Part shown: one piece after another, positions 1-44,881 of the stretch
Layout: every line of letters starts with the position of its first letter
How positions within the stretch are numbered: position 1 is the first letter of the stretch
IMG/VR virus record: IMGVR_UViG_3300037246_000419
Location: 1 to 44,881 of that record
Reading direction: 5' to 3' (one strand)
Origin: a virus
Length of the DNA stretch: 44,881 nucleotides
Made by a program: the position numbers and the translations under genes
The notes under the pieces: model-generated
What the model was told of the DNA's origin: nothing
Database searches by the model: none
What the model saw: only the letters and a program-made list of their open reading frames with translations

Positions 1-127
1 AAGGCTGGAGTGGACGAAATCAAGAAACGACTCCGTAATAAGACTCTTTTTGTCGTTGACAGAGCCGAAAACAAAGAATTAATACGCTCTTTCAGGACTT
101 TAGAGAGAGAAACTTACGCAAACGAAG
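1..127. repeat. 127-bp terminal direct repeat, left copy (assembly overlap)
   Basis: These 127 bases are identical to the last 127 bases of the window. The repeat lies inside the large terminase reading frame, which continues through it in the same frame. A perfect overlap of exactly this length is typical of a k-mer assembler closing a circle, so the molecule is inferred to be circular or circularly permuted with a unit length of 44,754 bp. Confidence 0.95.
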
Positions 128-276
128 AACTGAATGGGCCTAAAGACAGAATTAGAGAAGGTAAGCACCATTTTCATGCAGCCTTCCGTTATATTTCACA
201 GTATCCGGTAAATTGGTATCCAAAGGTCTATGAAGCTCCTGAACCAGAATACTTTGATGAAGCAGCACAATACTAG
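1..276 (+). CDS. terL: Large terminase subunit, C-terminal end (partial; starts at 43402)
   Basis: This open frame is the C-terminal tail of the DNA-packaging ATPase/nuclease whose start lies at 43402; the frame is open from base 1. It encodes the end of the RNase H-fold nuclease domain, including a run of conserved basic and aromatic residues (KHHFHAAFRY) that resembles the last conserved block of terminase nucleases. Joined across the circle the protein has 542 residues. The portal gene starts 8 bases after the stop, the usual terminase-portal order. The GTG at position 10 is internal and not a real start. Confidence 0.93.
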   Translation, partial: KAGVDEIKKRLRNKTLFVVDRAENKELIRSFRTLERETYANEELNGPKDRIREGKHHFHAAFRYISQYPVNWYPKVYEAPEPEYFDEAAQY

Positions 277-284
277 AGGAATCG

Positions 285-2150
285 ATGGCTGAGAAACTAA
301 CAGACGAGTTTTTACAGAATCATGCCGATGAAGTCTTTAATCGCTCCAAAAACTGGCGTGAACAAGAGATTGTTCCTCAGTGGGAAGCGGATAACGACCA
401 ATATAACTCTAAATTCGGCACACAGAGAAAAAATCAGACTCGTCAGAGAAAGAAATCAAATAACCTTCTAGGCGAAGATAGACTCTTTATACCTAAAACA
501 TATTCTATCGTTCAGCGTATGCATGCAGACGTTATGGATACATTTTTCTTTGACCCTGAAGAAATAGTCTCAATCTCTTCTTGGAAGTCCATCCCGTCAG
601 AATCAAGAGATATAACTAAAGCACTTCTTAACTACCGACTAAATTCCCATCCAATAAACTTCTATGAAGAGGCATTTGAGGCTACCCTTGACGCTTTAAA
701 GAACAAAATAGGTATATTCAAGGTCTATCCAGAATTAAAAGTTGAAAAAGAGAAGAACGGCAAAGAGTTTATAGCTGATTTCGCACCTAGAATGGACGCT
801 GTGCCTTATGAAGACGTATTCTTCGACCCTAACGCCACTTGGAAGGATTATTACAAATTCCCGATAGTTCACAGGATGAAAAAGTCCCTAGATTACCTAG
901 AGCGCAAGGGCTACAAGAATCTCGATGAATTTCAAGCGATTAACGAGACAATAACGACAGATACGATTAAACAACAGAGACAAGATGATACTGGTTCACC
1001 TTTTGGCAATGAAGATAGAAACGTAGAGGCTCAGAACGAGACTTTTGTTTTTGAGATATGGACTTTCCTTGATTTAGGCGAAGGGTTCTTGGAGTCTGCC
1101 AGTTATGTGATGATAGGCGACTCAGGAGGCCCACACACCATCGTAAGGGGCGTAGAGAAGAACGAACTACCCTACAACGATATGTCCGTTAATGAGCCGG
1201 GAAACCGCTCTCCTTTCGTTGCTTTTCCAGCTTTACCAGAGCCACACCAGATGTACGGTAAGTCTTGGCCTGAACTCTTGAATGGACTCCAGAGAGAAAC
1301 CAACGCTATACGAAACCAAAGCCGTGAGGCTACCGCTATCGCTATGAGGCCGCCTCTCTTAGCTTCAAGACACGCCAATATCGACCTTGTTAGTTTAGTA
1401 AGGCGTGGTATGGGTGGTGTGGTCTTGGGTGATGACATCTCTCCCAACGCAGTAAGAGAACTAAATCTAACCCCACCTACCAATCTTAGCATTCAGGAAC
1501 AAACAAGAACAGACTTTGATACCTTTGAACTTACGTCTATATCTCCGAACCGTTTAGGTGGTTCAAGTCAAGGAGAAGAAACAGCTACCGAAGTTACCGT
1601 TAATGATGCGAATGCCAATAAGAAAACAGCTCAGATAATCAAGAGTATGGCTAATTCAGGGTTTATACCTGCCTTCAATATGCTTCTTAGACTAGAACAG
1701 ACCTACGAAAATGACCAGTTTATAGAATTGGTAACAGGCAGGGTGCTAGGTTTAAAACCAGACAGAAACAATAATATTCCATTTAAAAAGGCTATAGAAG
1801 GCGATTTTGAACTTAAGGTCAATACGGGCATAAACAAACAAGTCCAGATTAACAAATATTTCATGCTTATGGATAGAGCAACGGCATCTAACGCAGCATT
1901 GGGACAGTTGGTTCAGGGAGGAATTGTAGACCCTAAATCGGTAACATTCCAGAACCCAAATGTATATTTCCAGAAAGCACAAGCTATTTTAGGGGAGAAG
2001 AATAACGATGAATTTAAAATTCAGGCGCAAGCTCCACCGCAGGAAGCACAGGCAGGGGGAGTTGCTTCTCAACCGGCTTTGGAAACGGAAGGAGAAATAC
2101 AGTTCGGAGGCAACAACCAAGAGGGTGTAAATGGATTGACGTTAGCTTAA
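285..2150 (+). CDS. Portal protein
   Basis: A 621-residue protein directly after the terminase, with the length and composition of podovirus portals: an acidic, helix-rich N-terminus (WREQEIVPQWEADNDQY), a central region with an NPNATW-type block, and a Gln/Gly-rich C-terminal tail. Portals form the dodecameric ring at one capsid vertex through which DNA is packaged and to which the tail attaches. The start is supported by an AGAGGA ribosome site 6 bases upstream. The call rests on position, size and overall pattern; I cannot place it in one named portal family. Confidence 0.85.
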   Translation: MAEKLTDEFLQNHADEVFNRSKNWREQEIVPQWEADNDQYNSKFGTQRKNQTRQRKKSNNLLGEDRLFIPKTYSIVQRMHADVMDTFFFDPEEIVSISSWKSIPSESRDITKALLNYRLNSHPINFYEEAFEATLDALKNKIGIFKVYPELKVEKEKNGKEFIADFAPRMDAVPYEDVFFDPNATWKDYYKFPIVHRMKKSLDYLERKGYKNLDEFQAINETITTDTIKQQRQDDTGSPFGNEDRNVEAQNETFVFEIWTFLDLGEGFLESASYVMIGDSGGPHTIVRGVEKNELPYNDMSVNEPGNRSPFVAFPALPEPHQMYGKSWPELLNGLQRETNAIRNQSREATAIAMRPPLLASRHANIDLVSLVRRGMGGVVLGDDISPNAVRELNLTPPTNLSIQEQTRTDFDTFELTSISPNRLGGSSQGEETATEVTVNDANANKKTAQIIKSMANSGFIPAFNMLLRLEQTYENDQFIELVTGRVLGLKPDRNNNIPFKKAIEGDFELKVNTGINKQVQINKYFMLMDRATASNAALGQLVQGGIVDPKSVTFQNPNVYFQKAQAILGEKNNDEFKIQAQAPPQEAQAGGVASQPALETEGEIQFGGNNQEGVNGLTLA

Positions 2151-2160
2151 AGGGGGCGAC

Positions 2161-2454
2161 ATGGATGAGATAGAACACTATAGACAGAAGTCTTTACTTG
2201 GAGATTCTCTCAGGGTCTTGATAGAAACAAGAGAATGGGGAATCTTTAAAACTGAGGTGCTTGACGTTGTACACAATGCCGCATTCGACCTGTTTTTGAA
2301 AGCAGACCCAACAGTATCGGAGAAAATCATTGAGGCACAGCAGAAAGCGTTAATAGTAAGGGACATAGAGTCCAAAGTGAACCAATTAATAGAGCAAGGC
2401 CGTCTTGCCATTGAACAGATGTCAAGACTATCCGAAGGAGAAGAAAATGAGTGA
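2161..2454 (+). CDS. Small head-module protein, function unknown
   Basis: A 97-residue, acidic, mostly helical protein preceded by AAAGGGGGCGAC. It lies between portal and scaffold and its end overlaps the next start by eight bases, so it is translated with the head genes. Small proteins here in podoviruses are often unannotated head components. No motif is recognisable; the helical C-terminal half (residues 60-95) could form a coiled coil. Confidence 0.75.
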   Translation: MDEIEHYRQKSLLGDSLRVLIETREWGIFKTEVLDVVHNAAFDLFLKADPTVSEKIIEAQQKALIVRDIESKVNQLIEQGRLAIEQMSRLSEGEENE

Positions 2455-3346
2455 GTCTACCGATAAGGCGACTGAAACCGAAGTACAGGAACCGACTACG
2501 AGCAAGCAACTTTGGGGTGATAAGTACCAGAATAACGGTCTACCTACTGTGGCGACTGAGGAACCCGAAGTGTCTGAGAACGTAAAAACCGAACCTGTTA
2601 CCGAGGAAGCACCTACTGAAACCGAAACACCTGAACCCGAATATCTTAATCCTGAAGACTTCGAGAACAAGTCGTTTAAGTTAAATGTTGGTGGGGAAGA
2701 AGTGACAGTGAACGTAAAAGACGCAATTCGACGTTTGCAGACAGATAAGTACCTAACACAAGAGGGTCAGAAACTAGCTGAAGAGAGAAGGCAGTTGGAT
2801 GCTCTGAAAAATAGCGTGGTTGATAAATCAACCGAAAATACGGAAGAAGACCCGTATAACGAAAGCTATGACGAAACTCCAACGCCAAAGGTATCCGCTC
2901 TTGAAAAGCAGATAGCTGAGATGTCAAAAGCTCTTGGTAATATTCAGCAGAACATGGCTCCTTCTGTGTACGAAAATAACATCAGGGCAATAGACGCTCA
3001 TTTGAAGACCGAAGGTTTCGATGACTTCATGGAATTCAAACCTGAGATAGAGGCTCATTTCTTAACCTTTTCAGTAGAAGACCAAGCAAGGATTGGTGAA
3101 CTGGATATGATAAATGAGTATAAAAACCGTAAAATCAAGAAGATGCGTGATGTTGCGGTGAATAAGTCTAGAGAACCTGCTGAAAATCGTCAGGCTCCGC
3201 TAGTTCAGGTTATTGGCGGGAGTGGTACTCCATCTAGTTCTAACACAGACGTTGATGCAGCGAGATACCGGAAAGCCTTTGAGAAAGCACAGGACTCAGG
3301 AAACTGGTCTGAAGTGTTTAGACTCAAAGAAATTCCCAATATGTAA
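2447..3346 (+). CDS. Scaffolding protein candidate
   Basis: A 299-residue protein whose start is set at ATG 2447 because GAAGGAG lies just upstream; a longer upstream extension would overlap the previous gene heavily. Residues 1-80 are very rich in Glu, Thr and Pro. The middle (about 95-190) is helical with coiled-coil character, and the C-terminus is basic. This composition, next to the major capsid gene, is typical of phage scaffolding proteins, which guide procapsid assembly and are then lost. Assignment is by position and composition only. Confidence 0.75.
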   Translation: MSESTDKATETEVQEPTTSKQLWGDKYQNNGLPTVATEEPEVSENVKTEPVTEEAPTETETPEPEYLNPEDFENKSFKLNVGGEEVTVNVKDAIRRLQTDKYLTQEGQKLAEERRQLDALKNSVVDKSTENTEEDPYNESYDETPTPKVSALEKQIAEMSKALGNIQQNMAPSVYENNIRAIDAHLKTEGFDDFMEFKPEIEAHFLTFSVEDQARIGELDMINEYKNRKIKKMRDVAVNKSREPAENRQAPLVQVIGGSGTPSSSNTDVDAARYRKAFEKAQDSGNWSEVFRLKEIPNM

Positions 3347-3356
3347 GGAATGAATC

Positions 3357-4265
3357 ATGGCAATACCTAGTAATACTTTTACCACCTATGAAGCTGTAGG
3401 AAATCGTGAAGATTTGACTGATGTAATAACCACGATAAGTCCTATTGATACATGGGTGACCGGTAATACCGGAAGCACACAGGCTGAGGCAAGATTTCAT
3501 GAGTGGCAGAACGACTCTCTCACCGCAGCAGCCGAGAACATAACGATAGAAGGCGATACTGCCACAACGGTTCAGGTAACTCCGACTACCAGAGACGGTA
3601 ATTACACTCAGACTCTCAGGAAAGTCTTTCAGGTTACGGATACCCAGAACGCTGTCCGTGTTGCCGGAAGAGAGTCAGAGAGTTCTTACCAGCTGACCAA
3701 ACACCTGAAAGAGCTTGCAAGAGACATTGAGTATGCTCTTGTTATCAACGCTTCTTCGGCCTCTGGTGCATCGGGTACTGCTCGTAGGATGACTGGCCTT
3801 TTGGGTTGGATTTCCACGAATAATACGACTGGTACTGGTACTGCTAACGAAGCTCTCACTGAAGACATGCTTAATGATAACCTTCAGGACATCTGGGCTG
3901 CTGGTGGTTTCCCGTCCAACGTACTTTGTGGTTCTTTCCAGAAGAGGACTATATCTGGTTTCTCCACTAACACCAGAAACATGACTGCCAGTTCCAAGCA
4001 GGTTACTGCTGCGATTGACATTTATGAGTCCGACTTTGGTACGATTGCCATAAGGCTACACCATCAGCTTAACACTACGGCTCCGGGTACTCTTATTGTA
4101 CTTGGCGATATGGGCCACTGGGTTAAAGCATGGCTACGTCCTGTACGGTCAGAACAGCTTGCGAGGATAAGTTCTTCTGAACGCTATATGATTGAGGCGG
4201 AACTTACGCTTGAGTCAAGAGCAGAGAATGGACATGGAAAGATAACGCTACTTACAACCTCGTAA
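3357..4265 (+). CDS. Major capsid protein (DUF5309/SU10-type, HK97 fold)
   Basis: A 302-residue protein with the characteristic opening of the DUF5309 (phage SU10-like) capsid family: TYEAVGNREDLTDVITTISPIDTW-like start, an N-terminal arm ending in a HEWQND block, then a QVTDTQNAV region and a Gly/Ser/Thr-rich loop. Proteins of this family fold like HK97 gp5 and build the icosahedral shell. The start has an AAGGAATG ribosome site. A strong hairpin follows the stop, consistent with protecting or limiting this abundant message. Confidence 0.9.
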   Translation: MAIPSNTFTTYEAVGNREDLTDVITTISPIDTWVTGNTGSTQAEARFHEWQNDSLTAAAENITIEGDTATTVQVTPTTRDGNYTQTLRKVFQVTDTQNAVRVAGRESESSYQLTKHLKELARDIEYALVINASSASGASGTARRMTGLLGWISTNNTTGTGTANEALTEDMLNDNLQDIWAAGGFPSNVLCGSFQKRTISGFSTNTRNMTASSKQVTAAIDIYESDFGTIAIRLHHQLNTTAPGTLIVLGDMGHWVKAWLRPVRSEQLARISSSERYMIEAELTLESRAENGHGKITLLTTS

Positions 4266-4291
4266 GATGTGTTAAATCAATAGGTTAGGAC

Positions 4292-4309
4292 GGGAGAGGA
4301 CGCTCTCCC
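4292..4309 (+). terminator. Stem-loop after the capsid gene
   Basis: GGGAGAG (4292-4298) and CTCTCCC (4303-4309) form a perfect 7-bp stem around a GACG tetraloop, 26 bases after the capsid stop codon. No U-tract follows, so it is more likely a partial terminator, RNase barrier or mRNA-stabilising element than a strong intrinsic terminator. Confidence 0.6.
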
Positions 4310-4330
4310 TAATAACCAACAAAGGACATA

Positions 4331-4642
4331 ATGATAATAGACAGTGATAGAGCAGAAGATACCCTAAAGGGAATGGAATTCATAAAGGACGGTAGGTACA
4401 TCCATCATCATGTTCAGGATACGAGTCTGATTCAGGAAGCCTGCCAGAAAGAGAGACAGGCAGGGAATAACGGGTTCACCGATGATAAAGGTTTCAGGAA
4501 GATAGCTTCTATAGCTCCATTGGATGCTGTGAGACTTCAGGCTGAACGTCCGGGATTCTTTTCAAGCCCAGAGATGATAAAGGAATGGCTTAAAACCGAA
4601 GAAGGGGAGAGGTTCTTGACGGTTAAGAGAAACAGTATTTGA
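4331..4642 (+). CDS. Head-module protein, function unknown
   Basis: A 103-residue protein preceded by AAAGGACATA. The C-terminal half (DAVRLQAERPGFFSSPEMIKEWL) reads as amphipathic helix. It sits between the capsid hairpin and the glycosyltransferase block; the next gene starts with TTG overlapping its stop codon, implying coupled translation. I do not recognise the family. A minor capsid or connector role is plausible from position only. Confidence 0.75.
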   Translation: MIIDSDRAEDTLKGMEFIKDGRYIHHHVQDTSLIQEACQKERQAGNNGFTDDKGFRKIASIAPLDAVRLQAERPGFFSSPEMIKEWLKTEEGERFLTVKRNSI

Positions 4643-5496
4643 AAATATTATTTGCCACTATAGTCTATGACAATTACATAGACATCTTCGAGAACGTCTT
4701 ACTAAGGTCTTTAAAGCAAAGTGGCAATATCCCAAGACTTGTAGATGAAGGACATGAGATACGGTACTATATTTACACAAGAAATGACCACAATGTCCAG
4801 AGGGTTAGGAAGACAGAGATAGACGGGGTACAGATAGAAGTATTTGATTTTGACGAGATAAACAATCATGAATTGCTACAGAAGATTATTGAACAGTCTA
4901 TAGGACAGAATGCCAAGTTATTGTTTATGAGTCCTGACTACTTTATTGGCAATGGTTCTATTTACAATATTTGTAAGTATACAAGTAACGACAATATGTG
5001 CATCTCGGCTCTCCATATGAGAGTTGATTATGATAAGTTTCTTGGAATAATGAATACGACAGACAAAGAGATTTCAAATCCAGAACTTGTCACACTAGCA
5101 ATGGAGAATTTGCATAAGAGTTGGGGTGAGGCATTCATAGATGTACCAAGTAACAATGCGTATTACTCAGGTTCTTCGATACAACCGATAGCAGACAAGT
5201 TATGGAGTGTGTGTTTTAGAATACCAACAGTTTTTCTAGCAAAGTTTGAGCCAGATGATTTAAGAGAATTGAGTCAGTTTGACCATTGGGATTGGGAGTG
5301 GCCCTCTTTCTTGATTGAGAATAGTAGATATAAGTATATAGGTTCGAGCGATATGTTCTTTGCGGTTGAATTGACGAAGGTCAGAGAGAATATTCCAGCG
5401 ATAAAGCATGATGGTCAATGGAATGATGAATTTAGGGTTTGTAAGAAGCATGGGGAGATAAACAAGAACTTTTTATCAATACTAAGAGGGGAATGA
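4639..5496 (+). CDS. Glycosyltransferase-like protein (GT-A type)
   Basis: A 285-residue protein starting at TTG 4639 (TTGA overlap with the preceding stop). The N-terminus MKILFATIVYDN is a first beta strand of a nucleotide-diphospho-sugar transferase fold, and LFMSPDYFIGNGS (about residues 95-107) resembles the D-containing metal/nucleotide site region of GT-A enzymes. No classical DXD triplet is visible, so catalytic competence is unsure. It is the first of three successive glycosyltransferase-like genes inside the head operon, suggesting modification of a virion or host surface component. Confidence 0.6.
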   Translation: MKILFATIVYDNYIDIFENVLLRSLKQSGNIPRLVDEGHEIRYYIYTRNDHNVQRVRKTEIDGVQIEVFDFDEINNHELLQKIIEQSIGQNAKLLFMSPDYFIGNGSIYNICKYTSNDNMCISALHMRVDYDKFLGIMNTTDKEISNPELVTLAMENLHKSWGEAFIDVPSNNAYYSGSSIQPIADKLWSVCFRIPTVFLAKFEPDDLRELSQFDHWDWEWPSFLIENSRYKYIGSSDMFFAVELTKVRENIPAIKHDGQWNDEFRVCKKHGEINKNFLSILRGE

Positions 5497-6113
5497 TGGA
5501 TAACGGAAGGATAGACGTTCTTATACCAACAGCAGGGAAGAGAGTAGATGGACTGATTTACCAGATAAACGCTTTTGTAAACCAAAGTTATAAGTATAAG
5601 AAGATTTGGGTACTGGTGGATGTAGAGTCCGAAGATGAATTTCATGTTTTGAGGGCAAGGATTCACGACAGAACTAAACTATACGCCCAGATAGAGACTG
5701 TTCATATTCCGAACAACTACAGAGGCAAGCATGGACACGGCCCTATCAAGTATGCGATTGAGAAGCTTGATTTGCAAGGAGACTGGATAATTACTTCGGG
5801 AGACGATGATAGTGTCATGCCGTGGGCACTTGAGAGCCTCATAGCAGCGTCTAATGGGCAAGACATGGTAGTTGGTAGGTGTATACCAGTAAAACGCAAC
5901 CACGGCTATCTGGAGAACCATGTATTAGGTTATCACATGCTTCACGGACGTATAACTGGCAGTTGTTGTCTGTATAAGGCTTCAAGGATTAAAGAGTTGG
6001 GTTACGATGATTCCAGATATGATGCGGATTGGGATATGATAGAGAAAATGATGAACTTTCCACATAGGAAGATAGAGACTGTCTTGTTCGTAATGCCGCA
6101 GTCATTTGAATGA
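5493..6113 (+). CDS. Glycosyltransferase family 2-like protein
   Basis: A 206-residue GT-A glycosyltransferase. It opens with a Rossmann-like strand (IDVLIPTAGKR), has a conserved strand before the metal site, and carries GDDDSVMP (about residues 109-116), matching the DXD motif that binds Mn/Mg and nucleotide sugar. The C-terminal GYDDSRYDADWDM block resembles the acceptor-binding acidic segment of GT2 enzymes. The start overlaps the previous stop (ATGATG; either ATG could be used). Predicted cytosolic; acceptor unknown. Confidence 0.8.
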   Translation: MMDNGRIDVLIPTAGKRVDGLIYQINAFVNQSYKYKKIWVLVDVESEDEFHVLRARIHDRTKLYAQIETVHIPNNYRGKHGHGPIKYAIEKLDLQGDWIITSGDDDSVMPWALESLIAASNGQDMVVGRCIPVKRNHGYLENHVLGYHMLHGRITGSCCLYKASRIKELGYDDSRYDADWDMIEKMMNFPHRKIETVLFVMPQSFE

Positions 6114-6259
6114 TAAATAAAATAATAAGCATACTGATATTTATAATGATGGTCGTTGTGGTTATTTTGATAACTCCAATCGCATTAGTTAGTGTTGGTT
6201 GGGAAGCAGGTAAGGAAATTTATCAGGGCAAGAAGCCTAAGATTTGGGGAATGGGATAG
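6110..6259 (+). CDS. Single-pass membrane microprotein (49 aa)
   Basis: A 49-residue protein whose ATG overlaps the preceding stop (ATGA) and whose stop directly abuts the next start. Residues 4-32 are a strongly hydrophobic segment (Ile, Leu, Val, Met), followed by a short basic tail ending KIWGMG. It lies between two glycosyltransferase genes, so it could anchor a glycosylation activity at the membrane; this is inference from context only. Confidence 0.7.
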   Translation: MINKIISILIFIMMVVVVILITPIALVSVGWEAGKEIYQGKKPKIWGMG

Positions 6260-7372
6260 ATGAAAGTTACAGGAATAGTCAGGACAGATGGGGCTTGTGA
6301 CTTCTATAGGGCTTTACAGCCATTGGAGCAGTTGTCCTTGAATACAGAACACAAGGCGTATTTGATTAAACCTGGAGATAACGCAGACGATGTCTTTAAA
6401 TATATTGAAACTGCTGACGTAATTCTTCTTCCAAGAGTTGCAGACAGAGAGATGTTTAAGGTTATTAATAAATGGAAAGAACTTGGTAGAAAGATAGTTG
6501 TAGACTTCGATGACGATATTTTCAACGTAAGTCCTTTCTCTCCTCATTACGAAGAACATGGTTTGGAAGAAGTAACTGTTCAAATAAACGGTGAGGAAAA
6601 GAAACTATGGGAAGACGGAGTTAATTTTAATATCGAAGAGAATAAAAAGAACATAAGCACTTTAAAGGCGGCTGTTGCTCTAGCGGATATGGTTACAGTC
6701 ACTACTCCGATATTGGCAGAAGCATATAAACAGTATAACGACAATGTAGTTGATTTGCCGAATTGTATTGACCTGAATCTTTGGAGGCCATTGGATTTAA
6801 AGCCCAAAGATGAGATACGTCTCTTCTGGGCAGGAGGTTCATCACATTATGAAGATTGGTGCTTACTTTCGACAGTTATTCCAGAGATTATGGACAAATA
6901 TAAAAATGTTAAACTCGTCCTTCTGGGTATGAAGTTTGACGGAACCTTAAGCGGTATAGATAAAGACAGAATAGAGTTTCATCCGTGGGTTCATACTTCA
7001 GCTTATCCGTACAAAGTGGCAGGTTTAAACCCGACTATCGGGGTGATTCCTCTTGTGGACAATGAGTTCAACAGAGCCAAGAGTCCACTTAAATGGTTAG
7101 AGATGAGTGCCTTGGGAGTTCCATGCGTAACGTCTTTAGTCTCTCCGTACAAAGAGATAGCTACTGAGAACAACGGGGTCTTTATTAAGAATAACAGTGC
7201 TAGTGGTTGGGTCAGAGGAATTTCCCTGCTGATAGAGGATGCTATTCTAAGGGCAAAGATGGGTGGATACGCCCAGAGATACGTTGAGAAGAACTTTGAT
7301 GCCAAGAAGAACGCTCATTTATGGACAGATGCTTACATGACTTTACTTGAAGAGAAAAAAGAGGCTGTTTAA
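6260..7372 (+). CDS. Glycosyltransferase, GT-B/GT4-like
   Basis: A 370-residue protein with two Rossmann-like halves. The N-terminal VRTDGACDFYRALQPLEQL block is seen in phage-associated GT4-like enzymes. The C-terminal half contains RLFWAGGSSHYED (about 191-203), a GMKFDGTL stretch and a PLKWLEMSALGVPCVTS segment (about 275-292), corresponding to the nucleotide-sugar-binding part of GT-B transferases. Third member of the glycosyltransferase block, followed by a one-base overlap with the next gene. Substrate unknown. Confidence 0.8.
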   Translation: MKVTGIVRTDGACDFYRALQPLEQLSLNTEHKAYLIKPGDNADDVFKYIETADVILLPRVADREMFKVINKWKELGRKIVVDFDDDIFNVSPFSPHYEEHGLEEVTVQINGEEKKLWEDGVNFNIEENKKNISTLKAAVALADMVTVTTPILAEAYKQYNDNVVDLPNCIDLNLWRPLDLKPKDEIRLFWAGGSSHYEDWCLLSTVIPEIMDKYKNVKLVLLGMKFDGTLSGIDKDRIEFHPWVHTSAYPYKVAGLNPTIGVIPLVDNEFNRAKSPLKWLEMSALGVPCVTSLVSPYKEIATENNGVFIKNNSASGWVRGISLLIEDAILRAKMGGYAQRYVEKNFDAKKNAHLWTDAYMTLLEEKKEAV

Positions 7373-7632
7373 TGGGTGGTCATACTACAATAGGTGATTA
7401 CGACAAGGCTGTCGGTGAAGGCAAAAGAGAACACTTTGCCGATGTTACTGATAGAAAACTTAATACCCTATCTACTATTGATGGCGTGGATACTATTGAT
7501 TCTGCTTTATCGGTATCTAATGTTGAATTATTTAGTGTGTTCAATCTAATCCTTAAGGAATTGAAAATAATGAATATTCACTTATCTATGGCTACAGATA
7601 ACGAAATATATGAACAGGAGATTGACGCATGA
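7372..7632 (+). CDS. Small virion-module protein, function unknown
   Basis: An 86-residue protein whose ATG shares a base with the preceding stop. The first half (GGHTTIGDYDKAVGEG) is hydrophilic; the C-terminal half is an amphipathic helix (FNLILKELKIMNIHLSMATDNEIYEQE). Proteins with such a terminal helix often precede head-decoration or neck genes, and the next gene overlaps its stop by four bases. No family recognised. Confidence 0.7.
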   Translation: MGGHTTIGDYDKAVGEGKREHFADVTDRKLNTLSTIDGVDTIDSALSVSNVELFSVFNLILKELKIMNIHLSMATDNEIYEQEIDA

Positions 7633-8219
7633 TAGTAATTAAGTCAGGAGAAAATGGTAATACCGCTAAGGTAGATGGTGATAATCGGTTGATGACAAAC
7701 ACTAAATCGTTCTTTGCGGAAGAGATAGCTTCACAGAATGGTCGTGCGTTTATATGGCACTCTGAATGTCATTTGGCAGCAGCTACAAGTGGTGGACTGT
7801 TGGCCTATACAAGTTCAGACCAGACAGATTTAACAGTCATAACAAGACTCTATTTTGATGCCCATTCCCTTTCGGATGATATTATTATCTATCAGGTAAA
7901 AAATCCTACTCTGATTGGAGGAACGGATATAAGTTCAACCGGTATAGTTAATAAGAACTTTAATTCAGGTAGGAGTATACTGGGAACGTTAAAAACTTCT
8001 GATGGTTCTGCTGACTTGACTTATACCGGAGGCACTAATTTTCATTCCTTCGTTATTTCCAGCAAGGAAAAAATAGACCGCGACATGAGAGGAACCAATA
8101 TCCTCAATAATGGAGATACTATACTTTGGGGTTGGGCTACTCTCGATGGTGGGAATGCCGTAGATGGAGAAAAAATAGCTATATCTGCCAACCTATACAT
8201 AATACCAACAGAGGAGTAG
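7629..8219 (+). CDS. Beta-rich virion protein (decoration or fibre candidate)
   Basis: A 196-residue protein with alternating hydrophobic strands and few helices. A central segment (ISSTGIVNKNFNSGRSILGTL) and the C-terminal TILWGWATLDGGNAVDG pattern resemble jelly-roll structural proteins of phage virions. ATGA overlap with the gene before. Its neighbour at 8223 has a similar size, fold pattern and layout, so the two may be diverged relatives. Function by position only. Confidence 0.65.
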   Translation: MIVIKSGENGNTAKVDGDNRLMTNTKSFFAEEIASQNGRAFIWHSECHLAAATSGGLLAYTSSDQTDLTVITRLYFDAHSLSDDIIIYQVKNPTLIGGTDISSTGIVNKNFNSGRSILGTLKTSDGSADLTYTGGTNFHSFVISSKEKIDRDMRGTNILNNGDTILWGWATLDGGNAVDGEKIAISANLYIIPTEE

Positions 8220-8222
8220 AAG

Positions 8223-8771
8223 ATGATTTTAAATGACCCTAATGGGGAAGCAGCAGAAATTCTCCCTGATAGAAGTTTAAGAAGCACTACTGTAATCCAG
8301 ACCGATATGAATGCTATCACTGGATTTGGTAGAGGATGGACTCTGCCCTTTACCCAGACAGGTGCAGCAAATACGACAGATAATATTGTATTCTTTCTAA
8401 GTAATGCTTCCGATAAGAAGATGGAAGTTATGCTTACAAGAGTATCGAGTGCTGAAGCTGGATTATGGACACTTGAACAGGGTAGAACATATACTTCTGG
8501 TGGTGCTGCTATATCTCTTAGACAACTGAATGTTCTTTCTGGCGCAACGCAGGATATAAGTTGCTTCTTTGGTACTGCGCTAGTTCTTGGAGGAACTGCT
8601 GTAGACTTACAGTATGAAAGAGTAGCTGCTGATGAATCAAGAGAATTACTTGATTGGGCACCTGTAGTATTACCACCTTCTGGTTCTATGGCATTAAAAT
8701 TTAAAGGTGATGCTGGTGGTGCTGTAATGGGAGTTACTGTTAAAATACATGGTGCTAATCCTTGGGAATAG
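8223..8771 (+). CDS. Beta-rich virion protein (decoration or fibre candidate)
   Basis: A 182-residue protein preceded by GGAGTAGAAG. Strand-rich, with TGAANTTDNIVFFLSNASDKKMEV and a C-terminal MALKFKGDAGGAVMGVTVKIHG block resembling a trimeric or jelly-roll virion component. The C-terminal 'large, Gly-rich, VKIHG' ending is common in small capsid-decoration proteins. Forms a run with its two flanking genes. No enzyme motif. Confidence 0.65.
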   Translation: MILNDPNGEAAEILPDRSLRSTTVIQTDMNAITGFGRGWTLPFTQTGAANTTDNIVFFLSNASDKKMEVMLTRVSSAEAGLWTLEQGRTYTSGGAAISLRQLNVLSGATQDISCFFGTALVLGGTAVDLQYERVAADESRELLDWAPVVLPPSGSMALKFKGDAGGAVMGVTVKIHGANPWE

Positions 8772-8774
8772 ATT

Positions 8775-9251
8775 ATGCTTAAGATTGTCCTTGCGGATAT
8801 AAATGGTCGCCCTGCTCATTTTGAAGATTATGATGTTCAAGGAGAAGGTGCTGAAGCTAGAGCTTTAGTAATAACTACTGTTCCGCAGACTCATGGTTTA
8901 TTCAAGAGCGTTACGAGAGCAACTGCTGGAACATCTATCGTTACAGCACCTACTATTGGTGGAGCGATTGTTTTAACAGATTTGATAGTAAGTACAGATA
9001 AAAAACCAAACTCAAGTGTTACCATAAACTTAACAGACGATGCGGAAACTATAACTATTATGACGCTTGATACTGATACTGCACCTGTTAATATTGCTAT
9101 ACCGTTTACCGGGCGAATAGCTGGTTGGAAGAATGCAAGACTTGAAGTTACGACAATTGATGTTGTATCAGCAACAGTCACTTGTGGATTTGTTAAAGAA
9201 CAAACAGGTTTGAGCTTCCTTGAATGGGATGCTAAAAGAAATGGAACTTGA
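8775..9251 (+). CDS. Beta-rich virion protein, function unknown
   Basis: A 158-residue protein with an almost all-beta pattern: repeated short strands rich in Thr, Val and Ile and a central polar loop (STDKKPNSSVTINLTDDAETI). It resembles the small decoration-type domains that cap phage capsids. The ribosome site is weak, so it may depend on translation of the upstream gene three bases away. Confidence 0.65.
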   Translation: MLKIVLADINGRPAHFEDYDVQGEGAEARALVITTVPQTHGLFKSVTRATAGTSIVTAPTIGGAIVLTDLIVSTDKKPNSSVTINLTDDAETITIMTLDTDTAPVNIAIPFTGRIAGWKNARLEVTTIDVVSATVTCGFVKEQTGLSFLEWDAKRNGT

Positions 9252-9263
9252 TAGGAGACAATA

Positions 9264-10166
9264 ATGGCGAGTCCAACGGCTCCGACTAGAACAACTCTAG
9301 TCACAGAGGCATTAAAGAAAACAGGTAGAAGTTCTCCGACTTCGGCTGAGATAACCCGTGGTGAAGACTTCTTTATGAACGAGGTTGCCGCAGATATATG
9401 GACTTTGGCGAAGAAACCGAAGTTTCTTCATACTACGTCGGTTCTTGTTCTAACCGAGGGAAAGTCAAGGTATGCCAATCCAACAGACTATTCTTCTGAT
9501 ATGGAGATGACTCTTCTTTCGGGGATTAACGTAGGTACGGCACAAGACGGTGCGGTAGGTTCAATAACCCTAGATTCAACAGTTACGTTTAACCAGTCGG
9601 ATATTATAGGCAAAGATATTCTGATAACCGCGAATACTGGTGCTGGCTCAATGAGTCAGGTGACTTCTTACAATGACACAACAAAGATTGCACTCCCAAC
9701 TCCTGACTTTACGACTGCCCCTGCTAACGGTTCTGAATGGATGGCTATAGATACTTATGAGCATATTGAGCAAGTGCCATCGTTTGAGTTTGACCGGATA
9801 ACCAGACTTGAAAATAGGTTGGGTAGACCAGAGCTGTTTATGCCAATGGGAAGTGCTAACGAAGGGGAGTTTACTCTCTATCCTGTGCCTTGGACGGACG
9901 ATGATACGGTTTACGGAATTAGACTTCGTTACTACGCCAACATCATGGAGTTAGACCTTGATGGAACTTTAATAGCTACTCTTTATTCGAGATTCAGGAA
10001 TATCTGGATAGCTGGCGTTAAGGCAAAACAATTGGAAGACGATGACGATTCCCGACAGTTTCAGGCAAAGACCGAATATAACCAATTGCTTCAGGCTATG
10101 ATTATGCGCGAACAGTACGGAATGGACTTAAATAATCTCACGATGAGAGTCGAGGACTATACATGA
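9264..10166 (+). CDS. Head-to-tail adaptor / tail tubular A-like protein
   Basis: A 300-residue protein beginning with TRTTLVTEALKKTGRSSPTSAEITRGEDFFMNEVAADIW, a helical hairpin typical of the connector proteins that bind below the portal ring in podoviruses (gp4/gp11-like), followed by a beta-rich insertion and a C-terminal helix (LQAMIMREQYGMDL). RBS GATAGGAGACA is clear. The next gene overlaps its stop (ATGA) and encodes the nozzle-like protein, which is the expected order. Confidence 0.7.
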   Translation: MASPTAPTRTTLVTEALKKTGRSSPTSAEITRGEDFFMNEVAADIWTLAKKPKFLHTTSVLVLTEGKSRYANPTDYSSDMEMTLLSGINVGTAQDGAVGSITLDSTVTFNQSDIIGKDILITANTGAGSMSQVTSYNDTTKIALPTPDFTTAPANGSEWMAIDTYEHIEQVPSFEFDRITRLENRLGRPELFMPMGSANEGEFTLYPVPWTDDDTVYGIRLRYYANIMELDLDGTLIATLYSRFRNIWIAGVKAKQLEDDDDSRQFQAKTEYNQLLQAMIMREQYGMDLNNLTMRVEDYT

Positions 10167-11740
10167 GTTTCCGTGGGCAGACATTCAGAGTTCCTTTAAG
10201 CTCTGGCGGCTTTACCAATAACCCTAACATCGACGTTATTAAGCCAGAGATGATGATAGAGGTTAAGAATATCAATATCCATGAGAACGGCAGAGGTAAA
10301 CGTGGCGGTACGGCTATATTCAGCGCAAACTCCACCAGAGATTCCCAAATAATGGGAGTTGTAGATTTTACTCTAGCGTCTTTAACTCAGTTTGTTGTCA
10401 CTACGACTACCGAAGGTGAAATTTGGAAAGACAATACCACTCAGTTGAATGCTGGCAATCTCCTAAAGACTGGTGCATTCACTACCTTTGCTATAGCTAA
10501 CGATAAACTTTATATCTGTGACGGTGGAACGACTCCCCAGACTTGGGACGGTTCAGCAGGTTCGACTTCTGACTTAGCGACTGTTCCTAATGACTGGACA
10601 GGGTCAAACTTCCCGACACAGATTATCATTCATGGTTCTGGTAATTCAGAGAGAGGATGGGCTTTAGGTTTGCCTTCTAACCCACACACCATTTATGTTA
10701 CTCCTGATGTAGCTGGTGGGGATTTAGACTTTACTCAGGGAACGATAGAGACTTTTCATGTAGAAACAGGTGATGGATTCGGATTGGTTGGTGGGGTAGA
10801 ATTTGGTGATAGGTTAATAGTCTTTGGTAAGAATAGGGCTTACGTTATCAACGATACTGACCTTGATTCTACGAACTGGGGTTATACTCAAGCACAGTGG
10901 ACTGGTGGGGTAGCTCATTCAAGACTTATCATTAAGACACCTAACGATGTTCTCTGTATGATGGATGATGGGACTATCTATTCTTTCACGGCAGTACAGT
11001 CTTTCGGTGACTATAAGTCGGCCTCTATTACTAAACCGTCTTGGATGGATAAATGGATTCGAGAAAATACTGACCTATCAAAAATAGACCAGTTTCATGC
11101 GGAGTACGACCCTGAGTTGAGAAGGGCTTATTTCTTTATTGTTAGAAGTGGTCAGACGCAGGTAGATACTGCTCTAGTTTACAATATAGATAAAGGGCCA
11201 GAAGAAGGTTGGACACTACATGACAACTTAAGTTTCGAGTCTGGATATAGTGCCTCTGCCTCTGCTGTGGTGAGAAGATTTCCTGCTTCAGACCATGCTA
11301 CTTATATCTATACTGGAGGATACAGTGGTGACGTATGGGAACTTGAGGAATTAACCCAGAACGATAATGGCAATGCCTATACCGCTTCTTTCAAAACACC
11401 AAGAATGACTTTCGACAACCCAAGAGTAAGTAAGAAATATAGACGCTTCTGGATAATAGCTAGAGAATCTGGGAGTGATACTGTATCTGTTAATGTGACA
11501 GTGGATGGAGTAGCTTTTGGAACTCAAGTTGTCTCGTTAGCTGGTTCTGGGGCTGTATATGGAACTGCTTTATACGGCACAGACGTTTACGGTGGAGATA
11601 CCTTCATAGATACTAGTTTTGACGTAGGGGCTGTTGGTAGGCGTATTCAGTATGAGATATTTGATTCAACACTTAATTCTGACTTTTTCTTAAGCCAGAT
11701 ACTCCAAGACCACACGATTCTTGGAAATAGACCTAGTTAG
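10163..11740 (+). CDS. Tail nozzle / stabilisation-like protein (beta-propeller type)
   Basis: A 525-residue protein with repeated strand-turn units and motifs such as DGGTTPQTWDGSAGSTSD and FGDRLIVFGKNRAYVIND, the pattern of phage tail nozzle proteins (T7 gp12 and P22 gp10 class) that form the distal part of the short tail. It opens with NIDVIKPEMMIEVKNINIHENGRGKRGG, common in this class. Translationally coupled to the adaptor gene. The call is by pattern; exact family not proven. Confidence 0.75.
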   Translation: MSFRGQTFRVPLSSGGFTNNPNIDVIKPEMMIEVKNINIHENGRGKRGGTAIFSANSTRDSQIMGVVDFTLASLTQFVVTTTTEGEIWKDNTTQLNAGNLLKTGAFTTFAIANDKLYICDGGTTPQTWDGSAGSTSDLATVPNDWTGSNFPTQIIIHGSGNSERGWALGLPSNPHTIYVTPDVAGGDLDFTQGTIETFHVETGDGFGLVGGVEFGDRLIVFGKNRAYVINDTDLDSTNWGYTQAQWTGGVAHSRLIIKTPNDVLCMMDDGTIYSFTAVQSFGDYKSASITKPSWMDKWIRENTDLSKIDQFHAEYDPELRRAYFFIVRSGQTQVDTALVYNIDKGPEEGWTLHDNLSFESGYSASASAVVRRFPASDHATYIYTGGYSGDVWELEELTQNDNGNAYTASFKTPRMTFDNPRVSKKYRRFWIIARESGSDTVSVNVTVDGVAFGTQVVSLAGSGAVYGTALYGTDVYGGDTFIDTSFDVGAVGRRIQYEIFDSTLNSDFFLSQILQDHTILGNRPS

Positions 11741-11750
11741 GGAGAATAAA

Positions 11751-12854
11751 ATGGCTGGTGGACTCTTTTCAAGACTATTCACAAGAAATACTGGCGGTAC
11801 GATAAGTGGGCCTAATGATGATTCGGAATTTGATAACATTATATCAAATCTTCTGCCTGCCAAGATAGATGACTATTCTGCTACTACAGGACAAATGGAT
11901 TCAACCAAAGACCCATACCCGGCTTCTTCTCAGTCCCTAGCCACAAATGATGCTGAAGAAAAAGAGCATATGAGATGGCAATTTTCATTAATTATTGGGA
12001 AAGCCAAGTGGTATTTTGACCCTAGTGGTTCATTGGAGGATGTATTTGTTAACACGGCAACTTTTGCTGGCAAAAAGACCTTTACGAACAATCTAGTAAC
12101 AAGCAAGGGTGCGGATGTAGTCGCAGCGAATGCTTTACCTATTATAACAGACGGAAACTATTTTGATGTGACCGGAACGACTGCCATCACGACAATAGAT
12201 GCTATCGGTGTTGGGGTAGTTATAAGACTTCACTTTGATGCGATTTTGACATTAACCCACCATTCTACGAATCTTATCTTGCCAAGCGGAGCAAATATAA
12301 CCACCGCAGCAGGAGATGAAGCGACTTTCGTAGAATACACAGCCGGTAGTTGGAGATGTACTGATTACACGCGAGCAGATGGTACTTCCTTAACCTATAA
12401 GTCTGGGCAGACCATTCAGACCGTAACGTCCACGACTAATGCAGTAGCAACAGGTTCTACTGTTATGGCAATTACTGATAGTATCCCCGTAAAGACAGAG
12501 GGTGATGAATATCTAACACGAACCATTACCCCTAAGAGTGCCTCGAATAAATTGATTATCACTATCTTTGCTCAGTTGTCTGCTGGTGCAGGACTCAGAA
12601 TTGCCGGAGCTATCTTTCAGGACACCACAACTAACGCCTTAGCCGCAGGAGTCAATCTCCCTACAACAGCACTTGAATCAGATAATTTTACTTTAATCCA
12701 TATTATGTCAGCAGGAACTACATCTGCGACTACTTTTAAGTTTAGAGCAGGTCCAGAAGGAGCAGGTACCGTGACTTTGAATGGAGACAATGGTTCAAGG
12801 ATATTTGGTGGTGTATGTATATCAGCTATAACTATACAAGAGGTACAGGCATGA
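11751..12854 (+). CDS. Tail fibre-type structural protein
   Basis: A 367-residue protein; the start is set at ATG 11751 after AGGGAGAATAAA. The N-terminus is short and polar. Around residues 150-205 it has a LILPSGANITTAAGDEATF block followed by AGSWRCTDYTRADG, a repeat unit common in phage tail fibre and receptor-binding proteins. The C-terminal 130 residues (TVTSTTNAVATGSTVM, ITPKSASNKLIITI) match another widespread fibre C-terminal domain. Likely trimeric and exposed on the virion. Confidence 0.75.
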   Translation: MAGGLFSRLFTRNTGGTISGPNDDSEFDNIISNLLPAKIDDYSATTGQMDSTKDPYPASSQSLATNDAEEKEHMRWQFSLIIGKAKWYFDPSGSLEDVFVNTATFAGKKTFTNNLVTSKGADVVAANALPIITDGNYFDVTGTTAITTIDAIGVGVVIRLHFDAILTLTHHSTNLILPSGANITTAAGDEATFVEYTAGSWRCTDYTRADGTSLTYKSGQTIQTVTSTTNAVATGSTVMAITDSIPVKTEGDEYLTRTITPKSASNKLIITIFAQLSAGAGLRIAGAIFQDTTTNALAAGVNLPTTALESDNFTLIHIMSAGTTSATTFKFRAGPEGAGTVTLNGDNGSRIFGGVCISAITIQEVQA

Positions 12855-12895
12855 TTATACGTCCTTATACAGCAGATGACGGTAGGTTGAGATGA
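12851..12895 (+). CDS. 14-residue linker ORF
   Basis: A 15-codon frame whose ATG overlaps the preceding stop (ATGA) and whose stop overlaps the next ATG (ATGA). This double overlap could pass ribosomes from the fibre gene to the DDxxD gene. The peptide itself (MIIRPYTADDGRLR) need not have a function. Confidence 0.35.
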   Translation: MIIRPYTADDGRLR

Positions 12896-13341
12896 GTACA
12901 GACATTGAGAGAGAAGATATAGGTAAGAATCTAGGGGTTATTATTCCTATGTGTTGCAATGGGAACAAGGACGCTGAAGAGTATTTGAGGATGGTTTGTT
13001 TTTCTGTACGCATAATGGATGATGCTATAGACAAGGATAGAGAAATAAAAGAGGAGGACTTATATGAGTCTTACTTTTATTTATTTTCGGGGCTTGCGTC
13101 TAATCTATTTTATCTACAAAATATTCAGGCGTTAGCGAGCGTGCAAACTGTTGCGTTTAATGCTTGGATGGATGCTACAGAATGGGAAAAAGGTAACAAT
13201 GAGCAGAGACGGTACGCAAGCGTTATTCGTGACTACATCAATGAGATTTGTCCGTTAGTAGCGCACCTTACTGGAGGGTATAAGCTAATGAGAGAAGTAT
13301 CTTTAGTAATAAGAGAGTCCTTTATGAAGGAGGCGTTGTAA
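12892..13341 (+). CDS. Alpha-helical protein with a DDxxD motif
   Basis: A 149-residue, almost wholly helical protein. VRIMDDAIDKDREI (about residues 36-49) contains a DDxxD pattern reminiscent of class I isoprenoid-synthase fold enzymes, where such aspartates bind diphosphate through Mg. Length is about half that of a prenyl synthase and no second motif is evident, so it is more likely a phage-specific family of unknown role. Phage genomes often carry similar 'MDDxxDKD' proteins near tail genes. Coupled to the 14-codon ORF upstream. Confidence 0.7.
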   Translation: MSTDIEREDIGKNLGVIIPMCCNGNKDAEEYLRMVCFSVRIMDDAIDKDREIKEEDLYESYFYLFSGLASNLFYLQNIQALASVQTVAFNAWMDATEWEKGNNEQRRYASVIRDYINEICPLVAHLTGGYKLMREVSLVIRESFMKEAL

Positions 13342-14060
13342 TGGGCGTTTATTCTACAAAAGTCGAAGCACCCCAACCCAGCGAAGAAGAAAGACAGTTA
13401 CAGCAGCAGCAGTTTGAACTTGCTAACGAACAAAAAGCACAGAGAGAAGCCGAAAGACCTTTTCAACTAGCTGCTTTGGGTTTAGTCGAAGAAGATGGAA
13501 CCCTCCGAAGACAGACAGAAGAAGAGAGGGTCGCGGGATTAACCGAACTTCAGCAACAGCAGGAAGGTGTCCAGAGAGGTTTACTTGAAAGACAGCAGAT
13601 GGCTTTAGCTGGCGAACTTGACGTATCTCCTGCCCTAGAGCAAGACCTTCAGAGACAAGGAGGACTTCTTGAGGAGCAAATTTCCAGAAGCGGAAGAAGA
13701 GGTGGTACTTTAGGAGCTAGGCAGAGAAGTCTTTTCGAACAGAGAGCAGGTTTAGTCAGAGAAGAGGCTCGTAGAGGCTTAATAACAGGTCTCACAGGCT
13801 CGTCACTGGGTTTTGCTCAACTAGGAGGGCAACAGGCAGGTCAGCAGTTTGGAGGTCTTCAAGGACTTGGTGCGGGCGCACAGGGTACGATGGGACTTTT
13901 GAGTTCTGCGGCTCAACCCTTCCAGAATCAGAGAATGTTGGAGTTTCAGGCACAACAGCAGACTGCTCAGAATAGAGCAGGGTTAATAGGTGCTGGATTT
14001 GGTGCTGTAGGAACAGGAATTGGATTAGCAGCTACCCGCAAGGGTGGTTTGTTCGGTTAG
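13341..14060 (+). CDS. Internal virion / DNA ejection protein (Gln-rich)
   Basis: A 239-residue protein, strikingly rich in Gln, Glu and Arg in the first two thirds (runs of QQQ), then Gly/Ala-rich with a hydrophobic C-terminus (AGLIGAGFGAVGTGIGLAA, about 210-228). This layout matches the first of the ejection proteins that podoviruses inject into the host envelope. RBS AGGAGGCG precedes ATG. Followed by two larger proteins of the same type. Confidence 0.75.
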   Translation: MGVYSTKVEAPQPSEEERQLQQQQFELANEQKAQREAERPFQLAALGLVEEDGTLRRQTEEERVAGLTELQQQQEGVQRGLLERQQMALAGELDVSPALEQDLQRQGGLLEEQISRSGRRGGTLGARQRSLFEQRAGLVREEARRGLITGLTGSSLGFAQLGGQQAGQQFGGLQGLGAGAQGTMGLLSSAAQPFQNQRMLEFQAQQQTAQNRAGLIGAGFGAVGTGIGLAATRKGGLFG

Positions 14061-14069
14061 GAGATAATC

Positions 14070-15302
14070 ATGCCAAGTATAGGTGAAAGTGCAATAAGAG
14101 GACTTACTCAAGGACTTCAGGGTGGTATTCAACTTGGAATGCAGTTAAATGAGCAGAAAGCCAAGGTAGATGCTCGTCTCGCAGAAATAGGGAAAGAAAA
14201 AGAGGTCAAGGCGCAACAGGATTTCGACAATAAATTAAAACTAGGGAAGATGCATACCGATGCCTACAACGCCAATACCGAAGCTGGTCGGGAAGCTGGA
14301 ATAAAAGGCACGTTGGCACTATATAAAGAAATGGGATATGAAGTTCCAGAAGAAATTGACGTTAAGGGGTTGGACTTTTCATCACCGATGAAAGAACTCA
14401 CTAATGCACTAAAGGCTTATACAGGAAGCACTGCGGTAGGAGGCGATAAAAACTTACTACTAGCATCTATTGACAAGGCACACCAGATGGCTGCTAATTT
14501 ATTGCCGCCAGATAGACTTAAGAGTTTTGAGGCTAGAGCCAAGACAAGGGAGGCAGGTGCAATATCAGAGAGAGAACAGTCTCTTTTAGGTCAGGTTGCC
14601 CGTTTGCCGGGTTTAGAAGAAGAAGGATTTATTACTCCTAAACAGAGAAGTGAGGCTGAGATACAAGGACTTACAGAAGCAGGTAAGAAAGGTGAAGCGT
14701 TACTCACTAAGCGACTTGAGGAGCAAATTAAGCAATCCAACAAAGAAGTCAAGGTCATAGATGAAAAGACCAGACTTGATAGAGAAAAGAGTCTTCGCGT
14801 AGAATACGTCAAGGCAGCCAAAGTGTTCATCGATGTTCGTGATTCTTTCACAAGAGTGAACGTCTCAGCGAAAGACCCGTCTGCTGCTGGTGACTTAGCT
14901 CTTATATTTAACTACATGAAGATGCTTGACCCTGCTTCGGTTGTTAGAGAGTCTGAGTTTGCTACGGCTGCCGCAACTGGTGCTTGGGGTGAGAGACTAC
15001 AGGCTGCTGCTGGGAAAATGCTTAGGGGTGAAAGACTCTCGGAAGTAATGAGGGCAGATTTCCTTGACAGGGCAACCAAATTGTCCAAGGGTTCTGTAGC
15101 GCAGCACGAACAGAGAGTGACAACGTATAGAAGATTAGCTAAAGATGCCAAAGTGAAACCAGAGAATGTAGCCATAAAACTCACTGACCCCCGTATTAAC
15201 GAGATAACTGAGATTAGTTTTGATGATAGACTTGGTGCGTTGATAGCCGAAGGCAAAACAGAAGAAGAGGCTTTCGCGATAATGCAGGGAGAGAATTTCT
15301 AA
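14070..15302 (+). CDS. Internal virion / DNA ejection protein
   Basis: A 410-residue protein, mainly helical, with coiled-coil-like stretches (about 25-60, 215-255) and Ala/Lys/Glu-rich composition. It follows the Gln-rich ejection protein with a GGAGATAATC ribosome site. Position and composition match the middle member of the podovirus ejection trio. No lytic transglycosylase motif was seen in it. Confidence 0.7.
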   Translation: MPSIGESAIRGLTQGLQGGIQLGMQLNEQKAKVDARLAEIGKEKEVKAQQDFDNKLKLGKMHTDAYNANTEAGREAGIKGTLALYKEMGYEVPEEIDVKGLDFSSPMKELTNALKAYTGSTAVGGDKNLLLASIDKAHQMAANLLPPDRLKSFEARAKTREAGAISEREQSLLGQVARLPGLEEEGFITPKQRSEAEIQGLTEAGKKGEALLTKRLEEQIKQSNKEVKVIDEKTRLDREKSLRVEYVKAAKVFIDVRDSFTRVNVSAKDPSAAGDLALIFNYMKMLDPASVVRESEFATAAATGAWGERLQAAAGKMLRGERLSEVMRADFLDRATKLSKGSVAQHEQRVTTYRRLAKDAKVKPENVAIKLTDPRINEITEISFDDRLGALIAEGKTEEEAFAIMQGENF

Positions 15303-16825
15303 TGGCTACTCCACAGGAGAGATTCGAGACTTTTAAAACTAGACAGAGATTTGAGGCTTTCAAGACTGGCGGGGTCGCTCCTGTTGAGTCTGAAGTAACT
15401 CCGCAAGAGATTCCTGCTGAGTTACAGCAGTTTGCACAGGCTCAAGGAGTTGTTCCGTCGGCAGAGAAAGAGTTAGCACCACAAATAGACCGCACCAGAG
15501 CGATTGTTCCTGAGCGAGAGGAACTTTCTCCAGAAGAAGCATTACAGGTGGCAAAGAGTGAACAAGAAGGATACAGAATTCTTGGTGCGGCAGTATTAAA
15601 TACCCCAGCAAGTGCTGTGAGGTTTGTTAAAGACGTTACGGCTGTTGTACGTCATCCTATACAGACCGCAAAGGGTATTAAGGGGTTAAGTTTCGGACTT
15701 GTTGAATTGCTGATACCCGGTGAGCAGAAAGATGAAGCATCTGTTAGGGCTATGGGGGGATTTCTTAAAGATAGGTATGGCTCGGTAGAGAACGCCCTAG
15801 AAACACTAGAAGAAGACCCTGTTGGGTTCTTATCAGATATATCTATCCTATTCACGGGTGGTGGGTTGCTTGCCTCTAAAGTCGGAAAGTTAAGTTCGGT
15901 CGGCAAGAATATCCAGACTTTCGGGAATGTAATTGACCCTATAGGTGGAACAGGTAGGGCTTTAAATAAGATGGTAACCTCTAGGACTCCCGTAAATAGT
16001 CTTGTTAAGACAGCACTTGATTTACCTAAGAAAAAAGGGATTGTGCGTATAGACGAGTTAGCCAACGAATTTTTAAACAAGGGTCTTAATGTTAGCAGAA
16101 GGTCCCTAAAACGATTAGACAATGACATATCGAAAGTCAAGGGGCAGATAGACAATATTGTAGACAGCAAAACTAAAGACGGTATTAGGCTAAGAACAGC
16201 AGAAATAGTAGATTCTCTTGATGAACTTATAGATAACGCCGCTAAAGAAGGTTTGGATATAAGGGATTTTCGAACCATAGATAGACTGAGAAACGATTTC
16301 GTAGAACTTCACGGTAAGACTGTCTCACCCAAGAAGTTGCAAGACATAAAAGTTGGCTTCAATAAAGGCTTCAAGTCAGACCTTACGACAAGATTCGGAG
16401 AAGTCAGGGGGAAAGTTAGAGACAAACTAAGAATTGCCGCCAAAACCCAATTAGAAGAATTACATCCAGAACTTAAGGCTCTCAATGCCGACCAAGGTGT
16501 TATGATTGAACTTAGCAAGGCCATTGAAGAGAGGGTTATTAAGCTAGAGAAACAACCTATAATTCCAGTTAGAGGTTTGATTGCTGGTATTGTAGCTGGT
16601 GGGGTTGTAGGTGCTGGAAGTAGCAATCTTCCTGCGGCTTTATCTGTAGGAGCGGTTGCCATAGCGGTTGACAAGATAATTACGAGTCCAAAAATTCAAA
16701 TTGCAATAGCTAGGGCCATCAATGCGCATAATCAGGCTCTCGCTAAAGTAGGTAAACTATCAGTCGTTACTAGACCGGCATTTCAGGCAGGTAGGGCTGG
16801 CGAAGTAATACAGGAGGCTCAATAA
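15302..16825 (+). CDS. Internal virion / DNA ejection protein with membrane-active segment
   Basis: A 507-residue protein, the largest of the ejection trio, whose ATG overlaps the preceding stop. Helical throughout, with a long hydrophobic Gly/Ala/Val-rich stretch at about 422-460 (GLIAGIVAGGVVGAGSSN) that could insert into the host membrane. A second hydrophobic patch lies near 170-190. The role inferred is channel formation for DNA entry. Confidence 0.7.
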   Translation: MATPQERFETFKTRQRFEAFKTGGVAPVESEVTPQEIPAELQQFAQAQGVVPSAEKELAPQIDRTRAIVPEREELSPEEALQVAKSEQEGYRILGAAVLNTPASAVRFVKDVTAVVRHPIQTAKGIKGLSFGLVELLIPGEQKDEASVRAMGGFLKDRYGSVENALETLEEDPVGFLSDISILFTGGGLLASKVGKLSSVGKNIQTFGNVIDPIGGTGRALNKMVTSRTPVNSLVKTALDLPKKKGIVRIDELANEFLNKGLNVSRRSLKRLDNDISKVKGQIDNIVDSKTKDGIRLRTAEIVDSLDELIDNAAKEGLDIRDFRTIDRLRNDFVELHGKTVSPKKLQDIKVGFNKGFKSDLTTRFGEVRGKVRDKLRIAAKTQLEELHPELKALNADQGVMIELSKAIEERVIKLEKQPIIPVRGLIAGIVAGGVVGAGSSNLPAALSVGAVAIAVDKIITSPKIQIAIARAINAHNQALAKVGKLSVVTRPAFQAGRAGEVIQEAQ

Positions 16826-16935
16826 TGCCTATATTTATTAATAAATCCAAGAATAAGAAAAAAAAGAAAAAGAAGAGCGGTGGCTGCAACCACAGAACCA
16901 CAGAGGATATGAAGAAGAAGGGAAAGAAGAAATGA
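16825..16935 (+). CDS. Lys-rich small protein (36 aa)
   Basis: A 36-residue, very basic protein: residues 7-17 are nearly all Lys, then SGGCNHRTTEDMKKKGKKK. Its ATG overlaps the preceding stop and its stop overlaps the next ATG. Such peptides occur at the end of phage ejection operons; nucleic-acid binding or membrane interaction is possible but unproven. Confidence 0.6.
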   Translation: MPIFINKSKNKKKKKKKSGGCNHRTTEDMKKKGKKK

Positions 16936-17231
16936 TAGTTTTGATGGGAGCTATAGCCGGTAAAATCAGCGATTGGTTGCCTCATATGTGGCATTGGATT
17001 TTAGCTTGTATACCCGCTGTAACTGTTGCTTCTGGAAAAGCTAAGATTAACACAGCCCAGATAATACAATTCTTAATAGTTGCAGGGGTAGGTGGTATGA
17101 TAGCCGGATATATTACTCTTACGAAATTGGAAGTAAAGTTCGATATGATTGTAGATAAGATAGTTAATATAGAAAATAGTGTTAAGGAAATTCGTAAAGA
17201 TTTCTATAAACCACATTTGCCGGGGCATTAA
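16932..17231 (+). CDS. Small membrane protein, holin candidate
   Basis: A 99-residue protein with two predicted membrane segments (about residues 18-34 and 44-64) and a charged C-terminal helix (DMIVDKIVNIENSVKEIRKDF) of coiled-coil character. Size, topology and place just before the DUF5675 gene fit a holin, which would permeabilise the inner membrane. A second, better-recognised holin lies at 19840, so the two may act as holin and antiholin or one may have another role. Confidence 0.6.
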   Translation: MIVLMGAIAGKISDWLPHMWHWILACIPAVTVASGKAKINTAQIIQFLIVAGVGGMIAGYITLTKLEVKFDMIVDKIVNIENSVKEIRKDFYKPHLPGH

Positions 17232-17621
17232 GTGATACTGAAGCGTTTTGAACAGACAGATAAAGTAACTCGCGGCGTTCTTATCTATGAGAACAATGCT
17301 ATAGCTTTGACTCTGGAAAATCCGTGGAAAGGCAATACACCTAATATCTCTTGCATACCAACAGGGACTTACCTCTGTAAAAGGGTTGATTCTCCCAGAT
17401 TCGGAGAGACTTTCGAGGTTACAGACGTAGATGACAGAACGCATATACTTTTTCATTCAGGTAATGTAGAATCACAAACTAGAGGATGTATTCTTCTGGG
17501 GAATATGTTAACTAAGTACAAAGGCGAACCAGCAGTTTTAAATAGCAATAAGACAGTTAAAGAGTTTATGGATATACTGAGGGGAATAGATTCTTTCAGC
17601 TTAAATGTAGTACCAATCTAG
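17232..17621 (+). CDS. DUF5675 protein, candidate peptidoglycan enzyme
   Basis: A 129-residue protein starting at GTG 17232. The core IPTGTYLCKRVDSPRFGETFEV, ILFHSGN and RGCILLG blocks match the DUF5675 family. The invariant His in FHSGN and Cys in RGC recall the HxG...C arrangement of L,D-transpeptidase-like enzymes, which act on peptidoglycan. In the absence of any classical endolysin in this genome, and next to a holin candidate, it is the best candidate for the lysis enzyme. Biochemical role is not established. Confidence 0.7.
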   Translation: MILKRFEQTDKVTRGVLIYENNAIALTLENPWKGNTPNISCIPTGTYLCKRVDSPRFGETFEVTDVDDRTHILFHSGNVESQTRGCILLGNMLTKYKGEPAVLNSNKTVKEFMDILRGIDSFSLNVVPI

Positions 17622-17630
17622 GAGATACAA

Positions 17631-17984
17631 ATGAAGAGTTTTATCGTAGCAGTTTTGGCAGTAATGGTAATGGCAACTGGAGCAATGGCAGCAGATAGGG
17701 AAATTTACCTTGAGGCTACCCACGACATAGATGTGAGTAACCCTGAGTTCAGTACTTCTGACATCGACCTGAAGGCCGTAGCAAGGTTTTCTATCTGGAA
17801 GGGACTCGGTATAGACTCAAGTGTTTCAGGCTCACTAGCGCGGTCTTACGAGAACGCTGTAGTGACTGTAGGCCCACGTTATGTTAGTGGTGACTTCGAG
17901 GCTTCTCTTACTACGTCCTTTGCCGTAGATAGTACTAGTGACTTTGGTGATAATGCAGTAGCAAGAGTTAGATATAACTTCTAA
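17631..17984 (+). CDS. Exported beta-barrel-like outer membrane protein
   Basis: A 117-residue protein with a clear Sec signal peptide (MKSFIVAVLAVMVMATGAMA, cleavage after AMA). The mature 97 residues alternate hydrophobic and polar positions in about six strands and end in ...VRYNF, the terminal aromatic signal recognised by the BAM complex. This predicts a small outer-membrane barrel made in the infected cell. Roles such as superinfection exclusion or surface change are possible. RBS AGGAGATACAA. Confidence 0.65.
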   Translation: MKSFIVAVLAVMVMATGAMAADREIYLEATHDIDVSNPEFSTSDIDLKAVARFSIWKGLGIDSSVSGSLARSYENAVVTVGPRYVSGDFEASLTTSFAVDSTSDFGDNAVARVRYNF

Positions 17985-17998
17985 GTAAGGAGAAGACG

Positions 17999-18469
17999 AT
18001 GAGGAAATACATAAAATTTATTACGCTTGGGTTGATATTGGTTTTCTTGTCGTCTTTTTCTTATGCGGCAGATGATACCTTCCGTGGAGTAAGAGCAAAA
18101 ACTAGAGCATATATCGGTGCTATAGATGAGTCAAATGGTGAAGTTAGAATGGCTAAAGCTACTCCCGATGGTTACATAGGAGTTTCTGCGTTACCGTCTG
18201 CCGATTCTTTTGTTAATGTAACCACAGCTACAGATACCGATATTTGTCAGTCCGGTTGTACTATACTTAGAGTAATTATAGGTTTAGGGGATGCTGGCAC
18301 TTCGGTAGCTTTATACAACGACGCAGATGGAACATGTAGTTCTGGTTTGATTACTACGATAGATACAGCTACCGCAGGAGTTGTAGGAATAGGTCTTAGA
18401 ACTTCTATAGGACTCTGTATGACAAGTACAGGACATGACACAGGAAACGTAACGGTGATATACAAATGA
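17999..18469 (+). CDS. Exported protein with virion-type beta domain
   Basis: A 156-residue protein with a Sec signal peptide (residues 1-23, ending FSYA). The mature part contains TILRVIIGLGDAGTSVALYND, similar to a small beta domain common in phage decoration and fibre proteins, plus two Cys pairs (CQSGC, CSSGL...GLCM) that could form disulfides in the periplasm. Having a signal peptide is unusual for a virion protein. RBS AAGGAGAAG. Confidence 0.65.
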   Translation: MRKYIKFITLGLILVFLSSFSYAADDTFRGVRAKTRAYIGAIDESNGEVRMAKATPDGYIGVSALPSADSFVNVTTATDTDICQSGCTILRVIIGLGDAGTSVALYNDADGTCSSGLITTIDTATAGVVGIGLRTSIGLCMTSTGHDTGNVTVIYK

Positions 18470-19830
18470 GATATCTAATCTTATTGCTACTTTTAGTAGC
18501 TACTCCTTCTTTCGCTACTGACTATTACGTAGCCACTGATGGTAACGATGGAGATGCTGGCTCTATAGGTGCGCCTTGGCTTACTATCCAGAAGGCTGCG
18601 GATACTATGGTAGCTGGTGATACTGTATATGTTAGGGGAGGTACTTATGCGCCTTCTACAGGAGAGGGTGATTGCATTAGTGTTTGCGCTATAAAACCTA
18701 AATCAGGTACTGAAGGTAATCCCATAACTTATACTGAATATCCTAGCGAATCTGTAATTATAGATATGGAAGACGAACTTTCACCGCACAGATGGTTTGG
18801 TTTTTATATGATAGCAAAACATTATGTAACTATTGAAGGATTTGAAATTAAGAATATTTCAGCAGACGCAGGAATATGGGTATCAGATGACTCTTCTAAT
18901 ATAATTATCGATGGAGTAGAAATTCATCATATAGATGGTACTTTAGGAAATAATATAGCGGGTGTAGTCGCTCAAAATGTTTCCTATCTAACAGTTAAAA
19001 ACAGTAGTTTCCATGATAATACTGGTACTGGTGTCCAAGATAATAATAATGTAGCTGGTATTCTATCTCTAAGCGGATTCGACTATGCTGTTATAGAAAA
19101 TAACGAAATCTATAATGTAGGAATGGGTGTATTTAATAAACGCTCTGAAGGCAATAAGGGAGCAATTATAAGAGATAATGTTATTCACGATATAGATAAG
19201 GATGGTATCTTTTACTCTGTAGCTGGTGTGGGAGATAACCCTCTTATAGACGGAGAAGTATATAGAAATATTATTTATAACTTAACGGCAGGACAGTATG
19301 CTATCAATGCGATTCTTTACGAAACAGTTACGCAGAGTATTGGTTTAGATATATATAACAATGTCTTAGATGCTCCTAATGGTATATCTATTCGAGGAGT
19401 CAAAGAGGTAAACATTAAAAATAATATCTTCTACAACAATACCGGCAGGTCAATTAATCAGTTTGGCCCTGCTTCTGAGAACTCTATAGATTCTGCCGAT
19501 TATAATTTATACTACGCAAACGAGAATTTCAGACTGTTAGGTGGGGAGGGTGGAGAAGAGACTTACACCACCCTTTCGGGTTGGGTGGCAGGTACAATAT
19601 ATGGAGATAACAGTCTAAACAGTGACCCTCTTTTCACTAATCCTGGAGCCAATGACTATACTTTACAAGTACCTGATAGTCCCGCAATAGATGCAGGTGT
19701 GGACGTAGGCTTGGCATTCAATGGTTCTGCCCCTGATATGGGAGCTTTCGAGACTGATGGTGAAGCTCCTCCAGAGGGCACTGAGGGTAGAACAGCAGGT
19801 AGTGGTGATATAGACGAATTGGGATGGTAA
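18466..19830 (+). CDS. Exported right-handed parallel beta-helix protein
   Basis: A 454-residue protein with a signal peptide (MRYLILLLLLVATPSFA). It begins DYYVATDGNDGDAGSIGAPWLTIQKAADTM and VYVRGGTY, the hallmark of DUF1565/PbH1 parallel beta-helix proteins, followed by many NxxIxNN-type coils through about residue 400. Such folds bind or cleave polysaccharides. A tail-spike role would not need a signal peptide, so this may be a host-secreted glycan-active protein. Coupled to the preceding gene (ATGA). Confidence 0.75.
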   Translation: MRYLILLLLLVATPSFATDYYVATDGNDGDAGSIGAPWLTIQKAADTMVAGDTVYVRGGTYAPSTGEGDCISVCAIKPKSGTEGNPITYTEYPSESVIIDMEDELSPHRWFGFYMIAKHYVTIEGFEIKNISADAGIWVSDDSSNIIIDGVEIHHIDGTLGNNIAGVVAQNVSYLTVKNSSFHDNTGTGVQDNNNVAGILSLSGFDYAVIENNEIYNVGMGVFNKRSEGNKGAIIRDNVIHDIDKDGIFYSVAGVGDNPLIDGEVYRNIIYNLTAGQYAINAILYETVTQSIGLDIYNNVLDAPNGISIRGVKEVNIKNNIFYNNTGRSINQFGPASENSIDSADYNLYYANENFRLLGGEGGEETYTTLSGWVAGTIYGDNSLNSDPLFTNPGANDYTLQVPDSPAIDAGVDVGLAFNGSAPDMGAFETDGEAPPEGTEGRTAGSGDIDELGW

Positions 19831-19839
19831 GGTGATAAT

Positions 19840-20349
19840 GTGAAAAATAAATATATAGATTTGATAAAGACTTTCGCACCCACGATAGCTTCTGCTCTAG
19901 GTGGCCCTATGGCGGGCATGGCAACCAAGATGCTCTCCGAGACTCTCTTAGGCAAACCAGATGGCAAGAAGTCAGAGCTAATGAAAGCCGTTATTGGGGC
20001 TACGCCGGAAGAGATGATAAAGGTTCAGGAGCTTGAGAAGACTTTTGAACTTGAGATGGAGAAACTCGGCGTAGATGTATTCAAGTTAGAGGTTGAGGAT
20101 AGGAAGTCTGCAAGGGCTAGTAATAAAAGCGACAATACCCCTGCTATATTGGGTGTGGTGTGCTTTATAGGCTTCTTTGGTATACTTGCCGCCCTAATCT
20201 TTATCGACATACCACAGTCCTCTCAGGCGGCTTTAACGGTGATGTTAGGTTCTCTTGGAACTATAGTGGCTCAGATAGCTAATTATTACTGGGGTTCAAG
20301 CAAAAGTTCCTCAGACAAGAACGATACAATAGCAGGTTTGGTAAAATGA
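19840..20349 (+). CDS. Holin, 3TM superfamily (PF11351-like)
   Basis: A 169-residue protein starting at GTG. N-terminal Ala/Gly-rich helix (FAPTIASALGGPMAGMATKML), acidic middle helix, DRKSAR block, then two membrane segments (about 105-123 and 130-150) and a NYYWGSSKSSSDKND ending. This order and the W-G-S-S/K ending match the 3TM holin family known from gene-transfer agents and many phages. It would form the inner-membrane lesion for lysis. Confidence 0.8.
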   Translation: MKNKYIDLIKTFAPTIASALGGPMAGMATKMLSETLLGKPDGKKSELMKAVIGATPEEMIKVQELEKTFELEMEKLGVDVFKLEVEDRKSARASNKSDNTPAILGVVCFIGFFGILAALIFIDIPQSSQAALTVMLGSLGTIVAQIANYYWGSSKSSSDKNDTIAGLVK

Positions 20350-20663
20350 AGATAGCAACCATAACAGGGCTTATAACTATCTTCATGTTCACTTCAGCTG
20401 GACTTTACAAGGGTTATTCGGCTGTTAATCAGATAGAGGATAACAGGGTTGAGGTTGCCAGCGTAAACGATAAAGTCCGCAAGGCTGAGTTGTCTTGGTG
20501 GCAGTGGAAAAACGATGTCAGAATAAACTTCTTGACTGAGAAGATAAAGACCTCGGATGACCCTTACTTTATGAGGAAGATAGATGACTTGGAGAAGCAG
20601 AATCGTTGCCTTGAAAAAGCTAAAGAGATTCTCGGCAAACAACCTATAGAGTGTATGGAGTAG
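20346..20663 (+). CDS. Membrane-anchored coiled-coil protein, i-spanin candidate
   Basis: A 105-residue protein with an N-terminal membrane segment (about residues 4-21) and a long charged helical C-terminal part with two Cys near the end (NRCLEKAKEILGKQPIECME). This topology and the overlap with the holin gene (ATGA) suggest an inner-membrane spanin of the Rz type, which joins inner and outer membranes at the last lysis step. No separate outer-membrane lipoprotein partner was identified. Confidence 0.55.
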   Translation: MKIATITGLITIFMFTSAGLYKGYSAVNQIEDNRVEVASVNDKVRKAELSWWQWKNDVRINFLTEKIKTSDDPYFMRKIDDLEKQNRCLEKAKEILGKQPIECME

Positions 20664-20664
20664 T

Positions 20665-21765
20665 ATGTCTTTAGCTAAACCAGTAGGCGGTGTAGGTGGG
20701 GGTGTTTCCACTTGGGAGGCTTTAACCGATACAGATACTTTCTCAGGTAACGGGGGATTAACTCCTTATCTTAATGCCGGAGAAGATACACTTCTTTTTG
20801 GTGGGTGGAATTATGATGGGTCTGATTTATTTTTTACGTCTGGTAATGTGGCGATAGGTCACGTACCTACCCAGTTTAATGCACTCTCTATTAGGCACAC
20901 TACTACAACAGCCGAGTTAACTATTGACTCCGACGGAGAAAAATGGGAGCCTGTAAACGTCTTTTTTCATTACGATGCTGTCAACCCAGCTGGTACATTT
21001 GCTGTAGGTGGAAGTGCTATAAGGGGAAGAGTTTGGTACGGCGGTGGCGCTACTCCCCCAAGAGGTACTGTTCACGCTGGAAGTTTCCAGATGAAAATTA
21101 AGTCTGCTGGAAGTGCTAGTAACGAATACGCAGGAGTATTTAATGCTATAAACCACGAAGGTGGTATAGGCGGGAGGATATGGGGCCAGGATAATACCGT
21201 TACGGGGCCAAATACTTCTCAGGGCACACAGATGAACTTGATGGACGGCGCAGTGTATTGTATTAATAACTATCGTCCAGAAACAATCACTAACGGTAGT
21301 CACGGTATTGTTATAGTAACTCGACCGCATGCTGGGGCTGGAACCGCAGAAACACATATTGGAGATACTTCTTATCCTATAGATGCTGCCCTAGCTATTG
21401 TTGGATGGAGTGGAAAAGATAATAGAACAGCAGATACAGTAGGTTTCTCAACCGGTATACAGATTGGCGGTTTTGCGAGTGGTTGGATGCAATCAGGGGC
21501 ATCTAAGTTAGGTAAAGGTATTACGATAACTGATGTTGATGAGGCCTGTTTAGACGCAGACGGGGTTATCAAGATAGCTGATAATAGTCCGAGTACTCCC
21601 GAAGACGGTATGCTGAGATATGATGCTACTGATGGTTTTGAAGGTAGACATAACGGTTCATGGGATACTCTAGGCGGTGCTGCGGATTTTGTAGTTGATG
21701 GTGGAGCGTATACTGACCCTATAGGTGACATTGATAGAATAGTTGATGGAGGTTCATACGTCTAA
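20665..21765 (+). CDS. Tail fibre/spike-type protein
   Basis: A 366-residue, beta-rich, Gly-rich protein. It opens with KPVGGVGGGVSTWEALTDTDTFSGNGG and contains many strand-turn units; near the C-terminus TPEDGMLRYDATDGFEGRHNGSWDTL matches the short repeat seen in phage fibre proteins before a chaperone or tip domain. The next gene starts in its stop codon (TAATG). Confidence 0.7.
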   Translation: MSLAKPVGGVGGGVSTWEALTDTDTFSGNGGLTPYLNAGEDTLLFGGWNYDGSDLFFTSGNVAIGHVPTQFNALSIRHTTTTAELTIDSDGEKWEPVNVFFHYDAVNPAGTFAVGGSAIRGRVWYGGGATPPRGTVHAGSFQMKIKSAGSASNEYAGVFNAINHEGGIGGRIWGQDNTVTGPNTSQGTQMNLMDGAVYCINNYRPETITNGSHGIVIVTRPHAGAGTAETHIGDTSYPIDAALAIVGWSGKDNRTADTVGFSTGIQIGGFASGWMQSGASKLGKGITITDVDEACLDADGVIKIADNSPSTPEDGMLRYDATDGFEGRHNGSWDTLGGAADFVVDGGAYTDPIGDIDRIVDGGSYV

Positions 21766-23882
21766 TGGCTGATGGGATAAGATTTAAAAGAGGTAATGCA
21801 GCAGATAGACTAACTTTAAGCTCTGGGGAGCCAAGTCTTGACCAAGATTCTAAACAGGTTTGGGTTGGCGTTGGCTCTGGAGATTCAGCGGACGATATAC
21901 CACTCGCCAAGATTGCCCCTTTTACTGCTCAGAACCTATATGTAGCTACTACAGCTTTCGGTGGTGATGGTGTTGCAGGTGCTGGACGTACAGGTTTAGA
22001 GTTAGAGAGCGGCACAGCTACTTCAGGTGCGTCGGGAACTGCTCTTATAGATTCTGGTGCGGCTTTCACAACGGCATTAGTTGGGAAGGCTGTGTTCAAT
22101 ACTACCGATAATACTTGGGGAAAGGTAACTGCCGTACCGTCTTCAACACAACTGACTACAGGAGGTCATTCTATATGGGCAGTAAATGATGTTTATATAG
22201 TGTGTGATGCCATAGATAATGTGCAAGAGGCTTTCAATCTTATTGTAGCCCCTTTTAATTCGGCTACTACTATCTATATTTCAGACGGTACTTTTCCTGA
22301 AGACATAGAGTTCATTGGAAAAACTGCTGGTGGAGCTTTCACTTTAACTATCCAAGGTTCTACGTCAGGTACAACTACTATCGATGGCGAAACAACTATA
22401 AGACAAAGGATATTTTTTAGTAATCTCACTTTTATAGACAGAATTTTTGAGTTTTCTGGGGCTGATGTTGATTGGACTACTTGTATTGTTACCGCTAATA
22501 GACGGGGCTTCATAATTAACAAAGCCCCTAGTGTTGTAGCAAATATATTTAGGTCTTCCTCTGATGTTGTATTTGAAAACGACCCCGGCAACTATATCAA
22601 TGTTGGCTCTACGGTTACGATAGGGTATACTATATACACAGCTACACCCGCACTGGGCGGTGACGACTCGAACGATGGCCTTTTGGTTTCGCGCGGGGTC
22701 GCTACTTCTACTACAGCTAATAAATTAGTAGATAGTTCCGGTAAGTTTAACACAGCAGATTATCTAGGTAAAACCGTTTACAATATAAATGATGATACTT
22801 GGGCCGAGATAACCGCTATTGATTCCGCTTCTCAAGTTACACTTGATACCGACATTATGGTGACAGGGGAGGCGTACAGGGTTGCCGGAGCTAAAGCTAC
22901 AGTACAAGGTGGAACTGATGCAATACCTGGTACGAATAACTGTGATGTAATGGTAAGAATATCTAATGGTACTTTTGTTGAGAATGTTACTGTTCAGGGT
23001 AAAATCTATTCTGGCTCTTTTGGTATAACCTATCAGGGTACAAAGAACATTTTGGATTCTCTTACTGCTACGGCTTCAAGTACAACGGGTGGTGGAGCTA
23101 TACAGGGAACAGTTGACAGAAGTGCTGGCACTTGGACTGGGAGTGCTCGACAGCATAAGTGGGTTCGCTTTACTTCTGGGAACAATGATGGAGTATCTAG
23201 GGCCATAGATGATAACTCTACTACGCTACTTACTATTGTAAGTATATGGGTGGGTGCAATCGGTTCAGATACTTATGTGGTCGAAGAGCTTACTACTATA
23301 ATCCAGCCAGCTTCAAGCGATTGTATGTCTATCAAGCAACTTCAGGTTGGTATAACAATTAATGATATTGACCTTGAAGGTAGCGCGAGTGGTTATGGTA
23401 TTCTGGCTGAGTCGGATTCTTCAGTTGAGATGAATCGTTGCTTTTCCGACCCCGGCATTTTCACACCCGGAGGAAGCATTACAACCCATGACTGTGTGCT
23501 TATCGGGGGTGCAAGGTTTAATCGCGTAGCTTACGCAGCCAGTGGAGGCGAGTTATTTATAGATTCTACTAAGGTTGGAGTGAATGTGGCTGGTTCTACT
23601 GCGGTTTTAATAGCAGGAGTTTGTACTGCAAATATTAGAGAGGGAAGTATCCTTGATGGTCAAGGAGCAGCTACGCCTCAATATGGTGTATTGGCAGAGG
23701 CAAACACTCAGTTCGATTGTTTTGCTAGTGGTTCGCGTAATAAAGTTAAAAACTGGGGTGTTGCGGGTTTAAGAGGCCAGACTGGAGCGCAAGGATTTCT
23801 GACAACTTCTGGTCTTTACGTGGATTATTCCGGCAATCTTGCTGACATAACCGTAGATGCTCTCAGCTCACATATAACTTGA
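21765..23882 (+). CDS. Tail spike/fibre with Mtd-like N-terminal domain
   Basis: A 705-residue protein. Residues 3-45 (IRFKRGNAADRLTLSSGEPS then KQVWVGVGSGDS) match the short N-terminal module found in major tropism determinant and many fibre proteins that trimerise and attach to the tail. The rest is rich in beta-helix-like coils with two repeated blocks: 'LxxATTAFGGDG...ALIDSGAAF...VFNTTDNTWGKVTAV' and 'YTATPALGGDD...KLVDSSGKF...VYNINDDTWAEITAI', indicating an internal duplication. Likely receptor-binding or glycan-degrading spike. Confidence 0.75.
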   Translation: MADGIRFKRGNAADRLTLSSGEPSLDQDSKQVWVGVGSGDSADDIPLAKIAPFTAQNLYVATTAFGGDGVAGAGRTGLELESGTATSGASGTALIDSGAAFTTALVGKAVFNTTDNTWGKVTAVPSSTQLTTGGHSIWAVNDVYIVCDAIDNVQEAFNLIVAPFNSATTIYISDGTFPEDIEFIGKTAGGAFTLTIQGSTSGTTTIDGETTIRQRIFFSNLTFIDRIFEFSGADVDWTTCIVTANRRGFIINKAPSVVANIFRSSSDVVFENDPGNYINVGSTVTIGYTIYTATPALGGDDSNDGLLVSRGVATSTTANKLVDSSGKFNTADYLGKTVYNINDDTWAEITAIDSASQVTLDTDIMVTGEAYRVAGAKATVQGGTDAIPGTNNCDVMVRISNGTFVENVTVQGKIYSGSFGITYQGTKNILDSLTATASSTTGGGAIQGTVDRSAGTWTGSARQHKWVRFTSGNNDGVSRAIDDNSTTLLTIVSIWVGAIGSDTYVVEELTTIIQPASSDCMSIKQLQVGITINDIDLEGSASGYGILAESDSSVEMNRCFSDPGIFTPGGSITTHDCVLIGGARFNRVAYAASGGELFIDSTKVGVNVAGSTAVLIAGVCTANIREGSILDGQGAATPQYGVLAEANTQFDCFASGSRNKVKNWGVAGLRGQTGAQGFLTTSGLYVDYSGNLADITVDALSSHIT

Positions 23883-23883
23883 T

Positions 23884-24372
23884 ATGGCTAATACTAAAAC
23901 ATTCATACTCGACTGGTCTGTGACCGGACTTACCGTTTACTTTATCTGCGTAAGGTCGGTGGATTCCTTTAGGCTTGATGATGGTGACGGGGATTTTGCA
24001 ACCTCTCCAGCCGACCCTTATATATCATGGACTGAGGATTCTGTGTTAAAGGGACGCTACAGCCTCTCTGAGAGCCGTCAGGTTTGGGACAATGGTCTGT
24101 ATACCTACGCCGTCTACAAGCAAGCAGGAGGCTCCCCTGCGCCTGTAAGCGATACAATCATAGGCACGGGCGAGTTAGCAATAACAAACGACACGGAAGT
24201 TAATGCCATTTTCCTCGGCGATTTGCACGATGAGACGTTCGGTACTTGGACGGTTGACCCAACTGGTAAGACGTTAACTTTACTCAAATCAGATGGTTCA
24301 GCACTTAAAGTCTTTGATTTAACCTCTACGGCTACTGACGTTCCTTCCTTTATCGTTAGAACTCCCCAGTGA
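23884..24372 (+). CDS. Tail-tip-module protein, function unknown
   Basis: A 162-residue protein with the pattern of a small beta-sandwich: WSVTGLTVYFICVRSVDSF, LDDGDGDF, then YSLSESRQVWDNGLYTYAVYKQ. Resembles accessory fibre proteins that follow the main spike gene. GTG of the next gene overlaps its stop. No catalytic motif visible. Confidence 0.65.
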   Translation: MANTKTFILDWSVTGLTVYFICVRSVDSFRLDDGDGDFATSPADPYISWTEDSVLKGRYSLSESRQVWDNGLYTYAVYKQAGGSPAPVSDTIIGTGELAITNDTEVNAIFLGDLHDETFGTWTVDPTGKTLTLLKSDGSALKVFDLTSTATDVPSFIVRTPQ

Positions 24373-24800
24373 TAGTCTTAAGGGGATATGGTTCTAATCT
24401 AATAATAACTCAGGGCTATGGTGCTTTTGAGGAAGTGGTTGAAATTCCTGATTGGATAGAACTTCAGGAAGCCTCTGGTACTTGGTTAACCGAACAGAAT
24501 GTAAGTGATGTATGGAAGTTAGCTCAAGAAGCCTCTGGTGAATGGATAGGCGTTAAACTCGCAGATGGCACTTGGGTTAAAGTCCAAGAAGTTTCTGATT
24601 CTTGGATAGACCAGCAAATTGCTAATGGAGCTTGGAAAACACTCGAAGCTATAACAGATTCTTGGGTTACAAAGGTGGGAGCATCCGGGGCTTATGTAAC
24701 AACACAGCCCGGAGCTAGTAGTTGGAAGGGAAGTCAGTCTTCTGCGGATTCTTGGGTGGGACAAGGGGAAGTTTCTGATTCTTGGACAGGACAGAGCTAA
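24369..24800 (+). CDS. Ten-residue Trp-repeat protein
   Basis: A 143-residue protein starting at GTG (GTGA overlap). From about residue 29 to the end it is built of ten-residue units of the form xxSDSWxxQx or xxSGTWxxxx, with Trp (once Tyr) at position ten of each of about twelve units. A regular 10-residue spacing suggests a beta-solenoid or stacked-strand tip. It is the last gene of the late operon and its stop overlaps the stop of the convergent early operon. Confidence 0.75.
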   Translation: MIVLRGYGSNLIITQGYGAFEEVVEIPDWIELQEASGTWLTEQNVSDVWKLAQEASGEWIGVKLADGTWVKVQEVSDSWIDQQIANGAWKTLEAITDSWVTKVGASGAYVTTQPGASSWKGSQSSADSWVGQGEVSDSWTGQS

Positions 24801-24994
24801 TCCTTCACAGTAATAGTGCAGCCACTAACATTGGTCCCATTAACTTGCGTTACTGCGGTAAAAGATTCAAGAGCAACCTGTATGGTCGATTGGTCTTGTC
24901 CACTCTTAAGTATATCTATTATTGATTTTCGTGCTTCGCTTATAGCTTCCTTGTTTGCACCTACCTGAATACCTATTGAGTTTTTCTTAGACAT
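24797..24994 (-). CDS. Small protein at the end of the early operon, function unknown
   Basis: A 65-residue protein with an amphipathic helix (ANKEAISEARKSIIDILKSG) then beta-type sequence (IQVALESFTAVTQVNGTNVSGCTITVKD). Preceded by GGAGAATAAAG. It is the last gene of the minus-strand operon; its stop codon overlaps the late-operon stop codon on the other strand. Confidence 0.7.
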   Translation of the reverse strand: MSKKNSIGIQVGANKEAISEARKSIIDILKSGQDQSTIQVALESFTAVTQVNGTNVSGCTITVKD

Positions 24995-25172
24995 CTTTAT
25001 TCTCCTTGTTTTTAAGTAAGTCTTTTATTGAACTGAACATTTCCGGTTCTGGTTTTTTAGTCTTATCTTTCTCGGCTTCCATTCTCTCAAAAAGACGTTG
25101 CTTCGGACTCTTAGGATTAATCCCAGATACCCCATGTTTGTGCATTCCCATGCCACCCTTCCCCTTAATCAT
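24987..25172 (-). CDS. Small basic protein, function unknown
   Basis: A 61-residue protein; the ATG at 25172 is chosen because it overlaps the preceding stop (ATGA), rather than a TTG 18 bases upstream. N-terminus is Gly/His/Met-rich (KGKGGMGMHKHGVSG); the rest is charged helix (PKSPKQRLFERMEAEKDKTKK). The N-terminal block resembles the short 'HGVSG' segment of small phage virion proteins. Confidence 0.6.
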   Translation of the reverse strand: MIKGKGGMGMHKHGVSGINPKSPKQRLFERMEAEKDKTKKPEPEMFSSIKDLLKNKENKDV

Positions 25173-25573
25173 GGTAAATCCATTATCCAACCATCACAAG
25201 TACACGCTTCCGCAGGGGTATTATGTGAAGCACAATCCACAGCGTGATGACAGCGGGTTTTCTTAGTCGCATTAGAGCGCATATTAAGTTCCTGCGCTGC
25301 CATTGCATTAGCGAACCACGCAACCATAAGGCCTTCTTCCTCATCAGGGCCGCCCTTGATTCCTGTTACAGTCCGCCTCATTGACCCAACCTGTCCATTT
25401 GACATATCCACACGATACCACGATGGCTGTTCACCTTTGGGACTTGTGGTAAATTCAAAAGTATCATCACGCATACAAATACCAAGCCTATTGCCTTCGG
25501 AAGTCTCAAGTATCACACCACTAAAAACCTCTTTTAAGACAATATCCCCCTGTTCATTAACCTCTATCTTCAT
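25169..25573 (-). CDS. Hypothetical protein with C-terminal Cys/His cluster
   Basis: A 134-residue protein preceded by GGAGGCTAAA. Residues 1-75 are beta-rich (LKEVFSGVILETSEGNRLGICMRDD); the C-terminus has RCHHAVDCASHNTPAEACTCDGW, with clustered Cys and His that could bind zinc. Coupled to both neighbours by four-base overlaps. No family recognised. Confidence 0.7.
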   Translation of the reverse strand: MKIEVNEQGDIVLKEVFSGVILETSEGNRLGICMRDDTFEFTTSPKGEQPSWYRVDMSNGQVGSMRRTVTGIKGGPDEEEGLMVAWFANAMAAQELNMRSNATKKTRCHHAVDCASHNTPAEACTCDGWIMDLP

Positions 25574-25752
25574 TTTAGCCTCCTCTTAAATTGATGGAAC
25601 GGGAATCTTTCCATATCTTTTATCATCGCGTCTACTTGTTGAGCTGTAAGCATGGCTTCATAAGTCATACGGAAGTCTTTCTTCCCGCAAGCAGGACATT
25701 GTTCGAATATCGGGTCTTGTTTATATCTAACTCCACACCTAGTGCATTGCAT
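25570..25752 (-). CDS. Zinc-ribbon protein
   Basis: A 60-residue protein; start at ATG 25752 after AGGAGGTAAT. Two Cys pairs (MQCTRCG at residues 3-6 and FEQCPACGKKDF) form a classic zinc ribbon, followed by a helix (YEAMLTAQQVDAMIKDMERF). Likely nucleic-acid or protein binding. Confidence 0.75.
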   Translation of the reverse strand: MQCTRCGVRYKQDPIFEQCPACGKKDFRMTYEAMLTAQQVDAMIKDMERFPFHQFKRRLK

Positions 25753-25753
25753 A

Positions 25754-25849
25754 TTACCTCCTATTCCGCAATCTATCAATCTCCCAAGCAAGGAATATTA
25801 TACAAACCCACTGAAGGGCTTCGAACGCATACAATACCGCCTCATTCAT
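25754..25849 (-). CDS. 31-residue microprotein, paralogue of the one at 38440
   Basis: Reads MNEAVLYAFEALQWVCIIFL then AWEIDRLRNRR. ATG overlaps the upstream stop (ATGA) and GGAGG lies about 7 bases before it. It aligns without gaps to the product at 38440-38541 over EALQWxCIxFxAWEIxR, so the protein sequence is conserved within this genome. Hydrophobic centre suggests membrane or interface binding. Confidence 0.75.
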   Translation of the reverse strand: MNEAVLYAFEALQWVCIIFLAWEIDRLRNRR

Positions 25850-26145
25850 TCTCCAACCTCCATTATGTATTCCCTAAACAAATCACTCGCTGCTTCCTTA
25901 AGGTCTAATCCGTACCTATCACTGAACGTCCATCTGCCTATCTGGTGAATCTGAGTATGGTGACCGTCTAAGCCCGCACATAAAGGTATGCAGTCCTTAT
26001 CATCGCCCCCTGCTCCCCTCGTTATCCAATGGTGGGGGTCGGTCTTCTTGTGGCAACCTTGAACTAAACACCTCCTTGTCTTTACCCATGCTCTATACTC
26101 AGGGTTCTCGTAGCGACGCTTTTTAAAGTTTGTTGACATCGTCAT
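25846..26145 (-). CDS. HNH nuclease (DUF968-like)
   Basis: A 99-residue protein with CLVQGCHKKTDPHHWITRGAGGDDKDCIPLCAGLDGHHTQIHQIG: the DPHH, GGDD and HH..H pattern of a compact HNH nuclease. It belongs to the small family often found beside phage recombination genes, where it may resolve branched DNA. The start may be residue 1 or 3; neither has a good ribosome site, but the upstream gene overlaps by about 20 bases. Confidence 0.8.
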   Translation of the reverse strand: MTMSTNFKKRRYENPEYRAWVKTRRCLVQGCHKKTDPHHWITRGAGGDDKDCIPLCAGLDGHHTQIHQIGRWTFSDRYGLDLKEAASDLFREYIMEVGE

Positions 26146-26284
26146 TCATAAAATAATCGCAACCCTCTTCTTTGTCGAATTCAAATAGGCTATACGATTG
26201 ATTAATACCCGGCTTCACCATAAATCTATAGCACTCTTCTCGTATAGGGCATTCCTTATTCGAACACATTGATATATCTGGCAT
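26123..26284 (-). CDS. 53-residue Cys protein, paralogue of the one at 32788
   Basis: Reads MPDISMCSNKECPIREECYR followed by FMVKPG...QSYSLFEFD...GCDYFMND. Cys at about residues 7, 12, 18 and 43. The same pattern (MPDISMC, CPI, CYR, QSY, CxYF) occurs in the 65-residue protein at 32788, so this genome has two members of the family. RBS AGGAGGGGAAATGAG. Confidence 0.75.
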   Translation of the reverse strand: MPDISMCSNKECPIREECYRFMVKPGINQSYSLFEFDKEEGCDYFMNDDVNKL

Positions 26285-26309
26285 CTCATTTCCCCTCCTA
26301 TTCTAACCC

Positions 26310-26654
26310 CTAAAAGGTTCTTTCACAATCCTGTAGTAGTAAAGCTCTTACGGTATCAACCATCAAATCTTCCTGTTGCGGGGTGAAACGAAGTACCGAG
26401 TAACCCAGAACAACGGCAGCATTCAGCTTTTCCATGTCCTTAATGAACCCCGAACCCCTTGTATGCCTTCCATTACTCCAGACCGCTCCATCCACCTCTA
26501 CAGCCATTTTGTGAAGCGGATTGCAAAAGTCGAACCTCCAACGCCTTGTATCGTGAAACTTATACTCAGCGACCCACCCTGAAACAACATTATTTAGGAG
26601 TTTAAGTCTATGCTTCTTCGTATTCTCCGCTTCGAGCTGTTTAATTGTCGCCAT
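26310..26654 (-). CDS. PD-(D/E)XK endonuclease, Vsr/DUF559-like
   Basis: A 114-residue protein with RRWRFDFCNPLHKMAVEVDG (about 37-56): the F-D-F and V-E-V-D-G strands carry the catalytic acidic residues of the Vsr/DUF559 fold, followed by GYSVLRFTPQQ, a conserved late strand. Such enzymes nick or cut DNA. Preceded by AAGGAGCAAT; translated after a zinc-ribbon protein. Confidence 0.8.
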   Translation of the reverse strand: MATIKQLEAENTKKHRLKLLNNVVSGWVAEYKFHDTRRWRFDFCNPLHKMAVEVDGAVWSNGRHTRGSGFIKDMEKLNAAVVLGYSVLRFTPQQEDLMVDTVRALLLQDCERTF

Positions 26655-26662
26655 ATTGCTCC

Positions 26663-26839
26663 TTAGGCATCTCTTCGGTGTTCATGGTCTACCTCCGTTA
26701 TTACCTTCCACCCCTTACACTTGTTTTTGCAAACAGACCTGCTCACTCCGGGATTGTGATACCATATTATCTTGCTCCCGCAATCAGGACACGCTTCTTT
26801 ATTCTCTTCGGTTGATTTAGTGGTCTCTTCTCTATCCAT
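26663..26839 (-). CDS. Zinc-ribbon protein (58 aa)
   Basis: Residues 17-20 CPDC and 37-41 CKNKC form a zinc ribbon, with a charged N-terminus and a C-terminus ending EVDHEHRRDA. ATG overlaps the stop of the preceding membrane protein gene. GGTGGAT precedes it. Confidence 0.7.
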   Translation of the reverse strand: MDREETTKSTEENKEACPDCGSKIIWYHNPGVSRSVCKNKCKGWKVITEVDHEHRRDA

Positions 26840-26996
26840 TATCCACCTCTCTCTCTATCCATCCTCTACCCTTGCAGACTTCACATATTCTGCATCTTTT
26901 CTTAAGGCGATGATTTAATACCATTGCTATAGCGATACCAACGACCGCCGCACCTCCACACCATAAAACCGCGAAACAAAGAGCTTCTATGTTCAT
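26832..26996 (-). CDS. Membrane microprotein with Cys cluster (54 aa)
   Basis: Starts MNIEALCFAVLWCGGAAVVG, a membrane segment through about residue 27, then RCRICEVCKGRGWIE, a C-x2-C-x2-C pattern with the CxxCxGxG-like look of DnaJ zinc motifs. ATGA overlap with the upstream gene and overlap with the downstream zinc-ribbon gene. Confidence 0.7.
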   Translation of the reverse strand: MNIEALCFAVLWCGGAAVVGIAIAMVLNHRLKKRCRICEVCKGRGWIEREVDNG

Positions 26997-27388
26997 TCTT
27001 TCACCTCTAAGGCTCTAAGAGCTTCACAAACACCACATCTTATCTGCTCATCGTTAGGTTCGCAGAAGTGATTGTCTAATACGCTTTGTGCAAACCTCTC
27101 GTACTCCTCTACTCGCTTATTTGCCTTATCGAGCAGGGATTGAAGGTCTTGTTTCTTAATTATATTTTCATCGCCGCGTTTTAGCGTGTCATCTAACCAT
27201 CCATCGGTAGTTCCTCTCTCTTTCTTTAACCTCTCCACTTCTGCGACCAGCTCGTTATTCCTCTGGTGCGCCTCTCCTAGCCTCTGTGTGGTTAGGGCGT
27301 GGGCTTCCTTCTCTTTGACAACCTCGGCTTGGAATCTTCTTATCTCTGCCCCTAAATGATTAATAGCCTTTTCGCTCTTTTCACTCAT
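26993..27388 (-). CDS. Coiled-coil protein
   Basis: A 131-residue protein; start at ATG 27388 after GGGGGGTAGGT. Residues 5-110 are nearly continuous coiled coil (INHLGAEIRRFQAEVVKEKEA, NELVAEVERLKKE), ending with two Cys pairs-like elements (CEPNDEQIRCGVC). Function unknown; oligomerisation expected. Confidence 0.7.
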   Translation of the reverse strand: MSEKSEKAINHLGAEIRRFQAEVVKEKEAHALTTQRLGEAHQRNNELVAEVERLKKERGTTDGWLDDTLKRGDENIIKKQDLQSLLDKANKRVEEYERFAQSVLDNHFCEPNDEQIRCGVCEALRALEVKE

Positions 27389-27390
27389 AC

Positions 27391-27423
27391 CTACCCCCCT
27401 CTGTTTAGTCTGGGAAAGTTCAT
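27391..27423 (-). CDS. 10-codon ORF over an intergenic motif
   Basis: Encodes MNFPRLNRGG. Its ATG overlaps the stop of the 33-residue gene upstream (TCATGA). It spans the recurrent TTCCCAGA motif and ribosome site of the next gene, so it may be a translational relay rather than a functional peptide. Confidence 0.25.
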   Translation of the reverse strand: MNFPRLNRGG

Positions 27424-27521
27424 GACCACGCTCCTCTGTGACTCCAAAAGACAAGATAGCTTGTTGAATATCTAGCTTCTATTGGGAGCTTAAAACATCC
27501 TGCACTAATATAATTCTTCAT
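27420..27521 (-). CDS. 33-residue microprotein
   Basis: Begins MKNYISAGCFKLPIEARYST and ends WSHRGAWS. ATG overlaps the stop of the HNH-AP2 gene (ATGA) and GGGGGGCT is directly upstream. No family recognised; overlap and ribosome site are the evidence. Confidence 0.5.
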   Translation of the reverse strand: MKNYISAGCFKLPIEARYSTSYLVFWSHRGAWS

Positions 27522-27997
27522 AGCCCCCCTTTTATCTCATTCAGGCAAGCGAATTCTCCATGATATTCAATGGCTGCTTTATTGTAAATCCTCGCTGCTT
27601 CATGCTTACAATCATAGCGTCCCAAATGAAGTCTTTGACCAGAAATGCAAATCTGCACTTGCCACTTACCGTCCGTATGCCAACTCACACCCTTATAGCC
27701 TGACTTATTATTGCTTTGCTTTGTTTTATTTCTACAGTTTTCCACTCTATTACAAAGACGAAGATTGCATTTCCTATTGTCTAGTGTATCTCTATTTATA
27801 TGGTCAACCTCTAGTCCTCTTGGTGCATCCAAAATGATTCTATGCATCAATATAACTTCCCGCTTACCCTTTCCTCTCGGCCCATTCCTCCTTGCATCTC
27901 CCTTAGCATTATAATGCCATTTAAACTTATCTAGTCTTTCAAAATCTTCATCATCGACCAATGCTACTTTACCTTGCGTAAGCTGGATTTCTTTCAT
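27518..27997 (-). CDS. HNH homing endonuclease with AP2 DNA-binding domain
   Basis: A 159-residue free-standing homing endonuclease. The HNH core includes LMHRIILDAPRGLEVDHINRDTLDNRK and NLRLCNRVENCRNK; the C-terminal AP2-type DNA-binding domain is SGYKGVSWHTDGKWQVQI to LHLGRYD and ends with IEYHGEFACLNEI. It shares N-terminus MKEIQLTQGKVALVDDEDFE with the paralogue at 42544. Selfish elements of this type insert between genes and cut sites lacking them. Confidence 0.9.
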   Translation of the reverse strand: MKEIQLTQGKVALVDDEDFERLDKFKWHYNAKGDARRNGPRGKGKREVILMHRIILDAPRGLEVDHINRDTLDNRKCNLRLCNRVENCRNKTKQSNNKSGYKGVSWHTDGKWQVQICISGQRLHLGRYDCKHEAARIYNKAAIEYHGEFACLNEIKGGL

Positions 27998-28194
27998 GTA
28001 CCCTCCTGAAAGCGGCCTTTTATTCCATTGGCTTTATTGTAATTGCGTACCCTCTCTTGATATTCTTTTGCTTTTATAGCTCTCTTCCACTTGGAATTTT
28101 CACTACCACACCCAGGGCATCTTCTACTATGCTCATCCATGTGGCGGAAGGTGTGGGAACAGTCAAGGCACAAGTATAATCTAGGAGTTTTCAA
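27994..28194 (-). CDS. Zinc-ribbon protein (TTG start)
   Basis: A 66-residue protein with CLDCSHTFRHMDEHSRRCPGCGS: two Cys pairs around a His-containing loop, followed by basic helix (KWKRAIKAKEYQERVRNYNK). The start is TTG with a four-base TTGA overlap on the previous stop. Confidence 0.7.
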   Translation of the reverse strand: MKTPRLYLCLDCSHTFRHMDEHSRRCPGCGSENSKWKRAIKAKEYQERVRNYNKANGIKGRFQEGT

Positions 28195-28421
28195 AACTTA
28201 ACCTCTACACCTTTTTTGTCAGGGAAATGCTCCTTTAACAACTTATCTAATCTATCACGGCACTGTTCACAAAAATCTTCATATATCCTGCTTGTACCAT
28301 AATAAATAGCCTCTCCAAAAGAAGTAACCGTGTCCTGCCTGTTCTCATTTGCCCCGGAATTATAACTTTCATACCGTACCCCGCATAAATCACAATAAAG
28401 CTCTGTAGTTTTCTTTCTCAT
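28191..28421 (-). CDS. Small protein with two Cys pairs
   Basis: A 76-residue protein with YCDLCGVRYE at residues 9-18 and FCEQCRDRLDKLL near 50-62, forming a probable zinc site. RBS GGAGGTAGGGGAT. Some similarity in layout to phage zinc-binding regulators; specific function unknown. Confidence 0.7.
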   Translation of the reverse strand: MRKKTTELYCDLCGVRYESYNSGANENRQDTVTSFGEAIYYGTSRIYEDFCEQCRDRLDKLLKEHFPDKKGVEVKF

Positions 28422-28438
28422 ATCCCCTACCTCCTTAA

Positions 28439-28618
28439 TCAGTCCTTGTGAATCTTTGTTATTGCGTCTACTTCGTCTATAAAAGCTTTTAATTGTTCTG
28501 GGGTTTTCACCTGCTGATAATTGTATTTCTCAATCAACCTTCCCAGATACTTCAGCATTGAGTACTTTCTAAGGTCACACAGTGTAGCTTCGTTTATAAT
28601 ATCGCCTATCTTTGCCAT
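28439..28618 (-). CDS. 59-residue helical protein
   Basis: Begins MAKIGDIINEATLCDLRKYS and continues as helical, ending ITKIHKD. Ribosome site GAGAGGTATGACTA. It fills the gap between the DnaB-side and the zinc-binding genes, in the same strand and spacing as its neighbours. No family recognised. Confidence 0.6.
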   Translation of the reverse strand: MAKIGDIINEATLCDLRKYSMLKYLGRLIEKYNYQQVKTPEQLKAFIDEVDAITKIHKD

Positions 28619-28636
28619 TAGTCATACCTCTCTGTT

Positions 28637-28807
28637 TCATCTGGGAATTTCGATACTTTCCACATAACTGATGTCTTCGCTTACAATCTTCACATCTCTA
28701 ACAACACTCCTAGCGTCATTGCATATCAGATTTTTAGCTTGTTCTTCAGTGTCGGCCTCAACCATGTAGACTTTAGTAACAATTCTTTTTATTGTCCACA
28801 GTTTCAT
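28637..28807 (-). CDS. 56-residue protein, function unknown
   Basis: Begins MKLWTIKRIVTKVYMVEADT and ends VESIEIPR. Preceded by AGGAGGGGTGAT, one of the strongest ribosome sites here. An alpha/beta pattern; the gene ends in the recurrent TTCCCAGAT motif. Family not recognised. Confidence 0.65.
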   Translation of the reverse strand: MKLWTIKRIVTKVYMVEADTEEQAKNLICNDARSVVRDVKIVSEDISYVESIEIPR

Positions 28808-28818
28808 ATCACCCCTCC

Positions 28819-30141
28819 TTAGTCATACCTCTTCTCTAGGTTATCGAACCGTATATACTCAGCAGTCCACCTTAACTCTACCGAGCCAGTTGCTCCATTT
28901 CTATGTTTTTCGACCATTACTTCTGCTATGCCGGGTTTTTTGCTCTCATGTTTAGTATAATATTCATCCCTGAACACAAACATAATTACATCCGCATCTT
29001 GCTCTAAGGCTCCTGACTCCCTCAAATCTGACAACATAGGCTTATGGTCGCCTCCTCTTGTTTCCACCGCCCTAGAGAGCTGTGAGACGGCTACAACAGG
29101 AATCTCTAACTCTATCGCTAAGGCTTTCAGGTTGCCGGAGATGATTTCAAGCTCTTGGTTACGTGATATGCCTCTAATATTCTCTCTCATCAACTGCAAG
29201 TGGTCGATAAAAATAATATCCAGCCCGCCGTCTACTTTCATCTTTCTGGCTTGTCGGCAAATATTAATCGAACTTCTGGAAGAATCGTCTATCCGTATTG
29301 ATGAATTATAGATGTGATTACCAAACGTAGTCATTTTGGCATAGTCGGTGTCTTCTAGCTTCCCATCCCTAAATCTTGTGGTGTCTATCTTTGTCTGGTT
29401 AGCGCACATATTCTTAACCAACTGCTTCCGTCCTACTTCGATAGAGAATATACCTACTCGCTTTCCCTGAAAAGCTATATTTAAAGCTATCTGCACAGAT
29501 AATGCAGTCTTTCCCATTGACGGTCTACCAGCAATCAAGATAAGGTCGGTATCCTGAAAACCGCCCAAGACGCTATCCAGAACGCTCAAACCAGTAGTTA
29601 TACCTGTTGGGCTACCTTTCCGTCTCTCAAAGTCTGCCTCAACGTCTTTCAGCAGGTCACTTGCCTCACTGTATGTCTGGCTTACCATATGGTTTGACCG
29701 AATAAACCCTTGTTGGGCTAAGTTTATTAACTCATCTGCTGTGTGATTAACCGAGTAAGCGTTGTCTATAAGGCTTTTAGCTTGGTGTATTAAATGCCTT
29801 CGGATTGACTTATCACGGACTATCCCCGCATAATACTCAATATTCGTAGCACTCGGAGTTATCTCGGTCAATACACCTATATACCCTAACCCACCAACAG
29901 GCTTTAAGTCTTTTTCATCAACAATATCCGAAACCGTTATAATATCAATAGGCTTTCTTCTGTGATAGAGGTCACAGAACGTGCTGAATAAAACTTGGTG
30001 GGCTTTGGAGTGAAAAGCCCTGCCATCAGGAGATAGAATATCCAACGCTCGGTCTATTGAGCTATTGTCCATCAAGATGCTTCCAAGAACAGATTGCTCA
30101 GCTTCTTGGTTGTACGGTAGTTCCTTTATCTCTGCATTCAT
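28819..30141 (-). CDS. dnaB: Replicative DNA helicase, DnaB family
   Basis: A 440-residue helicase. N-terminal domain residues 10-115 (NQEAEQSVLGSILMD), linker, and RecA-like C-terminal domain with Walker A GRPSMGKTA (205-213), catalytic Glu in SIEVGRKQ, Walker B LDIIFIDHLQLM (307-318), and SQLSRAVE and DLRESGALEQDADVIMFVFR motifs. It unwinds DNA at the phage fork, probably loaded by the upstream organiser protein; no phage polymerase is seen, so host polymerase must be used. Confidence 0.96.
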   Translation of the reverse strand: MNAEIKELPYNQEAEQSVLGSILMDNSSIDRALDILSPDGRAFHSKAHQVLFSTFCDLYHRRKPIDIITVSDIVDEKDLKPVGGLGYIGVLTEITPSATNIEYYAGIVRDKSIRRHLIHQAKSLIDNAYSVNHTADELINLAQQGFIRSNHMVSQTYSEASDLLKDVEADFERRKGSPTGITTGLSVLDSVLGGFQDTDLILIAGRPSMGKTALSVQIALNIAFQGKRVGIFSIEVGRKQLVKNMCANQTKIDTTRFRDGKLEDTDYAKMTTFGNHIYNSSIRIDDSSRSSINICRQARKMKVDGGLDIIFIDHLQLMRENIRGISRNQELEIISGNLKALAIELEIPVVAVSQLSRAVETRGGDHKPMLSDLRESGALEQDADVIMFVFRDEYYTKHESKKPGIAEVMVEKHRNGATGSVELRWTAEYIRFDNLEKRYD

Positions 30142-30889
30142 CGCATTTCCCTCCGAAGATACTTATATATTCTGTAGTGCCACATACCTTACATGGCTGT
30201 TTAGTTGTAGGTATAGGGCTTGTGCCGTTACCACCTTGTTTATTTTCAGACCACTTTAGTATTGCGTGGTAGTGGGATGTGTAACCATAATTCTTAAGCA
30301 TCATGCCGTTAGATAAAGTCTCTACCCACTCTTTAGCTCCAGCTTCTCCAAATTTCTTTTTTAGACTTTCTTTTTCTTTATCTGTGAGTAATACATTTTT
30401 ATTTGTGCCATATTTCTTTTTTTTCTGTTTTCCTGTCTCTTCTTCTGTTCCTGCTTCTGTTTCTGTTTCTGGTTTCAAAAGGACTAAGTTTAGGCTATTC
30501 ACAAGCTCTTTAGCAAGTCCTTCGTAAGTATCTAAAAAGACTTGTATAAGTTGTGTTCTTGGTAGGTTGTTTAGTAACTTAACTGCTGCCTTCTTCTGGT
30601 TTGGGTTCGTTATAGGATTGTGTCTCAAAAAGTTGACGATAAAGAGAACCTTTAAGGTCTTGTCGTATTGGATAAGCTCACTATCACAGAGAGCTTTTAA
30701 GTCTTTACCGAAGTCTTTATTTGAGATATTCAAATCTTCACAGGCATAACCAGCTTTAAGGACATACATTCCCACCAAGTTGTTATGTGGTGAAGTTAAG
30801 ACATAGAAGAATAACCTCTGTTGCATCGGGGTTAAGGCTATAAACTTTTCATCATTCCAGATTTTAGATTCTATTTTCTGGTATCTCAT
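30098..30889 (-). CDS. Replication organiser / helicase loader-like protein
   Basis: A 263-residue protein overlapping dnaB. Residues 1-105 form a winged-helix-like N-terminal region (KIESKIWNDEKFIALTPMQQRLFFYVLTS) typical of phage replication initiators; a Lys/Glu-rich linker follows, and the C-terminus has CKVCGTTEYISIFGGKCDEC, a zinc finger. It probably binds the origin and recruits DnaB. ATGA overlap with the nuclease gene upstream. Confidence 0.8.
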   Translation of the reverse strand: MRYQKIESKIWNDEKFIALTPMQQRLFFYVLTSPHNNLVGMYVLKAGYACEDLNISNKDFGKDLKALCDSELIQYDKTLKVLFIVNFLRHNPITNPNQKKAAVKLLNNLPRTQLIQVFLDTYEGLAKELVNSLNLVLLKPETETEAGTEEETGKQKKKKYGTNKNVLLTDKEKESLKKKFGEAGAKEWVETLSNGMMLKNYGYTSHYHAILKWSENKQGGNGTSPIPTTKQPCKVCGTTEYISIFGGKCDECRDKGTTVQPRS

Positions 30890-31464
30890 AATATTTTAGA
30901 CCAATCCTCTTTCCGAGCTTTTTTAAAACTTCTTATATACTTTGGAAAGAAACTTTCTTTCAGTCTCTCTAAGGATTTAAAGTTTTCATCTGTATTAATC
31001 CATCCAGAAGATTCTTCAAAAGAGATTCCGTTTTTCAGGTTAAAATCAAAGTGCCAACACTTAACCCATTTTATTTGGTCTATGGCAAAACAAATATCTC
31101 CCGAAGCATAATCTTTACCTATAAGAATACCCTTTACTTTGATATTTTCATAAGTAGACCAGCGTTGTTTTTCTCTGATAGACAGGAATCTTTCAACTCC
31201 CCTTTTATACCTGCATAATTGGCCTAATGCCGTAAAGTCAATAAGCCCCTTTTTTAATTCAACAATAGTTATTGTGACATCTGGGTATTGTTCGTGTTTG
31301 TTTGGTGAGTAACTAGGTTCTATTTCGACATATAGTAAATCGATTATTCCATATCCATCTAAATTTACTTGCCTAAAGCACTTGCCGTAAATCTCTAAAG
31401 GGTTCTTGCCTGTTTTTAAAGCAAACAAATAATCTTCTAGTTCTTTCTCGCTAATCTCAGCCAT
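30886..31464 (-). CDS. PD-(D/E)XK nuclease
   Basis: A 192-residue nuclease; start at ATG 31464 after AAAGGAGGTTGGTA. Catalytic layout visible: helix SEKELEDYL, Asp42 in GIIDLLYV, Glu69-x-Lys71 in TITIVELKKG, and Gln82 in LGQLCRYKRG: the E-D-ExK-Q signature of the NucS/RecB-type superfamily. First gene of the replication set, preceded by a structured RNA and a promoter, so expression may be controlled. Could process branched DNA or host DNA; target unknown. Confidence 0.82.
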   Translation of the reverse strand: MAEISEKELEDYLFALKTGKNPLEIYGKCFRQVNLDGYGIIDLLYVEIEPSYSPNKHEQYPDVTITIVELKKGLIDFTALGQLCRYKRGVERFLSIREKQRWSTYENIKVKGILIGKDYASGDICFAIDQIKWVKCWHFDFNLKNGISFEESSGWINTDENFKSLERLKESFFPKYIRSFKKARKEDWSKIL

Positions 31465-31589
31465 TACCAACCTCCTTTAAACGCACAAAAGCCCCTGCAA
31501 GGTGGGAAGACAGGTACAATGCAACCTGACCCAGAGCGAACTGGCCTTACAGAGGCTTTTGTAAATTCAAATGTGATTGGGTGTTTCAT
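31464..31589 (-). CDS. 41-residue ORF overlapping a structured RNA
   Basis: Reads MKHPITFEFTKASVRPVRSG then SGCIVPVFPPCRGFCAFKGGW. ATG is preceded by AGAGGAGCTAAACA and its stop shares a base with the next start. However most codons lie within a very stable stem-loop structure on the same strand (31485-31562), so either this is a leader peptide of a regulatory RNA or the coding capacity is secondary. Confidence 0.45.
   Translation of the reverse strand: MKHPITFEFTKASVRPVRSGSGCIVPVFPPCRGFCAFKGGW
31485..31562 (-). ncRNA. Three-way-junction structured RNA candidate
   Basis: On the minus strand, outer helix P1 is 18 bp (31545-31562 with 31485-31502). On that strand it has no mismatch, only two G-U pairs; on the plus strand these become C-A mismatches, so RNA pairing favours the minus strand. 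Inside are hairpin P2 (CCAG/CUGG, loop UUCGCU; 31531-31544), a 2-base linker, hairpin P3 (CAGGU/ACCUG, loop UGCAUUGU; 31511-31528) and an 8-base linker UCUUCCCA. The linker's CCCA could pair with UGGG of P2 as an alternative fold. It lies about 60 bases after a predicted start site and just before the ribosome site of the nuclease gene. Confidence 0.65.
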
Positions 31590-31631
31590 TGTTTAGCTCC
31601 TCTTCCCAAAGGATTAAGTTGTTAAGGTTCT

Positions 31632-31660
31632 AGTATACGCTCGTTATCAGGGAAAGTCAA
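31632..31660 (-). promoter_or_regulatory. Sigma70-type promoter
   Basis: TTGACT (-35, 31655-31660) and TATACT (-10, 31632-31637) are separated by exactly 17 bases on the minus strand. Each box differs from the consensus at one position. It would start transcription near 31625, upstream of the structured RNA, nuclease, replication organiser and dnaB genes. Confidence 0.75.
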
Positions 31661-31665
31661 ACTAA

Positions 31666-31992
31666 TTACAAGCGACCTTCCCCTTTACAATTACTACAAG
31701 TACTTACGCTATAATGACTTGGGCCGCAACCCTCCGTGATAGTCCCCTCACCCTTACATTCTTTGCAGGTTCTCTTGTATCTCTCTTTGCTCAATTCTTC
31801 TTCGAGTTCTTTAATCCTTCGACCCTCAGTACTTTCGCCAGCCCCCATACTCCTATGGTCTTCGCCGTTATATAGACTATAAGTATCTATAGCACCCTCT
31901 ACGGTATCTGCAACAGCCTCTATCTGCTCTTTAGTAGCTTTAATATCCTCATCGTCAAATGCCGTTGCTATACATTCACTCCAGTAATCCAT
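31666..31992 (-). CDS. Protein with DnaJ-like zinc motif
   Basis: A 108-residue protein; start at ATG 31992 after AAAGGAGGATGAT. Acidic N-terminal helix (MDYWSECIATAFDDEDIKATK), coiled-coil middle, and C-terminal CKECKGEG ... CSNCKGEG, two CxxCxGxG elements that form a zinc site as in DnaJ. Function unknown, possible chaperone-like binding. Confidence 0.75.
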   Translation of the reverse strand: MDYWSECIATAFDDEDIKATKEQIEAVADTVEGAIDTYSLYNGEDHRSMGAGESTEGRRIKELEEELSKERYKRTCKECKGEGTITEGCGPSHYSVSTCSNCKGEGRL

Positions 31993-32025
31993 ATCATCCT
32001 CCTTTAAAATTCCCAGATAACGCAA

Positions 32026-32103
32026 CTAAAAAACATACTTAGTCAGTAGGAACGCCATCACAAACCCTAGAATAAAGTTTTCTATCCAGCTTAGTTCCTT
32101 CAC
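32026..32103 (-). CDS. 25-residue membrane microprotein
   Basis: GTG start preceded by AAGGAG at good spacing. Reads MKELSWIENFILGFVMAFLL followed by TKYVF: one short membrane segment with a charged N-terminus. Located directly after the tRNA-like gene on the same transcript. Confidence 0.5.
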   Translation of the reverse strand: MKELSWIENFILGFVMAFLLTKYVF

Positions 32104-32117
32104 GGCACTCCTTATTA

Positions 32118-32217
32118 TGTTCTGGAGCAGGGATTTGCACCCTGCATATCAGGCTGGTCAACACCTGACGATTTAACCTCTACCGCTTCTGCGTCTACCT
32201 ATTCCGCCACCCAGAAC
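32118..32217 (-). tRNA. Class II tRNA-like gene (Leu/Ser-type), anticodon unresolved
   Basis: On the minus strand GTTCTGGG pairs with TCCAGAAC over eight bases (last pair G-U), then TG and a D-arm GCGGAATAGGTAGACGC almost identical to bacterial tRNA-Leu. The T-arm is GCAGGG-TGCAAAT-CCCTGC (six pairs). Between them is a 44-base region with a variable-arm-like TCAGG/CCTGA hairpin and an unclear anticodon arm. CCA is not encoded. At 100 bases it is about a dozen longer than usual, with an unusually long acceptor plus T helix. It may be a functional odd tRNA or a degraded one. Confidence 0.6.
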
Positions 32218-32253
32218 CTACAGGGTATAACCTACTACAGTCTCACCCTGATG

Positions 32254-32610
32254 CTAAGTTTTTGCTGTACTCCATGATGGTGCGCCTGGTAGAGTGTCAA
32301 AAACTTTGTCTTCATCTGGGGTTTTTTCCACACACGCCGTTGGATTTAGCTCTGGTATCATATCCCTATTCCCTCTTTCCTCTGAGTCATTCACTATGAA
32401 CGGATTGCCCAGACCACTTAACAGCCAGTCCATAGACATGCCATACTTATTAGCTATCTGGAGGACTACTCCTAGAGGCATAAGACCGCGTTTTTTATAG
32501 TTAGAGAATGCCTGCGGGGTTAGTTCGAGCTTTTCCGCCACCTTGGATACGTTCTTTAGACCCGTCCCAAAGAGTATATGTTTCATTACTTCCTCAAAGT
32601 TGTTGTTCAT
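32254..32610 (-). CDS. CI-type HTH transcription regulator
   Basis: A 118-residue protein whose residues 15-70 match the phage CI-repressor HTH domain: VSKVAEKLELTPQAFSNYKKRG, then VLQIANKYGMSMDWLLSGLGNPF. The C-terminal 45 residues are polar and disordered, lacking an S24 peptidase domain, so it would not self-cleave. It is inside the early operon, not divergent from it, and no integrase is present, so it may act as a Cro-like switch. Confidence 0.85.
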   Translation of the reverse strand: MNNNFEEVMKHILFGTGLKNVSKVAEKLELTPQAFSNYKKRGLMPLGVVLQIANKYGMSMDWLLSGLGNPFIVNDSEERGNRDMIPELNPTACVEKTPDEDKVFDTLPGAPSWSTAKT

Positions 32611-32801
32611 TTCTTACCTCCCATAATTTTATTCCAACTTTCAATGGCTTCTCTCTCTGTTTTTCTGGACGGGCCAACCCAGCAAGTGTTCATATAACCA
32701 CCACCCATACCTCTCGTACAGTAAACAAAAACCCCAGAAGGGCCAGCACCCTCACTATCAAATACAGCCTTCCTTCCACACCTACAGTTAGATATTTTCA
32801 T
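32607..32801 (-). CDS. Lar-like restriction alleviation zinc protein
   Basis: A 64-residue protein with NCRCGRKAVF at the N-terminus, a VYCTRG...CWVG second site and the conserved ending RKTEREAIESWNKIM. This matches the small Lar-type proteins that modulate host type I restriction-modification, though with a slightly changed Cys layout. Function is inferred from the family. Confidence 0.7.
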   Translation of the reverse strand: MKISNCRCGRKAVFDSEGAGPSGVFVYCTRGMGGGYMNTCWVGPSRKTEREAIESWNKIMGGKK

Positions 32802-32985
32802 TCCTTAACCTCCCATCGTTTTTTCCAGCAACATTAACTATCTCCATAAAGTAGTAACATTTGCCCGACACTTTGTTGTAACGAAAATCGCTGTAACTCT
32901 GATAGTTACTTGCTTTTGCCATATATCTGTAGCATTCCAGTTTTATCGGGCAATCTTTTCCCAAACACATACTTATATCAGGCAT
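32788..32985 (-). CDS. 65-residue Cys protein, paralogue of the one at 26123
   Basis: Reads MPDISMCLGKDCPIKLECYR followed by YMAKASNYQSYSDFRYNKVSGKCYYF. Four Cys at the same places as in the 53-residue relative. Eleven residues extra at the C-terminus. The pair shows duplication within the early operon; a small zinc-binding role is likely. Confidence 0.75.
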   Translation of the reverse strand: MPDISMCLGKDCPIKLECYRYMAKASNYQSYSDFRYNKVSGKCYYFMEIVNVAGKNDGRLRNENI

Positions 32986-33277
32986 TTCCGAACCCTCCGT
33001 ATTCCTTGATTACTTCAAATTCCCTTGGCAACTCATGCTCTCCACTTATATATTCGAAATCTATCTGCTCATCTTCATCTACGGTGCGCCATAAAGAGTA
33101 CTTCATTTCCCGTTTCTGGACTTTTCCCGCTAACACCGAACCTAAAACCATTCTTTTGATGATAGCGCAGGGGCGACCGACCGAGACTAGATGGGCGAAC
33201 CAAACTTCCAGCTTGTCTACAGAGTCAAAGTCCTTCGTAATACAACTATGATGTACGTATGGGTTCTTTCTTGGCAT
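32978..33277 (-). CDS. Hypothetical protein (99 aa)
   Basis: Contains a beta-type centre (CAIIKRMVLGSVLAGKVQKREMKYSL) and an acidic end (EDEQIDFEYISGEHELPREF). Overlaps the Cys protein downstream by eight bases. No motif recognised. Alpha/beta fold expected. Confidence 0.65.
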   Translation of the reverse strand: MPRKNPYVHHSCITKDFDSVDKLEVWFAHLVSVGRPCAIIKRMVLGSVLAGKVQKREMKYSLWRTVDEDEQIDFEYISGEHELPREFEVIKEYGGFGNA

Positions 33278-33445
33278 TTAGTTGTCCTCCTTAGTATATA
33301 TCTCGTTAAGAAAAGCCAAAACAGCCCTTTGATGTTCAGGAATTAATTCATCTATCAACTCCTTACATACCTTTACCGCATTTAATGAAGCTGAAGGGCA
33401 TGGTATAGAAAATATACGCTTTAGAGTCAGTTGTTCGTCACCCAT
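33278..33445 (-). CDS. 55-residue protein after the annealing protein gene
   Basis: Begins MGDEQLTLKRIFSIPCPSAS and ends FLNEIYTKEDN. ATG directly follows the TAG of the annealing protein gene and GGGAGGATAAATAG is the ribosome site. Mostly helical; no family recognised. Confidence 0.65.
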   Translation of the reverse strand: MGDEQLTLKRIFSIPCPSASLNAVKVCKELIDELIPEHQRAVLAFLNEIYTKEDN

Positions 33446-34117
33446 CTATTTATCCTCCCTGAATAAATCTTCGAGTTCTTGCTTGTCTAGTTCGCTTATA
33501 TCTTGCTTGACTGGTGATGCATACCCGTTAAACTTCCCTTCTATCCACATAAGCACGTTAGTAACGTCCTGCATGGTGAAGTCATCCATAGATTCGCGTT
33601 TAAAGTGCTTCAGAAGCTCCTCACTGGTTATTTTCTTCGCCTTGCACTTCATAGCTATCATGTTCTTTTGCTTCGTGCTAAGAGGCTTAGAGGGGTCTTT
33701 AGGTTGATGTGTGTCTTTTGCTGGCTTGTCATCGGTAGGCAAGTCTTCGCCTTGGTAAATATGCAACCCTAGCCCATGCAGAGCAATAGCCTTAACCAAG
33801 CATCTCTGGATAGAGGTATTAATTTGAAAGGCGTTAGGCTCTGGGACAGCCTTGTTTGAATTGTCAAGGACAGGATGAACCTGGGAGAGAGTTATCCCCT
33901 GAACGGTGACAGCAACTTCCACGAAGAAACCACAACGAGTCTCCATAAAGGGTACTTGACCGTCACTAAATTTCTTTACTTCCCACGTTGCTTCCGGGTC
34001 TGCCTCTCTGAGAGCTTTTACAGCAAAAGCCCAAGATAGATAAGAGAAACGCCCTTTCTTCTCAATATGCTTTGTTACATCGGTCTTGTAAAGACGATTA
34101 AAGATAGATTCTGTCAT
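33446..34117 (-). CDS. Single-strand annealing protein (DUF1071/Sak3-like)
   Basis: A 223-residue protein. The N-terminal 110 residues carry KTDVTKHIEKKGRFSYLSWAFAVKAL and NTSIQRCLVKAIALHGLGLHIYQGEDL, hallmarks of the DUF1071 annealing proteins that pair single strands during phage recombination. The C-terminal half is a linker and helical tail (acidic end). Adjacent exonuclease gene at 34121 completes a Red/RecET-like module. Confidence 0.85.
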   Translation of the reverse strand: MTESIFNRLYKTDVTKHIEKKGRFSYLSWAFAVKALREADPEATWEVKKFSDGQVPFMETRCGFFVEVAVTVQGITLSQVHPVLDNSNKAVPEPNAFQINTSIQRCLVKAIALHGLGLHIYQGEDLPTDDKPAKDTHQPKDPSKPLSTKQKNMIAMKCKAKKITSEELLKHFKRESMDDFTMQDVTNVLMWIEGKFNGYASPVKQDISELDKQELEDLFREDK

Positions 34118-34120
34118 TTG

Positions 34121-34975
34121 TTACCCCCTTGTTGGATAGTATAAAGGACATTCAATTTCAGCGTCAAACCCACCTGAATGAAAATCCCTCTGATAGTGTG
34201 GCCATAAATCGTTAGCTACGCATTCTTCTTCTACTGCCATTAGCTCGTCTAACTCTGTTTCTGCTATACTTACAAGCGCATCATCTAAATGGCATACCTG
34301 AACTCGGTAGGGTTTCTTTAATTCGCAGCATATAAACTTGAATTTATCAAACAAGTATGGCGATACAGAATTAACACCCCTAAGATAATGTACTGCCTGC
34401 CTGTTGTAGCTGTAGTTGATTATTGCTCTAGTGAAGTCTGCCTTGCCTGCCCCTTTCGTTGTTTTTAAATCCATAAGTAAACCCATTTTGGGAATCATTA
34501 TGTCTGGTCGTGCTTTACAGAGAAACCCGCCAGGACTTTCCCAGATAATCGTTTGTTCTACGGAAGCAGAGAGTAGTTCTTCCATGCTGACCATAGAGCC
34601 ACAAATCTCAATGTCTGGATAACTGATTATAGCGTCCCTGACACCCTTTAAATGCTCAAGAACATCCTCAGTGACTAGCTCTCGGTTCTCTTCTTCGGCT
34701 TCCTTGACCATAGATTTCCATACTTTGGTATTTTTGTTTATTTTCTCTACTACTTTGTATATTTTAGCAAACTCGGTTGGCCCTTCCAGAACATAAGTAT
34801 GTCCGTTGCGACCTAACCCTTTTGACTTGGTATCATCTTCTTTTACTTTTGCATGTGCTGGAGTAATCGCCAATCTGCTTAAATAACTATTTGATACCGC
34901 ATCTATCTTTAAGTAATCCTCGAACGGCACTCCTTCGTAAATACCGGGAGTAGGCGATTCTATATTTAGCTTCAC
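34121..34975 (-). CDS. RecE-like exonuclease (PD-(D/E)XK, DUF3799-type)
   Basis: A 284-residue nuclease starting at GTG. GRNGHTYVLEG (55-65), Asp158 in ARPDIMI, Asp169-Leu-Lys171 in MDLKTTK, and YNRQAVHY (190-197) form the His, Asp, DxK and Gln motifs of RecE/AddB-type exonucleases. It resects 5' ends to give 3' tails that the DUF1071 protein anneals. Its GTG overlaps the stop of the small gene upstream (GTGA). Confidence 0.87.
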   Translation of the reverse strand: MKLNIESPTPGIYEGVPFEDYLKIDAVSNSYLSRLAITPAHAKVKEDDTKSKGLGRNGHTYVLEGPTEFAKIYKVVEKINKNTKVWKSMVKEAEEENRELVTEDVLEHLKGVRDAIISYPDIEICGSMVSMEELLSASVEQTIIWESPGGFLCKARPDIMIPKMGLLMDLKTTKGAGKADFTRAIINYSYNRQAVHYLRGVNSVSPYLFDKFKFICCELKKPYRVQVCHLDDALVSIAETELDELMAVEEECVANDLWPHYQRDFHSGGFDAEIECPLYYPTRG

Positions 34976-35214
34976 TTAATCACCTCTTGTGTTTGCTCGT
35001 AAACTACACCCTCGACAAAAGCCCCATTCCATTTGCTTATTAATTTGCCATGATAATCGTAGACAGCAAACCAAGGAAGGTCACAATATTGTCCTTTTTC
35101 CATAACAACTGTTATCTTGTACGCCGTACCACACCCAAGACTTATTTGTTCACCCCCAATATATATTGATTGGAATTTTTGTCCTTCCTTGAATTCTGTT
35201 TCTTTTTTTTTCAT
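34972..35214 (-). CDS. Small beta-rich protein
   Basis: An 80-residue protein; start at ATG 35214 (ATGA overlap). Strand-rich: QSIYIGGEQISLGCGTAYKITVVM and WFAVYDYHGKLISKWNGAFVEG. Resembles the small SH3/OB-like proteins that sit beside phage recombination genes. No motif. Confidence 0.65.
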   Translation of the reverse strand: MKKKETEFKEGQKFQSIYIGGEQISLGCGTAYKITVVMEKGQYCDLPWFAVYDYHGKLISKWNGAFVEGVVYEQTQEVIK

Positions 35215-35384
35215 TTTATCCCCCGACAATCCTTACACAGAACCATTTCGTTAAAGTTCATAAAGAGTATCTTAGTAGGTTTCATAAGTGCTTTTTCCTT
35301 TAATCTGGAACAACCGACTTTAGTCATCCAGCAAGAGTAGTTTTTGCATTTGTAAGTAGTAAGACCTTCTATCTTCCTAGCCAT
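35211..35384 (-). CDS. Small Cys-rich protein (57 aa)
   Basis: Begins MARKIEGLTTYKCKNYSCWM. It contains Cys at about 13, 18, 25, and a CKDC near the end, a possible zinc site. ATG at 35384 or 35387 (tandem ATGATG). RBS is GGGGGT. No family recognised. Confidence 0.6.
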   Translation of the reverse strand: MARKIEGLTTYKCKNYSCWMTKVGCSRLKEKALMKPTKILFMNFNEMVLCKDCRGIK

Positions 35385-35393
35385 CATACCCCC

Positions 35394-35669
35394 TTATCCT
35401 CGACACTCACTGAGTTCTTTTCTCAATGAATCTATTTTTGCACCAAACACCCGTACATATTCTCTTCCAAGTTCTATCTCTCCCCGATACGCAGCCTCTC
35501 CTAAAGCCTTCGCCCTAGTAAAGCACATTCTCTGGTTCTGGGAATTTGCCTCTTCGTACCCCCTGCTTATACCCTCCTGAATGGCGAAGATGTAGACCAA
35601 ATAGAAGATACAGCCTGTAAATACCAGTAAGCATAAGCCTAGAAGGGCTTTGTCAGTTCGTCTTTTCAT
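35394..35669 (-). CDS. Membrane-anchored small protein
   Basis: A 91-residue protein with one membrane segment (ALLGLCLLVFTGCIFYLVYIFA, about 8-29) and a charged helical tail (REYVRVFGAKIDSLRKEL). Gene overlaps upstream stop (ATGA). Function unknown; may localise a partner to the membrane. Confidence 0.65.
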   Translation of the reverse strand: MKRRTDKALLGLCLLVFTGCIFYLVYIFAIQEGISRGYEEANSQNQRMCFTRAKALGEAAYRGEIELGREYVRVFGAKIDSLRKELSECRG

Positions 35670-36340
35670 GGCTTAGCTCCTTCTGTTAACATAAGCCTCG
35701 TGCCGCTCGCAAGAGTTTTCAATCCCTTATCGGTAGAGATTAAATCCGATATTTTACAATTTGCTAAGTTCAAGGCCTCGCGCAAAGCTTCAAGACCAGC
35801 CCATAACTCCTCAGTGTACGGACGATAAACAACGCCTGTCACTTGGTCTAGAGGTAAAACTACCTCTTCACCATTTCGCATCTTGTGAAAATGTACTACT
35901 CGCGTATTAATATTATCCTCCATTTTCCCGTAATGAGGACTACTGTTGCCTATCAAAGAGCGAGACCACTCAGAGAAGCGAGTATCGGGTTCTTTTTTTT
36001 CTTCCATCAAGTGCTCATATCGTGCCCAATTAATAATCCGAGTAGAGTCGCCAACTTCCGCGTAGTAAAAGCGGTCATACTCTATCTTAAAATCTGCTTT
36101 TTGCGGGGAATGCGTTTCGCCGCCATAATCAATTTTAATGACGGGCAGCCACACTGCCATGTGTTGAGCCTGCACCTCCTCCCGAATAAGAGACTTTAGG
36201 CTCTCAACTTCTTTTGTTTGAAACCTCTTATCCCCGACATTTGCCCTGAACTCCAACTCCTTCGTTAATCGTATCTCAACTTCTATGCCGAAAGTGCCGA
36301 GTCGCATAGTTTCTACAAGTCTCCCCCTACCTCTACTCAT
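35666..36340 (-). CDS. Hypothetical protein (224 aa)
   Basis: Mixed alpha/beta protein: FGIEVEIRLTKELEFRANVGDK, a central VHFHKMRNGEEVVLPLDQVTGVVYRP and a C-terminal helix. No recognised motif. Starts within an overlap with the membrane microprotein (ATGA). Possibly paired with its small neighbours in the same operon segment. Confidence 0.65.
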   Translation of the reverse strand: MSRGRGRLVETMRLGTFGIEVEIRLTKELEFRANVGDKRFQTKEVESLKSLIREEVQAQHMAVWLPVIKIDYGGETHSPQKADFKIEYDRFYYAEVGDSTRIINWARYEHLMEEKKEPDTRFSEWSRSLIGNSSPHYGKMEDNINTRVVHFHKMRNGEEVVLPLDQVTGVVYRPYTEELWAGLEALREALNLANCKISDLISTDKGLKTLASGTRLMLTEGAKP

Positions 36341-36438
36341 TCCTCCCCCTCCCTATTAAGCCCATCAGTCTTTTTGTTTGCCCCTGCGAAAAACAGAAGG
36401 ATAATTATTACAGCAATCAACCAGATTATAAGCCACAT
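36337..36438 (-). CDS. 33-residue membrane microprotein
   Basis: Reads MWLIIWLIAVIIILLFFAGA then a charged tail. A single membrane helix. RBS GGAGGGTTGACC; ATGA overlap with the following gene. Confidence 0.6.
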   Translation of the reverse strand: MWLIIWLIAVIIILLFFAGANKKTDGLNREGEE

Positions 36439-36440
36439 GG

Positions 36441-36731
36441 TCAACCCTCCTTGAATATTTTATCAACAAAGACATGTAGTATGAGTGAACCGTCTTTATA
36501 CTTATCTACCGTACCAAGAAACGCCATACCTTCTGCGAAAGAAGCATCTGAATAACCAGTGGTAAGGATTTTGAAGTCACAGGTAACCGCTAATCTTTCA
36601 TCTTTCTTTTCGTCAATAAGAGCGTACAGGACTATCTTGCTATTTTGAGCTATCACAGAAAGAACCTTCGCTTCTCTGGGCAGCCTAATTTTTGACTCGC
36701 CCACCCTTAATTCGTATTTCCAGATTTTCAT
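36441..36731 (-). CDS. DUF7352-like phage protein
   Basis: A 96-residue protein of the type starting MKIWKYELRVGESKIRLPRE, a pattern seen in many phage early operons, followed by AKVLSVIAQNSKIVLYALID and a GYSDASFAEGMAFLGTV block. Beta-rich, about 90-100 residues. Function unknown. Confidence 0.7.
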   Translation of the reverse strand: MKIWKYELRVGESKIRLPREAKVLSVIAQNSKIVLYALIDEKKDERLAVTCDFKILTTGYSDASFAEGMAFLGTVDKYKDGSLILHVFVDKIFKEG

Positions 36732-37030
36732 TTAGAGTCCTCCTTACAGGTACAGTGTCCTACAGGTGCAGGTTCTGTGAGGTGGTCAGCTATTGCGCTT
36801 GAGCCGTACTCTTTATTTAATTCATTCGCTCTTTTACATGCAGGGCACTTGGGTTCGGGGTGGTATCTCTGCCAAGTATCATCTAATACTGTAGTTAAAC
36901 TAACTGGGGTAGAAGTATCTACCCATACCAAAACGCCAAGCTCATTCAACTTAGCCTTATGAATCATGCAACCTGAAGCCGTTTCCATAGCTATAACATC
37001 GCATCTTCGTAACGCATCGTCTGCTTTCAT
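36728..37030 (-). CDS. Hypothetical protein with Cys pair (100 aa)
   Basis: Contains CPACKRANELNKEYG (about 62-76) and a CTCKEDSK end. N-terminal half beta-rich (GVLVWVDTSTPVSLTTVL). Four-base overlaps on both sides. Zinc binding is possible. Confidence 0.65.
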   Translation of the reverse strand: MKADDALRRCDVIAMETASGCMIHKAKLNELGVLVWVDTSTPVSLTTVLDDTWQRYHPEPKCPACKRANELNKEYGSSAIADHLTEPAPVGHCTCKEDSK

Positions 37031-37347
37031 TTACTTCCCCTTATCCCCAGACTATCAGCAAGGAATATATTAGCGTTGTCTATCAATGTCTTTATTGACT
37101 TGGCGTAATCATCTTCGCGTTTATGGGCTTTTCCCAAGCAAACATTTAACTGCCTGACCTCTTCTACCTTTTCATGTGCATAGTCTCTTAGGTCTTCTGT
37201 AGACTCAAGATGGGTAAAGCAGTGATAGTGTTTATCTGGGAACTCGTTACCGCACTCGGAACACTCTTCTGGTTCAGGGTATTTCCCTTCTGGCGGGTCA
37301 AGGTTTCTCTCTGCTCTGCCATTAGCTACATCATCAAGTGTTGTCAT
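37027..37347 (-). CDS. Hypothetical protein with Cys pair (106 aa)
   Basis: Contains EECSECGNEFPDKHYHCFTH (Cys at 29, 32, 43; His at 40, 42), a candidate zinc finger, then a helical tail. Pro-rich start. The TTCCCAGAT motif falls in this gene (37234-37241). Confidence 0.65.
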   Translation of the reverse strand: MTTLDDVANGRAERNLDPPEGKYPEPEECSECGNEFPDKHYHCFTHLESTEDLRDYAHEKVEEVRQLNVCLGKAHKREDDYAKSIKTLIDNANIFLADSLGIRGSK

Positions 37348-37354
37348 TTGTAAC

Positions 37355-37435
37355 CTACCTTCCTCGAATAACTGAAATTAAGACATAAACTCCCATTACC
37401 GTAAAAAAGCCTATAAGAAACCACATCCACTCCAT
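37355..37435 (-). CDS. 26-residue membrane microprotein
   Basis: Reads MEWMWFLIGFFTVMGVYVLI then SVIRGR. RBS GGGGGTGGAAGG. A single membrane helix with a basic end. Similar in size and form to other microproteins of the operon, e.g. at 36337. Confidence 0.5.
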   Translation of the reverse strand: MEWMWFLIGFFTVMGVYVLISVIRGR

Positions 37436-37506
37436 CCTTCCACCCCCTTAATCCTTCACTCAGAGCCTCTATACGGCTCGTGGTTGAACATTCCCAGCAT
37501 ATACAG

Positions 37507-37743
37507 CTAAGTATCGCTCTCTCTCTCTTTGTCCTTGTCAGGGGCTTTTGCCTTCTTTATAGCTGATTCAAGTTTACTGATTGCTGACTCTGTAAGGTTA
37601 TTCATTCCATCGTACAGCACCTCTTCACAAGCCTCTAGTAGTAAAGGAGCAGCGTCTATAAGTTGAGCATTATCTTTTAGCCATTTTACTGATTGTTCCA
37701 TCTGCTCCATCGTCCATTTTTCTTGATTATCCAATTTATTCAC
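37507..37743 (-). CDS. Small helical early protein
   Basis: A 78-residue protein starting at GTG, with DAAPLLLEACEEVLYDG, a pattern common in small proteins of phage early regions. The C-terminal tail is highly charged (KAPDKDKERESD). Function unknown. Confidence 0.65.
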   Translation of the reverse strand: MNKLDNQEKWTMEQMEQSVKWLKDNAQLIDAAPLLLEACEEVLYDGMNNLTESAISKLESAIKKAKAPDKDKERESDT

Positions 37744-37749
37744 CTCTAT

Positions 37750-38031
37750 TTAATTGAATCCATTCCGCATTATTGTTATATGCTTAGTAATCCCTTTCTG
37801 GGCAAAGTAATTGTCGATTTCTTCATCCGTATGCTCTGTGCAAAACATATATCTTGTCCTATTGTATTGGCCAACACGGATTTCTTGAAAGATACAAGAT
37901 ACAAGAAGTTGGAATTCATCAACTAGCCAAGGTGAAGGTTCGAAGAATTCTTGCTTGAATCCACATAAGCTACACGTAATTGTAGGTTTTTTCTTTTTTT
38001 CTTTACAAAACCATTCCCATATCTTACTCAT
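37750..38031 (-). CDS. Zinc-finger-like small protein
   Basis: A 93-residue protein with TCSLCGFKQEFFEPSPW and a later FCTEHTDEEIDNYF, a C-x2-C ... C-x2-H site. N-terminal KEKKKK patch. Function unknown; nucleic-acid binding is plausible. Confidence 0.65.
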   Translation of the reverse strand: MSKIWEWFCKEKKKKPTITCSLCGFKQEFFEPSPWLVDEFQLLVSCIFQEIRVGQYNRTRYMFCTEHTDEEIDNYFAQKGITKHITIMRNGFN

Positions 38032-38043
38032 ATCTATTCCCCC

Positions 38044-38235
38044 TTATAGGCTATCATTGTGGCATGAAGGCCAGTCTTTATTTAGCCAATACTCTCTACA
38101 GATATTAGATTTATACTCTATAGTAACGATAGCGGAATCATCTATAGACATCTGTAGTGCTGTCAATATTGCCTCATTAACTTCTCTCTTCTTTGTTTCT
38201 GGTTTAACCTGTATATCTATCATATATTTATACAT
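38044..38235 (-). CDS. 63-residue protein, start revised
   Basis: Encodes MYKYMIDIQVKPETKKREVN and ends in WPSCHNDSL. The start is at ATG 38235, after AGGAGGACGC; a longer upstream frame overlaps a second gene that has its own good start. Alpha/beta; family not recognised. Confidence 0.65.
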   Translation of the reverse strand: MYKYMIDIQVKPETKKREVNEAILTALQMSIDDSAIVTIEYKSNICREYWLNKDWPSCHNDSL

Positions 38236-38425
38236 ACCATTGCGTCCTCCTGTAGCAGAAACGAAAATGCCACGACACCCTGTCCATATAGCGCGCCCAA
38301 ACTGTCCAATATATTTCAGCTTCGTCTTTAAGTGATGGTATAGTTTTGGTTTTTTGCCACATGGCATTATAATATCTACACTTTCTCTCCAAATCCTCAC
38401 AAATCACACACGGGTTATTCTTCAT
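38228..38425 (-). CDS. 65-residue protein with Cys pair
   Basis: Encodes MKNNPCVICEDLERKCRYYN and continues to TQWYV. Start ATG 38425 with GGAGGTACG. Cys at 6, 9, 16 and a later one near 58. Overlaps the next gene by eight bases. Confidence 0.65.
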   Translation of the reverse strand: MKNNPCVICEDLERKCRYYNAMWQKTKTIPSLKDEAEIYWTVWARYMDRVSWHFRFCYRRTQWYV

Positions 38426-38439
38426 CGTACCTCCATTAA

Positions 38440-38541
38440 TCACTCTTTAAACGAATCTTTGTAGCGTTTAATTTCCCAAGCAAAAAACACTATACAAGCC
38501 CACTGAAGGGCTTCAGATATATACAACACCGGCTCAATCAT
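38440..38541 (-). CDS. 33-residue microprotein, paralogue of the one at 25754
   Basis: Reads MIEPVLYISEALQWACIVFF then AWEIKRYKDSFKE, matching the 25754 product at EALQW, C, I, F, AWEI and R. Preceded by GGAGGAGAA. The two genes lie about 12.7 kb apart, with conserved peptide but differing flanks. Confidence 0.75.
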   Translation of the reverse strand: MIEPVLYISEALQWACIVFFAWEIKRYKDSFKE

Positions 38542-38552
38542 TTCTCCTCCGC

Positions 38553-38828
38553 CTAATTATTTTCTCTATTTGCATCCACGCTCAATGCTTGTGCTATTAC
38601 GCTTATAGTATCTATCAAATCGCGTTTATCCCAATGGCTATACTCATCAATATCTCCATTCTTCCAGCATAAAGTAAACTTATCTTGTGGCATAGCTCGG
38701 TTGCTTCCGTCATTCATCCCACAACATATATAACTATAAACCTCATTGGGAATCATCTCCGCTGACACTTGAGCTAACGGTTCGCAATTATTCAATCCTC
38801 TTAAGCATTTCTCCGGCAACTCAATCAT
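38553..38828 (-). CDS. Hypothetical protein (91 aa)
   Basis: Begins MIELPEKCLRGLNNCEPLAQ; mixed alpha/beta, with conserved-looking CCGMNDGSNRAMPQDKF and YSHWDKRDLIDTI. No motif recognised. RBS AGGGGAAAACG. Confidence 0.6.
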   Translation of the reverse strand: MIELPEKCLRGLNNCEPLAQVSAEMIPNEVYSYICCGMNDGSNRAMPQDKFTLCWKNGDIDEYSHWDKRDLIDTISVIAQALSVDANRENN

Positions 38829-38883
38829 CGTTTTCCCCTGATTAAGATTAGTATTTTAGTTGTCTAATACCGCCCTAAGACGG

Positions 38884-39306
38884 TTAGCTGTTCCCTCTTT
38901 TGGGTTGAGTAAGGGCACGTTCTAAATCCCAACCCATATTAAGTCTGCCAAACAAAAGATTTGTAGTTATATTGTACTCTCTTGCCCATTCCGAAACTGA
39001 TTGAGTTTTATTGTCGAAAGTTATTAGTCGTCTATTGCGCTTACTTAATATTTGTTCTTTTTGCGTAGCCCATTTACAGTTTGATGGTTCGTAGTTGCCA
39101 TTACTATCTATTCGTTCGATTGATAAGCCTTCTGGCGGTTCACCCATATCGGTAATGAAGTTTTCGAGAGATAACCAGCGTTCACAAACCTTTATACCTC
39201 TGCCACCGTAATATTCCCAACTAGCGTGATTAGGGTTTGAACATCTATAAATCATGCCATACCAGATACTGTAAGCTTTAGTTCGTGATTTACCGTGATT
39301 CTTCAT
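38884..39306 (-). CDS. HNH endonuclease with HTH tail
   Basis: A 140-residue protein of the free-standing HNH type: YSIWYGMIYRCSNPNHASWEYYGGRGIKVCERW, SIERIDSNGNYEPSNCKWATQKEQ, then a C-terminal SVSEWAREYNITTNLLFGRL, a helix-turn-helix like those of NUMOD/IENR modules. Third such selfish-type nuclease in the genome. ATGA overlap with the excisionase-like gene upstream. Confidence 0.85.
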   Translation of the reverse strand: MKNHGKSRTKAYSIWYGMIYRCSNPNHASWEYYGGRGIKVCERWLSLENFITDMGEPPEGLSIERIDSNGNYEPSNCKWATQKEQILSKRNRRLITFDNKTQSVSEWAREYNITTNLLFGRLNMGWDLERALTQPKRGNS

Positions 39307-39488
39307 TCACAACCCTCAGTATTGATACGGTTTACCTCTTCTGTTGCTATGTATACGTTACGACCTTTACGGATATGTTTTATTACACCACTTTCGATTC
39401 TCTGCCAGACCCAACTAGGGCTTTTGTCAAGAAGCTTGGCGGCCTCGCTTACTGGCAGTGGTGCTGGTACGAATAGTTCTTTACTCAT
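39303..39488 (-). CDS. Excisionase/MerR-like HTH protein
   Basis: A 61-residue protein: LPVSEAAKLLDKSPSWVWQRIESGVIKHIRKGRNVYIATEEVNR is a winged helix-turn-helix of the excisionase/HTH_17 type. Without an integrase in the genome it is more likely a transcription regulator than a directionality factor. Confidence 0.75.
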   Translation of the reverse strand: MSKELFVPAPLPVSEAAKLLDKSPSWVWQRIESGVIKHIRKGRNVYIATEEVNRINTEGCE

Positions 39489-39503
39489 GTTTAATATCCT
39501 TTT

Positions 39504-39797
39504 TTATTGTAAGTTATTGGGGATAGTTGGTCTGCCTCTTTTCTTAGGTTTAAAGCTAGGGTCGTTACTTGCCCCGATGCACTGCACCTCATAACAGACA
39601 AGAGTCTCAGCAGTGATAGGGTCAATTACAAGTAATTGTTTCTGTCTAACTTTGATTCGCTTTGCCCTGACAGAATTGTATTTAATCACTATGCTTTGTA
39701 TAGCTCTTGGTGTAGCGTATGGGCCAACTATTCTAGGTTTCAAGTCAAATAAGCTATCGATAACCCTTACAGTTAGTGGGTATTTAGTCTTTTTCAT
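39504..39797 (-). CDS. Hypothetical basic protein (97 aa)
   Basis: Beta-rich start (YPLTVRVIDSLFDLKPRIVG), then a basic helix (IKYNSVRAKRIKVRQKQLLVID) and ending in a KPKKRGRPTIPNNL tail that resembles an AT-hook-type GRP core. This suggests DNA binding. RBS GAGGTAAATAA. Confidence 0.65.
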   Translation of the reverse strand: MKKTKYPLTVRVIDSLFDLKPRIVGPYATPRAIQSIVIKYNSVRAKRIKVRQKQLLVIDPITAETLVCYEVQCIGASNDPSFKPKKRGRPTIPNNLQ

Positions 39798-39839
39798 TTA
39801 TTTACCTCAATTAGAATATTTGTACTATAAAGCCATCAA

Positions 39840-40061
39840 CTATTTGCATACACAATCTAATGCGTAAATCTTGTTGCACTGATTGCAAAAATATATATTA
39901 TCCTTACTTACTCCATTGTAATGAATAGATACTTCAGCACTGAACATCTTTCTTAATTTGTCACAAGGATTATTATTCTCTTCAAACACTTCGGGGTAGT
40001 TAGCCTCTAGCCAGACAATAGCATTGACACAAATTTGTTTTAATACCTTCTCGTTAGCCAT
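39840..40061 (-). CDS. Small Cys-rich protein (73 aa)
   Basis: Helical N-terminal half (LKQICVNAIVWLEANYPEVFEE); C-terminus FCNQCNKIYALDCVC with closely spaced Cys, a probable zinc site. Overlaps upstream gene by eight bases. Confidence 0.65.
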   Translation of the reverse strand: MANEKVLKQICVNAIVWLEANYPEVFEENNNPCDKLRKMFSAEVSIHYNGVSKDNIYFCNQCNKIYALDCVCK

Positions 40062-40362
40062 TGCTTGCCGCTCGTTCTACTTCAACTCCAGATATATAAG
40101 CCTGTATAAGCCCATGCAGCTCTCTTTTAGTGGTAAAGCCACAATACAATACATCTTTAATGCCGCCGCCCTCATTGACTATTTGAGCGAGTTTATACCC
40201 ACCATATGCCCCGTCAAGATGATAGTTACCGATATTAGATGTAAATTTGCTTTTCCCTGCATCATCAACAGTTCTTGTATATGGTTCAACTGAATTATTG
40301 GTGTGGTTATTTAGTACGGTTACAAGCTGTTCTAAGTCTTTTATTGATATTCTCTGTCCCAT
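40054..40362 (-). CDS. First gene of the early minus operon, function unknown
   Basis: A 102-residue protein with GNYHLDGAYGGYKLAQI and a helical end; no recognised family. The position next to the promoter region suggests an early takeover or regulatory role. RBS GGAGGCAATACA. Confidence 0.65.
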   Translation of the reverse strand: MGQRISIKDLEQLVTVLNNHTNNSVEPYTRTVDDAGKSKFTSNIGNYHLDGAYGGYKLAQIVNEGGGIKDVLYCGFTTKRELHGLIQAYISGVEVERAASNG

Positions 40363-40391
40363 TGTATTGCCTCCGTGTTTGTTGGTTTGTC

Positions 40392-40436
40392 TGTCAATGT
40401 AGATATAGTCTATACTATTCTATAGTAATCTGTCAA
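40392..40436 (-). promoter_or_regulatory. Early-operon promoter and inverted-repeat operator
   Basis: Minus-strand TTGACA (40431-40436) with TATAGA (40409-40414) after a 16-base spacer. Nested inverted repeats lie on the -10 region: CTATA-CTATTC-TATAG (40410-40425) and TATAG-T-CTATA (40404-40414), likely operator sites for the CI-type or excisionase-like regulator. A second TTGACAG copy lies at 40391-40397. Confidence 0.55.
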
Positions 40437-40506
40437 GCGTTATTTTGAATAAAAGTAAAGTATTTTGATAAGAATAAATAGAACAGTGAGTTATGGTGCA
40501 AATTTC

Positions 40507-40535
40507 CTGATAAAGAGTATTTACAAACTTAGTAT
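40507..40535 (+). promoter_or_regulatory. Candidate rightward promoter
   Basis: CTGATA (40507-40512) and TAGTAT (40530-40535) are separated by 17 bases, 33 bases ahead of the first rightward gene. The boxes match consensus only partly; the region is A/T-rich, so chance is possible. Confidence 0.35.
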
Positions 40536-40567
40536 AAGAGAGTAGAGTAATAGGAAAGGGGGTAGGT

Positions 40568-40777
40568 ATGATAGTGCAGAACGGGATATTCTTAAAATGC
40601 ACAATCTGTAATAAGCATATGGATAAGATAGAGATAGTGACAAAGGCAAGGTGTGAGTGTTGTGGTAATCAAAAGCTAAATCATAGGCATGCTGGTTGTA
40701 TGGGTTCAGAAGCAGCCAAGAGAGTTTTGGAAAGTTTGAATCTCCCAGATAGAGAAGAGATAAAGGATAAGCCATGA
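40568..40777 (+). CDS. Zinc-binding protein, first rightward gene
   Basis: A 69-residue protein with CTICNKHMDKIEIVTKARCECCGNQ: several Cys in CxxC and CxCC patterns, a zinc site, and a helical tail. RBS GGGGGTAGGT. First gene downstream of the divergent promoter region. Function unknown. Confidence 0.7.
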   Translation: MIVQNGIFLKCTICNKHMDKIEIVTKARCECCGNQKLNHRHAGCMGSEAAKRVLESLNLPDREEIKDKP

Positions 40778-40908
40778 TAGAAGACTTTAAATTAAGATAT
40801 AGTAATTACCACATAGTCATAGCTGATTGGCATTTTCGCTGGTGCATTAAGATTAATAGAGGCATAAGAACAGCTTGCAATATACCAATAATCGAAACTC
40901 CCAGATAA
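40774..40908 (+). CDS. 44-residue protein
   Basis: Begins MIEDFKLRYSNYHIVIADWH and ends ACNIPIIETPR. ATGA overlap with the gene before. Beta-type with a Trp pair. Ends within the recurrent CTCCCAGATAA motif. Confidence 0.6.
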   Translation: MIEDFKLRYSNYHIVIADWHFRWCIKINRGIRTACNIPIIETPR

Positions 40909-40924
40909 AACAAGAGGTTATAGC

Positions 40925-41113
40925 ATGATTAGAGCACTAGAGAGAGAAGTGAGGCAAAGAGCAATAGATAAGCAGTACACTACAATTATGGAAGGTTACG
41001 AGGTTGTGGTTGAGGCTTACAGATGTATTAAGTGCAAGGATAGAGGATATATAATAGTGAATGGCAAAGTGAGAACATGTCCTAGCACCAACAGTCATTT
41101 TGCGTACTTGTAG
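40925..41113 (+). CDS. Small protein with CxxC...C zinc motif (62 aa)
   Basis: Contains YRCIKCKDRGYIIVNGKVRTCP, a zinc-ribbon-like site with the CxxCxxxG look, after a charged helix (IRALEREVRQRAIDKQ). RBS AAGAGGTTATAGC. Function unknown. Confidence 0.65.
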   Translation: MIRALEREVRQRAIDKQYTTIMEGYEVVVEAYRCIKCKDRGYIIVNGKVRTCPSTNSHFAYL

Positions 41114-41200
41114 GCTTCAAAATCTCCAGATAATAAGACCTAATTAACTATAACCAAACATAACACTTGTATAACTATACATAAGAGAGTATAAAAGAGT

Positions 41201-41653
41201 ATGGAGACAGTAGAGCAAGTAACCGATGTAGCCAAATCCCCTGAACCATATATAAAGGGAATACCTATAGAGAAGATACTTGACCTTAAGGATAAGAGAC
41301 TGTCACACCAACAGATAGCAGACTTACTTGGTTGCGATAAATCTAATATTACCAACAGGTTAAAGAAGTACAGACCAACACTCGATAAGATAGCAGGACA
41401 TAAAAAGCACAGAGCGGATATACTTACTAACATTCAGGCTAAATTACTTGATAGCGTAACCGATGATAAGATAAAAGAGTGTACAGTCCCGCAACTCACT
41501 GTTGCATATGGCATTTTATACGATAAAGAGCGTTTAGAACGGGGTCAGAGCAGCTCGAATCTCTCAGTCGCTGGCCTTGTCGAGAGCCATAGTGCTAACT
41601 TGGACACCGTTTCGGAGCAGATTGCCAAGTTAACGGCAGAACTGAGTAGCTAG
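41201..41653 (+). CDS. HTH DNA-binding protein, candidate small terminase
   Basis: A 150-residue protein with a helix-turn-helix at about residues 33-52 (LSHQQIADLLGCDKSNITNRLKKY), a helical linker, and a C-terminal helix (VAYGILYDKERLERGQSSSNLSVAG) of the type seen in phage small terminases and related DNA-binding proteins. It lies 1.7 kb upstream of the large terminase, in the right order for packaging. The assignment is by architecture and position. Confidence 0.6.
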   Translation: METVEQVTDVAKSPEPYIKGIPIEKILDLKDKRLSHQQIADLLGCDKSNITNRLKKYRPTLDKIAGHKKHRADILTNIQAKLLDSVTDDKIKECTVPQLTVAYGILYDKERLERGQSSSNLSVAGLVESHSANLDTVSEQIAKLTAELSS

Positions 41654-41680
41654 CAATATCAATAGGTTAGATAGGTAAAT

Positions 41681-41881
41681 ATGCCCATGTCCCACCGTAG
41701 AGATAACATTAAAAGCAAGTTGGTAGAAGAGGCCCTTACCTTGGTATGTATCCCCTGTTGGCTCAATGGCGTTAGAACCCGATACCCACGCATGGCTAAT
41801 AGCTGCCCAGTGTGCAGTAGAGCCTCTGACAAGGCCGACACGGTGGTTAAGGTGCAGAAGGTATACAGAGGTATGGGTTGA
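41681..41881 (+). CDS. Small Cys protein (66 aa)
   Basis: Contains CIPCWLNGVRTRYPRMANSCPVCSRASDKAD, two Cys pairs forming a candidate zinc site, ending YRGMG. The ribosome site is only GATAGGTAAAT. Moderately supported. Confidence 0.5.
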   Translation: MPMSHRRDNIKSKLVEEALTLVCIPCWLNGVRTRYPRMANSCPVCSRASDKADTVVKVQKVYRGMG

Positions 41882-42049
41882 TGGTTACAAGGGCGTGGCG
41901 GGGCGCACAGAGGGTCAGGATAGTAAGTTATAGGTAGTTGATGATAGTTATATATAGTTAGGGGAGTAGGGGGAGGGTCGGGGATGGATAGGTGGGGAGA
42001 GTAAAGTTACTACCCGTCTTCCGAGAGATTTTTTTAAAAAGGGGGTTAT
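41882..42049. other. Non-coding G-rich gap with A/T repeats
   Basis: No gene fits here on either strand. It holds imperfect ATAGTTA-type repeats (about 41918-41960), a G-quadruplex motif (41961-41983) and a G-rich stretch to about 42000, then a T-run and a ribosome site for the next gene. Located between the candidate small and the large terminase, it may be a packaging or regulatory site. Confidence 0.5.
41961..41983 (+). promoter_or_regulatory. G-quadruplex motif
   Basis: Four G-runs (41961-41964, 41969-41973, 41975-41977, 41980-41983) with loops AGTA, A and TC meet the usual G-quadruplex rule. It could pause polymerase or mark a packaging initiation site. Confidence 0.55.
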
Positions 42050-42241
42050 ATGTCAATACCTGAGGGAGTAGATAAGAATTGTGTAGACAGTAAATACCGT
42101 AGTGCCGTGTATAGAGAGTTCAGGGTTGTTTCTGATTATCCTGCGGTGTCGGCAATTTCCATATTTGTAGATATTATGAATGAATTGGAGATAACTGATA
42201 GAATTGACGTTATCGCTTATATTAACTCTAGGTATATGTAG
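42050..42241 (+). CDS. Small helical protein, function unknown
   Basis: A 63-residue protein preceded by AAGGGGGTTAT. Mixed alpha/beta with ISIFVDIMNELEITDRIDVIAYINSRY. Its stop shares a base with the GTG start of the next gene. No motif. Confidence 0.6.
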   Translation: MSIPEGVDKNCVDSKYRSAVYREFRVVSDYPAVSAISIFVDIMNELEITDRIDVIAYINSRYM

Positions 42242-42444
42242 TGCTTAAGGGTGTCCATCAGTTCCCGACGTTGGGTAATTGGACTAGGGAGCGAGAGAGG
42301 CGTTGGTTCAGGGAAAGGCCTCGTGTGTTGGTTAGGTTGCATGCTAGGTTGAGGCGTTTAGATTTAGCTGGGAAGAGGGATGAGTATGAGGAGTGTTGTT
42401 GGTTGGTTGATGAGATGTTGTTGTGTAGGGGGGAGATAAGATAA
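42241..42444 (+). CDS. Arg-rich small protein (GTG start)
   Basis: A 67-residue protein with fourteen or more Arg: TRERERRWFRERPRVLVRLHAR, then LDLAGKRDEYEECCWLVDEM. DNA or RNA binding by the basic helix is plausible. The coding DNA is strongly G/T-rich, unlike its neighbours. Confidence 0.6.
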   Translation: MLKGVHQFPTLGNWTRERERRWFRERPRVLVRLHARLRRLDLAGKRDEYEECCWLVDEMLLCRGEIR

Positions 42445-42572
42445 TGTGCGAGGTTTGTGAGTTGATGTGGTTTATATCATGTCCTAGTCTTTTGCATAAG
42501 GATTACTGGTCTAAATACAGAATGGGTCAGTTTAGGGGGAGTCGTGAAGGAGATACAGCTAACTCAAGGTAA
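42444..42572 (+). CDS. 42-residue Cys protein
   Basis: Begins MCEVCELMWFISCPSLLHKD; CxxC at residues 2-5 and a later Cys. ATG shares one base with the preceding stop. The 3' end overlaps the HNH-AP2 start by 29 bases, suggesting truncation by that insertion. Confidence 0.5.
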   Translation: MCEVCELMWFISCPSLLHKDYWSKYRMGQFRGSREGDTANSR

Positions 42573-43002
42573 GGTGGCTATAGTTGATGACGAAGACTTT
42601 GAGTACCTCAACCGATGGACTTGGCATTATTGCACTGGGTATGCCAAAAGAATAATTGATATTAACGGTAAACGGAAAAGAATACGGATGCATAGGGCCG
42701 TTTTGGATACCCCAGATGGCATAGAGACAGACCATATAAATCGTAATAAATTAGATAACAGAAAAGAAAACTTAAGATATTGTACTCGTGCTGAGAATAT
42801 GAGGAATGTCTGCACAAGAGGCAATAATCTATCGGGATATAAGGGAGTTGGTTGGAATCTTGGTAAATGGCGTTCAAGAATAACAATCGATGGTAAACGA
42901 ATATGTTTGGGACGCTTCGTGAATGTTAAGGATGCAGCACAAGCTTATAATAAATCAGCAAAAGAGCATTATGGCGAATTCGCTTACTTGAATAAGCTTT
43001 GA
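42544..43002 (+). CDS. HNH homing endonuclease with AP2 domain
   Basis: A 152-residue paralogue of the 27518 enzyme, in GTG start form. HNH core MHRAVLDTPDGIETDHINRNKLDNRKENLRYCTRAENMRN and AP2 domain LSGYKGVGWNLGKWRSRI to LGRFVNVKDAAQAYNK. Site-specific, selfish, lies just upstream of the packaging genes. Confidence 0.9.
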   Translation: MKEIQLTQGKVAIVDDEDFEYLNRWTWHYCTGYAKRIIDINGKRKRIRMHRAVLDTPDGIETDHINRNKLDNRKENLRYCTRAENMRNVCTRGNNLSGYKGVGWNLGKWRSRITIDGKRICLGRFVNVKDAAQAYNKSAKEHYGEFAYLNKL

Positions 43003-43010
43003 CAAGTTGT

Positions 43011-43025
43011 CCCCCGAAGCGGGGG
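43011..43025 (+). terminator. GC-rich hairpin after the HNH gene
   Basis: CCCCCG and CGGGGG (43011-43016 and 43020-43025) pair fully around a 3-base AAG loop. No U-tract follows, so it is a strong structural element but not a classical intrinsic terminator. Confidence 0.55.
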
Positions 43026-43072
43026 TTAGGGATGCCTCCTCTTGCCCTGCCCCCGCGCCCTAGGAGGTTACT

Positions 43073-43201
43073 ATGAGTGCTGAGAGGATGAGTTGCTTAG
43101 AGTGTCTTATGTGCGAGAAGGGGTATGATTACTGTGTCCCCCGTGAAGAATTATATATGGAGGTTTTAGATGTCGATTACAAACAATGGAACTGCTGTTA
43201 G
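43073..43201 (+). CDS. 42-residue Cys-rich protein
   Basis: Begins MSAERMSCLECLMCEKGYDY and ends NCC. A CxxCxxC cluster at residues 8-14. RBS AGGAGGTTACT. Function unknown; likely metal binding. Confidence 0.6.
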   Translation: MSAERMSCLECLMCEKGYDYCVPREELYMEVLDVDYKQWNCC

Positions 43202-43319
43202 TAAGAGCGTTATGACTAAAGGTATAGATGCCTTTGCTGATGAGCAGGATAATACGATGAATCCAGAACCACCACTGAAGCCGACTGTTACTGCTGGGCC
43301 AGGAAAAGAGCAGGGCTAA
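43170..43319 (+). CDS. 49-residue protein, function unknown
   Basis: Begins MSITNNGTAVSKSVMTKGID and ends KPTVTAGPGKEQG. RBS TGGAGGTTTTAG. Overlaps the preceding gene by 32 bases. Polar, probably disordered C-terminus. Confidence 0.55.
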   Translation: MSITNNGTAVSKSVMTKGIDAFADEQDNTMNPEPPLKPTVTAGPGKEQG

Positions 43320-43331
43320 TTAGGCATAATT

Positions 43332-43475
43332 ATGTTTGATTATAGACAAGTAGCTAAATCGGACGATTACTTGAACCGTTACGACCAAATAGACTGGGAC
43401 GATGGCAAGAAAGCTAACAAAAAGAGCGAGAGAGAAGAAGAAAGCCCTACTTGCGGAGCTGATAAAGAAGCATGA
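43332..43475 (+). CDS. 47-residue ORF overlapping terminase start
   Basis: Begins MFDYRQVAKSDDYLNRYDQI; acidic and Lys/Glu-rich with no motif. It overlaps the large terminase start by 74 bases in another frame, so one start or both may be used. Weak ribosome site. Confidence 0.35.
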   Translation: MFDYRQVAKSDDYLNRYDQIDWDDGKKANKKSEREEESPTCGADKEA

Positions 43476-44881
43476 CGAGTTAAAGCTCTCTATTGAGTTG
43501 ACTCAGGAGGCAGACCCTTTTTGGTTTTTCGTTCCCTCTGATGGTTCTATCTCTTCCGAAAGGATGGAGTTTCTAAGAGAGTTTTTAAAAGAAGATGATT
43601 TACCATCTGGGAATTTAGACTCTCAACTTGATTGTGTTTTAAGCTCTGCCAACGTAGTAGGTGCTTCAGGTGGTAACAGGGCTGGCAAGTCAGCGGTAAG
43701 TTCGATTAAAGGCTATATAAAGTCAACAGGAGAGCTGCCACAGTCTTTAAAAGAGTATGAGCACAGTCCTTCGATAGCTAGAGACATTGACCGTTTTAAA
43801 AGGCGTTTCGCCAAGGGACAACCGATACTGGGACGTGTTATAGGGGTAGATTTTAAACAACTATCAAATACAGTTATCCCGACATGGCAGAAGTGGGTTC
43901 CAAGACAATATTTGCTAAATGGCAGATGGAAGGATTCTTTTTCGGTACAACATAGTACTTTATCTTTGTTTAAGGACAATATTTGCTGCGCCAAGATAGA
44001 GTTCATGACAAACCAGATGGATGCCACTTCCTTTCAGGGGCCGGACTTAGATTGGGTAATGTATGATGAAGAGCCTAAGTTGTCGATATACAAAGAAAAC
44101 AACTACCGTTTTGGTACTTCTGAGTATCTTGACGTTGGGATATATTGGACACCGACTCAGGGGTTGACTTGGGCTACTGATTTGTTCCATAACTCAGGAT
44201 TATTCGATGATGACGAAGATGCTAAGGAAACAAACGTAGAATTATTCAAATTATGCTCAGTAACGAACAAAAAAGTGAACGTGGAAGTCTTAAAGTCTAT
44301 ACTGGCAGACGCTTCTTCCTACGAAGAGATAAGAATGAGACTTCTAGGGGAGGCTATATCGCTTTCTGGTTTGGTTTATGGACGACTTTTCACGAAAGAG
44401 CATATTATACAGCCATTTTACGAGAAAGTTTGTAATACCGAGGATTATTTGTGTATTACAGGTATGGACCCTCACTTAGTAACACCGAGCGCATTTGTTT
44501 TTCTCTTAGTAGACAGAGAAGGAGTCTGGTATATCGATAGATGCCACTCAGATGACGGAGATACTGAGGAAATGAAAAAACATTGGCATGATATTACCAC
44601 AGATAACAGATACAGAACAGGTTGGGCCGTTGCAGATAAATCGAGCAATAGCTCAATCATGGCCTTTGGTGGACGAAACATATTCCGAGAACTTAGTATG
44701 GGAGAAAATGCAATCCCTGCTCTTAGAACTTCGGAGAAGTACGAGGGGTCAATCAAGGCTGGAGTGGACGAAATCAAGAAACGACTCCGTAATAAGACTC
44801 TTTTTGTCGTTGACAGAGCCGAAAACAAAGAATTAATACGCTCTTTCAGGACTTTAGAGAGAGAAACTTACGCAAACGAAG
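43402..44881 (+). CDS. terL: Large terminase subunit (continues at base 1-276)
   Basis: The packaging motor ATPase/nuclease, 542 residues when joined across the circle. Walker A G90-GNRAGK-S97 (GGNRAGKS), Walker B with D222 followed by E223 and E224 (LDWVMYDEEP), and an RNase H-fold nuclease with D356 in GMDPH and D412 in VADKS. It cleaves concatemers and pumps DNA through the portal. The chosen ATG at 43402 has no good ribosome site, and an upstream small gene overlaps it. The stop is at 274-276. Confidence 0.94.
   Translation, partial: MARKLTKRAREKKKALLAELIKKHDELKLSIELTQEADPFWFFVPSDGSISSERMEFLREFLKEDDLPSGNLDSQLDCVLSSANVVGASGGNRAGKSAVSSIKGYIKSTGELPQSLKEYEHSPSIARDIDRFKRRFAKGQPILGRVIGVDFKQLSNTVIPTWQKWVPRQYLLNGRWKDSFSVQHSTLSLFKDNICCAKIEFMTNQMDATSFQGPDLDWVMYDEEPKLSIYKENNYRFGTSEYLDVGIYWTPTQGLTWATDLFHNSGLFDDDEDAKETNVELFKLCSVTNKKVNVEVLKSILADASSYEEIRMRLLGEAISLSGLVYGRLFTKEHIIQPFYEKVCNTEDYLCITGMDPHLVTPSAFVFLLVDREGVWYIDRCHSDDGDTEEMKKHWHDITTDNRYRTGWAVADKSSNSSIMAFGGRNIFRELSMGENAIPALRTSEKYEGSIKAGVDEIKKRLRNKTLFVVDRAENKELIRSFRTLERETYANE
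44755..44881. repeat. 127-bp terminal direct repeat, right copy (assembly overlap)
   Basis: Exact copy of bases 1-127. It allows the large terminase gene to be rejoined across the window edge. A true packaged terminal repeat cannot be excluded from sequence alone, but its position inside a coding frame and its exact length of 127 favour an assembly artefact. Confidence 0.95.

Follow-up and report, generated by a model that had tools for sequence, protein, structure and literature searches.

Does the infected cell export three signal-bearing proteins that a phage encodes one after another, or does the phage build them into its particles? This question is raised by the virus contig IMGVR_UViG_3300037246_000419, which was analysed over its entire 44,881 bases (the window).

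Genome and gene context

The window has an exact 127-base direct terminal repeat (positions 1 to 127 are identical to 44755 to 44881), and thus the genome is very probably complete and was assembled as a circle. Since the portal protein matches PF23899 (E = 1e-32) and the major capsid protein PF17236 (E = 1e-79), the phage is an SU10-like podovirus. No near DNA relative was found in the phage collection searched. The three genes and their neighbours are as follows.

16932 to 17231, + strand: holin-like ORF, 99 amino acids, one transmembrane or hydrophobic stretch; position and length match L019:16169-16438
17232 to 17621, + strand: DUF5675 protein (PF18925, E = 1.4e-30), in the slot taken by a GH108 endolysin in L019
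17631 to 17984, + strand: gene 1, 117 amino acids, Sec/SPI signal peptide at residues 1 to 20, putative small outer-membrane barrel, possibly oligomeric
17999 to 18469, + strand: gene 2, 156 amino acids, signal peptide at residues 1 to 23, spacer at about 24 to 70, beta-sandwich at about 71 to 156 with four cysteines
18466 to 19830, + strand: gene 3, 454 amino acids, Sec/SPI signal peptide at residues 1 to 17, right-handed parallel beta-helix
19840 to 20349, + strand: holin-like ORF with C-terminal hydrophobic segments (phrog_1544)
20346 to 20663, + strand: short protein with an N-terminal hydrophobic segment and a coiled tail, in a spanin-like position
20665 to 21765, + strand: fibre-like protein without signal peptide, probable virion fibre
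21765 to 23882, + strand: fibre-like protein without signal peptide, probable virion fibre, weak Mtd_N N-terminus

The match of this last N-terminus to the Major tropism determinant (PF18454, E = 9e-4) is below the Pfam cut-off. The three genes had been described as lying between lysis genes, and whether this is so depends on how the neighbours are identified. By family name the description could not be upheld; PHROGs gives no function label for the lysis-like ORFs around the three genes. By synteny it stood, and the lysis assignment is made because of it: the relative L019, which has window genes 14070, 15302 and 19840 in common, encodes in the matching stretch a holin-like ORF, a GH108 endolysin (L019:16435-16971; PF05838, E = 1e-20), a short protein with a hydrophobic N-terminus and the homologue of 19840. 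The DUF5675 protein is a probable peptidoglycan-acting lysis protein. In the corresponding region of L019 there is one signal-bearing protein (L019:13417-15282), located between two fibre-like genes, weakly alignable with the beta-helix and without a Pfam match. Genes 1 and 2 are absent there, which counts against reading the three genes as an export cassette.

Three complete signal peptides in a row

Signal peptides were scored with an in-house heuristic based on charge, hydrophobic stretch and AxA-type site, not with SignalP. The original prediction of three consecutive plus-strand genes with Sec signal peptides was borne out at the coordinates listed: the signals are MKSFIVAVLAVMVMATGAMA/AD in gene 1 (score 5.6), MRKYIKFITLGLILVFLSSFSYA/AD in gene 2 (4.62) and MRYLILLLLLVATPSFA/TD in gene 3 (5.4). 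Each is predicted to be complete, with a positive n-region, a hydrophobic h-region and an AxA-type cleavage site near residue 17 to 23. When N-termini were shuffled (n = 3509), a score of 4.6 was reached in 0.14% and a score of 5.0 in none, and in the related phage loci only 1.6% of 1302 genes scored 4.0 or more; therefore, three consecutive signals are not due to chance. The signal-bearing starts are credible as well, since a GGAG ribosome-binding site precedes the starts of genes 1 and 2 and the start of gene 3 overlaps the stop of gene 2 by 4 bases (ATGA).

Gene 3 encodes a beta-helix behind an added signal

Gene 3 had been called a parallel beta-helix protein, and indeed it matched PF13229 with an E value of 6e-11 (42.6 bits; curated cut-off, 25.9 bits) and DUF1565 (PF07602) with 9e-7 over residues 25 to 226 (28.9 bits; cut-off, 20.3 bits). 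The first residues behind the predicted cut are those of the domain (TDYYVATDGND), whose N-terminal module matches the xylosidase 3vst and the rhamnogalacturonan lyase 5olq in the PDB. Alignments to Polysaccharide lyase family 9 and GH120 cover this N-terminal module only (residues 19 to 62 and 19 to 128). Any function of gene 3 is read from its fold and is putative.

The closest relatives by sequence are bacterial proteins (L112, 30 to 35% identity). A heuristic signal was found in 32 of 59 bacterial relatives, and many of the others have signal-like N-termini or are truncated. The phage relatives occur in two forms, signal-less and signal-bearing, with the same module behind the signal. The signal-less ones (L003, L005 and L089) start with MTTYYV.., exactly at the predicted cut point of gene 3 (SFA/TDYYV), so that the signal of gene 3 is a clean add-on. 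In a tree with low resolution near the gene 3 protein, phage proteins with and without a signal are mixed with one another and with bacterial sequences; the starred branches force at least three changes between the two forms, and L108, which has a signal, groups with the signal-less L109 at a support of 99/95.

Like the secreted bacterial PF13229/DUF1565 proteins, gene 3 has a signal peptide followed by a (T/A)xYYVA..GND module and a beta-helix; unlike them, it is encoded by a phage within a cassette of the fibre/lysis region, and no catalytic residues were identified in it. With the beta-helix tailspikes and depolymerases of tailed phages it has in common the right-handed beta-helix, the fibre region and signal-less phage homologues. 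However, gene 3 has a Sec signal peptide and no virion-attachment domain was recognised in it, and on these two points it is not classed with the virion beta-helix tailspikes.

We also considered that gene 3 might be an exported decoy derived from a fibre of this phage, but the beta-helix had no detectable similarity to the signal-less fibres of the same genome. The number of cysteines in signal-bearing beta-helix proteins did not differ clearly by inspection and was not used. Several signal-bearing phage beta-helix proteins (gene 3 and those of L004, L100 and L007) have a short C-terminal tail whose last residue is tryptophan (..ELGW, ..GIHWMW, ..GGIW).

Genes 2 and 1

Gene 2 is predicted to be an exported relative of a small phage protein family. 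Its only homologue among the viral loci is L004:1348-1722 (phmmer E = 5e-6), which is itself signal-bearing and directly 5' of a signal-bearing beta-helix gene. The L004 protein has in turn a signal-less homologue (E = 2e-3) of 93 amino acids in Podoviridae sp. MW202785.1, encoded two genes behind the major capsid gene. Gene 2 and its L004 homologue have the cysteine pair TCSSG..GLC in common, whereas the signal-less protein has neither cysteine. A cysteine pair restricted to the signal-bearing members would be expected if just those fold in an oxidising compartment. An AF2 model of gene 2, built from a two-sequence alignment, is a beta-sandwich with a pLDDT of about 62 to 78 in the domain. 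With this query model (pLDDT 62 to 78), Foldseek matched the C-terminal domain to A0A0F7L9H8 (E = 5.5e-6, target TM 0.66), one of the small signal-less caudoviral beta-sandwich proteins named 'pol-like polyprotein' in UniProt. Four cysteines and a beta-sandwich modelled at modest confidence fit the earlier description of a disulfide-rich beta protein. A weak PDB sequence match (E = 0.073), to a protein named 'tail wing arm', was not recovered with a refined profile and was set aside.

For gene 1, an outer-membrane barrel had been suggested. The mature chain of 97 residues, very small for a monomeric barrel, is rich in alternating beta-strand patterns, with a residue alternation above that of shuffles (P = 0.023). 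Its C-terminus, NAVARVRYNF, is an outer-membrane beta-signal with a final F and hydrophobic residues at -3, -5, -7 and -9; very few survey genes have such a C-terminal pattern, and gene 1 is the only one on the plus strand with a signal peptide. The suggestion thus draws its support from the beta-signal and the strand-like alternation, the AF2 single-sequence model (pLDDT 39) being uninformative either way. An outer-membrane location is plausible. At the search sensitivity applied, gene 1 had no relatives among phages, viral contigs or 84,980 genomes of bacteria and archaea, and this orphan status counts against the export cassette. Searches of Pfam, PHROGs and PDB sequences gave no Lom/Ail/OmpX family match. 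Phage_OMP (PF24653) was rejected since the match (E = 0.09) is below the cut-off and covers mainly the signal peptide, and a gene of L082 with a signal and a C-terminal F was discarded as a parallel because it encodes a different kind of protein.

Signal-bearing beta-helix and fibre genes in other phages

Runs of signal-bearing beta-helix or fibre genes were found in L006 (three genes), L007 (two), L095 (three), L106 (several) and L108 (three), and further cases in L004 and L111. These phages are unrelated, and the runs have viral surroundings and lie in a tail/structural, fibre or lysis context. The signal-bearing genes of L004 are flanked by the virion structural genes phrog_2941 and phrog_3287, the run of L108 by phrog_12985 and the head closure gene Hc3 (phrog_578); in L007 the run lies between the tape measure and tail assembly/J-like genes, and in L106 it adjoins a holin-like ORF and an amidase. 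L095:1681-3771 is signal-bearing and matches a tail-fibre PHROG. The clearest case is L108:6705-8456, which has a signal peptide in place of the virion-type N-terminus but retains the C-terminal domain: residues 199 to 582 are homologous to tail fibres or tailspikes of three isolated phages, Vibrio phage 1.243.O (E = 5e-56), Pantoea phage AH01 (E = 2e-28) and Klebsiella phage RSU-F4K5 (E = 1e-30), all of which lack the signal peptide and have a different N-terminus.

Another signal-bearing neighbour was present at 7 of 11 loci around signal-bearing beta-helix genes compared with 2 of the 13 loci of signal-less beta-helix genes (Fisher P = 0.033), a moderate enrichment in a small set, in which the short signals of L106, just under the cut-off, were counted on the wrong side. 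That the enrichment is only moderate counts against the export cassette. The survey set, small and gathered mainly through beta-helix similarity, is not a measure of the overall frequency of such genes.

Some further observations were made in these loci. Window gene 23884-24372, 3' of the fibre genes, has a homologue (L004:3965-4534, E = 1e-24) directly downstream of the signal-bearing beta-helix gene of L004, and a near-identical gene occupies this place in L100. L015, a phage relative found through window gene 14070, encodes two signal-bearing fibre-like proteins (2764-4179 and 12167-13669) without a beta-helix match.

Destination and proposed role of the three proteins

The infected cell rather than the virion had been proposed as the destination, and the complete signals on unrelated proteins encoded side by side support this. 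The export reading also gained support from the extra cysteines, which only signal-bearing members of the gene 2 family have, and from the recurrence of the arrangement in unrelated phages. Because the signals are complete, occur on neighbouring proteins that are unrelated and recur in different types of phage, we favour export over relics, and it is likely that the three products are exported by the infected cell. The domains are drawn from the pool of fibre, spike and small virion proteins and from secreted bacterial beta-helix proteins.

If the signals were vestigial, a gene for a secreted bacterial beta-helix protein would have been acquired and would now encode a virion tailspike, its signal being a relic. 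The bacterial origin of the closest relatives, mostly with signal-like N-termini, and the signal-less beta-helix proteins in phage fibre regions (L003, L005 and L089) would fit. However, a relic leaves unexplained why three unrelated adjacent genes have intact signals and why signals occur on phage-type domains (gene 2 and the L108 fibre); moreover, the signals have not decayed, and the tree alternates between the two phage forms. We regard this as quite improbable. A signal-bearing protein with a tail-fibre match, as in L095, and the fibre-like sequence retained behind the signal in proteins of L108 and L007 would also be compatible with virion proteins that are exported or released and attach to particles after lysis. 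This is highly improbable, since the window already encodes signal-less fibres and genes 2 and 3 showed no recognisable domain for anchoring to the virion; furthermore, to our knowledge, fibres of tailed phages are assembled in the cytoplasm.

Accessory moron cargo unrelated to adsorption would be secreted as well and would alter host surface, adhesion or nutrition during infection or in a carrier state. Such cargo would fit with the wide secretion of proteins of this beta-helix family by bacteria and with the match of the N-terminal part of gene 3 to polysaccharide-active enzymes. Yet the site between lysis and fibre genes, together with the presence of such genes in the fibre regions of other, unrelated phages, indicates the adsorption or lysis stage, and no lysogeny gene was recognised among the window proteins scanned. 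We therefore consider cargo of this kind rather unlikely.

We propose instead that the three genes form an export cassette of the fibre/lysis region, probably expressed late. The infected cell, probably a Gram-negative one, would make the proteins, export them through Sec and cleave them. The product of gene 1 would then go to the outer membrane, whereas the other two would fold under the oxidising conditions of the periplasm, the beta-helix remaining there or reaching the surface. Most likely, the exported proteins would bind, mask or degrade the surface glycan or receptor that is recognised by the signal-less fibres of the phage. Such action would reduce superinfection and the loss of progeny to debris and ease release. 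Since the window has signal-less fibre-like genes (20665 and 21765), the cassette need not be the adhesin of the virion. The observed basis is intact signals, gene order, the folds of genes 2 and 3 and recurrence, from which we infer export, timing, location and function; the reading as a whole, including a function at the envelope or receptor, has in our view an even chance of being correct. As for its purpose, superinfection block, receptor alteration and glycan degradation are candidates. Neither a catalytic site nor a receptor was recognised, which weighs against the proposed reading, and the sequence is compatible with blocking and degradation alike.

The superinfection-exclusion envelope proteins Llp of T5 and Cor of phi80/T1 are small lipoproteins. 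The role proposed for the cassette would resemble theirs in that the infected cell exports a protein that acts on the receptor, but the cassette has SPI signals and one of its proteins is a 454-residue beta-helix. Lom of phage lambda has a signal peptide and is an outer-membrane beta-barrel encoded between the tail-tip and side-tail-fibre genes (PMC12309495). Like Lom, gene 1 is phage-encoded in the tail-fibre region with a signal peptide and features of the outer-membrane type; unlike Lom, it is shorter (97 residues when mature) and outside the Lom/Ail/OmpX family. Lom is described as expressed in lysogeny, whereas no indication of lysogeny was seen among the scanned proteins of the window phage. 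Of the known systems, Lom is the closest precedent in position and export, but it is not a homologue.

More tentatively, and with some doubt, the cassette may belong to a recurrent, unnamed class: Sec signals would redirect receptor-binding or depolymerase domains from the tail-fibre pool, and the infected cell would display or secrete them as an exported counterpart of the virion adhesin that masks or destroys receptors. No description of such a class was found in the portion of the open-licence literature covered by our search. If it exists, superinfection control and remodelling of the envelope would have a layer that has gone unnoticed, and the class would provide depolymerases that are secreted naturally. 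Fibre and spike proteins are usually studied as parts of the virion, and an exported class would mislead the annotation of receptor-binding proteins.

Elsewhere in the window, a glycosyltransferase gene (6260-7372; phrog_7162, E = 2e-45) lies within the virion structural operon, and two paralogues that are 57% identical are encoded far apart on opposite strands (27518-27997, - strand; 42544-43002, + strand).

Follow-up and report, generated by a model that had tools for sequence, protein, structure and literature searches.

Genes and features of the locus

The window analysed here is a 44.9-kb uncultivated virus contig from IMG/VR, taken at its full length. Its minus strand carries an operon in which genes for a nuclease, a DnaD-like loader and a DnaB helicase follow one another, and a structured RNA lies between a promoter-like site and the nuclease gene. 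The features of this region, in the direction of transcription, are as follows:

32254-32610, minus strand: CI-type helix-turn-helix repressor, upstream of the RNA (Pfam Phage_CI_repr, E 5e-7)
31632-31660, minus strand: sigma70-type promoter-like site TTGACT-17-TATACT (consensus scan, 10 of 12 bases; a consensus match only)
31601-31608, minus strand: target half a1, UGGGAAGA, complementary to a' and overlapping the Shine-Dalgarno sequence of the 41-codon frame
31587-31592, minus strand: target half b1, ACAAUG, complementary to b', 8 nt after a1 and containing the AUG of the 41-codon frame
31464-31589, minus strand: 41-codon reading frame that runs through the entire RNA, its UAA overlapping the nuclease AUG (UAAUG)
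31563-31580, minus strand: 5' side of the outer arm, predicted by folding to pair with the nuclease ribosome site
31485-31562, minus strand: core of the putative C4/CI-type RNA, with stem P1 of 18 bp (31562-31545 / 31502-31485) (fold, covariance model and descriptor scan)
31531-31544, minus strand: P2 hairpin CCAG-UUCGCU-CUGG (fold; a UUCG-type loop also occurs in phage P1 C4)
31511-31528, minus strand: P3 hairpin CAGGU-UGCAUUGU-ACCUG (fold), with b' (CAUUGU, 31521-31516) in its loop
31503-31510, minus strand: a', the 3' junction linker UCUUCCCA (fold and target complementarity)
31467-31484, minus strand: 3' side of the outer arm (fold), holding the nuclease Shine-Dalgarno sequence AAAGGAGG (31478-31471)
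30886-31464, minus strand: PD-(D/E)XK-type nuclease of 192 aa, the first long gene of the operon, with conserved D42, E69xK71 and Q82xxxY86
30098-30889, minus strand: DnaD-like helicase loader or replication initiator (profile match)
28819-30141, minus strand: DnaB-like replicative helicase (profile matches)

The promoter-like site corresponds to the good promoter that an earlier note on this DNA had placed ahead of the RNA. The nuclease matches no family in Pfam or PHROG and nothing convincing in PDB and, as judged from sequence, is one of an unnamed family of replication-operon nucleases in phages. The CI-type repressor gene ahead of the RNA is suggestive of an immunity region, and the phage is perhaps temperate, although the scanned window ORFs showed no integrase.

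Between the repressor gene and the RNA lies a tRNA-Leu-like stretch (32212-32113, minus strand) with a 7-bp acceptor stem (GTTCTGG/CCAGAAC), a D-arm (GCGGAATAGGTAGACGC), a long variable arm and a T-arm (CAGGGTGCAAATCCCTG). It folds into a near-cloverleaf whose anticodon arm is weak and lacks U33, no tRNA is reported there by ARAGORN or Rfam, and it may be a tRNA that has degenerated or else an attachment site. The window also holds three HNH endonuclease genes (27518-27997, 38884-39306 and 42544-43002), two of which are best matched by phrog_99, a shared match that suggests repeated homing-type insertions.

The leader RNA forms a long-stemmed three-way junction

The minus-strand RNA from 31562 to 31485 (78 nt) folds, as the earlier note had described, into a stem of 18 uninterrupted pairs, including two G-U pairs, that encloses two hairpins. 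Refolding gave a minimum free energy of -39.2 kcal/mol (z -6.0), a stability that none of 200 shuffled sequences attained, whereas the plus strand of the same segment is less stable (-28.8, z -3.2), and the proposal of a functional RNA in the transcribed direction is therefore well supported. When 4,714 segments of 114 nt from both strands were ranked by G+C-corrected stability, the RNA came first (z -4.9 versus -3.7 for the next), and it is also more stable than synonymous recodings of its 41-codon frame (z -4.6). The runner-up for G+C-corrected stability in the window is at 17956-18088 on the plus strand (-34.7 kcal/mol at 37% G+C).

The element does precede the nuclease ribosome site, as had been claimed, but its stem is longer than claimed and reaches over AAAGGAGG. 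The full stem has 36-nt arms (31580-31545 / 31502-31467) interrupted by symmetric 1x1 and 3x3 internal loops, and its outer arms (31580-31563 / 31484-31467) contribute 13 further pairs in two blocks that engage the nuclease Shine-Dalgarno sequence.

The RNA resembles C4 of phage P1 and CI of phage P4

C4 of phage P1 is an RNA of three stems and about 77 nt that is cut from a longer RNA and whose b' covers ribosome sites (PMC5320573). The CI RNA of satellite phage P4 is cut from a leader and terminates transcription of the replication genes prematurely by pairing with seqA and seqC (PMC4825925). A covariance model built only from these two RNAs (R1) finds the held-out window RNA over its full length (31561-31486) at 27.8 bits with an E-value of 0.0017, which is rough because the model rests on two sequences, and the next best match in the window scores 10 bits. 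Phage P1 C4, P4 CI and the window RNA align over 76 columns with, end gaps aside, one internal 2-nt gap. The P1 helix is 98% paired in this three-sequence alignment, as compared to 40-54% in slid registers, and 13 of its 17 pairs are changed on both sides. An architecture descriptor specifying a long stem with a 32-55-nt interior of exactly two hairpins was run blind on 1.02 Mb (both strands) and returned seven matches, namely P4 CI, phage P1 C4, the window RNA, both strands of the related locus L096 described below, Cellulophaga phage Nekkels_1 and one AT-rich hairpin, as compared to three weak matches in shuffled sequence. With the window RNA included, a model (R2) picks up C4-like RNAs from gammaproteobacterial genomes, and one of these RNAs precedes an AntA antirepressor gene. 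Three C4-like RNAs found with R2 lie in a single gammaproteobacterial genome, G1233 (L119, L125 and L126).

The Rfam C4 model (RF01695) scores phage P1 at 68.8 bits and P4 at 74.9 bits as positive controls, leaves the window RNA unmatched at E <= 10 and also misses the L096 RNA; for that reason, the lineage of these two RNAs lies outside the public model. The Rfam search suggested in the earlier note returns chance microRNA hairpin matches only (best E 0.0077), and no Rfam riboswitch covariance model matches the window RNA up to E 10. The verdict in that note that the RNA belongs to no known class consequently holds for the Rfam models, whereas the architecture, the target layout and the match of the held-out model all point to the type of phage P1 C4 and P4 CI.

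One criterion for C4 RNAs is that RNase P cuts at a GGW motif at the 5' end of the P1 stem. The window RNA shares with them three stems within about 77 nt, the match to the held-out model, an upstream a1-(7-9 nt)-b1 target and a place in an operon leader, but it stays below the RF01695 gathering threshold, has no downstream a2/b2 (seqC) and reads AUUUACAAAAGCC, without GGW, at the 5' end of P1.

A two-part target lies upstream in the same transcript

The single-stranded parts of the RNA have partners in their own leader, as the b' sequence in the P3 loop and the a' sequence in the 3' linker are exactly complementary to UGGGAAGA-8nt-ACAAUG, which lies upstream in the same transcript. With the linker and P3 loop fixed beforehand from phage P1, the two-part complementarity of the window reaches p = 2e-4; phage P1 itself, used as the positive control in the exact bipartite test, gave p = 4.5e-4. 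The leader copy of the target is the best non-self site genome-wide. Free duplex energies between the leader and P3 plus the linker are weak evidence when taken alone (p 0.05 in the window and 0.17 in L096) because they allow long bulges, and the exact bipartite test is more discriminating. The strong duplex predicted at 36340-36278 was set aside, as contiguous complementarity of at least 9 nt is absent there. The earlier note proposed an alternative fold in which CCCA of the linker pairs with UGGG in P2; such a fold is possible, but an upstream 8-nt sequence is a better partner for the linker UCUUCCCA as a whole. An exact copy of a second target (a2/b2) is absent from the nuclease ribosome site and from the sequence downstream; by eye, only a bulged, G-U-containing pairing resembling a2/b2 can be drawn at the ribosome site.

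These complementarities, together with the interior hairpins, are left unexplained if the element is a leader terminator, an attenuator or a processing site (e.g. for RNase III) of the nuclease-replication operon. Such a role would fit the A-rich 5' and U-rich 3' flanks of the stem (ACAAAAGCC...GGCUUUUGU), and a long near-perfect duplex suits RNase III. Against termination, the consensus scan shows no terminator-like site (G+C-rich hairpin followed by a T-run), and the U-run is short and lies within the stem. We regard this explanation as decidedly improbable.

A related locus keeps the structure and rewrites the sequence

Searches of phages, plasmids and IMG/VR with DNA and protein sequences found no close relatives for a covariation analysis, and an exact stem pattern search in IMG/VR gave no match, so that one sequence carries the case for the window lineage. 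The nearest nuclease homologue found (38% identity) is encoded by L096, a 5.2-kb contig binned as Omnitrophota. Directly before this nuclease gene, L096 has a 24-bp stem, two hairpins and an 8-nt 3' linker that differ in sequence from those of the window. Reading the sequence directly, the frame corresponding to the 41-codon frame is broken by a stop, which indicates that the structure and not the peptide is conserved. The earlier note would have counted a lack of covariation and a stem lost where the frame is kept against the RNA; L096 instead keeps the stem in new sequence and has the frame stopped. The 3' linker and P3 loop of L096 are exactly complementary to two words of its own upstream leader that are 8 nt apart (p = 0.0036), and its RNA is the top match of R1 on that contig (14.6 bits, E 0.078). 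MAFFT gave no structural alignment of the L096 RNA. This comparative evidence argues that the window RNA is real.

The same locus bears on three other explanations. The long inverted repeat is what would be expected of a palindromic mobile element that inserted here and does nothing for the phage, but the window has no second copy of the element and shows no target duplication, and L096 carries the same architecture in different sequence at the same place before the nuclease gene, making this the least credible of the explanations considered. A metabolite riboswitch, or an aptamer of some other unknown class, would account for a three-way junction in a leader beside a ribosome site. We think this very unlikely, given the Rfam riboswitch result above. 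An aptamer core would be expected to keep its sequence, but the interior differs in L096, and the single-stranded parts find their complements in the leader of their own locus. Among the roles offered in the earlier note, that of a regulatory RNA stands, and neither a riboswitch nor classical antitermination has positive support.

The third explanation is purely cis-acting, with the stem closing the nuclease ribosome site and translation of the 41 codons opening it by coupling; no RNA would then act in trans, and the likeness to C4 would be convergent or a relic. It is favored by the stem that covers AAAGGAGG and by the 41-codon frame, which has a good Shine-Dalgarno sequence, ends at UAAUG and shows ordinary synonymous codon use. 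The overall coding score of the frame is poor, and its product has no homologue or protein family in Pfam, PHROG or sequence searches. The cis-acting explanation leaves the P2/P3 architecture, the match to the phage P1 and P4 model and the C4-spaced two-part target unaccounted for, and in L096 the Shine-Dalgarno sequence lies outside the stem and the corresponding frame is stopped; it is unlikely to be the whole account.

Our preferred reading, which we consider likely, is that the window RNA is a divergent antisense RNA of the C4/P4-CI type, which would be processed and would repress the replication operon in trans via a1/b1. The assignment to this type draws direct support from the fold, from conservation in another phage without conservation of sequence, from the anatomy common to phage P1 C4 and P4 CI and from the upstream two-part target. 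The RNA is probably a distant relative of the C4/CI family, and it is not filed as a member under Rfam's definition.

Candidate RNAs precede nuclease genes in other phages

Weaker candidate RNAs precede nuclease homologues in three more phages, Nekkels_1, L104 and L103. The Nekkels_1 candidate lies at about 48493-48568 of MT732443, and both its loops are exactly matched upstream, by AUUGGAA and GUCUAAC (p 0.002). The L104 candidate has a target with p 0.002 whose second word is short, and L103 has ACACUAC upstream and again just before the nuclease start (p 0.014 for the repeated target word), a duplicate placed as seqA and seqC are in P4. A loose two-word target test over five loci gives a Fisher p of 1e-5, with L103 alone at p 0.80. 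Because the matched loops in Nekkels_1 and L104 are placed differently from those of C4, common descent is not supported for these two; R1 does not recover the Nekkels_1 RNA, which may belong to a separate branch or have arisen independently.

The gene after the nuclease in L096, L103, L104 and Nekkels_1 resembles DnaD-like or primosomal loaders, and the nuclease adjoins such a loader in the loci where the next gene was checked. The RNA is absent before the nuclease homologues of Vibrio phages, BF1-TP2, PHS3, L098, L099 and L097, so the association of nuclease and RNA is recurrent and not universal. A nuclease search of more than a thousand genomes gave very few matches, and prophages therefore yielded no further leaders.

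Three divergent Vibrio phages have no C4-like RNA ahead of the nuclease homologue (L015:3933-3960, L016:3858-3890 and L017:3929-3955). What stands there is a small ORF whose identity differs from phage to phage, followed by an A-run and a short G+C hairpin (AAAAAAAGCCCCGC...GAGGC) that lacks a T-run. Hairpins of this kind with an A-run are also present in L098, L107 and L108.

Proposed mechanism and significance

Most likely, by analogy with P4 CI, the window RNA would repress its own replication operon. Transcription from the promoter at 31660 would yield a transcript from which an RNA of about 78 nt is processed, and this RNA would pair in trans with new leader transcripts, a' with a1 and b' with b1, covering the Shine-Dalgarno sequence and start codon of the 41-codon frame and blocking ribosomes. 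With the frame silent, the long stem would stay folded and the nuclease ribosome site closed, and the untranslated leader RNA would be prone to premature termination, so that expression of the replication operon falls. Translation of the frame would conversely unfold the stem, prevent the RNA from forming and hand ribosomes over to the nuclease at UAAUG. We infer from this a double-negative arrangement, in which a silent frame with a closed site is opposed to a translated frame without RNA, and which could act as a self-limiting switch in replication control or in immunity, either of the prophage kind or against superinfection.

To our knowledge, what is known in detail about antisense control of phage immunity comes from very few elements, chiefly C4 of P1/P7 and CI of P4. 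We tentatively propose, with rather less confidence than the assignment of the window RNA itself, that C4/CI-type RNAs extend beyond the P1/P4-like elements of Proteobacteria as a fast-evolving branch invisible to Rfam. This branch might guard nuclease-DnaD-helicase operons across phyla, with loops reprogrammed to their own leader, and serve replication control or superinfection exclusion, not lysogeny only. It would comprise the RNAs of the window, L096, L103, L104 and Nekkels_1, and some of these phages have no reported integrase; passages on Nekkels in PMC8776804 mention none for it. The same machine with rewritten sequence and targets in an unrelated uncultivated phage would mean that the mechanism extends further than the public model can detect. 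Since the target is self-encoded, function could be checked from sequence alone, as changes in the loop must be matched in the leader of each member. Such RNAs would allow phage replication genes to be switched in a programmable way by RNA alone, and the spread of RNA-based phage immunity becomes a directly testable question.

Comparison with known systems

The window RNA and C4 of phage P1 (RF01695) are closely alike in their dimensions, with a P1 stem of 18 bp in the window and 17 bp in C4, a UUCG-type loop on P2 in both (UUCGCU in the window), a P3 loop with b' of 8 and 9 nt, a 3' linker with a' of 8 and 7 nt, and total lengths of 78 and 77 nt, respectively. The upstream target has the same order within one transcript, a1-8 nt-b1 in the window and a1-7 nt-b1 in phage P1, whose record is annotated in the order a1 (7 nt), b1 (8 nt), C4 (77 nt), a2, b2 and then icd-ant. 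They differ in that the Rfam C4 and a1b1 (RF03163) models do not match the window, C4 has the GGW cleavage motif that the window RNA lacks, and phage P1 has a2/b2 downstream of C4 whereas the window has no exact copy. The genes downstream are icd-ant in phage P1 and those for the nuclease, DnaD-like loader and DnaB in the window, and the window RNA, unlike C4, lies inside an open frame and has an extended stem that covers the next ribosome site.

The IsrK RNA of Gifsy-1 (RF01394) is a prophage leader RNA that acts on its own operon (PMC4825925), as we propose for the window RNA. Its model matches the a1b1 region in phages P1 and P4 and leaves the window unmatched, and IsrK is the counterpart of the target region upstream of a C4-like RNA, not of the three-stem RNA itself.

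The CI RNA of P4, which also belongs to RF01695, has the architecture seen in the window and likewise lies in the leader of a replication operon, which encodes the alpha primase in P4 and the DnaD-like loader and DnaB in the window. In P4, a second target (seqC) is found downstream, at the ribosome site that follows, a position at which the window has no exact one. An annotated frame overlaps the CI RNA, just as the window RNA lies within a frame, and the upstream target of CI, GUGAGAA-9 nt-UUCACAGG, is complementary to its 3' linker and P3, the layout that is found again in the window.
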